Source: Betaproteobacteria bacterium | GTDB taxonomy: Bacteria; Pseudomonadota; Gammaproteobacteria; Burkholderiales; SG8-39 | DNA: 64,000 bases | Reading direction: 5' to 3' | Assembly: GCA_016195915.1 (NCBI GenBank) | Contig: JACPYS010000006.1 | Coordinates: 1-64,000, forward strand | In this document: piece after piece, positions 1-64,000 of the stretch | How positions within the stretch are numbered: the stretch's first letter is position 1 | Layout of the letters: every line of letters begins with the position of its first letter | Made by a program: the position numbers and the translations under genes | Notes under the pieces: model-generated | Told to the model about the DNA's origin: nothing | The model's input: the letters and a program-made list of their open reading frames with translations, nothing else | Database searches by the model: none

Positions 1-566
1 CGCCGCTCCGCCTGCTGCTCGGGGATGGTGCACTGCTCGAGCAGATCGAGCGTGAAGATCAGGTTGCTGTGCGCCTCGTGGTAATCGGGCCGGAGTTCCA
101 GCGCACGCGCGTAGCTCGACTTCGCATCCGCTACGCGGCCGAGCGCTTCGAGCGCGTCTGCGAGGCCGACCCACGCTTCCGGAAAATCTGCGCGAAATTG
201 CAGTGCCGTGCGAAAGTCCTCTTCCGCTTGCGAGAAATCACCGCCGATCAGTCGTGCGAGGGCCAGGTTGTAATGCGCGGCGGCATAGCCAGGATCCAGG
301 GCAATCGAGCGCCGGTAAGACGCGACCGCCGACGGAAGGTCTCCCCGGGCTTGCAATGCAATGCCGAGATTCATGTGGCCAGGCGCGAATTGCGGATCCG
401 CGTCTATGGCAGATTGGTAGCATCGCAATGCGTCTTCCGCCGCGCCGGCACCCTCGGCGGCGATGCCGCGATCGACGAGTTCCTGTGCACGAAGGCGGCT
501 CCCCTTGGGCGGCACAGGCGCCCCCTGTGCATCCCGCCGGAAGAACTCGCGAAGGGAGAAATTCAC
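1..566 (-). CDS. TPR protein, probable SPINDLY/O-GlcNAc-transferase-like glycosyltransferase, truncated by window edge
   Basis: Minus-strand reading from GTG at 566 gives LREFFRRDAQ...ALRCYQSAIDADPQFAPGHMNLGIALQARGDLPSAVASYRRSIALDPGYAAAHYNLALARL, canonical TPR repeats; adjacent to a related OGT-like gene. Confidence 0.75.
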   Translation of the reverse strand, partial: MNFSLREFFRRDAQGAPVPPKGSRLRAQELVDRGIAAEGAGAAEDALRCYQSAIDADPQFAPGHMNLGIALQARGDLPSAVASYRRSIALDPGYAAAHYNLALARLIGGDFSQAEEDFRTALQFRADFPEAWVGLADALEALGRVADAKSSYARALELRPDYHEAHSNLIFTLDLLEQCTIPEQQAER

Positions 567-582
567 TTGTCAGCCCGCGCGT

Positions 583-2619
583 TCAGCTGCCTGCGGAGCC
601 GTTTTGCACAGCGCACCAGTGCCTCCATATGCGCCGGAACTGCGTTTCCATCTGTCTGGCGAACATTGGCCCGTCCATCAGCGCTGATTTCTCGAGCAAC
701 GGCCGTAAAGCGGACTTGAGTTCCGCAATTCGCTGCGGCGTCCGGCACAACGTCACGCACTTTTCCGCATACTCCCCGGGTGAGGACGCGATCAGCTCGC
801 TGAGTCCAAGCATCGAAAGTATGCTCGCTGCGCTGCGGGAAGCCGAAGTCTCGCCAGCCAGCGATACCACGGGTACGCCCATCCACAGCGCGTCGAGTGT
901 CGTGGCTGCGCTGCTATAGGGGTGGGAGTCAAGCGCAACATCCACATCGCGCAACAGTTCAAAATATTTGTCCACGGTGGTGGTGCGCGCAAGCAGGCGC
1001 AGGCGTTCCGGTTCGATTCCGGCGGCTGCGAATCGTTCACGAAATATCAGTTGTGCCTGCCCTTCTGGAATACCGGCTGCGAGGAGCGTGGCGTTGGGTA
1101 TCACCTTCATGATCCGGCACCAGGCGCCGAGGACGGTGGGTGAGAGCTTCTGGAAATGGTTGAACGAGCCGAGCGTCGGTCCGGCCCCGGCATCTTTCGG
1201 TGCGTCCGGCGCCGCGGCGGGAACGATATATGGCCGGTAGCACCATTGGCTGATCGGAAGCCGGATCAGTTGCTCGGAATGGAAACGTTCGCTCAGCCCG
1301 GGCGGATCCACGACGTGATCGGTAATCCGGTAGTCCATGTTTGTCAGGCCGGTCGTATTCGGATAGCCGAGCCAGCAGACTTGCACCGGTGCGGGCTTGC
1401 GCGCGAACACGCCCAGCCTCACCGCGCCGGAATGCCCGGAAAGATCGAACAATATGTCGACGCAGTCCACTTCGATTCGCGCGGCAAGCGCTTCATCCGG
1501 CAAGTCGGCGACGTCTCTCCAGGCATCGGAGCACCGGCGGATGCGCTCGGTCATGTCGTCATTGTGCGACCCCGAGTGATAACAGAATACCTCGAACCGC
1601 GACCGGTCAAGGTGCTCTATCAAAGGCTCGAGAAAATGCGCTACCGGATGCCGGCGGAAATCCCCGGACACGTATCCCAAGCGCAGACGCCGCTCGGGTT
1701 CCGGCGCATTCGGCAATTGCCGCGATCGCGATCCACGGATCAGGCGCGCGATGCGGCCGTATTCCTGGTGTTCGCGAAAGATCGTCTCGCGATCCACCGA
1801 TTCGAGATGATTGAGGCACAGCAGCAGGTTGCTGCGCAGCCCCTGTTGTCCCGGGCTGCGATTGAGCACGCGCCGATACAGATCAACCGCCTCGTTTAGG
1901 CTTCCCTTGCCCCCAAGCAGGTCCCCGAGCGCATGGGTCAGGTCCATGTTCTCCGGATTCGATGCGATCGCCTCGCGCAGGGCAGTTTCGGATTGATCGA
2001 ATTTCCCCTGGGACTTGAGGATCAGCGACTTGTTGTATACAGCTCCTGCATAGTCGGGCCGCATGCGGATGGCCGCATCGAGTTGCTCGAGCGCGCGATC
2101 CGGCTGCCCGCGTGCCTCGAATATTTCGGCCAGCAAGACCAGTGCTTCGGGAAACCCGGGCCGGGCCTCGAGCGCGGAGCGCAGCGCCGATTCCGCCGAA
2201 TCGGCATTGCCCGATTCCACCAACGCCAATCCGCGGTTGTAGTGGGCCGCAGCCGAATTCGATTCGATTGCAATCGCCCGATCAAACGCGGCCAGGGCTT
2301 CGGCAACGCGTCCGAGTTCCCGCAAAGCGTTGCCAAGGTTCACCTGCGCATCGGCGTGTCCCGCATCCAAGGCTGTGGCATCCGCGTATAGCGCGCGCGC
2401 CCGTTCGAAGTCGCCGTCTTCCTCCGCGCGCTGTCCGTCCGCGATCAGCCTTGCCAAGTTGCGCCGCCGGATCGCGGCAGCGCGAAGCGGATCATCCGAT
2501 GCAGATGCCCGGCTCGCGAGAGCATTCGCGCGTTTGGCAAGCCTCAGGAGCAACGCTTCAAGTATTTTCCCCACGCCCTTTCCAACGCGCCACTGGATGC
2601 GCCATAATAACTTGAACAC
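583..2619 (-). CDS. TPR-containing SPINDLY/OGT-like glycosyltransferase
   Basis: TPR repeats, then a C-terminal OGT domain (RLRLGYVSGDFRRHPVAHFLEPLIEHLDRSRFEVFCYHS, PVQVCWLGYPNTTGLTNMDYRITD, DVALDSHPYSSAATTLDALWMGVPVVSLAGE). GTG start at 2619 chosen; the ORF extends to 3261 but the extension is antisense to a methyltransferase gene. Confidence 0.85.
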   Translation of the reverse strand: MFKLLWRIQWRVGKGVGKILEALLLRLAKRANALASRASASDDPLRAAAIRRRNLARLIADGQRAEEDGDFERARALYADATALDAGHADAQVNLGNALRELGRVAEALAAFDRAIAIESNSAAAHYNRGLALVESGNADSAESALRSALEARPGFPEALVLLAEIFEARGQPDRALEQLDAAIRMRPDYAGAVYNKSLILKSQGKFDQSETALREAIASNPENMDLTHALGDLLGGKGSLNEAVDLYRRVLNRSPGQQGLRSNLLLCLNHLESVDRETIFREHQEYGRIARLIRGSRSRQLPNAPEPERRLRLGYVSGDFRRHPVAHFLEPLIEHLDRSRFEVFCYHSGSHNDDMTERIRRCSDAWRDVADLPDEALAARIEVDCVDILFDLSGHSGAVRLGVFARKPAPVQVCWLGYPNTTGLTNMDYRITDHVVDPPGLSERFHSEQLIRLPISQWCYRPYIVPAAAPDAPKDAGAGPTLGSFNHFQKLSPTVLGAWCRIMKVIPNATLLAAGIPEGQAQLIFRERFAAAGIEPERLRLLARTTTVDKYFELLRDVDVALDSHPYSSAATTLDALWMGVPVVSLAGETSASRSAASILSMLGLSELIASSPGEYAEKCVTLCRTPQRIAELKSALRPLLEKSALMDGPMFARQMETQFRRIWRHWCAVQNGSAGS

Positions 2620-2658
2620 AAGCGCGATCCCCGGGGTCGCCGCGCCCGGACTTCTAGA

Positions 2659-2955
2659 ATGTTCAACTGGTTCAATGCGACGGATGCAGTCGCGCAAGGC
2701 AAGGAGATCGCGCTCAGCGTATCCGGGCTGCTCGGAGCGTCGGAAGCCGGTGGAATCAGGCGCGCGGAAGGGAAGATCCGGGAGAAATTCGAGCGGCTCA
2801 TCGAGAGATCCACTGCGGCAGTGCGCGGCCGCCGGTTCAATCTCTACCAGAAGGCGAAATTTGCAAATACGCTCAAATGGGAACTGCGCGAAGCCGGATA
2901 CCCGGATGAATTCATCGACGAATTCCTGACCTTCATCCTGGTGCGGACCCGCTGA
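2659..2955 (+). CDS. hypothetical protein (98 aa)
   Basis: Complete ORF, 3 bp before the next gene. Confidence 0.55.
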   Translation: MFNWFNATDAVAQGKEIALSVSGLLGASEAGGIRRAEGKIREKFERLIERSTAAVRGRRFNLYQKAKFANTLKWELREAGYPDEFIDEFLTFILVRTR

Positions 2956-2958
2956 TAA

Positions 2959-3618
2959 GTGCTGCTGCGTTTTCTCGGCTCGCTGGTTCGCCCCGGCGGC
3001 AGCTCGGATTCCCCGGCGCGCGCCCGGCCGCGCGTTCTCGATGCCGGCGGACACAGCACGGCGAATCCCATTCCCGCGCACTTCCGCGATTGGGAGCGCG
3101 TAGTGCTTGGCGTCGAATCTCACGCCGGTCCTGGACTCGCCTGCGATGCGCGTGATCTCGTTTCGCTTCCGTCGGCACAGTTTGACGCGGTGTACTGCTT
3201 CCATCAGCTGGAGCAATATCACAGGCTCGACGGCGTCAACGTGCTGCGCGGCTTCATGCATCTATTGAAACCCGGCGGTTTTGCGCAGATGGTGGTGACG
3301 GACCTGCATGCCGTGATGCAGGCAATTGCCGGTGCGAACGTGGACTTGCAGACGGTGTTATATCAATCGCCGGCGGGACCGATTGCGATCGAGGATCTGA
3401 TCTACGGATCTGACGGGCAGCCTGAATCTCCGGGCGCAGCGCGCCATGCGCATCGGTCGGAATTCACGCCCCGATCGCTATGCGAGGCTTTGACTCGGGC
3501 TGGTTTCGCGGAGATCCATGCACAGGTCGTGCAGGAGAATTTCGAGATCACGGCGTTCGCGTTCAAGTCCGCCTCTACGAAGGCGCAGCGCAGCGTGCTC
3601 AATCTGCCAGCCGCGTGA
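2959..3618 (+). CDS. SAM-dependent methyltransferase-like protein
   Basis: VLDAGGHST..., DAVYCFHQLEQYHRLDGVNVLRGFMHLLKPGGFAQMVVTDL, class I MTase-like pattern. Confidence 0.65.
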   Translation: MLLRFLGSLVRPGGSSDSPARARPRVLDAGGHSTANPIPAHFRDWERVVLGVESHAGPGLACDARDLVSLPSAQFDAVYCFHQLEQYHRLDGVNVLRGFMHLLKPGGFAQMVVTDLHAVMQAIAGANVDLQTVLYQSPAGPIAIEDLIYGSDGQPESPGAARHAHRSEFTPRSLCEALTRAGFAEIHAQVVQENFEITAFAFKSASTKAQRSVLNLPAA

Positions 3619-3639
3619 AGTCATTCTGGCGCAGAGGAA

Positions 3640-3669
3640 AAAAACGGGCGCCGGAAGGCGCCCGTCTTC
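3640..3669 (-). terminator. rho-independent terminator of first pilin gene
   Basis: Minus strand: GGGCGCC-TTCC-GGCGCCC followed by GTTTTTTT. Confidence 0.8.
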
Positions 3670-3688
3670 TTCGCTTCCTTCCGACTGA

Positions 3689-4120
3689 TTAGCGGCAGCT
3701 GGCCGGACGATACTTCGAGGAGGTACTGCCCGAGCTGCACGACCATGCGATCGCATCCGAGGGGACCGCGCCGGTTCCAAGTGCGGCGCCGCCTGCGGTT
3801 GGAATGAGAAGGATCGTTCCGCCGCCTGCGGTCGCGTTATAGGTGATCGTGATCGTGCCGGTGGCGGCGGCGACCGCAAGACCCGATACGTTGTTGGTCC
3901 CGGTCGGCGGCGTGTAGCCTACCGTAAGGCTGCTGGCACCGTTAGCCGCGTTCTCGGCGACCGCTGTCTTGGCCGCGGAAGCCAGACTGAGCCCCTCGGT
4001 GATCCGCGCGCGGACCGTGTAATCCTGGTAGGCCGGAATCGCCACTGCGGCCAGGATGCCGATAATGGCAACGACGATCATCAGTTCGATAAGGGTAAAG
4101 CCCTGCTGTATGCGTTTCAT
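3689..4120 (-). CDS. pilA: type IV pilin (copy 1)
   Basis: [43 protein letters not shown], type III signal/N-terminal pilin helix; C-terminal Cys pair. Confidence 0.93.
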
Positions 4121-4175
4121 GGGATCTCCAAGAGTTTGATCATTACGGGACGGCCAATCCGCCACGTAGATACCC

Positions 4176-4192
4176 AAGCAGAATCCGTTCCC
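4176..4192 (-). promoter_or_regulatory. putative sigma-54 promoter of pilA copy 1
   Basis: GGGAACGGATTCTGCTT on minus strand: GG-N10-GC spacing, resembles TGGCACGN4TTGCW. Confidence 0.6.
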
Positions 4193-4363
4193 GCTCCAGA
4201 AAAAATTCAACAATTTGATTATCTTATGATTATCAAACCATGGGCGCAGCGCGTGGTGACATATTTCGTCACATCTAGTGCCACGCCTGGTCAATTTTGG
4301 TCGTCTATGCGTTGCGATTCACACGATGACGCGCGCAACATTGGATGCCGCCTCGCGACCAAA

Positions 4364-4392
4364 GCGAAAACGGGCGCCGAACGGCGCCCGTC
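4364..4392 (-). terminator. rho-independent terminator of second pilin gene
   Basis: Minus strand GACGGGCGCCGTTCGGCGCCCGTTTTC hairpin. Confidence 0.75.
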
Positions 4393-4411
4393 TTCATGCC
4401 GTTCGGGCTGA

Positions 4412-4843
4412 TTAACGGCAGCTGGCCGGACGATACTTCGAGGAGGTGCTGCCCGAGCTGCACGACCATGCGATCGCATCCGTGGGTACCGCGCCGGTTG
4501 CAAGCGCCGCGCCGCCCGCGGTTGGAATCAGAAGGATTGTTCCGCCGCCTGCGTTCGCGTTATAGGTGATCGTGATCTGGCCAGTGGCGGCAGCGACCGC
4601 CAAACCGGACACGTTCGTGGTCGCCGAAGGAGCCGTATAGCCCAAGGTGAGATCCGAAGCGCCATTTGCGGCGTTCTCGGCAACGGAAGTCTTGGCCGCC
4701 CCCGCAAGACTGAGGCCCTCAGTGATCCGCGCACGCACCGTGTAGTCTTGATAGGCCGGAATTGCCACGGCGGCCAGAATGCCGATGATGGCCACCACGA
4801 TCATCAGTTCGATAAGCGTAAAGCCCTGTTGCAAGCGCTTCAT
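4412..4843 (-). CDS. pilA: type IV pilin (copy 2)
   Basis: [43 protein letters not shown]; highly similar along its length to copy 1. Confidence 0.93.
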
Positions 4844-4898
4844 AATACCTCCAAAGTTGTTAGATTGAGGCGACAGCGAAGCCGTCGGCCCTCCTTCC

Positions 4899-4915
4899 AT
4901 GCAGAATCCATGCCA
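4899..4915 (-). promoter_or_regulatory. putative sigma-54 promoter of pilA copy 2
   Basis: TGGCATGGATTCTGCAT on minus strand, close to TGGCACGN4TTGCA. Confidence 0.7.
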
Positions 4916-5100
4916 ATTGCCGCCAACAGATCTAAGCGCCTGATTATAGAGCGCACGACAAAACCTGCATCACGAAAGGTGCCTGAATTTGTCAGGAGTC
5001 GACGCGAAGATGGTCACCTTACGCGCCGAACCCAACTGACATTTCCGCCTTTCAGGCAACGCTCGGAACACCCTCGCTCCGGACGCGGTGCGCGAGAACC

Positions 5101-5132
5101 GCCCCCGGTCGGAATGAGAAGGATCGTTCCGC
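5101..5132 (-). pseudogene. short pilin-gene fragment
   Basis: gcccccggtcggaatgagaaggatcgttccgc; 22 nt (5111-5132) identical to pilA copy 1 at 3801-3822; encodes [11 protein letters not shown] vs [12 protein letters not shown]. Confidence 0.5.
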
Positions 5133-5177
5133 AAATGGTCAGTTTGGAGGCTTGGCCGGTGTGACTTTTCGCACGTC

Positions 5178-6881
5178 TTACGCGACGCCCGGGTTCGCGT
5201 CCACTCCAATCAGGCGCGGAAGGTTCAGTTTTTTTTGTGGCACCGTCTTGCGCTCACGCAGATAGCGCACCACGACGTCCCAGATCGGTTCACCCGAGGC
5301 GCCTTCGGCGACCGGCGCCCAGCCCGCAACCTTATACGTCTTGTGCGCTTCGATCGGTTTGCCTTCGAACCGCATTTCGCTGATGCGCGCGCCGATTTTC
5401 GCGTTCGGGTCGCAGGTGTAACTCATGCCGCCGACGCGCACCATGTCGCCACCCTGCTGCAGGTACGGATCCGGATTGAACAGGTTATCGCAAACGTCCT
5501 CGAGGATCGCCTTGATCTGTTCGCCGCGCATCTCGGTGAGCGTGGACCAGGGATAGGTGATGGCCGTCTGGTCCATCACGTTTTCCAGCGTAATCGCCTG
5601 GCCGGGAAGGATCGACGTGCCCCAGCGGAATCCGGGCGAGAATGCGATCTGCGCGCCTTTCGCTTCGATCAGCGCATCGAGGATCATCTGGTCGAAGCTG
5701 CCATTGAAGTTGCCGCGCCTGAAGAGCAGGCCCTCGGTGAGCGCGAGCTTCTCGCCGAGTCTCGCGGCATGCGGCGCCCGCGATGCCTCGATGTAGGCGG
5801 ACATCGTCGCATCCGCCGGCAGAAGCTCGCTGAAAACAGGCATCAATCGATATCGGAAATCACTCAGCTTGCCGCCCCGAACGTCGAGGTCCACCAGCGC
5901 GAGGAACTTTCCATTCGAGCCGGAGTTCGTGACGAGCGTCGTGCCGCCGGCGTTGCGCACGATCACCGGCGCCGGAATGCCGTCGTGGGTGTGTCCTCCG
6001 AGGATCAGGTCGATGCCCCGCACGCGGCCGGCGAGCTTGAGGTCGACGTCCATTCCATTGTGCGAAAGCAGCACCACGAGTTGTGCGCCCGTGGCGCGCA
6101 CTTCGTCGAGCAGTTTCTGCAGCTGCACTTCCTGGATCCCGAACGTCCAGTCGGGGACCATGTGGCGCGGATTGGCGATCGGCGTGTAGGGAAACGCCTG
6201 GCCGACGATCGCGAGCGGCACGCCGTTGATCGTGCGCAGGCTGTAGGGCTTGAACACCGGGTCCTCGAAGTCCGCGGTCTTGACGTTCTGCGCCAGGAAC
6301 TCGATGCTGCCAAGCTCTTCTTCCACCGCCCGCTTCACGCGCTCGGCGCCGTACGTGAACTCCCAGTGCGCGGTCATCAGGTCGACGCCGAGCAGCTTCT
6401 GCGCGCCGATCATGTCGGCGCCCTTTGTCCAGAGGGAGACTGCCGATCCCTGCCACGTATCGCCGCCGTCGAGCAGCAGTGCGCGGGGACGTTCAGCGCG
6501 CAGCCGCTTCACCAGCGTGGCAAGGTGCGCAAAGCCGCCGACCCTGCCGTAGCGCAGCGCCGCGTGCTCGAAGTCCAGATGGGTGAACGCATAGGCCCCG
6601 CGCGAGCCTGCTGCGACGCCGAAATTCCTGAGCAGCGCCTCGCCGACCAGGTGCGGCGGTTTTCCGGCGGCTGCAGCCACGCCGATGTTGACGTTCGGCT
6701 CGCGGAAGTACGTGGGCAGCAACTGCGCGTGGCAATCGGTGTAGTGCAGCAGGCTGACGTTGCCGAATCTCGGGGCCGCGTAAAGCTCGTCGGCGGCCTG
6801 CGCTGCGGATTGCCCGGCGCGCAGGGACGCGCCAGCGGCGGCCGCGAGCGCGAGCAGCCTCAGGAACTCCCTGCGCTGCAC
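5178..6881 (-). CDS. soxB: thiosulfohydrolase SoxB
   Basis: 5'-nucleotidase-like fold protein with Tat-like N-terminus, LLHYTDCHAQLLPTYFREPNVNIG, GGDTWQGSAVSLWTKGADM; sits in sox operon. Confidence 0.95.
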   Translation of the reverse strand: MQRREFLRLLALAAAAGASLRAGQSAAQAADELYAAPRFGNVSLLHYTDCHAQLLPTYFREPNVNIGVAAAAGKPPHLVGEALLRNFGVAAGSRGAYAFTHLDFEHAALRYGRVGGFAHLATLVKRLRAERPRALLLDGGDTWQGSAVSLWTKGADMIGAQKLLGVDLMTAHWEFTYGAERVKRAVEEELGSIEFLAQNVKTADFEDPVFKPYSLRTINGVPLAIVGQAFPYTPIANPRHMVPDWTFGIQEVQLQKLLDEVRATGAQLVVLLSHNGMDVDLKLAGRVRGIDLILGGHTHDGIPAPVIVRNAGGTTLVTNSGSNGKFLALVDLDVRGGKLSDFRYRLMPVFSELLPADATMSAYIEASRAPHAARLGEKLALTEGLLFRRGNFNGSFDQMILDALIEAKGAQIAFSPGFRWGTSILPGQAITLENVMDQTAITYPWSTLTEMRGEQIKAILEDVCDNLFNPDPYLQQGGDMVRVGGMSYTCDPNAKIGARISEMRFEGKPIEAHKTYKVAGWAPVAEGASGEPIWDVVVRYLRERKTVPQKKLNLPRLIGVDANPGVA

Positions 6882-7487
6882 TTACTTGTTCACCGGCGAC
6901 GCCGGATCGAGAAGCAGCGCAACCAGGTCCTTGATCTGCTGCTCGGTGAGCGTACCCGCATGGCCGAGCCGCGGCATCTGGGAGCAGAGGTTGTAGGCCT
7001 TGGCGTTGTAAATCTTGCCATAGACGTACTGCTGCACCTGTGGACCGTTGCCTCGCTTGTTTCCAAAACCGAGCAGGCTCGGCGCGAGCGTGCCGTGCGA
7101 CTGCTCCTGCGGCGAGAGCTGGTGACAGTTGTAGCAGCTCCCTCCCGCGGCAGCGCCGGTCTGGTCGTTCCACATCGAGCCGCGTCCGCTCTGCGCAATC
7201 GCCTCGCCGCGTTTCCATTCGCCCATCAGGCTGCCCGACGGGAACACGATGGTCCTCATCTGATCGGCTTCCAGTGCTTTGGCCACCTCGGCGGGTGGTT
7301 GGTCGCCCGACAAGGTGCAGATGCGCTGCAATCCATCCTGTACCACGCGGTCCATCGTCGCCTGTCCGCGCGCGTGGAAGTCGCGCTGAAGAACCCCGAG
7401 CGTCTGCTGATCGGACGGCTCCGCACAGGTGAGTGGCGTCGCGGCGGCCGCAGCAAGGCCGAGGGTAATTGTGAGAGTCGTATGCAT
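6882..7487 (-). CDS. soxX: sulfur oxidation c-type cytochrome SoxX
   Basis: Heme motif GGSCYNCHQLSP, C-terminal RLGHAGTLTEQQIKDLVALLLDPASPVN; between soxA and soxB. Confidence 0.92.
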   Translation of the reverse strand: MHTTLTITLGLAAAAATPLTCAEPSDQQTLGVLQRDFHARGQATMDRVVQDGLQRICTLSGDQPPAEVAKALEADQMRTIVFPSGSLMGEWKRGEAIAQSGRGSMWNDQTGAAAGGSCYNCHQLSPQEQSHGTLAPSLLGFGNKRGNGPQVQQYVYGKIYNAKAYNLCSQMPRLGHAGTLTEQQIKDLVALLLDPASPVNK

Positions 7488-7499
7488 GTCGGCCCCCGA

Positions 7500-8309
7500 T
7501 CAGCGCTTGGTGCCCGGACCGCGATAAGGCTCACCCTTTCCCGTCGCGACCAGGAACATGTTCACTGCGATCGTCGCGTCGGAAACGAAATTCGGTTCCG
7601 GCATACGCATCTGGCGGTAGCAGTCGTTGATGCGCCATTGCATCGTCTTGAACTGGCTGTTGGAGACGCGATAGGCTGGCCAGGTCGCAACCACCGCGCG
7701 CGCGCCCGCCGGTGTCGAAAGCACCGGCAGTTCCTGCATGCGGATGCGCTTGCCTTCTTCGCCGTGGCAGCTGGCGCAGGAAAAATCCCATGCGCCGGCG
7801 CGGTAGAAAAACAGTGTCCTGCCGAGCTCGTAGGACGCCTTTTCCTTCGGATGCCGCGTTCCGGGCGACACCGCAACGCCGCGCGACTCGCCCGCGACGT
7901 ACGCCGACAGGTATTCCATCTCCGAAGGATTGTCGTCATCGCCGAACACGCGTTTGGTGGCTTCCTCCCGTGTCCGGCCCTGCAAGCTCGTCATGCAGTG
8001 GAGCAGGCGCGCTTCGAGATCCATCACGCGGTCCGTATCGGGAAAATAGCGGGGCAGGCGCGCATACGCGCCCTTCACCACGCCGGGTCCCCGGCCGAGG
8101 TCGCAGGCTTCGAGTGAGGCGCCTTTCGGTCCCTGTTTCTTCTTCCACAGCGCCTCGCCCTGCAGTTCGTACAACTCCACCGGGCTGCTGTCCGCAATCA
8201 TCTTCTGATATTTCTCGATCTCCTTCTTTGTGTCCTGCCCCTGCACGCTGAGCGCCGCGAGCGCCAAAGCCAAAGCGGGCGCGAGCGCACTGGTTCGGCT
8301 TCGAAACAT
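7500..8309 (-). CDS. soxA: sulfur oxidation c-type cytochrome SoxA
   Basis: One CxxCH (CASCHGEEG), SQFKTMQWRINDCYRQMRMPEPNFVSD. Confidence 0.94.
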   Translation of the reverse strand: MFRSRTSALAPALALALAALSVQGQDTKKEIEKYQKMIADSSPVELYELQGEALWKKKQGPKGASLEACDLGRGPGVVKGAYARLPRYFPDTDRVMDLEARLLHCMTSLQGRTREEATKRVFGDDDNPSEMEYLSAYVAGESRGVAVSPGTRHPKEKASYELGRTLFFYRAGAWDFSCASCHGEEGKRIRMQELPVLSTPAGARAVVATWPAYRVSNSQFKTMQWRINDCYRQMRMPEPNFVSDATIAVNMFLVATGKGEPYRGPGTKR

Positions 8310-8376
8310 TTCGACCCTCCTTGTTGTATTGAAACCACCAGCCGCGCGTCTGAGCGCGCGTGCCGCTCATTGCTGC

Positions 8377-8688
8377 TCAGGCGAGCGCGGTCTCGGTCTT
8401 GTTCGTATCGCCCTTGTTGTCCAGCCAGCTCACTTCGACCTTGTCCCCGGCCTTGACGCCCTTGACGCGGAAGGAAAAAACGGGATTCCGGGAAACCGCC
8501 TGGCTGATCTGGCCTTCGACCACGGCCTTGCCGTTGACCTTCACCTCGAGATTCTGGATGAAGTGCATCGGCACGATCTTTCCGCCGCCGTCCTTTCTCT
8601 GCCCGGTCTCCATCGGGTGGTTCATGAGTACCCGGATGTCAGCGATATCGCCCTTCAGGGTTGCGCGTACTTTCATCGGATCTGCCAT
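8377..8688 (-). CDS. soxZ: thiosulfate oxidation carrier complex protein SoxZ
   Basis: MADPMKVRATLKGDIADIRVLMNHPMETGQRKDGGGKIVPMHFIQ. Confidence 0.95.
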   Translation of the reverse strand: MADPMKVRATLKGDIADIRVLMNHPMETGQRKDGGGKIVPMHFIQNLEVKVNGKAVVEGQISQAVSRNPVFSFRVKGVKAGDKVEVSWLDNKGDTNKTETALA

Positions 8689-8689
8689 G

Positions 8690-9160
8690 TCAACCTCCGC
8701 ATCCGCCGATCGTGACCTTCACTTCCTTTACCGCGACGTAGAACTTGCCGCCGGCTTCCGCGACCACGCGCACGTTGGAGGACTCGCCGATCTTGACGTT
8801 TAGCTTCACGAACGGCACGGCGCCTTCCTTGAAGTCGAACTTGCCCGCAAGAGGAAAGGGATTCTTCTCGATCAACACGGCGATCGACCTCGTGCCCGGG
8901 ACGGTGCTCGTGATCTCGATCGGTACGACCCCGCCATTCTCCGCAATCTGCGGCGCGTCGATCAGGATGTCCTTGCTTTCGCTCGTATTGGCTGCACCGA
9001 TTCCTTTCAGCGCGTCGGCCGGCGTTTTCGCGCCAAAGGCGTCCTTGTTCCAGCCAGCGGCGCGCGCCTGCTGCGGTTTGAGCAATCCGGCAGCCAACGC
9101 CACCGCGAGCGCCCCACTCGCTCCGGCGCCTCTCAGCACGGTCCTGCGCAGTGCATCCAT
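8690..9160 (-). CDS. soxY: thiosulfate oxidation carrier protein SoxY
   Basis: Signal peptide and C-terminal VTIGGCGG swinging-arm motif; adjacent to soxZ. Confidence 0.95.
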   Translation of the reverse strand: MDALRRTVLRGAGASGALAVALAAGLLKPQQARAAGWNKDAFGAKTPADALKGIGAANTSESKDILIDAPQIAENGGVVPIEITSTVPGTRSIAVLIEKNPFPLAGKFDFKEGAVPFVKLNVKIGESSNVRVVAEAGGKFYVAVKEVKVTIGGCGG

Positions 9161-9304
9161 GAAACCTCCTTCAGGCTGTGTTCCGTCGATGAACGCCCCG
9201 TGCGAATGATGGGGCTCCCGTTCGTAAGGGTATGCTCTGTACGCATCCTAACCTGTTGAAAACTAGTCTGTAATCAATAGTTCTTATCCGAGTATGGGCC
9301 GCAG

Positions 9305-9817
9305 CTATGTTCGTGCGCGCGACCAATGGCCCGATTTCCCGCCGCGCTTTTCAAGGAGTTGTATACGATCGATGCGCATGCCACGGTCCATCGCCTTGCA
9401 CATGTCGTAGATCGTAAGAAGGCCAACACTTACCGCGGTAAGTGCCTCCATCTCGACGCCCGTTCGCCCGTGGCATTCTGCAGTGGCCACCAGCGTGATG
9501 GCCGAGCGCTCCGCGTCGGGCTGGAACTCGACCGCCACCCGCGTGAGCGCGATCGGGTGTGCCAGCGGGATCAGGTCGGGGGTTCGCTTCGCGGCCTGAA
9601 TTGCAGCAATGCGAGCGACGCCCAGGACATCGCCCTTCCTGGCGCCTCCCGCAAGGACCGCGGTAAACGTCTCGGGCTGCATGAGGATCGAACCGGAGGC
9701 GACGGCGATTCGGCGCGTCTCCCCCTTCGCGCCGACGTCGACCATATGCGCCTGGCCGCGCCGGTCGAAATGGGTCAACTTTCCTGCCACCGCGATTTTC
9801 CTGCGCGCCTTCGCCAT
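9305..9817 (-). CDS. moaC: cyclic pyranopterin monophosphate synthase MoaC
   Basis: [70 protein letters not shown]. Confidence 0.94.
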
Positions 9818-9854
9818 AGTCGGAACTCTTCGGCTCGCAAGGTATCATAAAAGG

Positions 9855-11294
9855 ATGCGGTTTCTCACTGTTCTGGTCGTTGCCACGCTCTGCGTTGCGC
9901 CGCGCGCATGGGCGCAGGCGCTGCCCGACCTCGGGGATGCTTCCGGCGGTGTGCTGTCGGCGCGGATGGAGCGGCGCATCGGCGAGAGCATTGCGCGTGA
10001 AATTCGCTACCGCGACCCGAGCTTTCTCGACGACGCCGAGGTCAGCGATTACCTGAATTCGCTCGGTCATCGGCTGGTCGCATTGAGTCCGGGCGCGCGA
10101 CTCGATTTCGAGTTCTTTGCGATCCGTGACTCGGCCATCAACGCATTCGCGCTGCCTGGCGGATTCATTGGCGTGCACACCGGGTTGCTGCTTGCGGCCG
10201 AGTCCGAATCGGAACTCGCCTCCGTGCTCGCGCATGAGATCTCGCACGTCACCCAGCGCCACATCGCGCGCCTGATCGGCGCCGAGCAGCAGATGTCGGT
10301 CCCGACCATGGCGGCGCTCGTGCTCGCGGTGCTTGCCTCGCGCTCACGCCCCGACTTGGCGCAGGGGGCCATGATCGCCTCGCAGGCCGGGGCGCTGCAG
10401 TCGCAGATCAACTACACGCGCGACTTCGAGCGCGAGGCCGACCGGGTCGGATTTGCACTGCTTACGGCGGCCGGTTTCGACGTGAGCGCCATGCCGGTGT
10501 TTTTCGAGAAACTGCAGCGCGCGACGCGGGTGTTCGACGACGGCACGCCGAGCTACCTGAGAACGCACCAGGTGACCACCGAGCGGATCGCCGACGCGCA
10601 GGCTCGCGTGGCGCAAGCGCCGTACCGCCAGCACGCCGACCTCGTCGAGTTCCAACTGGTGCGCGCCAAGCTGCGCGCCGAGACCGGGGAAGCGCGCGAT
10701 GCGGTGACACAATTTTCAACCGCGCTGCGCGACCGGCGCTATGCGGACGAAACGGCCGCGCGTTACGGTCTCGCGAGCGCATTGCTGCGCGAGCGGCGTT
10801 TCAAGGAAGCGGCCGCGGCGGCGATGCAGTTGCGCTCGGCAAGCGTGAAAAGCCCGATGATCGAGTCGCTGGCGGCGCGTACCAGCCAGGCCGCGGGCGA
10901 CGCCAGCAGGGCGTTTGAGATCCTGCGCGCTGCGCGCGAACGGTATCCCCACTCGCGTCCCTTGGCCTACGCCTGGCTTGAAGCGCTGCAGGCGGCCGGC
11001 CGCACGCAGGAAGCGCTGGCCGCAGTCGGCGAGCAACTTCGCGCCTGGCCCCGCGATGCGCGTCTCTACGCGTTTCAGGCGAAGACCTACTCCACGCTCG
11101 GCAAGCGCGCGCTGCAGCACCAGTCACAGGCGGAGTTCTACGCGTTGCAGGGCGTGCTCCCCGCGGCGATCGAGCAGCTTCAACTTGCCCAGGCCGCCGG
11201 CGACGGCAGCTTCTACGAGCTATCTTCGGTGGACGCGCGTCTCAAAGTCCTGCGCGAGGAACACGCGCGCGAAATGCGCGACGCGAAAAAATAA
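9855..11294 (+). CDS. bepA: M48 family metalloprotease with TPR repeats, BepA/YfgC-like
   Basis: Signal peptide, HEISH motif (LAHEISHVTQRHIARL), FEREADRVG, C-terminal TPR. Confidence 0.85.
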   Translation: MRFLTVLVVATLCVAPRAWAQALPDLGDASGGVLSARMERRIGESIAREIRYRDPSFLDDAEVSDYLNSLGHRLVALSPGARLDFEFFAIRDSAINAFALPGGFIGVHTGLLLAAESESELASVLAHEISHVTQRHIARLIGAEQQMSVPTMAALVLAVLASRSRPDLAQGAMIASQAGALQSQINYTRDFEREADRVGFALLTAAGFDVSAMPVFFEKLQRATRVFDDGTPSYLRTHQVTTERIADAQARVAQAPYRQHADLVEFQLVRAKLRAETGEARDAVTQFSTALRDRRYADETAARYGLASALLRERRFKEAAAAAMQLRSASVKSPMIESLAARTSQAAGDASRAFEILRAARERYPHSRPLAYAWLEALQAAGRTQEALAAVGEQLRAWPRDARLYAFQAKTYSTLGKRALQHQSQAEFYALQGVLPAAIEQLQLAQAAGDGSFYELSSVDARLKVLREEHAREMRDAKK

Positions 11295-11309
11295 TCGCCG
11301 CACCGGTTC

Positions 11310-12287
11310 CTAGCGTACTGCGGTTTCCTCGTACGCCTCGTAGAGCAGATCAAAGGTCTTTTCTGTCTCGCGCAGCAGTTCGTCGTCGTTGGCGCAACGC
11401 GCCACTGCGCCCTGCAGCAGAGTCTGCACCCCGGCAGCCTCGGCCACCGGAGCGCCGCGAACCTCGAGGAAGTGCACGATGCCGGCGATCTTGGCGAGCG
11501 CGGCATTCCGCGCGAGCGAAAGCCGCGTCAGCATCTCCTCGTAGGTGACGCGCGTTTCGCTATTGCGGAAATTTGCGCCTTCGAAGCCAAAACTGATCGC
11601 GCCCGCAGGGCACTCCTGGCCCTTGTCGAGCCAGACCATCTCGGCCTCCGGATCGATGAATCGCCGGATCAGCCACGCGCATGCGAGCCGGTCGGCCCAG
11701 AGCGGGTGCCGGGTGGCCCAAACGCGGCCGAGCATCGGTTCGCCGGGCGCAATCCCCGTTGCCGTCTGAGCCGGAAAGAGCAGTTTTCGCACTTCCGTTT
11801 CGGCATCTCGCAGCGCTTCTTGCGCATGATCGCGCGCTTCACTGGGGAAGAAATCCATCCCCGCAATCGCCTCGAATTCGCGGCGCTGCTTGTGCAGCAC
11901 CCGCGATATCGCGCTCGGATCGGCGACACCGTAACCGACCTTCAGGCTCGCGATGGTGCGGATCAGGCCCTCGTAGCGGGCTGTGCGGTCGAATAGCTGC
12001 CGAAACGCTTCCTGTTGCGCCGCGTTCATGGGGGTCGCCAGCAGTACGTGGGCGTAGCCGCCATTCTTCTGGACATAGTCCGCGAGTCCCTCCACCGCCT
12101 GGCGATTGCCCGGGGTATCCGGCAGAAAAAACGCGCCTTCGCGGATCACGGCGGCACCAAGCGATTCCAAAGTGCGCAGCGCCCGTATGCGGGCGTTGGG
12201 ATCCTCGGTCGGAAGATTGGCGATCAGGCAGAGCCAGGCCGTCGGCGTGTTTGCAGCAGAGGCGTGACTTTTTGTCGGATCGGTCAT
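11310..12287 (-). CDS. chrB: chromate resistance ChrB-domain protein
   Basis: WATRHPLWADRLACAWLIRRFIDPEAEMVWLDKGQECPAGAISFGFEGANF matches ChrB C-terminal domain; start set at MTDPTKSH. Confidence 0.8.
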   Translation of the reverse strand: MTDPTKSHASAANTPTAWLCLIANLPTEDPNARIRALRTLESLGAAVIREGAFFLPDTPGNRQAVEGLADYVQKNGGYAHVLLATPMNAAQQEAFRQLFDRTARYEGLIRTIASLKVGYGVADPSAISRVLHKQRREFEAIAGMDFFPSEARDHAQEALRDAETEVRKLLFPAQTATGIAPGEPMLGRVWATRHPLWADRLACAWLIRRFIDPEAEMVWLDKGQECPAGAISFGFEGANFRNSETRVTYEEMLTRLSLARNAALAKIAGIVHFLEVRGAPVAEAAGVQTLLQGAVARCANDDELLRETEKTFDLLYEAYEETAVR

Positions 12288-12486
12288 CGGTGGGCCGCAG
12301 GCTCCGGAAGAAAATCGAACGCGGCGCAATCGCCATTCTCGCCGACACTGCCCGCGGCCGCAACGATGAGCCGCGTTTATCAGGCGATCAGCAATTCGGT
12401 CTGGCAAGCCGACGGGCTGGCATGTTAGCGTCCACACCGGGTCGATTGCATGTAAACAAGGCCTTATCCGGCGCTCATTGGACATT

Positions 12487-13704
12487 ATGGCTGGACTTCC
12501 TGCTCCACACGGGGGCCGAGGACTGCGTCCTCTGCTCCTCTCGGGCGACGCGCTGCGCGAGCAAGCGCGGCGCGCCGCGTCGTTGCCCAGGGTAACTGTC
12601 TCGTCGCGCGAGAAGGGCGACCTGATCATGCTCGGAATCGGCTGATTCACGCCGCTCGCCGGATTCATGGGGCAGGTCGATTGGAAGGGCGTATGCGACG
12701 CAATGCGTACATCCGATGGCGTGTTCTGGCCGATGCCGATTACGCTCTCGACCGACCGCGTGACTGCCGGCGGCATCAAGCCGAACTCCGAAGTGGCGCT
12801 GGTGGACGCCGATAACGGCGAAACCATGGCGACCATGAAGGTGGCCGAAAAATACTCGATCGACAAGGCGCACGAATGCAAGTCGGTGTTTCGCACCACT
12901 GATGCGGAACACCCCGGCGTGAAGATGGTGATGGAGCAGGGCGAGGTGAATCTTGCCGGTCCGCTCAAGGTGCTCTCTCAGGGCGGTTTTCCCGAACGCT
13001 ATCCCGGGCTGTACATGACGCCTGCCGAAACGCGCGCGACCTTCGAGAAAATGGGCTGGTCGAAGGTGGCCGCTTTCCAAACGCGCAACCCCATGCACCG
13101 GTCGCACGAATATCTCGCCAAAGTGGCGATCGAAATCTGCGACGGCGTACTGGTGCACTCCCTGCTCGGCAACCTCAAGCCTGGCGACATACCCGCCGAG
13201 GTCCGCACGCGCACGATCTCGACGCTGATAGAAAAATACTTCGCCCCCAATACCGTTGTGCAGTCGGGCTATCCGCTCGACATGCGCTATGCCGGCCCGC
13301 GCGAGGCGCTGCTGCACGCGGTGTTCCGCCAGAATTACGGCTGCGCCTACCAGATACTCGGCCGCGATCACGCCGGCGTCGGCAGCTATTACGGCCCCTT
13401 CGACGCGCACCGCATATTCGACGAAATACCCGCCGACGCGCTCGAAATCCGGCCGATGAAGATTGACTGGACCTTCTGGTGCTACATCTGCGGCGGGATG
13501 GCCACGGCGCGCACCTGTCCGCACGAAGACAAGGACCGGCTGCTGGTTTCGGGCACGAAACTGCGCAAGGCGCTGTCCGAGGGTGAACAGGTGGCGGCCG
13601 AGTTCAGCCGGCCCGAGGTATTGCAGATTCTGCGCGAGCATTACCAGGGGCTCGAAGCGCACGAGCGCGTCGAAGTGAAGCTTTCCGGGCATTCCGCCCG
13701 CTGA
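12487..13704 (+). pseudogene. sat: sulfate adenylyltransferase (dissimilatory Sat) interrupted by in-frame TGA at 12643-12645
   Basis: Reading frame from ATG 12487: [65 protein letters not shown]...; downstream frame intact to 13704 with [13 protein letters not shown]. Could be a real nonsense mutation or a sequence error. Confidence 0.85.
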
Positions 13705-13722
13705 TTTTTCCAAGGAGAAACC

Positions 13723-14190
13723 ATGCCGACATTCGTTCGGACCGACAAGTGCGATGGCTGCAAAGGGCAGGACAAGACTGCCTGCATGTACATCTGCCCG
13801 CACGACCTGATGATGCTGGACAAGGACGGCTCGGTCACCGGCCACGCGATGAAGGCCTACAACCAGGAGCCGGAGCAATGCTGGGAGTGCTACTCCTGCG
13901 TCAAGATCTGCCCGCAGCAGGCGATCGAGGTGCGCCACTATGCGGACGTGGTGCCGATGGGCGCCTCGGTGCAGCCGCTGCGCGGCTCCGACTCGATCAT
14001 GTGGACCATCAAGTTCCGCAACGGCACCGTGAAGCGTTTCAAGTTTCCGATCCGCACCACGCCGGAGGGTTCGGCGGATCCCTACGGCGGCAAACCGGAA
14101 GCCAGCATGGCGGACTTCGACAACCACGCGGTCCTGTTCACGAAGGATACGCACAAGGTCGACATGAGCCAGTTCATCGCGGCGAAATAG
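13723..14190 (+). CDS. aprB: adenylylsulfate reductase beta subunit
   Basis: MPTFVRTDKCDGCKGQDKTACMYICPHDLMMLD...CWECYSCVKICPQQAIEVRHYADVVPMG. Confidence 0.96.
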   Translation: MPTFVRTDKCDGCKGQDKTACMYICPHDLMMLDKDGSVTGHAMKAYNQEPEQCWECYSCVKICPQQAIEVRHYADVVPMGASVQPLRGSDSIMWTIKFRNGTVKRFKFPIRTTPEGSADPYGGKPEASMADFDNHAVLFTKDTHKVDMSQFIAAK

Positions 14191-14259
14191 GCAATCACGC
14201 AAACATCGAGCGGGCAGACGCCACCGGGTTTGGCGGGTCCGCACTGAAAGGAAAGAGAA

Positions 14260-16176
14260 ATGGCTGAATACGGTTTTGGCAATCCTGAAATCATCGAAGA
14301 AGAGGTCGACATCCTGATCATCGGCGGCGGCATGGCCGCCTGCGGCGCGGCCTTCGAGATCGGCAAGTGGAACAAGGCGGCCGGCGCCAACCTGAAAATC
14401 AAGCTGGTGGACAAGGCGGCGATGAGCCGCTCGGGCGCGGTGGCTCAGGGGCTGTCGGCGATCAACACCTACATCGGCGAGAACGACCCCGCCGACTACG
14501 TGCGCTACGTAAGAAACGACCTGATGGGCATCATCCGCGAGGACCTGGTGTACGACGTCGGCCGGCACGTGGATGATTCGGTGCACAACTTCGAGGACTG
14601 GGTCCTGCCGGTCTGGAAAGCCAAGGGCGACGAGGACAAGCCGCTGCGTCAGGGCGGCAAGCCGGTGCGCTCGGGCAAGTGGCAGATCATGATCAACGGC
14701 GAGTCCTACAAGTGGATCGTGGCCGAGGCCGCCAAGAAGGCGATCGGAATGGAGAACGTACAGGAGCGCGTGTTCATCGTGCGCCTGATCAACGACAAGA
14801 ACGATCCCACGCGGGTCGCCGCGGCGGCCGGCTTCTCGGTGCGCGATCACAAGCTCTACCTCTACAAATTCAAGTGCTGCCTGCTGGTGTGCGGCGGCGC
14901 GGTGAACGTGTTCCGCCCCCGATCGATCGGCGAGGGCGTGGGCCGCGCGTGGTACCCGGTGTGGAATGCGGGATCCACCTATTCGATGGCGGCGGAAGCC
15001 GGCGCCGAGATGACGATGATGGAGAACCGATTCGTTCCGGCGCGCTTCAAGGACGGCTACGGACCGGTGGGTGCATGGTTCCTGCTGTTCAAGGCGCAGG
15101 TGATGAACGGCTTCGGCGAGGACTACAACAAGCTGCGCGGCGACACCATCAAGGACGAGAAGCGTTTCGGCAAATACGGGCAGGGCGTGCCGGGCACCTG
15201 CCTCCGGAACCACATCATGCTGGAAGAAATGATCGCCGGCCGCGGCCCGATCATGATGGACACGCCGGGCGCAATGGCCAAGCTCGCCGAGAAGATGACG
15301 CCGAAGGAAGTCAAGCACCTCGAAGCCGAGGCCTGGGAGGACTTTCTCGACATGACCATCTCCCAGTGCGGCATCTGGGCGGGCGAGAACATCGAGCCGG
15401 ACAAAAGCCCGTCCGAGATCATGCCGACCGAGCCGTACCTGCTGGGCTCGCATTCGGGCTGTGCCGGCATCTGGGTGTCGGGACCGACCGATCTGCCCGG
15501 CGTGCCGAAGGAGTGGAGCTGGGGCTATCGTTCGATGACCACCGTGAAGGGATTGTTCACTTCGGGCGACGGCGTGGGCGCCTCCGGCCACAAGTTCTCT
15601 TCGGGCTCGTTCGCGGAAGGGCGCATCGCGGCGAAGGCGATGGTGAAATTCGCAATCGACAACAAGGACTGGAAGCCAGCGCTCGAGCGCAGCACCAAGG
15701 ATCTGGTCGAGGAAATCTACCGGCCGGTTCGAACCTTCCTCGAGCACAAGGACTACACCACCGCGATCGACATCAACCCGCATTACATCACACCGAAGAT
15801 GCTGCAGTACCGCCTGCAGAAGCTGATGGACGAATATGTGGCGGGTGTCGGTACGTTCTACCGCACCAACGGCAAATTGCTCGAAATGGCCGAGAAGAAG
15901 CTCGAAATGCTGAAGGAGGATTCGCTCAAGATGCGCGCCAAGGACCTGCACGAACTGATGCGCGCATGGGAGAACTACCACCGGATCATCGCGGCGGAAG
16001 CACACATGAAGCACATCCAGTTCCGCACCGAGACCCGCTATCCGGGTTTCTATTACCGGATGGACTACAACTTCATCGACGACGAGAACTGGAAATGCTT
16101 CACCAACTCGACCTACGACCGGCATACCGGCAAGTGGGCGCTGAAGAAGGTGCCGTACGTTCAGGTGATCAAGTAG
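14260..16176 (+). CDS. aprA: adenylylsulfate reductase alpha subunit
   Basis: FAD-binding N-terminus (EEVDILIIGGGMAACGAAFE), SRSGAVAQGLSAINTYIG, adjacent to aprB. Confidence 0.97.
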   Translation: MAEYGFGNPEIIEEEVDILIIGGGMAACGAAFEIGKWNKAAGANLKIKLVDKAAMSRSGAVAQGLSAINTYIGENDPADYVRYVRNDLMGIIREDLVYDVGRHVDDSVHNFEDWVLPVWKAKGDEDKPLRQGGKPVRSGKWQIMINGESYKWIVAEAAKKAIGMENVQERVFIVRLINDKNDPTRVAAAAGFSVRDHKLYLYKFKCCLLVCGGAVNVFRPRSIGEGVGRAWYPVWNAGSTYSMAAEAGAEMTMMENRFVPARFKDGYGPVGAWFLLFKAQVMNGFGEDYNKLRGDTIKDEKRFGKYGQGVPGTCLRNHIMLEEMIAGRGPIMMDTPGAMAKLAEKMTPKEVKHLEAEAWEDFLDMTISQCGIWAGENIEPDKSPSEIMPTEPYLLGSHSGCAGIWVSGPTDLPGVPKEWSWGYRSMTTVKGLFTSGDGVGASGHKFSSGSFAEGRIAAKAMVKFAIDNKDWKPALERSTKDLVEEIYRPVRTFLEHKDYTTAIDINPHYITPKMLQYRLQKLMDEYVAGVGTFYRTNGKLLEMAEKKLEMLKEDSLKMRAKDLHELMRAWENYHRIIAAEAHMKHIQFRTETRYPGFYYRMDYNFIDDENWKCFTNSTYDRHTGKWALKKVPYVQVIK

Positions 16177-16242
16177 CTCACGTCGTCCCCGCGCCGGAAC
16201 GTCAACCCCGAGTGAATTGATCGAGGGCGGGGACCCATCTCG

Positions 16243-16280
16243 AACCCCCGTCCGGGCGACCGCGCGGGGGTTTCATTTTT
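16243..16280. terminator. terminator downstream of aprA
   Basis: AACCCCCG ... CGGGGGTT stem followed by tcattttt. Confidence 0.6.
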
Positions 16281-16417
16281 CGGACACTCCCCGGCCTGCA
16301 GCCTCAATGGCCGAGGAGAATCAGAACATCGAACCGCGATTGATCGAGTTCTCGGGAACCACCTGTAGCACATTCCGGTGCCCGACGAGTTTCCCGCTAT
16401 TGTAGAAGCGGAAGATG

Positions 16418-16810
16418 TCAATGCCCGCTCAGTCCCTGTCGCCTGGCATCCACGCTGAAAACGCCCGCTCCGTGCACGTACAGAAGAAGCAGCCCGCCGG
16501 CCATCGCGAAGTTCTTCATGTAATTGATCATCTGCATCTGGTTGCCGAAGTCATTGTGGAAAATGACCGCCCCAACGACGCAGAACCCGGCCAAGGCCAG
16601 CGCAGTCCAGCGCGTGAGGAAACCGGCCACAAGCGCCAGGCCGCCACCGATCTCGAGTGCAATCACCAGCGGGAGCAGGGCGCCGGGCACGCCCATGGCG
16701 GCCATGTAGCCCTGCGTCGCTGCGTAGCCGGCGCCGAGTTTGCCCACTCCGGATATCAAGAAAATATGCGCGAGCAGAATCCGTGCGACCAGCACGATGG
16801 CATTGTTCAT
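16418..16810 (-). CDS. DoxX family membrane protein
   Basis: MNNAIVLVARILLAHIFLISGVGKLGAGYAATQGYMAAMGVP, 4-TM DoxX signature. Confidence 0.88.
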   Translation of the reverse strand: MNNAIVLVARILLAHIFLISGVGKLGAGYAATQGYMAAMGVPGALLPLVIALEIGGGLALVAGFLTRWTALALAGFCVVGAVIFHNDFGNQMQMINYMKNFAMAGGLLLLYVHGAGVFSVDARRQGLSGH

Positions 16811-16913
16811 GAAACCCTCCTTTCGAGACGATGGACGGAGCGGCTTGCCGTGCCAAATGGCCCGATGTCGCGGGCGCGGGCCTTCAATGCAACGACGGTC
16901 GCCACGGTGTCGC

Positions 16914-17513
16914 TTACTTGGACTCGGGATATAGCCACTTCTTGAACAAGCGTGTCAACCTTGGACCCACGATGTAACTTATCGTAGGGACGACCAGCGC
17001 CGTGTTCGCGGCAATCGCCAGCACCACAGGCGTATCGAGCGGAAGAATCCAGCGCAGGACTTGTTCGTAGAGGAACACCAGGGGAAAGATTCCGAGCCAG
17101 GTCACCACGGTCATGCGCCCGCGCGAGGGCGATTGCGCGGCCCCCTGCGCGCGAAGCGTGAACCAGGTCTCCAGGCCGGTGAGGACTTCGCGACGCGGCT
17201 CGCCCTGGGTATAGCGGTTCGCGGTTTCCACCAGCCGGCGCTGCTCGCCGGATTCCTCCCATGCGCCCAGGTGCTCGCAGGTATCGAACCGGTAAACCAT
17301 GCGGAAACCCGGCTGGCCCGGGGGCGATGGCCGCGTCACAGTAACTCCAAGATGTCCGGGAAACCGCGTTGCCGCGGCGATCAGCTCCTTGATCGCTTGC
17401 TCGAGCCGCGCTTCCATCCCCGGGCGCGGAATCCTGTCGATGATCTTCGTGACTCCGGTTGAATCCTTCACGGGGAACCCTTTCGCAATGCGGCGGAGAT
17501 GAGGCCTCCGCAT
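16914..17513 (-). CDS. antibiotic biosynthesis monooxygenase (ABM) domain protein with C-terminal TM helices
   Basis: KIIDRIPRPGMEARLEQAIKELIAAATRFPGHLGVTVTRP; C-terminal TM region WLGIFPLVFLYEQVLRWILPLDTPVVLAIAANTALVVP; start uncertain (ORF extends to 17588). Confidence 0.75.
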   Translation of the reverse strand: MRRPHLRRIAKGFPVKDSTGVTKIIDRIPRPGMEARLEQAIKELIAAATRFPGHLGVTVTRPSPPGQPGFRMVYRFDTCEHLGAWEESGEQRRLVETANRYTQGEPRREVLTGLETWFTLRAQGAAQSPSRGRMTVVTWLGIFPLVFLYEQVLRWILPLDTPVVLAIAANTALVVPTISYIVGPRLTRLFKKWLYPESK

Positions 17514-17538
17514 GGAGTCGATCGCATAACGCGTTCCT

Positions 17539-19371
17539 CTAGAAGACCCAGCAGGAGCATCCCAGTGCTCCCCAAAAGGGCCGCTCATCGGAAACGGCCG
17601 GCCCGCTCAGCCAAGCACGCGCGTGGTCATGGCCGTGCACGACGCAAGCTGCTCGCTGTACTGCATAGCTGTGCTGGTAGCCGCCGTACGCGTTGACCGG
17701 CGACCAGGCCGGGGACGCCTTGGGAAGCGCCGGCGCGAGCCCCTTGAACGAATCGTCCCCATGAACGATCCTGCCGCCGACCACGGTCAGCACGGAGGTG
17801 ATGTCCTTGATCTCTTGCTCTGGAATGCCGAAGAAGTCCTTCGACAGAACGGCAAGGTCGGCAAGCTGTCCTGCCTTGATCCGGCCTTTCCGATCCTCAT
17901 CGTTCGAGAACCAGCTGCTGCCGACGGTCCAGAGGCGCAGCGCGGTCTCGCGGTCGAGCAGATTGTCAAGAGCGTACATCTTGTACCCGCCGACGGTGTT
18001 CCCGGTCACCATCCAGTAAAGCGAAACCCAGGGGTTGTAGCTCGCCACGCGCGTCGCATCCGTGCCGCCTCCCACCGGGATGCCGGCGTCGAGCATGCGC
18101 CGGATCGGGGGCGTGTGGCGCGTCGCCGAATTTCCGTACCGCTCGGCAAAGTACTCGCCCTGGTACGCCATGCGGTGCTGGATCGCGATACCGCCGCCGA
18201 GCGCCTTGACCCGGTCGATGCTGCGCGGGCTGATGGTTTCGGCGTGATCGAAAAACCAGTGCAGCCCCGCGAACGGAATCTCCCGATTGACGCTCTCGAA
18301 GACGTCGAGCGCACGCGCGATCGTTTCCTCGTAGGTCGCATGGAGCCGGAACGGCCAGCGATTCTGGACAAGGTGCCGCACCACGGCCTCCAGGCCCGGC
18401 TCCATGCTGGAAGGCATGTCCGGTCGCGCTTGCTGAAAATCCTCGAAGTCGGCAGCGGAGTAGACGAGCATTTCGCCGGCGCCGTTATGCCGGTACATGT
18501 CCTCGCCCGAAAGCGGAGAGAGCATGGCGCTCCAGCGCTGGAAGTCCGCGAGCTCGCCCCCGTTCTTCTGCGTAAACAGGTTGTACGCAATTCGCACGGT
18601 GAGCTCGCCGTCTTTCGCGAGCTTCTGGATGATCTCGTAGTCCTCCGGGTAGTTCTGAAAGCCGCCGCCGGCGTCGATGACAGAGGTGAGGCCCAGGCGG
18701 TTCAGCTCGCGCATGAAGAGCCGCGTCGAGTTCACCTGGTCATCGGGCGAGAGCTTCGGACCCTTGGCCAGGGTCGCATAAAGAATCAGCGCGTTCGGCG
18801 CGGCGATGAGCAGGCCGTTGGGATCGCCCTGCGCATCCCGCTGGATGACGCCACCCGGAGGATCTGGCGTGTCCTTGGTGTAACCGACCGCCCGCAAGGC
18901 GGCGCGATTGAGCAGAGCGCGATCGTACAAGTGCAGGATGAACACCGGCGTATCCGGCGCGACCTGGTTGATTTCTTCCAGCGTGGGCAGGCGCCGCTCC
19001 GCAAATTGATGAGCGCTAAAGCCGCCGACGACGCGCACCCACTGAGGCGCCGGCGTGCGGTGTACCTGCGCCTTGAGCATCGCCATCGCGTCGGCCAGCG
19101 ACCGCACGCCGTCCCAGCGCAGCTCGAGGTTGTAGCTAAGCCCGCCGCGGATCAGATGCATGTGGCTGTCATGTAGCCCAGGAATGCCCCGGCGTTTTCC
19201 CAAGTCGATGATGGTCGTGCCGGGGGTGGCGCACCGCCGGATCTCTTCGTCGGATCCGGTGGCGGCAAACCGCCCGTTTTCCATCAATACGGCGCTTGCC
19301 TCGGGGTTCGAGCGGTCCAGGGTGGAGATCCGGCCATTCACCAGCGCGATCGGCGTTGCGGAGGAAATCAT
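17539..19371 (-). CDS. amidohydrolase (YtcJ-like)
   Basis: IPGLHDSHMHLIRGGL, HWFFDHAETISPRSIDRVKALGGGIAIQHRM, GGGTDATRVASYNPWVSLYWMVTG. Confidence 0.88.
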   Translation of the reverse strand: MISSATPIALVNGRISTLDRSNPEASAVLMENGRFAATGSDEEIRRCATPGTTIIDLGKRRGIPGLHDSHMHLIRGGLSYNLELRWDGVRSLADAMAMLKAQVHRTPAPQWVRVVGGFSAHQFAERRLPTLEEINQVAPDTPVFILHLYDRALLNRAALRAVGYTKDTPDPPGGVIQRDAQGDPNGLLIAAPNALILYATLAKGPKLSPDDQVNSTRLFMRELNRLGLTSVIDAGGGFQNYPEDYEIIQKLAKDGELTVRIAYNLFTQKNGGELADFQRWSAMLSPLSGEDMYRHNGAGEMLVYSAADFEDFQQARPDMPSSMEPGLEAVVRHLVQNRWPFRLHATYEETIARALDVFESVNREIPFAGLHWFFDHAETISPRSIDRVKALGGGIAIQHRMAYQGEYFAERYGNSATRHTPPIRRMLDAGIPVGGGTDATRVASYNPWVSLYWMVTGNTVGGYKMYALDNLLDRETALRLWTVGSSWFSNDEDRKGRIKAGQLADLAVLSKDFFGIPEQEIKDITSVLTVVGGRIVHGDDSFKGLAPALPKASPAWSPVNAYGGYQHSYAVQRAACVVHGHDHARAWLSGPAVSDERPFWGALGCSCWVF

Positions 19372-19398
19372 GGGCGCTCCCTCAAGTTTCGCTGCAAG

Positions 19399-20052
19399 TC
19401 AGGCTGACTTACGCGACTGCGGCTGCTTGTGCACCATCGTGTAGGCGTACTCGACGCCGCTGCCGTAGCCGCCGCTGTGCTCCTTCACGATCGCGAGCGT
19501 GTCGTTGTAGGTGTCCTTGCGCGACCAGTCGCGCTGCAGCTCGAGCAGATATTGCTGCCAGGTGATGGGCACAGCCCCTGCCTGAATCATGCGCTGGACC
19601 GCCATGCCGTGCGCCGACTGCGAGGTCCCGCCGGAAGCGTCCTCGACGAAATACACCTCGTATCCGTCTTTGAGCGCTTCCAGTACCGGCATCGTAATGC
19701 AGACTTCCGTCCATAGCCCCGCGAACACGATCTTCGGGCGTCCGAGGCGCTTCACCTCCGCCTTGATACGCTGGTCGTCCCAGGTATTCATGCTCGAGCG
19801 CTCGAAAATCTTGTTCTTCGAAAGAACGTCGATAAGCTCGGGGAAGATGTAGCCACTGAAGCTTTCGGTTTCTACCGACGTTAGGACGGTCGGCACCTTG
19901 AATGCCGTCGCCGATTTGGCCAGCGCAACGGCATTGTTTTTCAAGAGCTGGCGGTCGATGCTCATTACTCCAAACAGCATTTGCGGCTGGTAGTCGATCA
20001 GCACGAGCACGTTGTTGGCCGGCGTGAGCAGTTCATGTTTTGCGTTTGACAT
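19399..20052 (-). CDS. isochorismatase-family hydrolase
   Basis: NNVLVLIDYQPQMLFGV, IVFAGLWTEVCITMPVLEALKDGYEVYFVEDASGGTS. Confidence 0.9.
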   Translation of the reverse strand: MSNAKHELLTPANNVLVLIDYQPQMLFGVMSIDRQLLKNNAVALAKSATAFKVPTVLTSVETESFSGYIFPELIDVLSKNKIFERSSMNTWDDQRIKAEVKRLGRPKIVFAGLWTEVCITMPVLEALKDGYEVYFVEDASGGTSQSAHGMAVQRMIQAGAVPITWQQYLLELQRDWSRKDTYNDTLAIVKEHSGGYGSGVEYAYTMVHKQPQSRKSA

Positions 20053-20806
20053 TACAGTTACTCCTTGGTTGGCGGAAAGATGTCCTGCGAAGCGTCTGGT
20101 GACGCTCGCCGGGCAAATCGAATACGAGTACCTCAGCTTCCTGCGGATCGGACAACGTGAGCGCAGGCGCATCGGTCACCTTCAAACCGTCGCCGGTGCC
20201 GAGCGAAGTGCCATTCACGGTGATGCTGCCGCGGGCGACGTGGACATAGGCGCGACGATTGGGAGCCAATTGAAGTGCAGCCTGCTCCTCGCCGTCGAAT
20301 AACCCCGCATAAAGACGGACATCCTGGGGGATCCGCAGCGATCCGTCCGCGCCGTCGGTCGACGCGATGAGCTGCAGCCGTCCGCGCTTCCCGTCGGGAG
20401 CAATATGTTTCTGCTCGTAATCGGGTGTGATGCCAGTCAGGTTCGGCTTGATCCAGATCTGCAGGAAGTGCCCCGGCATCGTCGCGGAGGGGTTGTACTC
20501 GCAGTGCCGCGCGCCGCGGCCTGCGCTCATTCGCTGCACGTCGCCGGGCCGAACGATGGAACCATTGCCCATCGAGTCCTTGTGCTCGAGATCTCCGTCA
20601 AGCACATAGCTGATGATCTCCATGTCGCGGTGGCCGTGCGTGCCGAAGCCGGTCCCGGGCTCGACCCGGTCCTCATTGATGACGCGCAGTGCGCCAAATT
20701 CGACCTGCTTCGGGTCAAAGTAGTCGGCGAACGAAAACGTATGCCGCGATTTCAGCCGCCCATGGTCTGCATGGCCCCGATCCCCGCTGCGCCTTACTTC
20801 GAGCAT
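20033..20806 (-). CDS. pirin family protein
   Basis: LKSRHTFSFADYFDPKQVEFGALRVINEDRVEPGTGFGTHGHRDMEIISYVLDG. Confidence 0.92.
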   Translation of the reverse strand: MLEVRRSGDRGHADHGRLKSRHTFSFADYFDPKQVEFGALRVINEDRVEPGTGFGTHGHRDMEIISYVLDGDLEHKDSMGNGSIVRPGDVQRMSAGRGARHCEYNPSATMPGHFLQIWIKPNLTGITPDYEQKHIAPDGKRGRLQLIASTDGADGSLRIPQDVRLYAGLFDGEEQAALQLAPNRRAYVHVARGSITVNGTSLGTGDGLKVTDAPALTLSDPQEAEVLVFDLPGERHQTLRRTSFRQPRSNCNVKRKT

Positions 20807-20904
20807 TTCCTTTCTCCTTTCTGAGGTCGCACGATATTCTCTAAAAAGCAGATAAAAAAGCGCAAAATATTGACCCTATTTAACAACTTTGTTTATGGAT
20901 TCCC

Positions 20905-21813
20905 ATGAAACCGCCGAAATCTTCGCTAGAACAATGGGCAGTTCTTGCCGCGGTCGTTGACGAGGGCGGGTATGCGCAAGCAGCGGCTGCCCTCCACCGC
21001 AGCCAGCCTGCGGTCAGTTATGCCGTGGCGCGCCTGCAGGAGGCACTCAACGTGCCGCTGTTGGCGATCGAGGGGCGCAAGGCCGTCTTGACGCCCATCG
21101 GCAAGGCCTTGCTGAAACGCGCCCGGTCTCTGCTCAGGGATTGGGATACGCTCGAGCGCGTGGCACTGAGCCTGACGCAGGGCTGGGAACCGGAACTCAA
21201 GCTAGTTGTCGATCACGCGTTTCCGCGCCAACGTCTGCTCGCCATTCTCGGCAAGATGCAGAAGGCCTGCCCTAACACTCAGCTGCAATTTACCGCTGCC
21301 GTTCTCTCGGGTGCGGAGGAAGCCATCGTCGAGGGCACAGCCGACGTCGTGCTCACAACTCGCGTGCCTACAGGGTTTCTCGGCGAGTGGCTGCTCGACA
21401 TGCCGTTCATGATTGCTGCGCACCGCGACCATCCGTTGTTCGAGCTTGGCCGTAGCGTGACTGCTGATGATCTTGCCCGGCATACGCAAGTGGTGATCCG
21501 TGATACCGGCGTGCGGCGTCCGCGCGACGAGGGCTGGCTGGGATCTACCGTGCGGTGGACCGTCGGCAGCATGGACGCGGCCCTCGCGGTGCTGCGCGCC
21601 GGTTTAGCCTACGGATGGCTGCCTGAGCACATCATCGAGCCTTCGCTGAAAGACCGAACGCTCCAGAGGATTCCGCTGGCCTTCGGTGCCGAACGAAAGG
21701 TGCCCGTTTACATGGTACTGACGCATCCCGACTCCGCTGGCCCGGCGGCGCGCGCTGCCGTGGAGTTGTTTCAGCGACATGTGCTAGCCCCGCCGCAATC
21801 TGCGTCACACTGA
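20905..21813 (+). CDS. LysR family transcriptional regulator
   Basis: N-terminal HTH (YAQAAAALHRSQPAVSYAVARLQEALNVPLLAIEGRKAVLTPIGKALLKRA) and LysR substrate domain. Confidence 0.93.
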   Translation: MKPPKSSLEQWAVLAAVVDEGGYAQAAAALHRSQPAVSYAVARLQEALNVPLLAIEGRKAVLTPIGKALLKRARSLLRDWDTLERVALSLTQGWEPELKLVVDHAFPRQRLLAILGKMQKACPNTQLQFTAAVLSGAEEAIVEGTADVVLTTRVPTGFLGEWLLDMPFMIAAHRDHPLFELGRSVTADDLARHTQVVIRDTGVRRPRDEGWLGSTVRWTVGSMDAALAVLRAGLAYGWLPEHIIEPSLKDRTLQRIPLAFGAERKVPVYMVLTHPDSAGPAARAAVELFQRHVLAPPQSASH

Positions 21814-21818
21814 CGGTC

Positions 21819-22706
21819 CTATCGCTCGACGACCGAGTCGTCGATCCTCAGTCCGGCCGCCACCCAGGCGTCCATGCCGCCAGCGAGTGGACGAACGCGG
21901 CGAATGCCGCGCTCCCTCAGCAGTATCGCGACTTTGACCGCGCTCGCCTCGTTCGGGCACGCGCAATAGACCACGACTTCGCGGTCGCGGGGAATCTGCG
22001 CGAGCGTGCTCTCGAGGTTGTCCAGATCCACCGTCCGCGCACCCGGAATACTGCGGCCGTCCAGCGCGCGGTGGGTGCGCGAGCGCACGTCGAGAACAAG
22101 CGGATCCTCGCCGCGATTCATCATCTCGTAGAGTTCATCCACGCCGATTCGCGCGGTGCGCAGGGTTTTGAGAAAACGCCGGCGGTCCCAGAGGCGATAC
22201 GACATGTACAGCCCGAGCAGCATCGCGACGACCAGCAACGCATGGCCGCCGAGGTCGGTCAGCCGCTCCAGCAACCAGTCGATCTGGCCATGAAACAGAA
22301 GCCCGAGGCCGAGCCCTGTTCCGGACCACAGCACCGCTCCAGCACCGTTATACAGAAGAAACGACGATGTCTTGAGTCCGAGCGCGCCCGCAACCGGGGG
22401 CGCCACGGTCGCCAGTCCGGGGACGAACTTGGCAACCACGAGGGTCGCGACGCCACGACGCTCGTACGTTGTTTCGGTCTGGCGCACGCAGGAATCCGGC
22501 GAGATCGAGACACGGCACAGGAGCTTCAGCACGCCGTAGCCGTAACGCCGCCCCGCCCAGAACCACGCAAGATCACCGATGGTGCAGGCGAGAACCGAAC
22601 TCGCAAGTGCATACACGCCGTAGAGCGGGTCTTCGATCGCCTTCGCGCCGGCGAGCAGCAGGACCGGCAAGGCCGGGATCGGCGCGCCGAGCTGCTCCAA
22701 CAGCAC
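21819..22706 (-). CDS. DedA family membrane protein fused to C-terminal rhodanese domain
   Basis: LLEQLGAPIPALPVLLLAGA DedA signature; C-terminal DPLVLDVRSRTHRALDGRSIPGARTVDLDNLE...REVVVYCACPNEASAVKVA rhodanese. The same frame continues upstream with ITQFFADYGLLAVIGFV, so the true start may lie beyond 22706. Confidence 0.85.
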   Translation of the reverse strand: MLLEQLGAPIPALPVLLLAGAKAIEDPLYGVYALASSVLACTIGDLAWFWAGRRYGYGVLKLLCRVSISPDSCVRQTETTYERRGVATLVVAKFVPGLATVAPPVAGALGLKTSSFLLYNGAGAVLWSGTGLGLGLLFHGQIDWLLERLTDLGGHALLVVAMLLGLYMSYRLWDRRRFLKTLRTARIGVDELYEMMNRGEDPLVLDVRSRTHRALDGRSIPGARTVDLDNLESTLAQIPRDREVVVYCACPNEASAVKVAILLRERGIRRVRPLAGGMDAWVAAGLRIDDSVVER

Positions 22707-22892
22707 GAAACCGATTACCGCGAGCAGGCCGTAGTCGGCAAAGAATTGGGTAATTCGCTTGCTCCAAGCTGAGATTGTGTCTTGCCAATTATGAGGTATG
22801 AGAAGGAAATAGCCTCGGCCAGAGCCCGTGCCCGGACAATTCTCGTCGGTATCAGGCGGCGGGCTCGGGCGCCCCGAACCGCAGTCAGCCGC

Positions 22893-23108
22893 GTTGCGCC
22901 TGGCAGAACTACCACCGCATCATCGCCGCAGAAGCGCAAGTGAAGCATATCCAGTCCGCACCGAGACACGCGTCCCGGCTTCTACTACCGCATGGATTAC
23001 AACTTCGTCGACGACGAGAACTGGAAGCGCTTCACCAACTCGACCTATGACAAGCACACCAGGAAGTGGTCGCTCAAGAAGGTGTCGTACTTTCAGGAGA
23101 CCAAGTAG
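22893..23108 (+). pseudogene. aprA: 3' remnant of a second aprA gene, two 1-nt deletions
   Basis: WQNYHRIIAAEAQVKHIQ / RTET / PGFYYRMDYNFVDDENWKRFTNSTYDKHTRKWSLKKVSYFQETK* split over frames; aligns with the AprA C-terminus encoded at 15965-16176. Confidence 0.88.
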
Positions 23109-23130
23109 CCGGTCGCAACAGGGAACAAGA

Positions 23131-23155
23131 CTTCACCCCGCGCGCGGGGGATCTT
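23131..23155. terminator. GC-rich palindrome, probable bidirectional terminator
   Basis: caccccgcgcgcgggggatcttattta between the aprA remnant and the convergent amidohydrolase. Confidence 0.45.
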
Positions 23156-24842
23156 ATTTACCTTCGGACGCCAAGGCGGCGTAGGGCGCTGCGGCGTACA
23201 CCACGCGCCCGCCGAGCAGCGTGAGCAGCGACTCGATCGCGCCGACCTCGGCCACGGGCACCGCAAGGTAATCCTTGGACAGCACCGCGATGTCGGCGGA
23301 CTTGCCCGTCTCCAAGGAGCCGCGCCGATTCTCGTCATGGGAGAACCATGCGCTTCCGAGCGTATACAGTCGCAGCGCTTCCTCGCGCGTCGGCGTTTCA
23401 TCCGGGCCGCGCACGCTGGCGCCGTCGACCGTGCGGCCGTCAAGCATCCACTGGAGCGCTACGAAGGGGTTGTAGGACATGACGCGATGAGCGTCGGTAC
23501 CCGCCCCGACGGGGATGCCGATGCGCAGCGCCGTGCGGATCGGAGGAGAGCGCCGCGCAGCGTCGCCCCCGCGCTGCGCGGCGAATTGTTGACCGTCGAA
23601 ATAGCGCGCGTTCTGCATGGTCCAGCCCAAGCCGAGCGCTTTCATCCTGCGCAACGTCTCCTCACTCGCGTCGTTCAGGTGCGCGATCGACCAGCGCAGC
23701 GGCGCGATCGGAATTTCGCGGTTGATGCGTTCGAACACCTCCAGCAGATGGCCGACCGAGGCGTCGTTGTTCCAGTGGACGGTGACGCCCATGGCGCGTT
23801 CGGCGGCCCATTTCGCCGCCTCGTGAAACGCCGCCTTTTCGTCCTCGCTGGGCCGGTCGTTGTTGTACATGCCGAGCGTCACGCGCTCGCCGATGCCGTT
23901 GAACTTGAGCATGTCGTCGCCGAAGCCCATGGGCAGGAGCAGGGTCTGCTCGCGGAAGTCCTCCAGTTCCTTCCCGCGCCGCTGCGAAAACAGGCTGTAG
24001 GTGACGCGTACGGTCAGCTCGCGCCTCTGCCAGACGCGGAACAGCGGAAGGTAACTTGCCGGCGCCATGTTGAACCCGCCCGGGTCGCCCACGCCAGTGA
24101 TCGCCAGCCTGTTCAACTCGCGGAAAAACAGGCGCGTCCCCTCGACCTGCGCTTCGAAACCGGGCCTCGCAAGGCGGTCAAACAATGTCGTGATGGTAGG
24201 GCCGTCGCCAAGGATCCACCCCGTAGGGTTTCCTTTCGCATCGCGCTCCAGCCGTCCGCGCGGCGGCACGTCACCGTCGGCACGGATGTCGAGCGAGCTG
24301 AATGCCGCCGGTGTAAGCAGCGCCGCCTCGTAGAACAGCTGCACGTATACCGGACGCTCGGGCGCTGCTGAAAGGAGTTCCGCCTGCGTGGGGCGGCGTC
24401 GCTCCCGGAACTGCCGCTCGGTCCAGCCACCCGCCACCACGATCCAGCTTCCCGCGCGCGCGTTTCGCGCTGCGCTACGAATGCGTTCCAGCGCCTCGGG
24501 AATCGATCGCGCTCCGATCCAGTTGACTTCAGTAGCGAAGCTTTGCGCCGCGCGGATGGCGTGCATATGCGAGTCGATGAGGCCCGGAATGACCATCCTT
24601 CCCTGCAGATCGACGATCTGCGTCTGCGGTCCCGCCATCGCGCGTATCTCGGCCGTTCGGCCGATCGCGGCGATCTTGCCGTCGCGCAATGCAACCGCCT
24701 CCTGAATCGAGGAACGGCTATCGAGCGTGACGATCTTGCCGTTGTGCAATACCATGTCGGGCGCCTGACCCCATGCGACAGTCGCGGTGGAAACGAGCAG
24801 CAGTGTGGCGAGGGTCCGAACTCCAGCATGCGTGTGGGACAT
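23154..24842 (-). CDS. amidohydrolase (YtcJ-like) with signal peptide
   Basis: Signal peptide; IPGLIDSHMHAIRAAQ; GAGTDAHRVMSYNPFVALQWMLDG; paralogous to 17539-19371. Confidence 0.88.
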   Translation of the reverse strand: MSHTHAGVRTLATLLLVSTATVAWGQAPDMVLHNGKIVTLDSRSSIQEAVALRDGKIAAIGRTAEIRAMAGPQTQIVDLQGRMVIPGLIDSHMHAIRAAQSFATEVNWIGARSIPEALERIRSAARNARAGSWIVVAGGWTERQFRERRRPTQAELLSAAPERPVYVQLFYEAALLTPAAFSSLDIRADGDVPPRGRLERDAKGNPTGWILGDGPTITTLFDRLARPGFEAQVEGTRLFFRELNRLAITGVGDPGGFNMAPASYLPLFRVWQRRELTVRVTYSLFSQRRGKELEDFREQTLLLPMGFGDDMLKFNGIGERVTLGMYNNDRPSEDEKAAFHEAAKWAAERAMGVTVHWNNDASVGHLLEVFERINREIPIAPLRWSIAHLNDASEETLRRMKALGLGWTMQNARYFDGQQFAAQRGGDAARRSPPIRTALRIGIPVGAGTDAHRVMSYNPFVALQWMLDGRTVDGASVRGPDETPTREEALRLYTLGSAWFSHDENRRGSLETGKSADIAVLSKDYLAVPVAEVGAIESLLTLLGGRVVYAAAPYAALASEGK

Positions 24843-25001
24843 TGAGTAAATCCTCCGAATGATCTTTGACGAATTCCGGATTTGATTGGACGAGATGGTA
24901 CCTCACGGCCCGCGCGCGCCCTAGCCTGGACTGCGCGACGTGAACTTTTCGCCTTCTGCCACTGGTGCTACCATGGTGCCACCCGATGACGGAGTAACCT
25001 G

Positions 25002-25283
25002 ATGGCTGCCACGACAACATTGAAATTGCCTCCTGCGCTGCGCACGCGGATCGCGAGGATCGCCAAGGAAACCGGCCGCTCCGCGCACGGATACATGCTG
25101 GAAGCGCTGGAGCGGCAGACGGTGCGTGAGGAAAAGGTCCGCGAATTCGTACGCGAGGCGCTGGCGGCCGATCGGGCGATCGATGCGGGTGGCGAGGTCT
25201 ATCGCGCTGAAGACGTGCATGCGTGGCTCGAGCGCCTCGCGCGAGGGAAGAAGACGGCCCGGCCGAAGCCGTGGCGCCGATAG
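25002..25283 (+). CDS. CopG/RHH-type antitoxin
   Basis: TTTLKLPPALRTRIARIAKETGRSAHGYMLEALERQ ribbon-helix-helix; overlaps a ParE-like toxin. Confidence 0.8.
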   Translation: MAATTTLKLPPALRTRIARIAKETGRSAHGYMLEALERQTVREEKVREFVREALAADRAIDAGGEVYRAEDVHAWLERLARGKKTARPKPWRR

Positions 25284-25564
25284 TCTACGCACCGGTTGCG
25301 CTGCACGATCTCGAGCGATTGTTCGAATTTCTTGCCGAGCGCGATCCGAAGGCCGCGGTGAACGCAGTGCAGGCGATTCGATCCGCGGTGGACATCCTCG
25401 GGGTTCACCCGCTCGTTGGCCGGGTGAGGGATGGCGAGGTGCGCGAGTTGGTGATCTCGTTCGGTGCGTCCGGGTATCTCGCGCTCTACCGGTACCTGGC
25501 GGTTCCGGGTATTGTTCGGGTGCTCGGCTTACGCCATCAACGCGAACTCGATTACCCGGTCTAG
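25271..25564 (+). CDS. RelE/ParE-family toxin
   Basis: APIVYAPVALHDLERLFEFLAERDPKAAVNAVQAIRSAVDILGVHPLVGRVRDGEVRELVISFGASGYLALYRYL; GTG start overlapping antitoxin stop. Confidence 0.83.
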   Translation: MAPIVYAPVALHDLERLFEFLAERDPKAAVNAVQAIRSAVDILGVHPLVGRVRDGEVRELVISFGASGYLALYRYLAVPGIVRVLGLRHQRELDYPV

Positions 25565-25572
25565 GACTTTTC

Positions 25573-26493
25573 ATGGCTGATCAACCCAGCGAATTCCGCA
25601 TTGAAATGCCGCCCGCCACGCCGGTAGTGCCGGTGCAGCTGTGGCTCGAGGATAGGTTCCGCTTCCGCTGCCACAAGGGCATCGCCTGCTTCAACAAGTG
25701 CTGCGAAAACATCGACATCCTGCTCACGCCGTGGGACATCGTGCGGATCGCGCGGCACTTCGGGATCACTACGCGCGCGGCGATCGACCGCTATACCACC
25801 GATGCGCAGATCGACGCGCACGGCATGCCGGCGCTGAAACTGGCGCGAAAGGCGGGCGCAAGCGCCTGCATCCACCTTACGCCCGAGGGCTGCGGGATAT
25901 ACGCTGACCGGCCGGCCGCCTGCCGCTATTACGCGCTCGGCTCGGTCGCGATGCGCAAGAAGGAATCGAGCGAGGTCGAGGATTCGTTCTTCGTCGTGAA
26001 GGAGGCGCATTGCCTCGGCCACGACGAACCCCAGGAGCAGACAATTGCCGAGTACCGCCGCGAGCAGGGCGTCGAAGCCTACGACGAGGCGAACCGCGCG
26101 TGGCGCGACATCGTGCTCAAGAAACGGTCTTCGGGTCCCACCGTCGGCAAACCCTCGCAACGAAGCTTCGAGCTGTTCTACCTCGCGAGTTACGACCTCG
26201 ACGGATTCAGGAGTTTCGCGCTGTCGGACAAGTTTGCATCGGTGTTCGAACTCGAGCCTCAACTGCGTGAGCAGATCCGGCTGGACGATGCTGCATGCCT
26301 CGCGTTCGCGATGCGTTTCCTGCGCCAGGCGCTGTTCGGTGAAATGACAATCGCCGTGTGTGCAGGTGCTGCCGAGCAGCGCCTGCCGGCCTACCGCGCG
26401 CGGCTGCTGCGCGAAGCGCAGGAAAAAGCCGCGCAACTTGCCGACCAGCAGGATGCGCTCTACGACTCGCTCAAGGAACAGGGAGAATCCTGA
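25573..26493 (+). CDS. YkgJ family cysteine cluster protein
   Basis: FRCHKGIACFNKCCENIDILLTPWDIVRIARHFGIT...CIHLTPEGCGIYADRPAACRYYALG. Confidence 0.88.
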   Translation: MADQPSEFRIEMPPATPVVPVQLWLEDRFRFRCHKGIACFNKCCENIDILLTPWDIVRIARHFGITTRAAIDRYTTDAQIDAHGMPALKLARKAGASACIHLTPEGCGIYADRPAACRYYALGSVAMRKKESSEVEDSFFVVKEAHCLGHDEPQEQTIAEYRREQGVEAYDEANRAWRDIVLKKRSSGPTVGKPSQRSFELFYLASYDLDGFRSFALSDKFASVFELEPQLREQIRLDDAACLAFAMRFLRQALFGEMTIAVCAGAAEQRLPAYRARLLREAQEKAAQLADQQDALYDSLKEQGES

Positions 26494-26527
26494 GCCGCCG
26501 CGGCGTGCGATCGCGCGCGGGTGTTCC

Positions 26528-27778
26528 TTAAACGAACAGCGCGCCTGCGATCCCGACGGCAAGCAGCAGCCCGGAAATGGGCAGGGTGATCCGGCGCAGC
26601 TCAGGTGAACCGAGCCCGATCGACATTCCGCTCTTGGTGAGGGTGTTGGCCATTACGGCAACGACGATAGCCCGCGCCGCAGTTCCGACGTTCGAATCAT
26701 CGGTCTTCGCAAGATCCGCCATGGCGAGCGTGATGGCGTCCACGTCGGTCAGGCCTGCGATTCCCGCCGCAAGGTACAGTCCCGCATCGCCGAGATAGAC
26801 CTGCGCTGCCTTCGCGATCAGAACGACGACACCGAACAGCAAGCCGAACTTGATCGCTTCATCGAGCTCGAAGGGGTTGTGGCCGGCTTTCACTTCCCCT
26901 CGCTCGGCTTGCTGGCGCCGTCGCCACAGCCAATAGCAGGCGCCCAGGCTGGTTAGCGCCAACAGTCCGATCGCGAAAGCAAGCCGCCGGCCGAGTTCCC
27001 AGCTGATGAGCGAAGTCATGATGGCGACGCGGAAGAACATCACGGTCCAGGCGAGCACGATGCCCAATGCCAGCGCGGATGCATCCTCGCCCGGTTGCCG
27101 GCTGCGCTGCGAGAACCCGAGCGTCACCGCGGTGCTCGAAGCCAGGCCGCCCAGCAGGCCGGCGATGCCGATGCCGTGCTCGGCGCCGACGATCTTGATC
27201 AGCAGGTAGCTGGCGAAATTGAGCGCGGATATCAGCACCACCATCAGCCAGATTTTGTACGGGTTCATTACGTCGAGCGGCGGCGGGCCGTAATTGTGGT
27301 CCGGCACCAGCGGCAGGATGATGAGGGTGACAATGCCGAATTTGAGCGTTGCCTCGACGTCGCTCGCGTTGATCCGGCTGGCGAGGCGGTGCAGCCAGCC
27401 CTTGAGCGCGAGCAGCAGCGCCATCGCCACGGCGACCCAGGCCGCGACCTGAAGCTGGCCGTGCGCGCACAGCAAGCCGAGCAGGAACGCGAGCAAAGCC
27501 GAGATCTCGGTGGTGATGCCGGGGTCGCCCCGCAGCGAGGTCACCACGTACTGGCCGATGACAAGCGCGGCGACGGAGAAGAAGATGGCCAGCGCCAGCC
27601 AGTCGAGCCCCAGGCTGTTGCCGAGGTAGCCGGCGATTGCGCCGGCGAGCGCGATGAGCGCGAAGCTGCGCACGCCGGCACCGCCTTCCTCGCTCTTGCT
27701 TCGCTCGCGCTCGAGGCCGATCAGCATGCCAAGCGCGATTGCAACGGCAAAGCGCAGCGCGAGATCGGGATTTTCCAT
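26528..27778 (-). CDS. MgtC/SapB-DUF4010 family membrane protein
   Basis: LGMLIGLERERSKSEEGGAGVRSFALIALAGAIAGYLG; multiple TM helices; GLASSTAVTLGFSQRSR. Confidence 0.88.
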   Translation of the reverse strand: MENPDLALRFAVAIALGMLIGLERERSKSEEGGAGVRSFALIALAGAIAGYLGNSLGLDWLALAIFFSVAALVIGQYVVTSLRGDPGITTEISALLAFLLGLLCAHGQLQVAAWVAVAMALLLALKGWLHRLASRINASDVEATLKFGIVTLIILPLVPDHNYGPPPLDVMNPYKIWLMVVLISALNFASYLLIKIVGAEHGIGIAGLLGGLASSTAVTLGFSQRSRQPGEDASALALGIVLAWTVMFFRVAIMTSLISWELGRRLAFAIGLLALTSLGACYWLWRRRQQAERGEVKAGHNPFELDEAIKFGLLFGVVVLIAKAAQVYLGDAGLYLAAGIAGLTDVDAITLAMADLAKTDDSNVGTAARAIVVAVMANTLTKSGMSIGLGSPELRRITLPISGLLLAVGIAGALFV

Positions 27779-27915
27779 CCGTGCCCCACATTGTTGAGCG
27801 CTTCATTGTAAGAACGGCGGCTTGCCTTGGCAATCGGACGTGTGGTACCGATGAGAACCAATGTCGTTCGGCATGAGGGCGGGGTAAAGTAGCGGCAATC
27901 CGATCACGAGGAGAG

Positions 27916-28752
27916 ATGGATGAAGCACGCGTGCGAATGACCAGGCAATCGCTCCCCGATGCCGCCGGGCTGATGATCGAGCGCGAACCCTATTACCAGC
28001 CGCTTCGCGGCGAAGTCGCGCTGTTCGAGGCTGCATGGCGCAATCAGATGCCGGTATTGCTGAAAGGGCCTACGGGTTGCGGCAAGACGCGCTTCATCGA
28101 GTACATGGCCTGGCGTCTGGCCCGGCCGCTCGTGACAGTGTCCTGCCACGATGACCTGACCGCCGCGGATCTCGTCGGGCGCTATCTCATTACCGCAAGG
28201 GAAACCGCCTGGTCGGACGGTCCGATGGCGCGTGCCGTGCGGCTGGGCGCGATCCTGTACCTGGACGAGATTGTCGAGGCGCGCAAGGACACCACGGTGG
28301 TCATCCATCCTCTCGCCGATGACCGGCGCACGCTGTTCGTCGACAAACGGGGCGAGGTACTGAAAGCGCCGCCGGAATTCATGCTGGCGATCTCCTACAA
28401 CCCCGGTTATCAGAGCGTGCTGAAGGAATTGAAACAATCGACGCGCCAGCGCTTCGTCGCCATCGATTTTGATTTCCCTCCAGCCGAAACCGAAGCCGGA
28501 ATCGTCGCGCGCGAGAGCGGTATCGACGCTGCCGCGTCCGGACGGCTGGTGAAACTTGCGCACATGACGCGCAACCTCAAGGGCAACGGCCTCGACGAGG
28601 GCGCGTCCACGCGCCTGCTGGTGCACGCAGCCAAGCTGATCGTGCAGGGTGTCGAGCCGCGCGCCGCGTGTGATGCTGCGATTGCGCTCGCGCTGACCGA
28701 CGAGCCGGAGATGCTGGCGGCAGTGCATGAACTCGTCAGCGCGGTTTTCTGA
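27916..28752 (+). CDS. cbbQ: CbbQ/NirQ/NorQ-type AAA+ ATPase
   Basis: PVLLKGPTGCGKTRFIEYMAWRLARPLVTVSCHDDLTAADLVGRYLI...LYLDEIVEARKDTTVVIHPLADDRRTLFVDK. Confidence 0.88.
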   Translation: MDEARVRMTRQSLPDAAGLMIEREPYYQPLRGEVALFEAAWRNQMPVLLKGPTGCGKTRFIEYMAWRLARPLVTVSCHDDLTAADLVGRYLITARETAWSDGPMARAVRLGAILYLDEIVEARKDTTVVIHPLADDRRTLFVDKRGEVLKAPPEFMLAISYNPGYQSVLKELKQSTRQRFVAIDFDFPPAETEAGIVARESGIDAAASGRLVKLAHMTRNLKGNGLDEGASTRLLVHAAKLIVQGVEPRAACDAAIALALTDEPEMLAAVHELVSAVF

Positions 28753-30841
28753 CAACGCGCCGCTCGACGCGGCCGAAATCGAGGAACGCTTCGAAGAGCT
28801 GGTCGGCGCGGTGCTCTCGTCGCGTCGCACCGCCACAGCTCTGTCGCAGGAGCTGGCGCGGCAGCCGCGCGCCGTGCAGGAGTTCACGCTGCACTGGGTT
28901 GCGATCACTGCCCGGTCGAGCCCGGAACTCGCATACCAGTTCGCGACGGTGGCTCCCGGCGCAATCGGCGCCCTGGGTGTCGCGGGCGCCGAGAAATGGC
29001 TGCTCGAAGCAATGGATGTGTTCGACCGCGAAGGACTGTATCGCGCGGCTGCCTCACTCAAGGACCTTGCCGGTTTCATCCGGCAGGCTCGCGCGCAGGC
29101 CGGCGCCGTGGCGTTCCCGGAAGTCGCCCGCGTACTCGAGCATTTTCTTGCCGGTCTTTCGGGCCGGCCGATGAAACTCGAGGCCGACGATGTGCCCTGG
29201 ACCGATACCGATACGGTGTACCTGCCGCGCCGCATCACGAGGTATGGCAGGCGCGAGGAGAATTTTCGCGCCTACAAGGTCACCGCGGCGCTGCTCTGGG
29301 CGCAGGCGCGCCACGGCACCTTCAGCCTGGATGCCAAACGCTATCCCGGTACGGCGCCCGGGCTGGCGCTGCTCGCCGCGCTGGAATCGATACGTCTTGC
29401 CGCGCGCTTCGAGCGCGAATTGCCCGGCCTGCACCGCGACCTCGAACTGCTGCGCCAACCCGCGATCGAGTCGCACTTCGAGCCGGTCGTGAAGGCTCTG
29501 AGATCTGAATCTGCGGGCGTTGCCGACAGCCTGCTCGCATTGCAGCGATTGCCCGCCGATGCGCGCGCACCGGACTGGGTGTTCCTGGGCAGACTCGAGC
29601 CGCAGCGCGCGCTCGGTGTGCGCGCGGAGCGCATTGCACGCGACCGGCAGGCGCTGCAGAGCGCCGTGGCGAGATTGCGCGCGGAGATGCGTGCGGCGGA
29701 CGGCGGGGCAACGGCCCCGGCGGAGGCGGCGCGTTTGAGGGTCGCGGTGCGTGAAATGCCGGGCGATGCGCAGCAGCTCGACATTTCGCTCGAACTCGAC
29801 GGCCGGACGATGGCGCCCACGCCCGAGGTGAGCGCGCTGATCGAGTCGATTTTGCAGGACCTCGGCGAGCTGCCCGAGGAATATCTCGTCGCGGCGGGCG
29901 ACGGGGCTTACCGCACGGAAAACGCGGGCGAGCCCGCCGAGCTCGTGCCGGGCATCGAAGCGCCGGCCGAGGGTCTGCTCTACGACGAGTGGGACTTCCG
30001 CAGGCGCCATTACCGCAAGGACTGGTGCGTGCTCGCCGAGCGCGACGTGCAGCCCGGCGATTCCCGTTTCGTGCCGGCCGCGTTGATTCGCTACCGCGCC
30101 GAAGTGTGGCACCTGCGCCGTTCGTTCGAGGCTTTGCGCGGCGAGGACCGCCGCTTGCGCGGCGAGCCCTGGGGTGACGAGGTGGACCTCGATGCGGCAG
30201 TGCGCGCATTGACCGAGATGCGCTCGGGCGCGGAACTCGCCGAACGGCTGTTCGTGCGGCGTGAAAGGAAGCTGCGCGACATGGCGGTGATGTTCGTGGT
30301 CGACATGTCGGGCTCCACCAAGGGCTGGATCAACGATTGCGAGCGCGAGGCTCTGGTGCTGCTCGCCGAGGCGCTCGAAGTGCTCGGTGACCGATACGCG
30401 ATCTACGGTTTTTCCGGCATTACGCGCAAGCGCTGCGAGGTGTACCGCGTCAAGCGATTCGACGAGCGCTACGGCGGTGAGGTGCAGCAGCGCATTGCCG
30501 GCATCCAGCCGCTCGACTACACGCGCATGGGCGTCGCACTGCGCCACCTGACCGGGATCCTCGCCGCGCAGGAGGCGCGCACGCGTCTGATGATCACCCT
30601 CTCCGACGGCAAGCCGGACGATTTTTCCGACGGCTACCGCGGCGAGTACGGCATCGAGGACACGCGCCAGGCGCTGCTCGAGGCGAAGCGGGCCGGCATC
30701 CATTCGTTTTGCATCACCATCGACCGGGAGGCGCGCGACTACCTGCCGCGCATGTACGGCGCGGCGCATTACACGGTGATCGAGGACGTGGCGCGCCTGC
30801 CGTTGAAGGTGGCGGAGGTGTACCGGCGGTTGACGAGTTGA
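28727..30841 (+). CDS. CbbO/NorD-type VWA domain protein
   Basis: C-terminal VWA MIDAS: MAVMFVVDMSGSTKGWINDCEREALVLLAEAL; TLSDGKPDDFSDGYRGEYGIEDTRQALLEAKRAGIHSFCITID; overlaps cbbQ-like gene. Confidence 0.88.
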   Translation: MNSSARFSDNAPLDAAEIEERFEELVGAVLSSRRTATALSQELARQPRAVQEFTLHWVAITARSSPELAYQFATVAPGAIGALGVAGAEKWLLEAMDVFDREGLYRAAASLKDLAGFIRQARAQAGAVAFPEVARVLEHFLAGLSGRPMKLEADDVPWTDTDTVYLPRRITRYGRREENFRAYKVTAALLWAQARHGTFSLDAKRYPGTAPGLALLAALESIRLAARFERELPGLHRDLELLRQPAIESHFEPVVKALRSESAGVADSLLALQRLPADARAPDWVFLGRLEPQRALGVRAERIARDRQALQSAVARLRAEMRAADGGATAPAEAARLRVAVREMPGDAQQLDISLELDGRTMAPTPEVSALIESILQDLGELPEEYLVAAGDGAYRTENAGEPAELVPGIEAPAEGLLYDEWDFRRRHYRKDWCVLAERDVQPGDSRFVPAALIRYRAEVWHLRRSFEALRGEDRRLRGEPWGDEVDLDAAVRALTEMRSGAELAERLFVRRERKLRDMAVMFVVDMSGSTKGWINDCEREALVLLAEALEVLGDRYAIYGFSGITRKRCEVYRVKRFDERYGGEVQQRIAGIQPLDYTRMGVALRHLTGILAAQEARTRLMITLSDGKPDDFSDGYRGEYGIEDTRQALLEAKRAGIHSFCITIDREARDYLPRMYGAAHYTVIEDVARLPLKVAEVYRRLTS

Positions 30842-30848
30842 AGTGGCC

Positions 30849-30875
30849 GTCATTCCCGCGCAGGCGGGAATCCAG
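30849..30875. repeat. REP-like palindrome (gtcattcccgcgcaggcgggaatccag)
   Basis: Perfect stem attcccgc/gcgggaat; the widely dispersed proteobacterial motif read as PAQAGIQ/FPRRRES. Confidence 0.7.
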
Positions 30876-30948
30876 CGGCGGCGGGGTAGATTATCTTTGG
30901 CTGCTCAACGCGCCAGAAACGCGCCAAACGCGCCATCGCGCATTTGTG

Positions 30949-31197
30949 TCAACGGCGAGCACGACGCGCCCATCCCTTGCGGACCTGCTCGTCGATCTGC
31001 GCCAGCCGGGTCCCCCGCCTGGCCGCGAGTGCCCCGAACGGCGTCTCGACGCTGTTCTCCTCGCGGTCGATTACGACGCCGACGTCGAGCTCGCGAAACC
31101 GGATCCGGTCGCCGGGTTTCACGCCGAGACGATTGCGGATCTTGAGCGGGATGGTGACTTGGCCCTTGGTGGTGACCGTGGACGAGGACGACTTCAT
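30949..31197 (-). CDS. AbrB/MazE/SpoVT-type DNA-binding protein
   Basis: MKSSSSTVTTKGQVTIPLKIRNRLGVKPGDRIRFREL. Confidence 0.85.
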   Translation of the reverse strand: MKSSSSTVTTKGQVTIPLKIRNRLGVKPGDRIRFRELDVGVVIDREENSVETPFGALAARRGTRLAQIDEQVRKGWARRARR

Positions 31198-31223
31198 GGC
31201 CGCGCTCCGGAAGTAAGACCTGG

Positions 31224-31412
31224 TTAAGAAGATATTACTCTGGATGCCCGGTAAGAGAGCTGCAACGACGTGAGAAGACGATAGACGATGTCCCGCGACG
31301 GGGAAAAAGCGAGAACCAGAAGAAATTTCGGTAACCAGTTTCCATCGCTGTCCTGATAGAAGCTGCCGTGGCGATAAATCTCACCCGGCGCCGGCGGGGC
31401 GGCCGGCGGCAC
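31224..31412 (-). CDS. short hypothetical protein, possibly truncated partner of the Panacea gene
   Basis: MPPAAPPAPGEIYRHGSFYQDSDGNWLPKFLLVLAFSPSRDIVYRLLTSLQLSYRASRVISS; 15 bp downstream of the Panacea-like gene; ends abruptly. Confidence 0.5.
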   Translation of the reverse strand: MPPAAPPAPGEIYRHGSFYQDSDGNWLPKFLLVLAFSPSRDIVYRLLTSLQLSYRASRVISS

Positions 31413-31427
31413 AGATCTACTCAGTCT

Positions 31428-32033
31428 TTAAGCAGCGGCTCGCTCGGAGCTGGCGCGGGATAGCGCTTTGTACTCTGCCGCGCGGCGCAAGAGCTCCTCC
31501 CGGTTCGGGTCGTCCCTCGCGATAGCAAGCTCGTAAGGTATCTCTTCGTCATTGCCTTCCCTGTTCCGCCAAACTTTCGCCCACGCGCCGTTCTCGTCGT
31601 GGGTGACGTCGATCAACTTCTCCGACAAGTCCTCGCGAAACCTCTCGGCGAGGCTGGCGAGAATGCGCGTCTCGCGAGCGCTGAAATGCGAATCGTCAAA
31701 GGCGCGCTTCGCAATCACATTCTCGCGGACGCAGTCGTATACCTTCTCAGGTCGAATCTCGATTGCCGCGGCGATGTCAGCGTCAAGGTCATCCCAAACC
31801 TGCACGAGTTCAGCCGGCACGGGGCCCATCTTCCAGGCCCGATATTCCATGCCGGAAACCGAGCGGCCGGTTTCGCGGAAATGCCCGAAATCAAGCAGGT
31901 AAAGCAGCTTGAACAGTTTGATTTTGCCGAGGCCGCCAACGCGCTCGGCAAAGAAAAGAATTGCGTTGATCAGCTTTTCGCGGGAGCGCGAGACAAGCAT
32001 CCGGTCCCTTCCCTGGCTGCGCGGATTGCGCAA
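31428..32033 (-). CDS. Panacea domain (DUF4065/SocA-like) protein, probable antitoxin
   Basis: REKLINAILFFAERVGGLGKIKLFKLLYLLDFGHFRETGRSVSGMEYRAWKMGPVPAEL; ATG could be internal. Confidence 0.8.
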   Translation of the reverse strand: MRNPRSQGRDRMLVSRSREKLINAILFFAERVGGLGKIKLFKLLYLLDFGHFRETGRSVSGMEYRAWKMGPVPAELVQVWDDLDADIAAAIEIRPEKVYDCVRENVIAKRAFDDSHFSARETRILASLAERFREDLSEKLIDVTHDENGAWAKVWRNREGNDEEIPYELAIARDDPNREELLRRAAEYKALSRASSERAAA

Positions 32034-32312
32034 GTCGAGGAATTATCGTGCGCGCGAGTCTGGGCCGCAAGCGCCGCGGCGAGCAGCCGCGACTGTGGCC
32101 CCGGATCGATTTGCCGGAGCCGAGCCGCCGTGATCGTCCGTATAATCGATTTCAGCGGCAAGAGCGAGATCGCCTGGCGCGAGGAAATCGCCGGCGCGCT
32201 TGACGCCCTCGACTGATTTGGGGGGAGACTCGCGAAGCGCGGAGCACGCGGCAATGGAATGCATTAGTCTCAATCATTGAAGCGAAAATGCCTGTCGTCT
32301 TGAGACCAGACC

Positions 32313-33020
32313 ATGTCTGAACTTGTTGCCGATTGTCCGCGTTGCGGTTCCCGCAAGATCACATTCGACGTTACGCAGGAGCACCACATCGGAATCCGGT
32401 ACGACTGGCAGTACTGGTTCGAGGCGTTTTGTGTTTGTCGCCATTGCAAATGCTCGACTATCTTTGTCCTGAGCCAAAACGTGGACTCAGATCATGGGAT
32501 TGTTCAAAAGCAAGGCCTGTTGAAGCTCACGGGTGCCGTCAATCGATACATGGATATCGAGAGCTTTGTCAGTTTGAAGGATAGTGCTGCCGTAGAACCT
32601 CCAAAGCATTTGCCGGAGGAGATCACGGCCGCCTTTGCCGAAGGCGCGAAGTGTTTGGCCATCGGTTGCCACAATGCAGCCGGAACGATGTTTCGTCTTT
32701 GCGTCGATATTGCAACCCGCGATAAGCTTCCCGCCACGGATGAAAGAGGGCTAAACGCCAAAATCCGCCGCAACCTCGGTATGAGGCTGCCTTGGCTCAT
32801 CGACAATGGTTTACTGCCCGAAGCGCTTCGCGAGTTGTCGTCGTGCGTGAAGGAGGACGGAAACGACGGCGCCCACGCGGGAACCCTGTCGAAGGAAGAT
32901 GCTGATGATCTGCTCGACTTTACGATTGCGCTTCTCGAGCGCATGTACACAGAGCCGGAGCGGCTTCGGCTGGCAAAGGAGCGCCGGGAATCGCGGCGCA
33001 AACCTCCGTCGAGCATTTAA
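32313..33020 (+). CDS. DUF4145-domain protein with N-terminal zinc-ribbon-like CxxC
   Basis: CPRCGSRKITFD...CRHC; ITAAFAEGAKCLAIGCHNAAGTMFRLCVDIATRDK; ELSSCVKEDGNDGAHAGTLSKEDADDLLDFTIALLERMY. Confidence 0.8.
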   Translation: MSELVADCPRCGSRKITFDVTQEHHIGIRYDWQYWFEAFCVCRHCKCSTIFVLSQNVDSDHGIVQKQGLLKLTGAVNRYMDIESFVSLKDSAAVEPPKHLPEEITAAFAEGAKCLAIGCHNAAGTMFRLCVDIATRDKLPATDERGLNAKIRRNLGMRLPWLIDNGLLPEALRELSSCVKEDGNDGAHAGTLSKEDADDLLDFTIALLERMYTEPERLRLAKERRESRRKPPSSI

Positions 33021-33046
33021 CTTTAGCCCAGTCAGATGCCGCTCCA

Positions 33047-33517
33047 GTGAAAACTGAAATCGTCGCTTGGTGGGGCGCGATCCTAGCCACCATTGTTCTT
33101 TTTTGGGATGTCTACAAATGGCGGGCTGCGGGGCCCAAGTTGCGGGTCTCGGTTCAATCGGGAATGGAAAGCATCAATATGCTGCAGTACGACGGCAAGA
33201 CCCTCATACTCGTGAACGTCTCCAACTATGGAGATCGCCCAACCACATTCACGAACCTTGGCTATCTCTATTTTACGAATCTCTGGAATCGCATACGTCG
33301 ACGCCCTGACAAGGCAGCAATTATTCCGAATCCGAGTGATGTTCATCCTCTGCCGCATGAACTAAAGCAAGGGAGCCTCTGGTCCGGTATTGCGATCCAG
33401 GACGATCAAGTGACCAAATGGGCGAAAGAGGGCCGTCTTTACTGTGTTCTTTACCACTCGCATAGCGAGCGACCGATCTATCGTCGAGTGGTCGCGCATG
33501 AGCGGTCTAACGCATAG
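33047..33517 (+). CDS. single-TM hypothetical protein
   Basis: N-terminal TM IVAWWGAILATIVLFWDVYKW; same strand between DUF4145 and DUF499 genes. Confidence 0.6.
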   Translation: MKTEIVAWWGAILATIVLFWDVYKWRAAGPKLRVSVQSGMESINMLQYDGKTLILVNVSNYGDRPTTFTNLGYLYFTNLWNRIRRRPDKAAIIPNPSDVHPLPHELKQGSLWSGIAIQDDQVTKWAKEGRLYCVLYHSHSERPIYRRVVAHERSNA

Positions 33518-33560
33518 CTGAGAGGAACGCCAACATGCAAATAGTGCGAGTGATTATTCG

Positions 33561-36500
33561 ATGAAAACCGTCCGCGACGCCTGCCAGCTCCAGCCGAACG
33601 CCCTTTCCATCAAGCTCGGTGACCAAATCGAGCAACTCGATGACCTGATTGCGACCGAGGGCGACGGTGCCGCCTTCTTTGAGAAGACGCACATCACCCA
33701 GGGTATGCAGGACCTGATCAGCGAGGGCATCGCGCGTCTGGCCGGAGTTTCGACGCAGGCGATTTTCCACCTCAAGCAGGCCATGGGCGGCGGCAAGACT
33801 CACCTGCTGGTCGGGTTTGGCTTGCTCGCCAAGCATCCAGGGTTGCGCAAGACGCATTGCGCCGGGATGGCCAATACGTCGGCGTTCCAGAGTGCCAACA
33901 TCGCCGCCTTCAACGGCCGCAATAACCCCGACCATTTCTTCTGGGGAGAAATCGCCAAGCAGCTCGACAAGGGCGAGCAATTCAAGGCTTTTTGGACCAG
34001 CGGTCCCAAGGCGCCGGACGAGAAGGACTGGCTCAAACTTTTTGAAGGCGATAAGCCCGTTCTCATCCTGCTCGACGAGATGCCGCCCTACTTTCACTAC
34101 CTCGACACGCAGAAGGTGGGCAACGGCACGGTCGCCGACATTGCCACCCGAGCGTTCGCCAATCTGCTCACAGCGGCGGGCAAGAAGAAGAACGTGTGCG
34201 TTGTGGTGTCCGACCTCGCCGCCGCCTATGACACCGGCGCCAAGCTCATCTACCGGGCACTCGAAGACGCGCGCGCCGAGCTCGGCCGCCAGGAACGGAA
34301 TATCACGCCGGTGGACCTCGCCGCCAACGAGATCTACGACATCCTGCGCAAGCGCCTGTTCAAGTCGCTTCCCGACAAGGCGGAGATCGGCGACATCGCC
34401 GAAGCCTTCGGCCGCAAGCTGGAAGAGGCCGCCAAGTCGAAAACCGCCAACCGCGGCGCCGAGGCGATCGCCGACGAGGTCGCTGCGACTTATCCCTTTC
34501 ATCCGCGGCTCAAAAATGTCATTGCGCTCTTCAAGGAAAACGAGCAATTCAAGCAGACGCGCGGCCTGATCGAACTCGTTTCGCGCCTGCTCAGGTCGGT
34601 TTGGGACCGTCAGGCCAACGACGTCTTCCTCATCGGCCCGCAGCACTTCGACTTGTCGGTGCCGGAGGTGCGAGACAAGCTGACCGAGATATCTGGCATG
34701 CGCGATGTCATCGCCAAGGATCTCTGGGACGCACAGCAATCCGCGCACGCCCAGATCATCGACCTGCAAACCGGCAAGGAGGCGGCGACGCAGATCGGCG
34801 CGCTGCTGCTTACCGCGAGCCTCTCCACCGCCGTCAACGCGGTGAAGGGCCTCACCCGGGAGGAAATGGTCGAGTGTCTTATCTCACCGCTGCGCGAGCC
34901 TTCGGATTTTCTGGCGGCTTTCGAGGAACTGGAGAAGGTCGCCTGGTACGTTCATCACACGCCGGAAGGCCGGTACTACTTCGATCGGCAGGAAAACCTC
35001 ACCAAACTCCTGCAAAGCCTCGCTCACGACGCGCCCGAAAACCAGGTGGACGATTTGATCCGGCATCGCCTGCGTGAGATGTTCAAGCCGGTGCGCAAGA
35101 CCGGATACGACGATGTGCTGCCCCTGCCCAGGCTGGAAGAGGTCGCCGATCGCGTACGCAGGGGGCGCGTGCTGCTCGTCGTAAGCCCGGATTCGAAAAT
35201 CCCACCGGAAGAAGTGCAGAAGTTCTTCGAGGGCCTCAGTCAGAAGAACAATCTGTGCGTGCTCACCGGCGACAAGACGGCGATGGGCAGCGTGGAAAAG
35301 GCCGCTCGCCAACTCTTCGCGGCGCAGAAAGCCGATGGCCGTATTCCCAAGGGACATCCGCAGCGGGACGACCTCGAGCGAAAGCAGCAGAGCTACGAAC
35401 AGGACTTCAACTCGACCATCCTCAACTTGTTCGACAAGGTGCTGTTTCCGCGCCACCGCGCCGGAAAGATTGACCTTGCTTCCAAACCTCTGGATATGAC
35501 CCGCGACGCCACCAAACCCTTCAATGGTGAGGAGCAGATCGAGAAGACGCTGGCCTCCCACCCGCTGAAGCTCTACCTCGACGTGGAAAAGGAGTTCGGC
35601 GCTATCCGCGACAAGGCGCAGGACCTGCTGTGGCCGGAGAACCAGGACGAAGCGCGCTGGTCTGATGTTGCCGACCGCTACGCCGAGCAGGCCGGCATGC
35701 CGTGGCTGCCGCCCAAGGGCCTCGATACACTCAAGTCGATCGCCTGTAACCGCGGGCTGTGGGAGGACCTCGGCAACGGCTACGTGACGAAGAAGCCGAA
35801 GAAGAAGCGCACTACGGCCCAAGTGATTGCCGAGCCCGAACTCGGCGACGAAGGCAAGGTTCGTTTGCGCGTCAATCCGCAAAACGCCGGCCCCGCGCCT
35901 CGGATCTATTACGCTGAAGAAGCGCCTGTCTCCCAGTCGAGCGCGCAGTTGAAGGACAACCCATACACAACGAACGCTCTGCGAGTGAGCTTCCTTGTGT
36001 GCGACGTATCGGGCCAGTACGAGACGGGCGATCCGGTGACCTGGTCCAATAAACTCGTGCTGCGCAATGAACTTTTGGTGAACGGCGGTAAGCGCAGCGT
36101 CGAGCTATTCGTCGCGCCCAAGGGATCGATCCGCTATACGCTTGACGGTAGCGAGCCGCGAGAGGGCATCGCGTACGAGGGGCCGATCGCAATCAGTGAC
36201 AAAGAGGTGATACTGCGCGCCTTCGCGGAGGCAGACGGAATCGAGACCAAGTCAGAGTTCCGCTTTCAGGCCGAGGGCAAGAAGGGGGTCCAGATTGACG
36301 ACGTGAAACCTGGACGGCTCATCTCGCGCATCGGTAGAAAGCTCGACTCGCGCGGCAAAACTTTCGAGGGGCTGAAGCAGGCCGCCGAGAAGTCCGCCAC
36401 CTTTGAGGGCATTGTTCTCACGGTAGGTCAGGGTAACCAGATGATCGGCGTCAACATTGGCGACATCGCCGTGGACGCTGCATTCATCGAAGCGCTGCTC

Positions 36501-36641
36501 GTCAAGGTACTCGAGAAGTTCACGCCGGACACGCTGGTCACGATGACCTTCCGCAAGGCCCACTTTGCATCGGGCCACGACCTCAAGGACTTTGCCCGGA
36601 AGCTGGGAATCGAGTTGCAGCAAGGGGATGTCGAGCAGTGA
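33561..36641 (+). CDS. DUF499-domain ATPase (anti-phage-associated type)
   Basis: Walker A AMGGGKTHLLVGFGLLA, Walker B KPVLILLDEMPPYF; operonic with DUF3780, DUF1156 and PLD-helicase genes. Confidence 0.88.
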   Translation: MKTVRDACQLQPNALSIKLGDQIEQLDDLIATEGDGAAFFEKTHITQGMQDLISEGIARLAGVSTQAIFHLKQAMGGGKTHLLVGFGLLAKHPGLRKTHCAGMANTSAFQSANIAAFNGRNNPDHFFWGEIAKQLDKGEQFKAFWTSGPKAPDEKDWLKLFEGDKPVLILLDEMPPYFHYLDTQKVGNGTVADIATRAFANLLTAAGKKKNVCVVVSDLAAAYDTGAKLIYRALEDARAELGRQERNITPVDLAANEIYDILRKRLFKSLPDKAEIGDIAEAFGRKLEEAAKSKTANRGAEAIADEVAATYPFHPRLKNVIALFKENEQFKQTRGLIELVSRLLRSVWDRQANDVFLIGPQHFDLSVPEVRDKLTEISGMRDVIAKDLWDAQQSAHAQIIDLQTGKEAATQIGALLLTASLSTAVNAVKGLTREEMVECLISPLREPSDFLAAFEELEKVAWYVHHTPEGRYYFDRQENLTKLLQSLAHDAPENQVDDLIRHRLREMFKPVRKTGYDDVLPLPRLEEVADRVRRGRVLLVVSPDSKIPPEEVQKFFEGLSQKNNLCVLTGDKTAMGSVEKAARQLFAAQKADGRIPKGHPQRDDLERKQQSYEQDFNSTILNLFDKVLFPRHRAGKIDLASKPLDMTRDATKPFNGEEQIEKTLASHPLKLYLDVEKEFGAIRDKAQDLLWPENQDEARWSDVADRYAEQAGMPWLPPKGLDTLKSIACNRGLWEDLGNGYVTKKPKKKRTTAQVIAEPELGDEGKVRLRVNPQNAGPAPRIYYAEEAPVSQSSAQLKDNPYTTNALRVSFLVCDVSGQYETGDPVTWSNKLVLRNELLVNGGKRSVELFVAPKGSIRYTLDGSEPREGIAYEGPIAISDKEVILRAFAEADGIETKSEFRFQAEGKKGVQIDDVKPGRLISRIGRKLDSRGKTFEGLKQAAEKSATFEGIVLTVGQGNQMIGVNIGDIAVDAAFIEALLVKVLEKFTPDTLVTMTFRKAHFASGHDLKDFARKLGIELQQGDVEQ

Positions 36642-37213
36642 GCGAGCGGCCCAGGACCGTCGACTTCGGTGCGCCCGACGCATACGGCGCGCATCTCTTC
36701 CGCGTCGAGATACCGGCCTCACGGAACGAGTCGGTGGTGATCGTTGAGGATTACGGCTATCGTGGCCAGCAGGGCGGCATTCCGCGCGAGGAGGAGCGCG
36801 TCGTTCTCGCACGTCCCGTGTGGTCCGCGATCGCCGATATCGCCCGCCGCGAATTCAACGATCGCCTCAAGGCCGCGAATGTTCTGACCGGCCGCTGGCA
36901 CACCGGCATCAACCTGGTGGACCGGCTACTCGGCAAGGAACTGTGCGTGCTGGCGTGGGCGGCCGAGACGGCCAACGGAGAGCAGCTTCCGGTCATTTGT
37001 AGCAAGTGGGCTGCCTTGCGTCCCGAGGAGCGTTGGTGGCTTTTTTCGGTGACGGTTGCCGAGGCCGGCTTGCCTGAGGACAGGCAGCGCGGCTGGCGGC
37101 GCGCATTGTTCCTCGCGCTTTCCGACGGCGAGAAGCCCGTGTCGCGCAAGCGGCGACCGCGCCCCGTCGAGCAGGACCTGTTCAAGCTGCCGTTGTTCGA
37201 GGATTCTGAGTGA
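36638..37213 (+). CDS. DUF3780-like protein
   Basis: VDFGAPDAYGAHLFRVEIPASRNESVVIVEDYGY...; overlaps both neighbours by 4 nt. Confidence 0.7.
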   Translation: MSERPRTVDFGAPDAYGAHLFRVEIPASRNESVVIVEDYGYRGQQGGIPREEERVVLARPVWSAIADIARREFNDRLKAANVLTGRWHTGINLVDRLLGKELCVLAWAAETANGEQLPVICSKWAALRPEERWWLFSVTVAEAGLPEDRQRGWRRALFLALSDGEKPVSRKRRPRPVEQDLFKLPLFEDSE

Positions 37214-40200
37214 GCGCGGCGGTCACGCCGTTCGCGTTGAAGGATGCGCCCGCGCTCATCGAGCGGCTGCTGCCGGTGCAAAAGCTTTCGGCCGAGTCCT
37301 ATAAGGAGCAGATGGCAGGTAGCGCGAAGACACTGACGGCGCTCGGCACCTACTGGAAGGGCCGCAAGCCACTTATCCTCAATAAGGCCTGCATCCTCGG
37401 CTGCCTGCTGCCCGCCACCGATGACCCGGCGCGCGACCTGGCAATCTTCGAGAAGCTAATGGCCATGGACGACGAGTCTTTCGCTGTACGCTGGAAGCGT
37501 CGCCCCAAGCCGCAGGAGATTCTCGGGACGCTTTCCATCGCGTGCATCACCGATTACTTCACTGTGGAACCTGAGGGCGTCCTGCCGTCTTCCACGCCGG
37601 TGGACTTGTCGGTGCCGGAGTACGATGCGGTGAAGGTCGCCTGGCGCGCGGACATCACCGAACTGGAGCGCCGTCGCCTCGAAGCGCAAATGCTTCCTCG
37701 CGCACCATACCGCGAGCGCGTGGATCAGGCGCAGCGACCCGAGGAAGTCCTGAACATCGTCCACGACCACATCTGGGATGCTGTCAACGGCCACTTGGGC
37801 ACCAATGCCCGATCGTTCCCGGAACTCATCGAACAACTTGGCCTCATGCGCTACGGCCACCGGCCGCGCATGGCCGATACCTTTTGCGGCTCCGGGCAGA
37901 TTCCATTCGAGGCGGTGCGACTTGGCTGCGACGTCTATGCCTCCGACCTCAACCCGGTGGCGTGCATGCTCACGTGGGGTGCCTTCAACATCGTCGGCGG
38001 CTCAGCGGAGACCCGTCAGAAGCTAGCGCAGGATCAGCAGGAACTCGTGCGCCGGGTGCAGGCGGAGATCGACGATCTTGGGGTCGAGAGGGACGACAAA
38101 GGCTGGCGCACCAAGGTGTTTCTCTACTGCGTGGAAGTCCGTTGCCCGCAGAGTGGGTGGATAGTGCCGCTTATACCGACCTTTATCGTCAGCAAGGGCT
38201 ACGGCGTGATTGCCGAACTGGTGCCGGATGCCAAGCATAAGCGCTACGACATCGTCATTCGCACTGGCCTAACGCGGGATCAATTTGAGGCAGCCACGCA
38301 AGGCACTCTGCGCTCTGACGGGAGAGGGCAAGACCCGTATCTGATTCACACTGTCGATGGCACAGAATATCGCACGAAGATCTCGACGTTGCGTGGCGAT
38401 TACCGCAAGGATGACGGCAAGAACGGCAATCGCCTGCGGTTGTGGGAGAAGCGCGACTTCAAACCTCGGCCGGACGATATCTTCCAGGAGCGCCTCTACT
38501 GCGTGCAGTGGATGCGGCCTAAGAAGAGTGGAAAGCTCTTCGACTACGAGTTTCGCGCCGTCACCCCCGAGGACTTGAAACGCGAGCGCATCGTCGACGA
38601 ATTCATCGCCCACCACTTCCCTGATTGGCAGGCCAATGGTTGGGTGCCGGACATGCGCATAGAGCCCGGCGCTGAGACCACGCGACTATTCCGTGAACGC
38701 GGCTGGACGCACTGGCACCACCTATGGAATCCGCGGCAGCTAATGTCACTTGGCATCATTCGCAAGAACATACCTAGCGCAGCGCTCGCAGTGATTTTCG
38801 GTGGCGTCTTGGATCATTCGAGCAAGCTCGGTGGGTGGACTACCTCTAGCGCAAGAATTTCCAAAGACGGACTGGATAGACAGATAGGTGGTGCGCAGAA
38901 TGTCACCACACACGTGTTCTACAACCAAGCACTGAATACCCTTTTTGCCTATGGATGCCGCTCAACAGTCGATCTGTTTGAAGTGTTGAAGAAGAAGATC
39001 AAGCACTTTCCAGTTAGCTGTAAATCAGAAGTGACCGCTACCAATGCATCTGACGTGCAATGCATCAGCGACATATACATCACCGACCCGCCCTACGGCG
39101 ACGCGGTGAAATATGAGGAGATCCTCGACTTCTTCATCGCCTGGCTTCGCAAGAACCCGCCTCCCGAGTTCGCGGACTGGGTCTGGGACAGCCGCCGCTC
39201 TCTTGCCATCAAGGGTGAAGATGAGGATTTTCGGCGAGGCATGGTAGCGGCCTATAAGCGAATGACCGAGTGCATGCCCGACAACGGCATCCAGGTCATC
39301 ATGTTCACGCACCAGTCCGGATCCATCTGGGCGGACATGGCCAACATCGTTTGGGCATCAGGACTGCAGGTCACAGCCGCGTGGTACGTCGTTACCGAAA
39401 CCGAAAGTGCGCTGCGTGAGGGAAGTAACGTGAAGGGCACTGTGCTGCTCGTGCTTCGTAAGCGGATGGGTCTGCACAAGACCACTCGCGACGACCTCGC
39501 GTGGGAAATCCAAGAAGAGGTCCGGAATCAGGTGGATTCTTTGGCGGGCCTCAATCAGGAGGCGAAGGGACTCTACCGCGACGAGAATGTCTTTGAGGAT
39601 GCCGACATCCAAATGGCCGGCTACGCAGCGGCGCTACGCGTGCTTACCCGCTATGCCGTGATCGACGGCCGGGACATGACAGCCGAGGCGATCCGCCCGC
39701 GCGTGAAGGGCGAGACCACCTTCGTGGACGGTCTTATCGTGTTCGCCGTGGACACCGCCAACCAGTGCCTCGTCCCGCAAGGCATTCCCCAGGTGCACTG
39801 GGACAAGCTCAGGGGCGCGGAGCGCTTCTACCTCAAGCTGCTCGATATGGAAGCTCGCGGCGCGAAGACGCTCGATAACTACCAGAACTTCGCCAAGGCC
39901 TTCAAGGTGCGCGATTTCAAGCCCCTATTGGCCAGCCAGAAAGCAAACGACGCGCGTCTGAAGAGCGCGGTCGAGTTCGGCCGCACCGAGATAAGCGAAG
40001 GATCGGAACTGCACGAGTCCGTGCTGCGCGCCGTGCTCTACGCGATGATGGAGCTGGTGAATAACGTGGACGGCAGCGAGGTGCTGGCCCACCTCATCCT
40101 CAACATCCCCGATTACTACAACGACATGACTCGGCGCACTCTCGCGGTGGAACTGGCCGACTACCTCGCGCGGCGGCTGGTCGACCTGCGCCCCGACGAG

Positions 40201-40254
40201 GCGAGCGCAGCGCGAGTGCTGTGCGAGTTGGTGAAGAACCAACGGTTGGGGTGA
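37210..40254 (+). CDS. DUF1156-domain adenine-specific DNA methyltransferase
   Basis: Motif I-like MADTFCGSGQIPFEAVRLGCDVYASDLNPVA and catalytic ITDPPYGDAVKYEEI (DPPY). Confidence 0.9.
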   Translation: MSAAVTPFALKDAPALIERLLPVQKLSAESYKEQMAGSAKTLTALGTYWKGRKPLILNKACILGCLLPATDDPARDLAIFEKLMAMDDESFAVRWKRRPKPQEILGTLSIACITDYFTVEPEGVLPSSTPVDLSVPEYDAVKVAWRADITELERRRLEAQMLPRAPYRERVDQAQRPEEVLNIVHDHIWDAVNGHLGTNARSFPELIEQLGLMRYGHRPRMADTFCGSGQIPFEAVRLGCDVYASDLNPVACMLTWGAFNIVGGSAETRQKLAQDQQELVRRVQAEIDDLGVERDDKGWRTKVFLYCVEVRCPQSGWIVPLIPTFIVSKGYGVIAELVPDAKHKRYDIVIRTGLTRDQFEAATQGTLRSDGRGQDPYLIHTVDGTEYRTKISTLRGDYRKDDGKNGNRLRLWEKRDFKPRPDDIFQERLYCVQWMRPKKSGKLFDYEFRAVTPEDLKRERIVDEFIAHHFPDWQANGWVPDMRIEPGAETTRLFRERGWTHWHHLWNPRQLMSLGIIRKNIPSAALAVIFGGVLDHSSKLGGWTTSSARISKDGLDRQIGGAQNVTTHVFYNQALNTLFAYGCRSTVDLFEVLKKKIKHFPVSCKSEVTATNASDVQCISDIYITDPPYGDAVKYEEILDFFIAWLRKNPPPEFADWVWDSRRSLAIKGEDEDFRRGMVAAYKRMTECMPDNGIQVIMFTHQSGSIWADMANIVWASGLQVTAAWYVVTETESALREGSNVKGTVLLVLRKRMGLHKTTRDDLAWEIQEEVRNQVDSLAGLNQEAKGLYRDENVFEDADIQMAGYAAALRVLTRYAVIDGRDMTAEAIRPRVKGETTFVDGLIVFAVDTANQCLVPQGIPQVHWDKLRGAERFYLKLLDMEARGAKTLDNYQNFAKAFKVRDFKPLLASQKANDARLKSAVEFGRTEISEGSELHESVLRAVLYAMMELVNNVDGSEVLAHLILNIPDYYNDMTRRTLAVELADYLARRLVDLRPDEASAARVLCELVKNQRLG

Positions 40255-40270
40255 GGAGCGGGAACCGAAC

Positions 40271-41746
40271 GTGGCCACTACGTCCATCTTCGTCAGTAGC
40301 GTGCAGAAGGAACTGGCCGAGGAACGCCGCGCGGTCAAGGCGTTCGTGGAAGGCGACGCGCTCCTGCGGCGATTCTTCACGGCTTTCCTGTTCGAGGACC
40401 TGCCCGCCGCCGACCGCCGGGCTGACGAGGTGTATCTGGAGGAAGTCGGGCGCTGCGCGATCTATGTGGGTTTGTTCGGCAACGACTACGGCTACGAAGA
40501 CAAGGACGGCGTGTCGCCCACGGAACGTGAGTTCGATCGCGCTACCGAGCGCGGCAAGCCGCGGTTCGTTTTCGTCAAAGGTGCGGACGACAAGGCACGC
40601 CACCCGAAGATGGAAGCTCTGGTCGGCAAAGCGGGTGCGCAGCTTATCCGGCGGCGTTTCTCAGGCGTCTCCGAGCTGACTGGTGCGCTCTATGCAAGCC
40701 TCGTTGAGCATCTGGAACGCACCGGCTGGTTGCGAACCAAACCATTCGATGCTGCCGCTTGCCCGGGCGCATCGCTCGAGGATCTCGCCACCGAGAAACT
40801 GGATCTGTTCCTGTCGCGCGCCCAGTCGCAGCGGGGCTATCCACTGGGACCCGGTACTCCCGTAGAGACGGCTCTGGCACATCTCAATCTGCTCGACGCT
40901 CGACAGCCCAGTCATGCCGCCATGCTTCTTTTCGGCCGTCAGCCGCAGCGGTTTCTGCTTACCTCCGAAGTCAAGTGCATGCACTTCCACGGGTTGGAGG
41001 TCCGCAAGCCGATTCCCTCGTACCATATTTACAAGGGCACGGTGTTCGAACTCGTGGACCAAGCCCTGGACTTCGTCATGTCTAAGATAGACCGCAGGGT
41101 CGGCACGCGGGCGCTTGGTCCGCAGGCGCCGGTCGAATACGAACTGCCCCCAGAGGCTGTCGCGGAGGCCATCGTCAATGCGGTGACGCACCGCGACTAC
41201 GCCAGCAATGCCAGCGTGCAGGTCATGCTCTTTTCCGATCGGCTTGAGATCTGGAATCCGGGCGAGCTGCCGTCTGTGCTGACGCTGGACGAACTGCGCC
41301 GGCCCCACGCCTCCATTCCGCGCAACCCCCTCATTGCCGAGCCGATGTTCCTGGCCAAGTATTCTGAAAAGGCCGGCAGCGGCATTCTGGAAATGATCGC
41401 ACGGTGCCGCGAGGCAGGGCTGTCGGCACCTGAGTTCCGGCAGAGCGGCGGGCAGTTCATCCAGACCCTTGGACGGGCGCCGTCCGAGGCTACCCCGGAA
41501 GTCACCCCGGAAGTCACCCCGGAAGTCACCCCGGAAGTTCGCCTGGTCCGGGTGCTGGTCGGAGAAATGACCCGGCAGCAACTTCAGCGAGCGCTCGGAC
41601 TGAGGGATGACGAGCACTTCAGAAAGGCTTATCTGCAACCCGCCCTAGATGCGGGGCTGATTGAAATGACGATTTCAGACAGGCCTCGAAGCAGCCGGCA
41701 GAAGTATCGGCTCACTGCACAAGGGGACAAAAAGGGACGAACATGA
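40271..41746 (+). CDS. DUF4062 domain protein with ATP-binding transcriptional-regulator-like C-terminus
   Basis: TSIFVSSVQKELAEERRAVKAFVEGDALLRRFFTAFLFEDLP...IYVGLFGNDYGYED (DUF4062); EAIVNAVTHRDYASNASVQVMLFSDRLEIWNPGELP (HATPase_c_4-like); GTG start. Confidence 0.85.
   Translation: MATTSIFVSSVQKELAEERRAVKAFVEGDALLRRFFTAFLFEDLPAADRRADEVYLEEVGRCAIYVGLFGNDYGYEDKDGVSPTEREFDRATERGKPRFVFVKGADDKARHPKMEALVGKAGAQLIRRRFSGVSELTGALYASLVEHLERTGWLRTKPFDAAACPGASLEDLATEKLDLFLSRAQSQRGYPLGPGTPVETALAHLNLLDARQPSHAAMLLFGRQPQRFLLTSEVKCMHFHGLEVRKPIPSYHIYKGTVFELVDQALDFVMSKIDRRVGTRALGPQAPVEYELPPEAVAEAIVNAVTHRDYASNASVQVMLFSDRLEIWNPGELPSVLTLDELRRPHASIPRNPLIAEPMFLAKYSEKAGSGILEMIARCREAGLSAPEFRQSGGQFIQTLGRAPSEATPEVTPEVTPEVTPEVRLVRVLVGEMTRQQLQRALGLRDDEHFRKAYLQPALDAGLIEMTISDRPRSSRQKYRLTAQGDKKGRT
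41492..41539 (+). repeat. four tandem 12-bp repeats encoding TPEV
   Basis: accccggaagtc x4 (last ends gtt). Confidence 0.95.
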
Positions 41747-42105
41747 TCAAGAAAGCCGACGGAGGGGCAGCCTATGTGGTGGCAATTAAATGGCTCATGA
41801 ATGGCTCAAACGGCTCGGCGGCGCAGAACCGCGGAGATGGCTTAAACGGTTCCGCCACGGCTAACGGAGCACGAGGCGACGGGCATACCAAAGAGGGCCG
41901 CAAAGCCGGCCACAAAGACATCGGGCGGGAAATGAACCACATCCGCCGCTACTCCTTGCGCCGCCAGTGCCTCGATCAAGCCTTCTACGGGACATTTATG
42001 GGACATATGAGACAGACGCGGGAACAACCCCTGTGCGCCGCAAACCCGCCGGTCCTGCAAGCAAGGCACAATGAAGGGGACAAGAAGGGGACAAAGGGGA
42101 CATGA
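41743..42105 (+). CDS. hypothetical ORF containing a partial duplicate of the PLD-helicase N-terminus
   Basis: NHIRRYSLRRQCLDQAFYG matches SEIQRFSSRRQRLDHAFLS at the start of the next gene. Confidence 0.4.
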   Translation: MIKKADGGAAYVVAIKWLMNGSNGSAAQNRGDGLNGSATANGARGDGHTKEGRKAGHKDIGREMNHIRRYSLRRQCLDQAFYGTFMGHMRQTREQPLCAANPPVLQARHNEGDKKGTKGT

Positions 42106-44813
42106 GCGAGATCCAGCGCTTCTCCTCGCGCCGCCAGCGCCTCGACCACGCCTTCCTCAGCGTGAGGTTGAAGGGGGCGAAGTCCTATAGGCGTATCGCC
42201 GGCTACTTCCGCAGTTCAATCTTCGAGCTCGTCGGCGAAGAGATCGCCGCGATCCCCAAGGTACAAATCGTCTGCAACAGCGAGTTGGACGCAGCCGATG
42301 TGGCCGTCTCGAAGCACGTCCGCGAGACCGCGTTGAAGGAGCGCTGGAACGAAGCGCCGTCGGAGGTTGAAGCGCTGCTCCACCGGGAGCGCTATCGCCG
42401 GCTGCATGAGTTGCTGACCAGCGGCCGGGTCGAGATCCGCGTGGTGCCGAAGGACCGCGTCTTCATCCACGGCAAGGCCGGCGTCATCGAAGCGGCCGAC
42501 GGATCGAAGACCTGTTTCCTCGGTTCGATCAACGAAACCAGGAGCGCCTTTGCGCAGAATTACGAAATCCTCTGGGAGGACCCTTCGCCGGAAGGCGTCG
42601 CTTGGGTCGAAGAGGAGTTCGATGCGCTCTGGAAGGACGCCTATCCGCTGCCCGACGCCATCGTCGAGGAGATCAAGCGGGTCGCCGATCGCGTCGAGAT
42701 CCGCTTCGAGGACGCGAAGACCGGGGAACTGCCCGCGGCGGCGCTCGCCGAGAGCCCAATCTATCGCGGTGGAGAACAGCTCCAGCCATGGCAGCGCTCA
42801 TTCGTGACGATGTTCCTCCAGCATCGCGAAACATACGGCAAGGCGCGCCTGCTGCTTGCTGATGAAGTTGGCGTCGGCAAGACGCTGTCGCTTGGGGCGA
42901 GCGCGATGATCTCGGTCCTGCTGGACGACGGTCCGGTGCTGATCCTCTGCCCGTCGACCCTCACGCTGCAGTGGCAGGTGGAACTCACTGACAAGCTCGG
43001 CATCCCGAGCGCGGTCTGGTCGTCCGCCAAGAAAGAGTGGCTCGATCCGAAGGGCCACGTCATCAAAACGCGCGGGCCCGAGGACATCGCCCGCTGCCCG
43101 TTTCGCGTTGCCATTGTGTCTACCGGATTGATCGTCCACAATTCCGAGGAACGCCAGCACCTTCTCGAACGCAAGTACGGGACGGTGGTCCTCGACGAGG
43201 CGCACAAGGCGCGGCGGCACGGTGGGCTGGGAGAAAAGAAGGACGAGCCGAACAACCTGCTCGACTTCATGTTTCGAATCGGGGCGCGCACCAGGAACTT
43301 GCTGCTCGGAACGGGGACGCCGATCCAGACCGAGGTCCGCGAGTTGTGGGACTTGCTTTGCATCCTGAATTCCGGTGCGGAGTTTGTGCTCGGGCGGGAG
43401 CCGTTTGCACGCTGGGCGGCCTGGGAGAAAGCGCTGCCCGTAGTGAAAGGTGATGGGATACCGGCGGATGAACGGGACGCCTGGGAGTGGCTGCGCAATC
43501 CTCTCCCGCCCGGGAGCGACGATGTGCTGTTCGCAACGCTGCGCTTGCAGCTCGGGCTGGCCGACCAGGCCTTCTTCACGGATCGCGGCTTCGGTTCGCT
43601 GGGATTCCTGGAACAGCAGGCGCTCGGACAGGCTCTGGCGCCCGGATTCCTGCGGGAGCACAACCCGATCGTTCGGCACACCGTGCTGCGCCGCCGGCAA
43701 ACGTTGGAAGACGCCGGATTGCTGGAGAAGGTCGCCGTGGATATCCATCCCGACCCGGATGCGCCAGCTACTGCATACACGGGTGTCGGATTCAGCGGCT
43801 TGGGCCTGCGGACGAATCATCCCTTTGATCTCGCCTATCAGGCGGCGGAAGCGTTCACATCGGCGTTGAAAAAGCGCACGAAGGCGGCCGGGTTCATGAA
43901 GACGTTGCTCCTGCAACGCATCTGTTCGAGCTTCGCATCCGGGCGAGCCACCGCCGAGAAAATGCTTCGCCGGGAAGTTCTTGAGGACGAGGAACAGGCG
44001 AAACTGATCGAAGAGGCGCTCAGTGCGCTCACGCCTGATGAGGCAGGATACCTTCGCACCATCGTCGAGGAACTTTCCCGCCCGGAAGCTCGCGACCCGA
44101 AGCTCGCCGCCGTGCGGTACTTCCTCACAGGGCGTCGCACCGAGGGCAAAACGTGGCTCGAGCACGGCTGCATCGTTTTCAGCCAGTACTACGACACGGC
44201 GTATTTCGTCGGTGCGGAACTCGCGAAACTGTTGCCGGGCGAAGCCGTGGGCGTCTACGCAGGCGCGGGCAAGAGCGGCCTCTTCCGCGGTAACGACTTC
44301 GCCTCGATCGAGCGTGAGGACATCAAGGCGGCAGTCAAGAAACACGAGATCCGTCTCCTTGTGGCGACGGATGCAGCATGTGAGGGCCTGAACCTGCAGA
44401 CCCTCGGTACACTCATCAACGTCGATTTACCCTGGAACCCGTCAAGGCTGGAACAGCGGCTCGGCCGGATCAAGCGATTCGGACAGGCGCGGCGGACGGT
44501 GGACATGCTGAATCTCGTCTATCACGAAACCCAGGACGAAAAGGTTTACCAGGTTCTTTCGCGCCGGATGAAGGACCGCTACGACATCTTCGGTGGGCTA
44601 CCGGACACCATCGAGGACGAATGGATCGAGACAATTGAGACGCTCGAGGAGATGATGGACGAGTACATCCATCTTCGAAAGCGGGCACGGGACGTGTTTG
44701 AGATGCGGTATCAGGAAACCATCGACCCCGACAAGGATCGCTGGGAGTTGTGTTCCAGGGTGCTCGCGCGCAGAGACGTTGTCGATCGGCTATCGGTACC
44801 GTGGAGTGGTTAG
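42102..44813 (+). CDS. phospholipase D-like domain + SNF2-family helicase (anti-phage-associated)
   Basis: PLD-like HGKAGVIEAADGSKTCFLGSINETRSAF; helicase LLADEVGVGKTLSLGA, VVLDEAHKARR, LLVATDAACEGLNLQTLGTLINVDLPWNPSRLEQRLGRIKRFGQ. Confidence 0.9.
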   Translation: MSEIQRFSSRRQRLDHAFLSVRLKGAKSYRRIAGYFRSSIFELVGEEIAAIPKVQIVCNSELDAADVAVSKHVRETALKERWNEAPSEVEALLHRERYRRLHELLTSGRVEIRVVPKDRVFIHGKAGVIEAADGSKTCFLGSINETRSAFAQNYEILWEDPSPEGVAWVEEEFDALWKDAYPLPDAIVEEIKRVADRVEIRFEDAKTGELPAAALAESPIYRGGEQLQPWQRSFVTMFLQHRETYGKARLLLADEVGVGKTLSLGASAMISVLLDDGPVLILCPSTLTLQWQVELTDKLGIPSAVWSSAKKEWLDPKGHVIKTRGPEDIARCPFRVAIVSTGLIVHNSEERQHLLERKYGTVVLDEAHKARRHGGLGEKKDEPNNLLDFMFRIGARTRNLLLGTGTPIQTEVRELWDLLCILNSGAEFVLGREPFARWAAWEKALPVVKGDGIPADERDAWEWLRNPLPPGSDDVLFATLRLQLGLADQAFFTDRGFGSLGFLEQQALGQALAPGFLREHNPIVRHTVLRRRQTLEDAGLLEKVAVDIHPDPDAPATAYTGVGFSGLGLRTNHPFDLAYQAAEAFTSALKKRTKAAGFMKTLLLQRICSSFASGRATAEKMLRREVLEDEEQAKLIEEALSALTPDEAGYLRTIVEELSRPEARDPKLAAVRYFLTGRRTEGKTWLEHGCIVFSQYYDTAYFVGAELAKLLPGEAVGVYAGAGKSGLFRGNDFASIEREDIKAAVKKHEIRLLVATDAACEGLNLQTLGTLINVDLPWNPSRLEQRLGRIKRFGQARRTVDMLNLVYHETQDEKVYQVLSRRMKDRYDIFGGLPDTIEDEWIETIETLEEMMDEYIHLRKRARDVFEMRYQETIDPDKDRWELCSRVLARRDVVDRLSVPWSG

Positions 44814-44838
44814 GATCCCATGAAATCAAGAGAAAGCC

Positions 44839-45222
44839 GTGATGGCGCAGCCTGACGAAATCGATGACGCGGAGCGCTGGGTGGTCGAATCCACTTTGCG
44901 CGAGCGCTACGGTCACCGCGTCGCGACGCAGCTCGCGGACACTGAACTGCGCGTCCAGCCCGATGACGAAACCCTTACGGCCTGCCCGACGCTGTATTGG
45001 GAGGAACGCGGTGCGGCGTTCGTCATAGTGAAGGTTGCGGACGGCCGCTGGCGCGCGATGTTCTTTTATCCGCAGGACGCGATCGAGGAACAGTTCGGCG
45101 CGGGCAGGCCAGAGTATGACGACCTGCTCGATTGCATCACCTCGGTGCTGCGAGCGCAGGCCGATCATGAGAAGGAGCGTCTTGGCGCTTGCTCCGGTAC
45201 CACCGGGAGCGACCTCGCATGA
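44839..45222 (+). CDS. hypothetical protein
   Basis: Complete ORF following the helicase gene. Confidence 0.55.
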   Translation: MMAQPDEIDDAERWVVESTLRERYGHRVATQLADTELRVQPDDETLTACPTLYWEERGAAFVIVKVADGRWRAMFFYPQDAIEEQFGAGRPEYDDLLDCITSVLRAQADHEKERLGACSGTTGSDLA

Positions 45223-45431
45223 CGCTCGACAAGGCGCGCCAGTTGCTCAAGGTGCAGGCCAGCTTCGGGGGCTTCTACAACGCCAACGGCGCCAAACTCA
45301 TCCTTGCCGAAGTGAGCCGCGAACACGGGCAGGAGGCAGTGGACCAATTGATCCGCGAACTCGAACTCGAACGCGTGTTCGGCTTCAAGCCCGGAACGCT
45401 CTTCGAGGGCAGCCCGTGGAAACGAAGCTGA
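45219..45431 (+). CDS. small conserved hypothetical protein (70 aa)
   Basis: MTLDKARQLLKVQASFGGFYNANGAKLILAEVSREHGQEAVDQLIRELELERVFGFKPGTLFEGSPWKRS; ATGA overlap with previous gene. Confidence 0.6.
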   Translation: MTLDKARQLLKVQASFGGFYNANGAKLILAEVSREHGQEAVDQLIRELELERVFGFKPGTLFEGSPWKRS

Positions 45432-45478
45432 CGGCTCCGTGCCTATGCGCGGGCGCGATAGAATCGCTGCTTGAATGC

Positions 45479-45565
45479 TGGTGCCGAGAAAGGGACTCGA
45501 ACCCCCACAGTGTTGCCACCGCCAGGACCTGAACCTGGTGCGTCTACCAATTCCGCCATCTCGGC
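45479..45565 (-). tRNA. tRNA-Leu (CAG anticodon)
   Basis: Reverse complement GCCGAGATGGCGGAATTGGTAGACGCACCAGGTTCAGGTCCTGGCGGTGGCAACACTGTGGGGGTTCGAGTCCCTTTCTCGGCACCA, long variable arm, anticodon stem CCAGG-TTCAGGT-CCTGG. Confidence 0.97.
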
Positions 45566-45598
45566 AGGGGAGGCGAATTCTAGTGTCTGAAGGATAGC

Positions 45599-47788
45599 GT
45601 GTCAAAGACAAAGCCCCCGATTTCCAGGTATCCGGCGCGTAATCGCGGGCAGCGCCCGGCGCTGCTTCGCGCACCCGCGCAGGCGCAGCCCAGCGCTCCG
45701 CCCTCCGACGGTTACGCCGACGAGATCCGCGATGCGCTGAAGCTGGCCGCTGCTCCGCTTGCGCTCGATGAACTCATCACCAGGCTGCAACTGCAGCGGC
45801 GCGAGCGTGCGGCGTTCGACGCGGCGCTTGCGCAGCTGCAGCGCTCGGGCGAAGTGGTGCAGAACCGCGCCGGGAATCTGCTCGTTGCACAAAAGCTCGA
45901 CCTGATCCCCGGCCGGGTCATCGGTCATTCCGACGGGCACGGCTTTCTCGCGCCCGACGCAGGCGGTCCGGACCTGTTCATTCCGCCGCAGGAGATGCGC
46001 CAGGTGCTGCATGGCGACCGGGCCGCCGTGCGCGTCGCCGGCAATGATCAGCGCGGCAGGGCGATCGCCGCGATCGTCGAGGTGCTTGAGCGGGCGCATC
46101 GCCGGATTGTCGGCCGCTTGCACGCCGAGCACGGCGTGATGTTCCTGGTTCCCGACGACCGGCGCATCGCGCAGAACATCCTGGTGCCGCCGGAAGGCGC
46201 GGGGCGCGCGAAAGTGGGCCAGATCGTCACCGTCGAGGTGTTGGCACAACCATCCAAGCATGCGCAGCCGATCGGGCGGGTGGGCGAAGTGCTGGGCAAC
46301 TATGCCGATCCCGGCATGGAGATCGAAATCGCGTTGCGCAAGTTCGATCTGCCGCACGAGTTCTCGCGCAAGGCGGAGGCAGCGGCCAGGGCGCTGCCCG
46401 ACGCGTTACGCGGCGAGGACCTCAAGGGAAGGCGCGACCTGCGCGCATTGCCGCTGGTCACCATCGACGGCGAAACGGCGAAGGACTTCGACGACGCAGT
46501 GCACGCCGTGCGGGAAGGCAAAGGCTTCCGCCTGTGGGTCGCAATTGCCGATGTGAGCTACTACGTGCGCGACGGCGAAGCGCTCGACGAGGATGCACGG
46601 GAGCGCGGCACCTCGGTCTACTTCCCGCGGCGGGTGATTCCGATGCTCCCCGAAAAGCTCTCTAACGGGCTGTGCTCGCTCAATCCGGATGTGGACCGCC
46701 TGGCGATGGTGTGCGAGATGGCGATCGGGCCGAAGGGCGATGTCGCGCACTTCGAGTTCTACCCGGCCGTGATCCGCTCCCGGGCGCGGCTCACCTACAC
46801 CGAAGTGTGGGGCATGCTCTCGATGGATCAGCCGGCGCGCGGCCGCGAGGCGGTGTTTGCACTCCTCAAGACCTTGTACACGTTGTTCCATGTCCTGTTC
46901 GAGGAGCGCTCCCGACGCGGCGCGATCGATTTCGAGACCGTCGAGACGCGCATGGAATTCGACGCGAGCGGCAAGATCCTTCGCATCGTGCCCGAGGCCC
47001 GCAACGACGCGCACCGCATCATCGAAGAATGCATGCTGGCGGCCAATGTCTGCGCGGGGGATTTCCTCGTTTCGCGCGGGCACCCGGTGCTGTTCCGCGT
47101 GCACGGCGAGCCCGCGCCGGAAAAGATCGCCACGCTGCGCGAGTTTCTCGCCGAGCTCGGCCTCCAGCTCTCCGGCGGAGACACCCCGAAGCCGAAGGAC
47201 TACGCGCAGTTGCTCGAGCGCATCCGCGAGAGGCCCGATTTCACGTTGCTGCAGACCATGCTGTTGCGCTCGCTCAAGCAGGCGGTGTACAGCCCGGACA
47301 ACGCGGGACATTTCGGCCTCGCCTTCGAAGCCTACGTGCACTTCACCTCGCCGATCCGGCGCTACCCGGACCTGATGGTGCACCGCGCGATCAAGGCTTG
47401 CCTTGCGAACCGTCGTTACGAGGGTGTCGACTGGGAGGCGCTCGGCCGCCACTGCTCGGAAACCGAGCGGCGCGCCGACGATGCGGGCCGCGACGTCGAG
47501 AATTGGCTCAAGTGCTGGTACATGCAGGACCGGGTGAACGATGTGTTCGAAGGACGCGTGAGCGGCGTGACCGGGTTCGGATTATTCGTGACGCTGGACG
47601 ATTATTTCGTCGACGGCCTGGTGCATATTTCCGAGCTGGGGCGGGACTATTTCCGCTTCGAACCGGCCCGCCATGAACTGCTGGGCGAGCGCACCGGCAA
47701 GCGCTACCGGCTCGCCGATCGCATGAAAGTGAAGCTGGTACGCGTGGATCTCGAAACACGCCGCATGGATTTCCTGCCCGCGCAATGA
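45599..47788 (+). CDS. rnr: ribonuclease R
   Basis: RNB domain [37 protein letters not shown]1 domain at C-terminus; precedes rlmB. Confidence 0.95.
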
Positions 47789-48537
47789 GAAAGAGGGAAG
47801 CCCGCGTCGTGCTGGGGTTTCACGCGGTGCTGGCGCGGCTGCGCTCGGAGCCGGCGTCGATTCTGGAAATCTTCGTGGATGAAACGCGTCAGGATGCGCG
47901 GGTCAAGGACCTGCTCGCGATTTCCGAGCGGGCCGGTGTGCGGTTGATGCGCGTGCCGGCGAAGCGATTGGACGGTTTCTACGGCGGTGGCCGGCATCAG
48001 GGTGTGGCGGCTCGGATCGAGGTCCGCAACGCCGGCGAGAGCATCGACGAAGTGCTGGAGGAACTTTCGGTTCCGGCGCTCCTTCTGGTGCTCGACGGCG
48101 TTACCGACCCGCACAATCTCGGCGCCTGCCTGCGGGTAGCGAACGCGGCTGGCGCGCATGCGGTAGTCGCGCCCAAGGACCGCGCGGTGGGCGTGACCCC
48201 GGTGGTGTCCAAGGTGGCGAGCGGCGCAGCCGAAGCCACGCCCTACCTCATGGTGACCAACCTGGCGCGCACTCTGGGCGAGATCAAGGAGCGCAACATC
48301 TGGGTGGCGGGCGCCGATTCGAACGCCGCGCAGGACATCTATTCCGCCGACCTGCCCGAGGCGATCGCCTGGGTCCTGGGGGCCGAAGGCGCAGGGATGC
48401 GGCGCCTGACGAGAGAGACTTGCGACCTGCTGGTGCGCATTCCCATGGGCGGGCAGGTCGAAAGTCTGAACGTATCGGTCGCCGCCGGGGTCTGCCTGTT
48501 CGAGAGCGTCCGGCGCCGGGCCTTGCGTAAGTCGTAG
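47785..48537 (+). CDS. rlmB: 23S rRNA (guanosine-2'-O)-methyltransferase RlmB
   Basis: SpoU signature [73 protein letters not shown]. Confidence 0.95.
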
Positions 48538-48644
48538 ATTTTCCGTAGAATTCGCGCCCTTCCGCAATAGCGGAACTTCCTTGCCGCACCGTCTGCTCGC
48601 ATGGCGGGTGGCCCGATCGAGCAACAAGCCCACAAGGAGAGTGC

Positions 48645-49049
48645 ATGCGACATTACGAAGTGTGTTTCATCGTCCATCCGGACCAGAGCGAGCAGGTGCC
48701 CGCGATGGTCGAGCGCTATCGCGGCATCGTCACGGCGCGCAACGGAATCATTCACCGCCTCGAGGACTGGGGCCGCCGCCAGCTCGCCTACACGCTCGCC
48801 AAGGTGCACAAGGCCCACTACGTGCTCATGAACATCGAGTGCGACCAGGCGGCGCTCGATGAACTTTCGAACGCTTTCCGCTTCAACGATGCGGTGCTGC
48901 GGCACCTCGTGGTGAAGATGAAGGGCCCGGTGACGACGCCTTCCCCGATGATGAAGGAAGAGAAGTCGCGCTCGATGATGGAAGGCCGCGGCGGCGAACC
49001 GGCGCGCGAATCGACGCGTGAGCGTTTCGAGGCCCCGGGCGCGGCTTGA
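48645..49049 (+). CDS. rpsF: 30S ribosomal protein S6
   Basis: [66 protein letters not shown]. Confidence 0.97.
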
Positions 49050-49366
49050 GCGCCGGGACGCAAGGCGCCAATCGGCTCGAACTGGAGGGGACGCTCGCTG
49101 AACGGGGAACGCTGCGCCATACGCCGGCCGGGGTGCCCGTGATCGAGTTTCGCATCGCGCACCAGTCGGAAAGCCCGGAAGCGGGCGCCCGGCGCAAGGT
49201 GCGTGCGGAAGTTCCCGCCCTGGCGTTCGAATCCACCGCGAGGTTGATCGCAACTCAGGCATTGGGTACCCGCATCAAGGCGAGCGGATTTTTGTGCGAA
49301 AGAAGCCGCAGATCCAAGGCACTCGTGATGCACGTCAATGACATCGAATTCATGCAAGGAGAATAG
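49046..49366 (+). CDS. priB: primosomal replication protein N
   Basis: [38 protein letters not shown] overlap with rpsF, upstream of rpsR. Confidence 0.93.
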
Positions 49367-49368
49367 AC

Positions 49369-49665
49369 ATGCCGCCACCACGCAGAGGCAAGGGAAAGGG
49401 CAAAGGGAAGTTTGCCAAGAAAGACCGGAAGGACCGCGGACAGCGCGCGTTGTTCAAGCGGCGCAAGTTCTGCCGCTTCACGGCCGAGAAGATCGATTGG
49501 ATCGATTACAAGGACGTCGGCATCCTGAAGGACTTCGTGAACGAAAACGGCAAGATCATTCCGGCGCGCATTACCGGCACCAAGGCCGGTTTTCAGCGCC
49601 AGCTCTCGGACGCGATCAAGCGCGCGCGCTTTCTCGCGCTGATGCCGTTCACCGACCTGCACTGA
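49369..49665 (+). CDS. rpsR: 30S ribosomal protein S18
   Basis: [64 protein letters not shown]. Confidence 0.97.
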
Positions 49666-49677
49666 AGGAGAGCCGCC

Positions 49678-50127
49678 ATGCAAGTGATCCTGATGGAAAA
49701 GCTGGCCAACCTCGGCAATCTCGGCGACGTGGTCAAGGTAAAGGACGGCTACGCGCGCAATTTCCTCATTCCCCACGGCAAGGCCAAGAGGGCCACGGAA
49801 GCCAATCTGAAGGCCTTCGAAACGCGGCGCGCCGATCTGGAGAAGGCGCAAGCCGATCTTCTGGTGAAGGCGCAGGAGCGCGGCGCAAAGCTCGACGGAT
49901 TGATGCTGCAGATCACGCAGAAGGCGGGCGTAGACGGGCGGCTGTTCGGTTCGGTGACCAATTACGACATCGTCGCGGCGCTGCAAAAACAAGGCTTCGA
50001 GGTCGAGCGCGCGCAGGTGCGCATGCCCGCGGGTCCGCTCAAGCAGGTCGGCGATCACGACATCGCGGTCGCCTTGCACACCGATGTGGTGGTGCACATC
50101 AAGATCTCGGTTCTCGGCGAGATCTGA
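49678..50127 (+). CDS. rplI: 50S ribosomal protein L9
   Basis: [40 protein letters not shown]. Confidence 0.97.
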
Positions 50128-50155
50128 TTCTTAACGGAAATAAAATTCGATCCCG

Positions 50156-50182
50156 AACGGGCTGGCAACGGCCCGTTTTTGT
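50156..50182 (+). terminator. rho-independent terminator after rplI
   Basis: AACGGGC-tggcaacg-GCCCGTT followed by TTTTGTTT. Confidence 0.8.
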
Positions 50183-50203
50183 TTCTATGATGGCTGTCCT
50201 TCC

Positions 50204-51616
50204 ATGGCACGTATCCAGAACACGGCAGCCTTTCCCCAGGGTCGCGGCGAGGCCGCGGATCCCCAGCTGCTCGCGCTCAGGGTGCCGCCGCACTCGGTCG
50301 AGGCGGAGCAGTCGCTGCTGGGCGGCTTGCTGCTCGACAATCAGGCCTGGGACAAGATCGCCGACCGGGTCGCAGCCGAGGATTTTTACCGCGACGACCA
50401 TCGCCGCATCTACAGGCACATCAGCGCGCTGATCGAGAAGGGACGACCCGCCGACATCGTGACGGTCGGAGACTCGGTCGACAGCAGCGAGGACAAGGAT
50501 AAGACCGGCGGAAATGCCTACCTCGCCGCGCTCGCGCAGAACACCCCCAGTGCCGCCAATATCCGGCGCTATGCGGAGGTGGTGCGGGATCGCGCGGTGC
50601 TGCGGCGGCTGATCCAGGTCAGCGGCGAAATCGCGGAATCGGCGCTGAGCCCTTGCGGCAGGGAAACCGCGCAGGTGCTCGACGAGGCGGAGACGCGCAT
50701 ATTCGAAATTGCGGAGTCCGGCAGTCGCGGCAAGCAGGGCTTCGTCGAGATCCATCCTTTGCTCGCACAGGTGATGGAGCGTATCGACGTGCTCTATCAC
50801 AGCGACAATCCCTCCGACGTCACCGGCGTGCCGACCGGATTTCACGATCTGGACCAAAAGACCGCCGGCCTCCAGCCGGGCGATCTGGTGATCGTTGCGG
50901 GACGTCCCTCGATGGGCAAGACCGCATTCGCGCTCAATGTCGCCGAGCATGTCGCGGTCGACAACGGCCTGCCGGTGGCGATCTTCTCGATGGAAATGGG
51001 CGGCACCCAACTTGCGATGCGCATGCTCGGCTCGATCGGGCGCCTGGACCAGCATCGCGTGCGCACCGGGCGGCTCACCGACGAGGACTGGCAGAAGCTC
51101 ACCCACTCGGTGTCGAAACTGCACGGCGCGCCGATCTTCATCGACGAAACCGCGGCGCTCAACGCGCTTGAACTTCGCGCCCGTGCGCGGCGGCTCAGGC
51201 GCCAGTGCAGCAAGCTCGGTTTGGTGGTGGTGGACTACCTGCAATTGATGTCGGCGAGCTCGCAGGGGGAGAACCGCGCGACCGAAATTTCCGAGATCTC
51301 GCGTTCGCTCAAGGCGCTCGCCAAGGAATTGGAAGTGCCGGTGGTCGCGATCTCGCAGCTCAACCGGGCACTCGAGCAGCGCCCCAACAAGCGTCCGATG
51401 ATGTCGGACCTGCGTGAATCGGGCGCGATCGAGCAGGATGCCGACCTGATTCTGTTCATCTACCGCGACGAGGTTTACAACCCGGAATCGCCGGACAAAG
51501 GCGTGGCCGAAATCATCATCGGCAAACAGAGGAACGGCCCGATCGGCACGGTCAAGCTCACGTTCCTCGGCGAGTACACCCGCTTCGAGAACTTTGCATC
51601 CTCCGGCGGCTACTGA
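50204..51616 (+). CDS. dnaB: replicative DNA helicase DnaB
   Basis: VPPHSVEAEQSLLGGLLLDN, LVIVAGRPSMGKTAFALNVAEHVA, MSDLRESGAIEQDADLILFIYRDEVY. Confidence 0.97.
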   Translation: MARIQNTAAFPQGRGEAADPQLLALRVPPHSVEAEQSLLGGLLLDNQAWDKIADRVAAEDFYRDDHRRIYRHISALIEKGRPADIVTVGDSVDSSEDKDKTGGNAYLAALAQNTPSAANIRRYAEVVRDRAVLRRLIQVSGEIAESALSPCGRETAQVLDEAETRIFEIAESGSRGKQGFVEIHPLLAQVMERIDVLYHSDNPSDVTGVPTGFHDLDQKTAGLQPGDLVIVAGRPSMGKTAFALNVAEHVAVDNGLPVAIFSMEMGGTQLAMRMLGSIGRLDQHRVRTGRLTDEDWQKLTHSVSKLHGAPIFIDETAALNALELRARARRLRRQCSKLGLVVVDYLQLMSASSQGENRATEISEISRSLKALAKELEVPVVAISQLNRALEQRPNKRPMMSDLRESGAIEQDADLILFIYRDEVYNPESPDKGVAEIIIGKQRNGPIGTVKLTFLGEYTRFENFASSGGY

Positions 51617-51713
51617 TACCGCCCGTTTCCGGCTGCGTCTCGCGGCCGGCGCGACTAGCCAAATCCGCCGCGGCGCGTTTTAATGCGAACTGCCGTTTCG
51701 TCAGGAGGCTGCC

Positions 51714-51950
51714 ATGCCCGAAGCTCTGATGCCGCAAAGATCTCCTTACGCGGTGGAACTCGCTCCCGGCGATTACTGGTGGTGCGCCTGCGGGCAGTCC
51801 AGGCGACAGCCGTTCTGCGACGGCTCGCACAAGGGGGGCGCCATCAATCCGGTGAAATTCACGGTGAGCGAGGCGAAGAAAGTCTGGCTGTGCGGCTGCA
51901 AGCGCACCGGCGGGCAGCCGTTCTGCGACGGCACGCACTCCAAGCTGTAG
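51714..51950 (+). CDS. CDGSH iron-sulfur domain protein (two motifs)
   Basis: CACGQSRRQPFCDGSHKG and CGCKRTGGQPFCDGTHSKL. Confidence 0.93.
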   Translation: MPEALMPQRSPYAVELAPGDYWWCACGQSRRQPFCDGSHKGGAINPVKFTVSEAKKVWLCGCKRTGGQPFCDGTHSKL

Positions 51951-51955
51951 GCGAC

Positions 51956-52912
51956 CTACGAGGCGTTTGCGGCAGTCCGGTGGGTCGATCCAGGGACCGA
52001 GTGCAGGGGGTCGGAAACGTCCATGAAAAGGTTGATGTAATGGCTGATACTGCCGGCGCTGTCCCTGATCGTGGAAATGCTGCGCCATTCGCGATACAGA
52101 TTTGAATCCTTGCGCCGGCACCAGGATGTTCCTGACCAGTATCCCCGGTGCGCGAGCGCGTCGCGCATTTCGTCGTAGTACTCCGCCGGTTGAAGGGCAA
52201 GTCGAAACTCCGACTCGGGCTTGCCGACGACATCGTCCGCGCTGTACCCCGTGACCTTCGTGAACGCGCGATTGACCGAGAGGATCAGTCCGTTGCCGGA
52301 GACGATCATCGTGGCCTCGGTCATGTTCTCGAACGCATTCGCCTGGATGGCGAGCGCTTTCGCCCCTTCGCGCAACGCTTCGCGCGCGTCACGCAACTTG
52401 CGGTATTGCGCGAACACGATATTGCCAAGGCCGACCACGTACGCGGAGACGCCGACGAGGCACATCGCGGTAACGGCGACTGACGTATCCGGCGAAAAAC
52501 GGAATCCGGCCGCGAACCCCCAGGCGAGTGCTCCGCAGGCGTATGCAAGCATCGCCAGGATGGCGCCCCGCGCACCGCGATTGATCGCGTTGTTCAGCGT
52601 GGTCCCCACGAACAGGGTAAACGCGATCCATATCGGGAACTCGAGCGCGGCTGCCCAGATTCCGACCAAGACGGAGTCGAGCCTCAGGTTGAGCATCTCG
52701 GCTTCCAGCGAATTCCGCGCGCTGCACGCACGCCAGAAGATCAGATGCGGGTAAACCAGGAACTGTGCAACGAGAAGCACCCATGCGGTAACGCCGTAAC
52801 CGTGTTCCCACACGTGCAGGCCGATGATGAAGAACAGGGCGCAGTAGGCGCTCGCGCGCACCTGGTAGTAAATGCGTACCAGCCGGTGGTATTTGTTGCC
52901 GGTTTTCTCCAT
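51956..52912 (-). CDS. MASE2-like membrane sensor with PAS domain, no output domain
   Basis: N-terminal multi-TM region resembling MASE2; PAS NAFENMTEATMIVSGNGLILSVNRAFTKVTGYSADDVVGKPESEF; stops after PAS. Confidence 0.7.
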   Translation of the reverse strand: MEKTGNKYHRLVRIYYQVRASAYCALFFIIGLHVWEHGYGVTAWVLLVAQFLVYPHLIFWRACSARNSLEAEMLNLRLDSVLVGIWAAALEFPIWIAFTLFVGTTLNNAINRGARGAILAMLAYACGALAWGFAAGFRFSPDTSVAVTAMCLVGVSAYVVGLGNIVFAQYRKLRDAREALREGAKALAIQANAFENMTEATMIVSGNGLILSVNRAFTKVTGYSADDVVGKPESEFRLALQPAEYYDEMRDALAHRGYWSGTSWCRRKDSNLYREWRSISTIRDSAGSISHYINLFMDVSDPLHSVPGSTHRTAANAS

Positions 52913-52981
52913 GGGCTGTCTATCGTCGCTACCGGCTCCTCCCCGAGCAGGATCTGCCTGACTTTGAGCGCGCGATGAGCG

Positions 52982-53815
52982 CTATTTCTTCTCAGCGCTC
53001 CAGCGCGCTTCCTTGCCGTCGTCGCTTCTGACCGAGCCTTCCATGCGCACCCCCGTCACGCGGCCGGTGAACTGGTGTCGCGTTCCGGCGTTGTCGACGT
53101 AGGCGAAGCGGATGCTGAAACCGCTCAGCTGGGGTTCGCGCAGTCCGGCGCTGAGCGCGCCAAGGCGGATCGTGCCCTCGATCTTCTGGTAGCGCTGGTC
53201 GAAGCTCAGTTCGTAGGACTGGTTGTTGAGCGCGGCCTTCCACCCTCCGCCCACGTTCGCGGGCACGATCCACAGGTAGGCATTGCGGCCGTCCAGAGAG
53301 GAGGTCTCATCCGGCTGCCAATCTTCCATGTTGAAGGAATGCGACACCACGCGCGTGCCCGGCTTCATCGCCAGGATGGTCGGGCGCAGCTTGAGATTCA
53401 GGTTCGGCAACAGGTACATGGTGAGCACCGTTGCCTGGCTGAAGTCGGTGGCGAATATGTCCGCCTGCATGAACTTCGCCTTGCCGGCGACTCCTTCCTT
53501 CTCAGCGTTGCGCTGCGCCAGCCTGACCATGTCCGGGTTGTACTCGATGCCGGTGCTCCTGGCGCCGAATTTCTTTGCCGCTGCGATCGCGATGCGGCCG
53601 TCGCCCGCGCCCAGATCCATCACGTAGTCGTTGGCGGTGGTTTGCGCCATGCGCAGCATGCGCTCGACGATCTCGTCGGGCGTGGGTACCCAGATCACGT
53701 CCTTGCCCTGCTGGCCGATCTGGGGCTGAAAATCCTTTTTGTCCTGGGCGGCCGCGCCCCCCGCAAGCGCGGCGACGGCGAGGGCGAGCAGAAAACGCGA
53801 TGCAATGGAAAGCAT
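52982..53815 (-). CDS. class I SAM-dependent methyltransferase with predicted signal peptide
   Basis: N-terminal MLSIASRFLLALAVAALAGGAAAQ; PTPDEIVERMLRMAQTTANDYVMDLGAGDGRIAIAAAKKFGARSTGIEYNPDMVRLA. Confidence 0.82.
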   Translation of the reverse strand: MLSIASRFLLALAVAALAGGAAAQDKKDFQPQIGQQGKDVIWVPTPDEIVERMLRMAQTTANDYVMDLGAGDGRIAIAAAKKFGARSTGIEYNPDMVRLAQRNAEKEGVAGKAKFMQADIFATDFSQATVLTMYLLPNLNLKLRPTILAMKPGTRVVSHSFNMEDWQPDETSSLDGRNAYLWIVPANVGGGWKAALNNQSYELSFDQRYQKIEGTIRLGALSAGLREPQLSGFSIRFAYVDNAGTRHQFTGRVTGVRMEGSVRSDDGKEARWSAEKK

Positions 53816-53871
53816 GAAATCCTCTCGATAGTTGCAGAAAAAAGCTCCGCTCGCGGAGCGCGGGCGCCAGC

Positions 53872-55401
53872 TTACAGCACTTCGGCAGCGTGGTCTGCGA
53901 GGCGCGAACGTTCGCCGCGGGTGAGTGTCAGGTGGCCCGAATGCGACCAGTCCTTGAATCGGTCCACGACATAGGTCAGCCCCGAACTTCCCTCGGTCAG
54001 GTAGGGCGTGTCGATCTGCGCAATGTTACCCAGGCACACCACCTTGGTTCCCGGGCCGGCGCGCGTGATCAGCGTCTTCATCTGCTTGGGCGTCAGATTC
54101 TGCGCCTCATCGATGATGAGGAACTTGCTGATGAAGGTGCGGCCGCGCATGAAGTTGAGCGACTTGATGCGGATGCGCGAGCGCACCAGGTCGCGCGTCG
54201 CCGCGCGGCCCCATTCGCCTCCCGATGCATCGGTCGCGTTGAGCACGTCGAGATTGTCCTCGAGCGCGCCCATCCAGGGCGTCATCTTTTCCTCCTCGGT
54301 ACCGGGCAGGAAGCCGATGTCCTCGCCCAGCGGGACCGTGACGCGCGTGACGATGATTTCGTTGTAGCGTTTCTCGTCGAGCACCTGCGTGAGCGCCGCG
54401 GCGAGCGTCATCAGCGTCTTGCCGGTGCCCGCCTGGCCCGCGAGCGTGATGAAATCGACCGACGGATTCATCAGCAGGTTGAGCGCGAAGTTCTGCTCCC
54501 GGTTGCGCGCGTTGATGCCCCACACGCTGTTTTTCGCGTGGCTGTAGTCGCGCAGTGTTTCGAGCACCGCGATGCGGCCCGAGATCTCCTTCACCAGCGC
54601 GTACAGCGGCCGGTCGCCCGACTCGTCGTAGACGAATTCGTTCAGGTGCAGTTGCGGCACCAGCGGCCCGCGCACGCGGTAATAGGTGTGGCCGTCCTTC
54701 TTCCACGATTCCATGTCCTTGCCGTGCGTGTCCCAGAAGTCCGTGCCGAGCCGGCGCGCACCCGTATACAGCAGGTCAGTGTCCTCCAGGACCTTGTCGT
54801 TGTAGTAATCCTCGGCGGCGAGACCCAGCGCACGGGCCTTGATCCGCATGTTGATGTCCTTCGAAACCAGGATCACCTGGCGCTGCGGCTCGCGCCCCTG
54901 CAGATGGCGCACCACCGACAGGATCTGGTTGTCCGTCTTGCCTATCGCGAGGGTTGCAGGCAGTTCGCCGTTGACCGCTTCCGTCTGCAGGAACAGGCGC
55001 CCGGCCGGCGCTTCGCCGGCCCGTGGCGTGAGCGCGATGCCCGCCCGGATATCGGCTGCGGTGCTGCCCGCCACACTCGAAACGATCTCGTCGAGAAACC
55101 GGCTTGCCTGGCGCGCATTGCGGGCGACGTCGGACAGTCCCTTCTTGTTCGAATCGAGTTCCTCCAGCGTGCCGATCGGCAGGAACACGTCATGCTCCTC
55201 GAAACGGAACAGGCTGGTGGGATCGTGCATCAGGACATTGGTGTCCAGCACGAAGAGTTTTGCCAGGGTTTTCGCGGATTTCCTGGAACGGGATCGCCTG
55301 GTCATGTGCGCGGAGGAGGGCGGGGCGGAAGGCTCGACGGCGTCTTCGGATGCGGCGTCCGCAGGATCGGAATCGAGCGGGCGGTCAGAGGGTCTTAACA
55401 A
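53872..55401 (-). CDS. phoH: PhoH family protein (PIN + PhoH ATPase)
   Basis: PIN KLFVLDTNVLMHDPTSLFRFEEHDVFLPI; FITLAGQAGTGKTLMTLAAAL; FLIIDEAQNLTPKQMKTLITRAGPGTKVVCLGNIAQID. Confidence 0.93.
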   Translation of the reverse strand: MLRPSDRPLDSDPADAASEDAVEPSAPPSSAHMTRRSRSRKSAKTLAKLFVLDTNVLMHDPTSLFRFEEHDVFLPIGTLEELDSNKKGLSDVARNARQASRFLDEIVSSVAGSTAADIRAGIALTPRAGEAPAGRLFLQTEAVNGELPATLAIGKTDNQILSVVRHLQGREPQRQVILVSKDINMRIKARALGLAAEDYYNDKVLEDTDLLYTGARRLGTDFWDTHGKDMESWKKDGHTYYRVRGPLVPQLHLNEFVYDESGDRPLYALVKEISGRIAVLETLRDYSHAKNSVWGINARNREQNFALNLLMNPSVDFITLAGQAGTGKTLMTLAAALTQVLDEKRYNEIIVTRVTVPLGEDIGFLPGTEEEKMTPWMGALEDNLDVLNATDASGGEWGRAATRDLVRSRIRIKSLNFMRGRTFISKFLIIDEAQNLTPKQMKTLITRAGPGTKVVCLGNIAQIDTPYLTEGSSGLTYVVDRFKDWSHSGHLTLTRGERSRLADHAAEVL

Positions 55402-55840
55402 AATCGAGTACCTCCTCTACATGGCCGGGGACCTTCACGCCGCGCCACTCGCGCGCCAGCACGCCCTTGCCATCGATGACGAACGTGCTGCGCTCGATGC
55501 CGCGGACTTTCTTGCCGTACATGCTTTTCATTTTGATCACGCCGAACTGGCCGCACACGAACTCTTCCGTGTCAGAGAGCAGATCGAAGGGAAATCCCAG
55601 CTTCGACTTGAACCCTTCGTGCGAGCGCACCGTGTCGCGCGAAATGCCGAACACCTCGCAGCCGGCAGCGCGAAAATCCGGGTGCAGGTCGCGGAAGCGC
55701 ATGCCTTCCGTGGTGCAACCGGGCGTGTTGTCCTTCGGGTAGAAATAAAGCACCAGCTTCTTGCCGCGCTGGTCCGAGAGCTTGAACGCGGCGCCGCCGG
55801 TGGAGGGAAGGGAGAAGTCCTTGACGGGTCTATTCGGCAT
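55385..55840 (-). CDS. bcp: thioredoxin-dependent peroxiredoxin (Bcp/PrxQ)
   Basis: LVLYFYPKDNTPGCTTEGMRFRDL. Confidence 0.93.
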   Translation of the reverse strand: MPNRPVKDFSLPSTGGAAFKLSDQRGKKLVLYFYPKDNTPGCTTEGMRFRDLHPDFRAAGCEVFGISRDTVRSHEGFKSKLGFPFDLLSDTEEFVCGQFGVIKMKSMYGKKVRGIERSTFVIDGKGVLAREWRGVKVPGHVEEVLDFVKTL

Positions 55841-56089
55841 CCCTGGGGCGTGGAGTGCTAAAACACCTTCTCAAAAAACCGCCGTAACGCCTTCATTGAA
55901 CATAACTTTTATTTCGAGCGCAAGCGCTATTTTTTCGCGCACGTGGGAGAAATATAAAGCCATGAATTAAAAGAAGTTTCATCATCAACCCGGTTGACAG
56001 GTGATCCCATCAGCTGAAACCACGGTGCGGAACGGGCAGCGCCACCGCGGGGCTGGTTGGAGGGTGCGGCGTCGGCGTTTGCCTAGGCT

Positions 56090-56461
56090 CTAGGAACGCG
56101 CGACGAGCGCAACGCCAACAATGATCACGCCGATGCCCAGCATGCGCATCGGCGTAACCGCTTCGCCAAGCAGCCACCAGGCGAGCGCCGCGTTCAGCGC
56201 AAACCCGATCGAGAGCATCGGATAGGCCACGCTCACCTCCATGCGGGTGAGCCCGAGGATCCACACCACGAGGCTCACCGCGTAACATCCGGTGCCGGCG
56301 AGGATGCGTGGCTCAAGCGCGAAGCGGAGAGTCGCGGCGAAAATCGCGTCGGAGTCGAGCGCAACCGGGCCGATCACGTTTGCTCCTGCCTTGAGCAACA
56401 GCTGCGCGCAGGTGCCGAGCAGGATAGCCACCAGGATCAGGCCGAAGCTCGCGCCCGCCAT
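56090..56461 (-). CDS. EamA/SMR-like small membrane transporter
   Basis: MAGASFGLILVAILLGTCAQLLLKAGANVIG...MEVSVAYPMLSIGFALNAALAWWLLGEAVTPMRMLGIGVIIVGVALVAR. Confidence 0.82.
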   Translation of the reverse strand: MAGASFGLILVAILLGTCAQLLLKAGANVIGPVALDSDAIFAATLRFALEPRILAGTGCYAVSLVVWILGLTRMEVSVAYPMLSIGFALNAALAWWLLGEAVTPMRMLGIGVIIVGVALVARS

Positions 56462-56463
56462 CG

Positions 56464-56868
56464 TCAGTCGAACAGCAGGGCCGCGGCGACCTTGCGCGAT
56501 TCGGCCATCAGGATGTTGTAAGTGCGGCAGGCCGCATGGAGATCCATCACCTCCAGTCCGATACGCGCTGCGGCGAGCGGTTGCGTCAGGCGCGGGTGCG
56601 GAAAACGCAGCCGGCTGCCCGTTCCCAGCAACACCACCTCGAGCGGCAGCCGCGCGAGCGCTTCGAAGTCCTCCGGCGTGAGCTGCTCGAATCCGGCGGC
56701 GCTCCATGGAAGGATGCGCTCGGGCATCACGATCATGTTGGTTGCGTGCCGCGCGCCGTTCACGAACACGCAGCCCTGCGCGTAGCCCGTGAATGCATTG
56801 CGGCCGCCGGAATCGTCGAGATTGAATTTCAAGGCGGAAAATTCGCGTTCGGTGGTACTTGGTGGCAA
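56464..56868 (-). CDS. Mth938-like domain protein
   Basis: [66 protein letters not shown]. Confidence 0.85.
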
Positions 56869-56924
56869 AGGCGGGGTCGCGTAAAATTCTATCCTTTTTT
56901 CGCCCCTCTTCTGCCGACGCGAGC

Positions 56925-58109
56925 ATGCGCGAGTTTTCCCGTATCAAACGCCTTCCGCCGTACGTGTTTAACGTCACTGCCGAGTTGAAGATGGTGGCGC
57001 GTCGCCGCGGAGAGGACATCATCGACCTGTCGATGGGAAATCCCGACGGTCCGACGCCCAAGCACATCGTTGACAAGCTGGTCGAGGCTGCGCAGCGACT
57101 GGACACGCATGGCTATTCCGTTTCCAAGGGCATCCCGCGCCTGCGGCGGGCGATCTGCGACTGGTACCAGCGCCGCTACGGCGTCGAGTTCGATCCCGAG
57201 CGCGAGGCCATCGTCACCATCGGCTCCAAGGAAGGCCTCGCGCACCTGATGCTCGCGACGCTCGAGCGCGGCGACACGGTGCTGGTGCCCAATCCGTCCT
57301 ATCCGATCCACATCTACGGCGCGATCATCGCCGGCGGCGACATCCGCTCGGTGCGCATGACGCCCAACGTGGATTTCTTCGCGGAAACCGAGCGCGCGAT
57401 CCGCGAGATGATCCCCAAGCCGAAGATGCTGATCCTGGGCTTTCCTTCGAACCCGACGGCCAAATGCGTCGACCTGCCGTTTTTCGAGCGCGTCGTCGCG
57501 CTCGCACGCGAGCATGACATCCTGGTGGTGCACGACCTCGCCTACGCCGACATCACCTTCGACGGCTATCGCGCGCCGTCCATCATGGAGGTGCCCGGAG
57601 CTCGAGAGGTGGCGGTGGAGTTCTTCACCATGTCCAAGAGCTACAACATGGCGGGCTGGCGCATCGGTTTCATGGTCGGCAACAGGGACCTGGTGCACGC
57701 TCTGGCGCGCATCAAGAGCTACCACGACTACGGCACCTTCGCGCCGCTACAGATCGCCTCGATCATCGCCCTGGACGGACCGCAGGAGTGCGTGGAGGAG
57801 ATCCGCCAGACCTACCAGAAGCGGCGCGACGTGATGGCCAGGGGCCTGCACGAGGCCGGCTGGATGGTCGAGGTGCCGAAGGCCTCGATGTACATCTGGG
57901 CGAAGATTCCCGATGCCTATGCCGCGCTCGGCTCGCTCGAGTTCGCCAAGAAGCTGCTCGCCGATGCGAAGGTCGCGGTGTCGCCCGGCGTCGGCTTCGG
58001 CGACTACGGCGACGATCACGTGCGCATCGCCCTGATCGAAAACGAGCACCGGCTGCGCCAGGCGCTGCGCGGCGTAAAGGACATGTTCAAGAAAGACGGC
58101 CTGCTATGA
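56925..58109 (+). CDS. alaC: alanine transaminase AlaC-type PLP aminotransferase
   Basis: [70 protein letters not shown]. Confidence 0.92.
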
Positions 58110-59416
58110 AGCCCATACGCGTAGGCCTGCTCGGCATCGGCACGGTCGGTGGCGGCACCTGGGAGGTGCTGCGCCGCAATGCCGACGAGATCCAGCGGCG
58201 CGCCGGGCGCGCAATCGAGATCACGGTGGTGGCGGACAAGGCCGTCGCGCATGCGCGCAAGATCGTCGGCAGGCGCGCGCGCGTCACGCCGGACGCGTTC
58301 GAGGTGGTGCGAGGACCGGACGTGGACATCGTGGTTGAATTGATCGGTGGCGATACGGTGGCGAAGGAACTGGTGCTGGAAGCGATCCGCAACGGCAAGC
58401 ATGTCGTCACGGCGAACAAGGCACTGCTCGCGACACACGGCAATGAGATCTTCAAGGCGGCGCAGAAAAAGAGCGTGATGGTCGCGTTCGAGGCGGCGGT
58501 GGCCGGCGGCATCCCGATCATCAAGGCGCTGCGCGAAGGGCTCGCGGCGAACCGCATCGAATGGATCGCCGGCATCATCAACGGGACATCGAACTTCATC
58601 CTGTCCGAGATGCGCGACAAGGGCTTGCCCTTCGCCGCGGTGCTGAAGCAAGCGCAGCAGCGCGGGTACGCCGAGGCCGACCCGAGCTTCGACATCGAAG
58701 GCGTGGATGCCGCGCACAAGCTGACGATCATGAGCGCGATCGCGTTCGGCATTCCGATGCAGCTCGGCAAGGCCTACACCGAGGGCGTCTCGAGACTCAC
58801 CCAGGAGGACATCCGCTACGCGGAGGAACTCGGCTATCGCATCAAGCTCCTCGGCATCACGAAGCGCGCGAAGCATGGCATCGAGCTGCGCGTGCATCCG
58901 ACGCTGGTGCCCACGCGCCGGCTGATCGCCAACGTGGAAGGAGTGATGAATGCCATCCTCGTGAAAGGCGATGCGGTCGGGACAACGATGTACTACGGGG
59001 CCGGAGCCGGCAGCCTGCCCACGGCGAGCGCCGTGGTGGCGGACCTGATCGACGTGACGCGCCTGATTACCGCGGACCCGGAACATCGCGTGCCGCACCT
59101 GGCGTTCCAGCCCGACCGCCTGTCCGACATTCCCATCCTGCCGATGGGCGAAGTCGAAACGTCGTACTACCTGCGCATGCAAGTGCTCGACCGGCCGGGT
59201 GTGCTGGCGGACATTGCGCGCATCCTTGCCGACGGTTCGATCTCGATCGACGCGATGGTGCAGAAGGAGCCCGGCGAGGGCGAGCAGCGCGTCGATATCG
59301 TGATGCTCACCCACCGCGCGCTGGAAAAAAACGTCAACGCGGCGATGAAGAAGATCGAAAAGCTCGCTACCGTCGTGGGCAAGGTGACGCGCATACGCCT
59401 GGAGGAACTGCTGTAA
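58106..59416 (+). CDS. hom: homoserine dehydrogenase
   Basis: [51 protein letters not shown]-terminal ACT domain; ATGA overlap with alaC. Confidence 0.96.
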
Positions 59417-59436
59417 GGGCTTATACTTCCTGCGCC

Positions 59437-60786
59437 ATGAACCAGAAAGAACAATCCGAGTTTCTCAAGCGCTTCCACAATTCGCTTCCGCCCGAGGACG
59501 ATGCGGAGGTGCGCTCGAAGTCGTTCAGCGAGCGCTACGTGAAGGATCTGCATACCAGCGAAGGTCGCGATCCGATCGGCGAACTCGCGCAAAGCATCAG
59601 CTTTCAGGATAGTGCGGCTTCGTTTCTCTTTACAGGACATCGCGGCGTCGGAAAGACCACGGAACTCAAACGGCTCGCGCGATTGCTCGAGGATGACTTC
59701 GGCTGTACCGCGATACTGGTTGATATGCTTGGTTACGTACAGGAGGCCGAGCCGATCACGGTCGGGGACCTGCTTGCGTCGCTGGTCGGCGCGTTCTCGG
59801 ATCAGTTCGAACTTCGCTATGGAACCGACGCGCGCGCGGAGTCGTATTGGGAACGCCTGCGCAATTTTCTTGTCTCCGAGGTGCAGATTGACACGGTGAC
59901 CGCCTCCGCGGGGCTTCCGGCGCTTTCGAAGGAACAGCTCGGGAAGGTTGACATCAAGCTGGCGCTGAAGACCAATCCGACCTTCAAACAGCAATTGCAG
60001 AAGGCGCTTGACGGTTCGCTGGAGAAGTTTGTCCGACAGGCGCGGCAATACGTCGATGACGTTGTGGGACAGATCAGATTGATAGAGGGGGATTCCGCGC
60101 GCAAGGTGGTTCTGCTGGTGGATTCGCTAGAGAAGCTTCGCGGCTCGGGCGAACGGGCACGCGAGATGTACGAGAGCATCCGAGCCACGTTCGACGGCAA
60201 TGCGGCGAATCTTCGCCTCAATACAATCCATGTCGTGTATTCCGTTCCACCGTTCCTGCCGATTCTGGCCGCGGGCGTTGCAAATGCTTACGGCGGCGGA
60301 TTGTGCGGTCTTCCGCAGGTAAAAGTGTTCCGGACCCCCGACGAAATGAATCGGGGGCGGCAACCGCACCAACCGGGGCTAGATCAATTGCGCAATGTCG
60401 TGGAACGGCGGTTTCCGGAATGGAAAAAGGTTTTTTCCGAAACACAACTCAATCGCCTGGCGATGAACTCCGGTGGAAATTTGCGAATCTACTTCGCGCT
60501 GGTTCGGCGGGTCCTGGTGAAAGCGGCGCGAGTCCCGTTGCCGCTTGCCGGCGACACGTTGCTGGAGTACGCGGAGAACGACATGCGGGCCGAGATGCCG
60601 TTGAGCGAAGAAGATCGCACGTGGCTGCGGCGGATCGTCGAGACGCATGGCATGGGGCTCGACCGGGAAGAAAACGTGGTGACGCTTGCGCGGCTGTTCG
60701 ACGGACATCTCGTTCTCGACTACCGGAACGGCAAGCCGTGGTATGACGTACTTCCGCTGCTGCATCCGCTGCTCGGCGGGAGATAG
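59437..60786 (+). CDS. P-loop ATPase of STAND/AAA type, function unknown
   Basis: Walker A FLFTGHRGVGKTTELKRLARLL, Walker B KVVLLVDSLEKL; 20 bp after hom. Confidence 0.8.
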   Translation: MNQKEQSEFLKRFHNSLPPEDDAEVRSKSFSERYVKDLHTSEGRDPIGELAQSISFQDSAASFLFTGHRGVGKTTELKRLARLLEDDFGCTAILVDMLGYVQEAEPITVGDLLASLVGAFSDQFELRYGTDARAESYWERLRNFLVSEVQIDTVTASAGLPALSKEQLGKVDIKLALKTNPTFKQQLQKALDGSLEKFVRQARQYVDDVVGQIRLIEGDSARKVVLLVDSLEKLRGSGERAREMYESIRATFDGNAANLRLNTIHVVYSVPPFLPILAAGVANAYGGGLCGLPQVKVFRTPDEMNRGRQPHQPGLDQLRNVVERRFPEWKKVFSETQLNRLAMNSGGNLRIYFALVRRVLVKAARVPLPLAGDTLLEYAENDMRAEMPLSEEDRTWLRRIVETHGMGLDREENVVTLARLFDGHLVLDYRNGKPWYDVLPLLHPLLGGR

Positions 60787-60818
60787 CGTGGCCGGACGGA
60801 GATCCGGGAGGCATTCTG

Positions 60819-62484
60819 GTGGGCGCGCACGAAAGCGTTAACGAGGACATCTGGACGGAGTTGCGAGTCCGTCTCGACTGGCAGCCCGGTTTCTCGTTTA
60901 TTCCGCTTTATGCTGACGATCAGGAGTCGGTCGCGGAGCTTCTCTCGCGTGCGAGAGATGTTTTGCAGCTGCGGGCGAAGACCGTGGAGCACCTCGCGCC
61001 ATCAAATCCCGACGGGCTCGCCGAAGCCGTTATCAATGCTGTGCTGAATGCCGAAAGCCTGCACGCGCGGATGGGCGCGCCCTTGTGGGTCGAGCTGCAA
61101 CGCAATCCCTCCGATGCGGCATGGAATACGGCGCGCGAGCAACTGCTCGCACGCCTGAACGAACGACGCTCGGCGCTGGCGCTATCCTGCCCCCGTATGC
61201 TGGTATTGGTATTTCCGACCGCGTACGCAAGAACGCTGCCCGCAGTTGCACCAGACCTCTGGAGCGTGCGGAGCTACAGTGGATTTCTGAAACCCGTGCG
61301 GCGCGAGCGCGAGACCGTGCTGCGTGACCGGGCAGGTCGAACCCCGGATTCCGCGGTCGCGAGGACAGAATTGAGCGCTTCCGTCAACGTCCTGCTGAAT
61401 GAATGGCGCAGATTGACCGTGAATCCCGACGTGCGCCGCGTTTCGCCGAAACCCGGCTTCGAACTCGTTTCGGCCCTGCTTGAGGGCGACCACGTTGTTT
61501 TGGCGAGCGGCGTCGCGCGCGAGGCGGCGGATCTGGCCTCGCGGCGGATGGAGGTTCTTGGCGAGTCCGTCGAGCGCCTGCGTGACACGATGGCAGCGCA
61601 GGTTTTGCTGTCGGAAATCGAAACAGCCCTCGGATCGGCCTCGAAACCACGGAATCACGCCTCTCACGCGGTTGTGCTTTCGAGGCGAATACGCGAATTG
61701 GCGAGCGACACGCCGGAGAGCCTGCGCGATCTGTCGGTGTCGTTGGAAAGGCTCGGGGATGCGGAGCAAGAAGGCGGGCGGCTGGAGGCGGCGCTGGAGG
61801 CGTATCGGGAAAGCCTGGAGCTATCGCGCCAACTGCGAGCGAGTCTGGGGGACACACCGCAGAGCCTGCGCGATCTGTCGTTGTCGTTGAACAGGCTCGG
61901 GGATGCGGAGCGAGAAGGGCGGGCGGCTGGAGGCGGCGCTGGAGGCGTATCGGGAAAGCGTCGATCTGTCGCGCCAACTGCGAGCGAGTCTGGGGGACAC
62001 ACCGCAGAGCCTGCGCGATCTGTCGTTGTCGTTGAACAGGCTCGGGGATGCGGAGCGAGAAGGCGGACGGCTCGAGGCAGCTCTGGAGGCGTATCGGGAG
62101 GATCTTGAGCTATCGCGCCAACTGCGAGCGAGTGTGGGGGACACGCCGCAGAGCCTGCGCGATCTGTCGGTGTCGTTGAGCAACCTCGGGGATGCGGAGC
62201 AAGAAGGCGGGCGGCTGGAGGCGGCGCTGGAGGCGTATCGGGAAAGCCTGGAGCTATCGCGCCAACTGCGAGCGAGTCTGGGGGACACTCGGCAAACGCT
62301 GATGGATTTCCTTTCGTGCCTGCGGCGAATCGCGGTGGCGAGCCGGGCGGCTCGTCGCAATCAGGACGCGGATGCGTTCGAGCGAGAACTCTCGAGTATT
62401 TCAAAGTCGGTCGAAGATCAAGTTCGTGCGCGAAGCGGATTGGTTTCTCCGGGCGGAATGGCTTCGGACGCGGTGCCACGGTGA
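60819..62484 (+). pseudogene. TPR-repeat protein with unassigned N-terminal domain, frameshifted at about 61917
   Basis: N-terminal ORF 60819..62108 passes out of frame at the extra g in gagaagggcggg; the correct TPR frame resumes as 61903..62484. Could be a true frameshift or a sequence error. Confidence 0.8.
61707..62283 (+). repeat. four tandem 144-bp TPR-encoding repeats (second is 145 bp)
   Basis: Repeat starts at 61707, 61851, 61996, 62140; consensus DTPQSLRDLSLSLNRLGDAEREGGRLEAALEAYRESLELSRQLRASLG. Confidence 0.93.
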
Positions 62485-62491
62485 TTTCGGC

Positions 62492-63889
62492 ATGAAATAC
62501 GTTTCCACCCGGGGCGGCGCGCAGCATCAGCGGTTTACCGACATTCTTCTGGAAGGCCTCGCTCCGGATGGAGGCTTGTATGTTCCCGAAGCGTATCCTC
62601 GCGCCGACCTCGAGGCGTGGCGCGACCTAGGCTACGGCGCGCTCGCTTTCGAAATTCTTCACTTGTTCGCCGACGACATTCCGTCCGACGAATTGCGTGC
62701 GCTTACGAGCTTGGCGTATACGAAAGAAGTGTTCGGCACCGACGAAGTCGTGCCACTGAGGACGCTCGAGCCCGGGCTGCACCTGCTCGCTCTGTCGAAC
62801 GGACCGACGCTTGCGTTCAAGGACATGGCGATGCAAATGCTCGGCCACCTGTTCGAGTACGTGCTTGCGAAGCGGGGTCAAGTGCTCAACATCCTCGGCG
62901 CCACTTCCGGGGATACCGGCTCGGCCGCCGAATACGCGATGCGCGGCAAGAAGGGCATCCGCGTCTTCATGCTCTCGCCGCGGGGTCGAATGAGCGCGTT
63001 CCAACGCGCGCAGATGTACTCGTTGCAGGACGCAAACATCTTCAATCTCGAGGTGAATGGCGTGTTCGACGACTGCCAGGACATCGTGAAGACCGTGAAC
63101 GCCGACGCAACCTTCAAGGCACGATTCCGGATCGGGGCGGTGAATTCCATCAACTGGGCGCGGGTCGCCGCACAGATCGTGTATTACTTCTGGGGCTATT
63201 TCCGTGTAACGCGATCAAACGCGGAGCAGGTGTCATTCGCGGTCCCTTCCGGGAATTTTGGCAATATCCACGCCGGCTACGTCGCGCGCTGCATGGGGCT
63301 GCCGATCAAGCGGTTGATTCTCGCCACCAATGAAAACGACGTGCTCGACGAGTTTTTCCGCACCGGGCGCTACCGCGTGCGCGGAAGTACCGAGGTGAAG
63401 GCGACCTCGAGCCCGTCCATGGACATTTCCAAAGCCTCGAACTTCGAGCGCTACGTGTTCGACCTGACGGGCCGCGATCCGGCGCGGTTGAAGGAGTTGT
63501 GGCGGCGGCTTGACCGGGAAGGGATCATCGATCTCTCCGGCACAGCGGAGTTCACGCGCGTGCCCGCCACCGGCTTCGTCTCAGGCTCGAGCACCCACGC
63601 GGACCGGATCGCGACCATCCGCCGCGTATTCGAGCGCTACGGGCGCTTGGTGGATACGCATACCGCGGACGGCGTCAAGGTCTGCCTGGAATTCCGGGAA
63701 CCGGGCGTGCCGCTGATCTGCCTCGAAACCGCCCAACCCGCGAAATTCGCGGAGGCGATCCGCGAGTCGCTCGGGCGCGAGCCCGAGCGGCCGGGAGGAT
63801 ACGAGGATCTGGAACGGCGGCCCGAGCGCTTCGAGGTGATCGAGCCGGACGCCGAGTCGGTGAAGCGCTACATCGTCGCGCACTGCTGA
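62492..63889 (+). CDS. thrC: threonine synthase
   Basis: MKYVSTRGGAQHQRFTDILLEGLAPDGGLYVPEAYP, GPTLAFKDMAMQMLG, ILGATSGDTGSAAEYAMRGKKGI. Confidence 0.97.
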   Translation: MKYVSTRGGAQHQRFTDILLEGLAPDGGLYVPEAYPRADLEAWRDLGYGALAFEILHLFADDIPSDELRALTSLAYTKEVFGTDEVVPLRTLEPGLHLLALSNGPTLAFKDMAMQMLGHLFEYVLAKRGQVLNILGATSGDTGSAAEYAMRGKKGIRVFMLSPRGRMSAFQRAQMYSLQDANIFNLEVNGVFDDCQDIVKTVNADATFKARFRIGAVNSINWARVAAQIVYYFWGYFRVTRSNAEQVSFAVPSGNFGNIHAGYVARCMGLPIKRLILATNENDVLDEFFRTGRYRVRGSTEVKATSSPSMDISKASNFERYVFDLTGRDPARLKELWRRLDREGIIDLSGTAEFTRVPATGFVSGSSTHADRIATIRRVFERYGRLVDTHTADGVKVCLEFREPGVPLICLETAQPAKFAEAIRESLGREPERPGGYEDLERRPERFEVIEPDAESVKRYIVAHC

Positions 63890-64000
63890 TATCGGGACAG
63901 GCGATTGCCAGATTGTGTCAGGCGTGCCGCGCCTGGCGCAACGCGAGCAACGCAGCCGCTATACTCAGCCGATTCAACGTTTTTGACGGCACTAGGACCG

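Follow-up and report, generated by a model that had tools for sequence, protein, structure and literature searches.

The 64,000-nucleotide stretch of DNA analysed here (the window) contains what is almost certainly an intact Type-2 BREX-related (BR) operon, with a further gene coding for a DUF4062-HATPase_c_4-winged-helix protein embedded between its methylase and helicase genes. Judging from the sequence, the locus probably combines a restriction-modification-like core with an NADase-type abortive effector carried as cargo. A first-pass annotation of this DNA had suggested that the DUF4062 gene may be accessory and variable, and this suggestion is supported by related loci, in which the same position is either empty or filled by DarTG, Schlafen-like, Fic, AbiJ or DUF4062 genes.

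Organization of the locus

The five reading frames of the first-pass annotation are all open on the + strand at the coordinates assigned to them, within 33561-44813, and the 4-nt overlaps at 36638-36641 and 37210-37213 both read GTGA. This five-gene arrangement, with its families and motifs, is not the result of chance. A small ORF in the interval between the DUF4062 gene and the helicase was absent from that gene list. The features are collected in Table 1.

Table 1. Features of the BR locus and its right border (window coordinates)
Feature	Coordinates	Strand	Evidence and remarks
DUF499 AAA+ ATPase, 1026 aa	33561..36641	+	NF042962, PF04465, PF13287; Walker A GGGKTH at 76; Fn3-like residues 844-895
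DUF3780 protein, 191 aa, putative modification reader	36638..37213	+	NF042961, PF12635; GTGA overlap with preceding gene
Predicted DUF1156 N6-adenine DNA methyltransferase, 1014 aa	37210..40254	+	NF042963; FCGSG at 225, DPPY at 626
Embedded (cargo) gene, 491 aa: DUF4062 + HATPase_c_4 + (TPEV)n linker + Fic-like_C winged helix	40271..41746	+	Pfam; KpSwz alignment; same-slot relatives; N-terminal model
Small ORF, 120 aa, probable junction debris	41743..42105	+	no family match; ATGA overlaps at both ends
59-nt relic of helicase 5' end	41927..41985	+	81% identical to 42097-42155 (repeat search)
HKD/PLD-nuclease + SNF2 helicase, 903 aa	42102..44813	+	NF042964, PF13091, PF00176, PF00271; H123-x-K125, GSIN 141, Walker A 254, DEAH 365
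tRNA-Leu(CAG)	45479..45565	-	right border of strain-specific stretch; same-genus homology restarts at 45449

The core operon

The anti-phage family names suggested at first pass hold for all four core products, each of which scores above the cut-off of an NCBIfam anti-phage equivalog: 1504.7 bits against 1200 for the DUF499 protein (NF042962), 233.7 against 200 for DUF3780 (NF042961), 1300.3 against 1000 for DUF1156 (NF042963) and 1242.9 against 1100 for the PLD-helicase (NF042964). The PADLOC check proposed at that stage was run and gave matches to DUF499 (1642.6 bits), DUF3780 (263), DUF1156_MTase (1471.4) and PLD_Helicase (1512.1). The first-pass reading had been staked on the recovery of DUF499, DUF3780 and DUF1156 in HMM searches, and all three exceed the curated cut-offs of Pfam and NCBIfam. 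Catalytic motifs are intact throughout the core (Walker A GGGKTH, FCGSG, DPPY, HxK...GSIN, DEVGVGKT and DEAH); the DPPY and FCGSG motifs noted earlier in the methylase, and the PLD and SNF2 parts of the helicase, were recovered by motif check and by Pfam (PF13091, PF00176), with PF13091 covering helicase residues 23-177 as an N-terminal HKD nuclease. Across 36 loci the methylase and helicase motifs show little or no variation, DPPY being present in 36/36.

The Type-2 BR system was defined in 2026 by Rakesh & Krishnan (PMC12839542), whose main text describes a DUF499 ATPase, a stand-alone DUF3780, an N6-MTase and a helicase with an N-terminal HKD nuclease, with FnIII-like domains in about half of the Type-2 BR DUF499 ATPases. 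The window codes for a DUF499 AAA+ ATPase, a stand-alone DUF3780 protein, a DUF1156-type N6-MTase with its motifs and an N-terminal-HKD helicase, and every Type-2 BR feature that can be checked in sequence is present, including the Fn3-like part of the ATPase. Because it matches Type-2 BR gene for gene, the core is of an already known kind, and its original assignment to the 'methylase + ATPase + helicase class' was correct and can now be given this name. The same four genes, also represented by NF042961-NF042964 and by the PADLOC DUF499-DUF3780-DUF1156_MTase-PLD_Helicase set, occur in the same order in annotated plasmid copies from Acinetobacter, Halomonas, Stutzerimonas, Mesorhizobium, Pseudomonas and Methylocystis, which have no cargo between methylase and helicase; a Thiodictyon plasmid copy has a VapC toxin at that position.

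What the window adds to Type-2 BR is the DUF4062-HATPase_c_4-winged-helix gene between MTase and helicase. The auxiliary effectors named in the main text of PMC12839542 are Schlafen, HEPN, PIN, HNH, REase and OLD; DUF4062, TIR, NADase and DarT do not occur in that main text, and its supplement might list DUF4062 cargo. The Hma or Type-1 BR system (HmaABC) shares the ATPase, MTase and helicase plan, and the window ATPase is homologous to HmaC (165.9 bits), but Type-1 BR as defined in the same main text is without DUF3780, and its nuclease is a C-terminal REase and not an N-terminal HKD domain.

The embedded DUF4062 gene

Pfam finds DUF4062 (PF13271, 73.6 bits against a cut-off of 24.7), HATPase_c_4 and Fic-like_C in the embedded gene. 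A 2026 study of the anti-phage system Swarozyc (PMC13174449) demonstrated that DUF4062 is a TIR-like NADase working through abortive infection, an identity absent from the first-pass annotation. A PDB search aligned KpSwz (10wc) with cargo residues 5-161 (157 residues; E 2.7e-4), a weak match of 23 bits to the N-terminal domain only, in which window residue E87 lies opposite Ala84 of the KpSwz chain. Going by alignment and numbering, this alanine would be the E97A mutation of the published KpSwz construct, so that E87 presumably corresponds to KpSwz E97. E87 is invariant in the window protein and five same-slot relatives, and the surrounding SPTExEFD is nearly invariant in all six. The cargo and Swarozyc share the N-terminal DUF4062 with this apparent catalytic glutamate; they differ in that the cargo ends in HATPase_c_4 and a winged helix (Fic-like_C) where KpSwz has a portal-binding domain, and in that the window gene lies inside a BR operon whereas KpSwz is encoded alone. 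As its C-terminus is unlike that of KpSwz, we describe the cargo as DUF4062-type and do not file it as Swarozyc.

The AlphaFold model of the cargo is poor (mean pLDDT 62). In Foldseek searches its N-terminal part resembles the CMP N-glycosidase BcmB (TM to 0.78 by target), with TIR-STING and SARM1 ranked lower and flavodoxin- and Ras-like folds at similar E-values. The best matches to the whole model are to DIP2311 (E 9.6e-12), and it is the part outside the N-terminus that matches. Schlafen proteins of AlbA_2-HATPase_c_4-winged-helix architecture (DIP2311-like, and reported near BREX/BR loci) have the same HATPase_c_4 chassis as the cargo but an N-terminal AlbA_2 in place of the TIR-like DUF4062. 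A Schlafen AlbA_2-HATPase gene occupies the slot in locus L004, the core of which is sister to that of the DUF4062-bearing L044.

No close homologue of the cargo was found at E <= 1e-60 in 398 other genomes of the phylum, and the cargo's own census is therefore small. DUF4062-HATPase relatives with 54% identity are present on Legionella plasmids (L055:12001-13512 and L056:9998-11501), where they lie beside partition genes and without a BR core; the L. hackeliae relative is split into two annotated frames. The DUF4062-HATPase gene thus does not need the BR core. In the window (41492-41538) and in L047, tandem 12-nt repeats encode (TPEV)n between HATPase_c_4 and the winged helix, and their copy number may differ between strains.

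Occupancy of the methylase-helicase junction

Related loci, 51 in all, were gathered by a methylase scan of GTDB genome contigs, and a junction was scored as occupied when both flanking genes were placed and the gap exceeded 300 nt. In this sample, which is weighted toward close relatives of the window methylase and includes many metagenome bins with possibly incorrect species labels, 22/42 loci have an occupied methylase-helicase junction, against 12/44 for DUF3780-methylase and 1/41 for DUF499-DUF3780. The 22 methylase-helicase gaps hold DarTG in seven cases and DUF4062-HATPase genes in five, three are without a family assignment, and the remainder have single occupants: Schlafen AlbA_2-HATPase, Fic+Uma2, AbiJ_NTD4, DUF3800, a DUF4357-like protein of the PADLOC candidate PDC-S14, a TumE toxin and an AAA/GmrSD cluster. 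DarTG, the commonest occupant, is found in L009, L011, L012, L014, L025, L028 and L050, mainly under Deltaproteobacteria-type titles; it was family-scanned in L009 and (DarG) L025, and assigned in the other five through ORF layout and junction sequence. The methylase-helicase position is probably a modular effector slot, since DarTG, Schlafen-type, Fic, AbiJ or other genes are found there in other bacteria. Methylase and helicase are <=60 nt apart in 16/42 loci, and cargo is thus dispensable for retention of the core.

The DUF3780-methylase gap, which contains YhcG nucleases, PIN toxins, DarG and others, is evidently a second, less used slot. In Verrucomicrobia-labelled loci, YhcG/DUF1016 PD-(D/E)XK nucleases lie in this gap at L004:8844-10004, L026:7470-8639 and L044:7496-10004.

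Histories of cargo and core

The five other loci with DUF4062 in the slot are divergent (73-82% core identity). On the tree of methylase and helicase, the distribution of DUF4062 cargo over its six rows requires six changes, which is no improvement on shuffled labels; such counts do not distinguish gains from losses. Cargo proteins pair L032 with L044, whereas the core groups L032 with L013 and L047. In AU tests of clades that were picked after the trees were seen, the cargo data reject the core grouping of L032, L013 and L047 (p-AU 5.6e-5) and the core data reject the cargo grouping of L032 and L044 (p-AU 0.018); L013+L047 alone is not rejected by the cargo data (p 0.106). Separate histories of cargo and core are the simplest reading of these trees.

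Proposed function and alternative readings

In the explanation that we favor, the DUF1156 enzyme would modify host DNA by adenine methylation within a specific motif, the DUF499 ATPase and DUF3780 would scan DNA and recognise what is unmodified or foreign, and the HKD-SNF2 helicase would translocate on the recognised DNA and cut it. The DUF4062-HATPase-winged-helix protein would provide a second, fail-safe layer, its variable C-terminus perhaps sensing infection or failure of the core, upon which the TIR-like domain would destroy NAD+ and the infection would be aborted. Least certain in this scheme is that cargo and core are functionally linked. We suggest only tentatively that the slot is dedicated to exchangeable suicide effectors, and that its DUF4062 occupant is a guard-type NADase wired to the core, firing when the core is defeated or engaged and built on a Schlafen-type chassis with swapped heads (TIR-like NADase or AlbA_2 RNase).

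Although we do not favor it, the DUF4062 gene could well be a passenger that sits in a permissive gap as a stand-alone defence gene, unlinked in function to the BR core. This agrees with the two-layer explanation on the core and on the enzyme type of the cargo and differs from it only on the link; the Legionella relatives without a core, the differing histories of cargo and core, and the junction debris with its helicase relic, which suggests recombination, all speak for it. However, the same family is found at the same junction in five other loci despite their divergence, and this junction is strongly preferred over DUF499-DUF3780. The stop of the cargo also overlaps the start of the helicase in several of those loci, so that cargo and core probably share transcription and translation. 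It is unlikely that the gene instead regulates transcription of the operon or serves as its sensor, with the DIP2311-like HATPase_c_4/winged-helix chassis and not NAD+ destruction doing the work. DIP2311 is indeed the best match to the whole model, DIP2311-like proteins are named 'transcriptional regulator' in Pfam, and the cargo C-terminus is a winged helix; but a regulator does not account well for the near-invariance of the catalytic glutamate and its surroundings in the six slot proteins, for the toxins and effectors that make up most of the other identified occupants, or for the many loci that keep the core without cargo.

Membership in Class 1 DISARM or canonical BREX is highly improbable and was rejected. 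The helicase does give weaker matches to DrmD and BrxH, but its DrmD score (164.9 bits) is far below the cut-off of 610, neither PglZ nor a DrmA/DrmB-type partner is present among the ten genes scanned (31.4-45.2 kb), and the equivalog models of the four-gene system all pass.

The core is a further example of a system that is annotated but has received little experimental study, and the slot is the useful part. Should effectors of unrelated families that target NAD+ or nucleotides (DarTG, DUF4062 NADase, Fic, Schlafen-type) prove to recur in one junction and share its transcript, this would support a layered 'restrict first, then die' design, one directly testable through cargo swap or deletion within a single operon. 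The locus also connects the recently discovered DUF4062 NADases with BREX-related systems.

Genomic setting

The segment 30843-45449 has no counterpart in one same-genus genome at either of its two flanks, homology ending at 30843 and restarting at 45449. These flanks are on different contigs in the relative, and it therefore does not offer a clean empty site. The right flank, tRNA-Leu(CAG)-rnr-rlmB, is conserved in the family and its other side is variable; DUF3780 is present in 3/98 family genomes. An island with tRNA-derived direct repeats and an integrase was considered and rejected, as no such repeats are among the 20 largest repeat families and no integrase is among the genes scanned. 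The upstream genes 31428-32033, 32313-33020 and 33047-33517 and the downstream gene 44839-45222 have no tblastn homologue in the 51 related loci and for this reason were left out as parts of the system. The gene at 31428-32033 (- strand) codes for a Panacea/SocA-like antitoxin-type protein (PF13274, 64 bits, below the NCBIfam SocA cut-off), and that at 32313-33020 for a DUF4145 protein weakly similar to PADLOC PD-T7-4 (E 1.1e-6).

The cargo-helicase junction

The small ORF between cargo and helicase matches no family in PADLOC, Pfam or NCBIfam and contains a truncated copy of the helicase 5' end; it was rejected as a real gene and probably yields no functional protein. The junction is a 363-nt stretch in which the start of the helicase is copied over 59 nt at 81% identity and GGGGACA words are repeated; it is likely a recombination scar. 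Derivation of the relic from a foreign helicase was considered and not adopted, as it is 78% identical at best to the other sampled helicases, none being closer than the window's own. GGGGACA-type repeats are found at cargo-helicase junctions of unrelated bacteria, at 41721-41736 and 42074-42103 in the window and at L003:14563-14578, and similar words precede the helicase start in L044 and L046. These repeats encode KGDKKGTKGT-like tails and could be sites of recombination or slippage.
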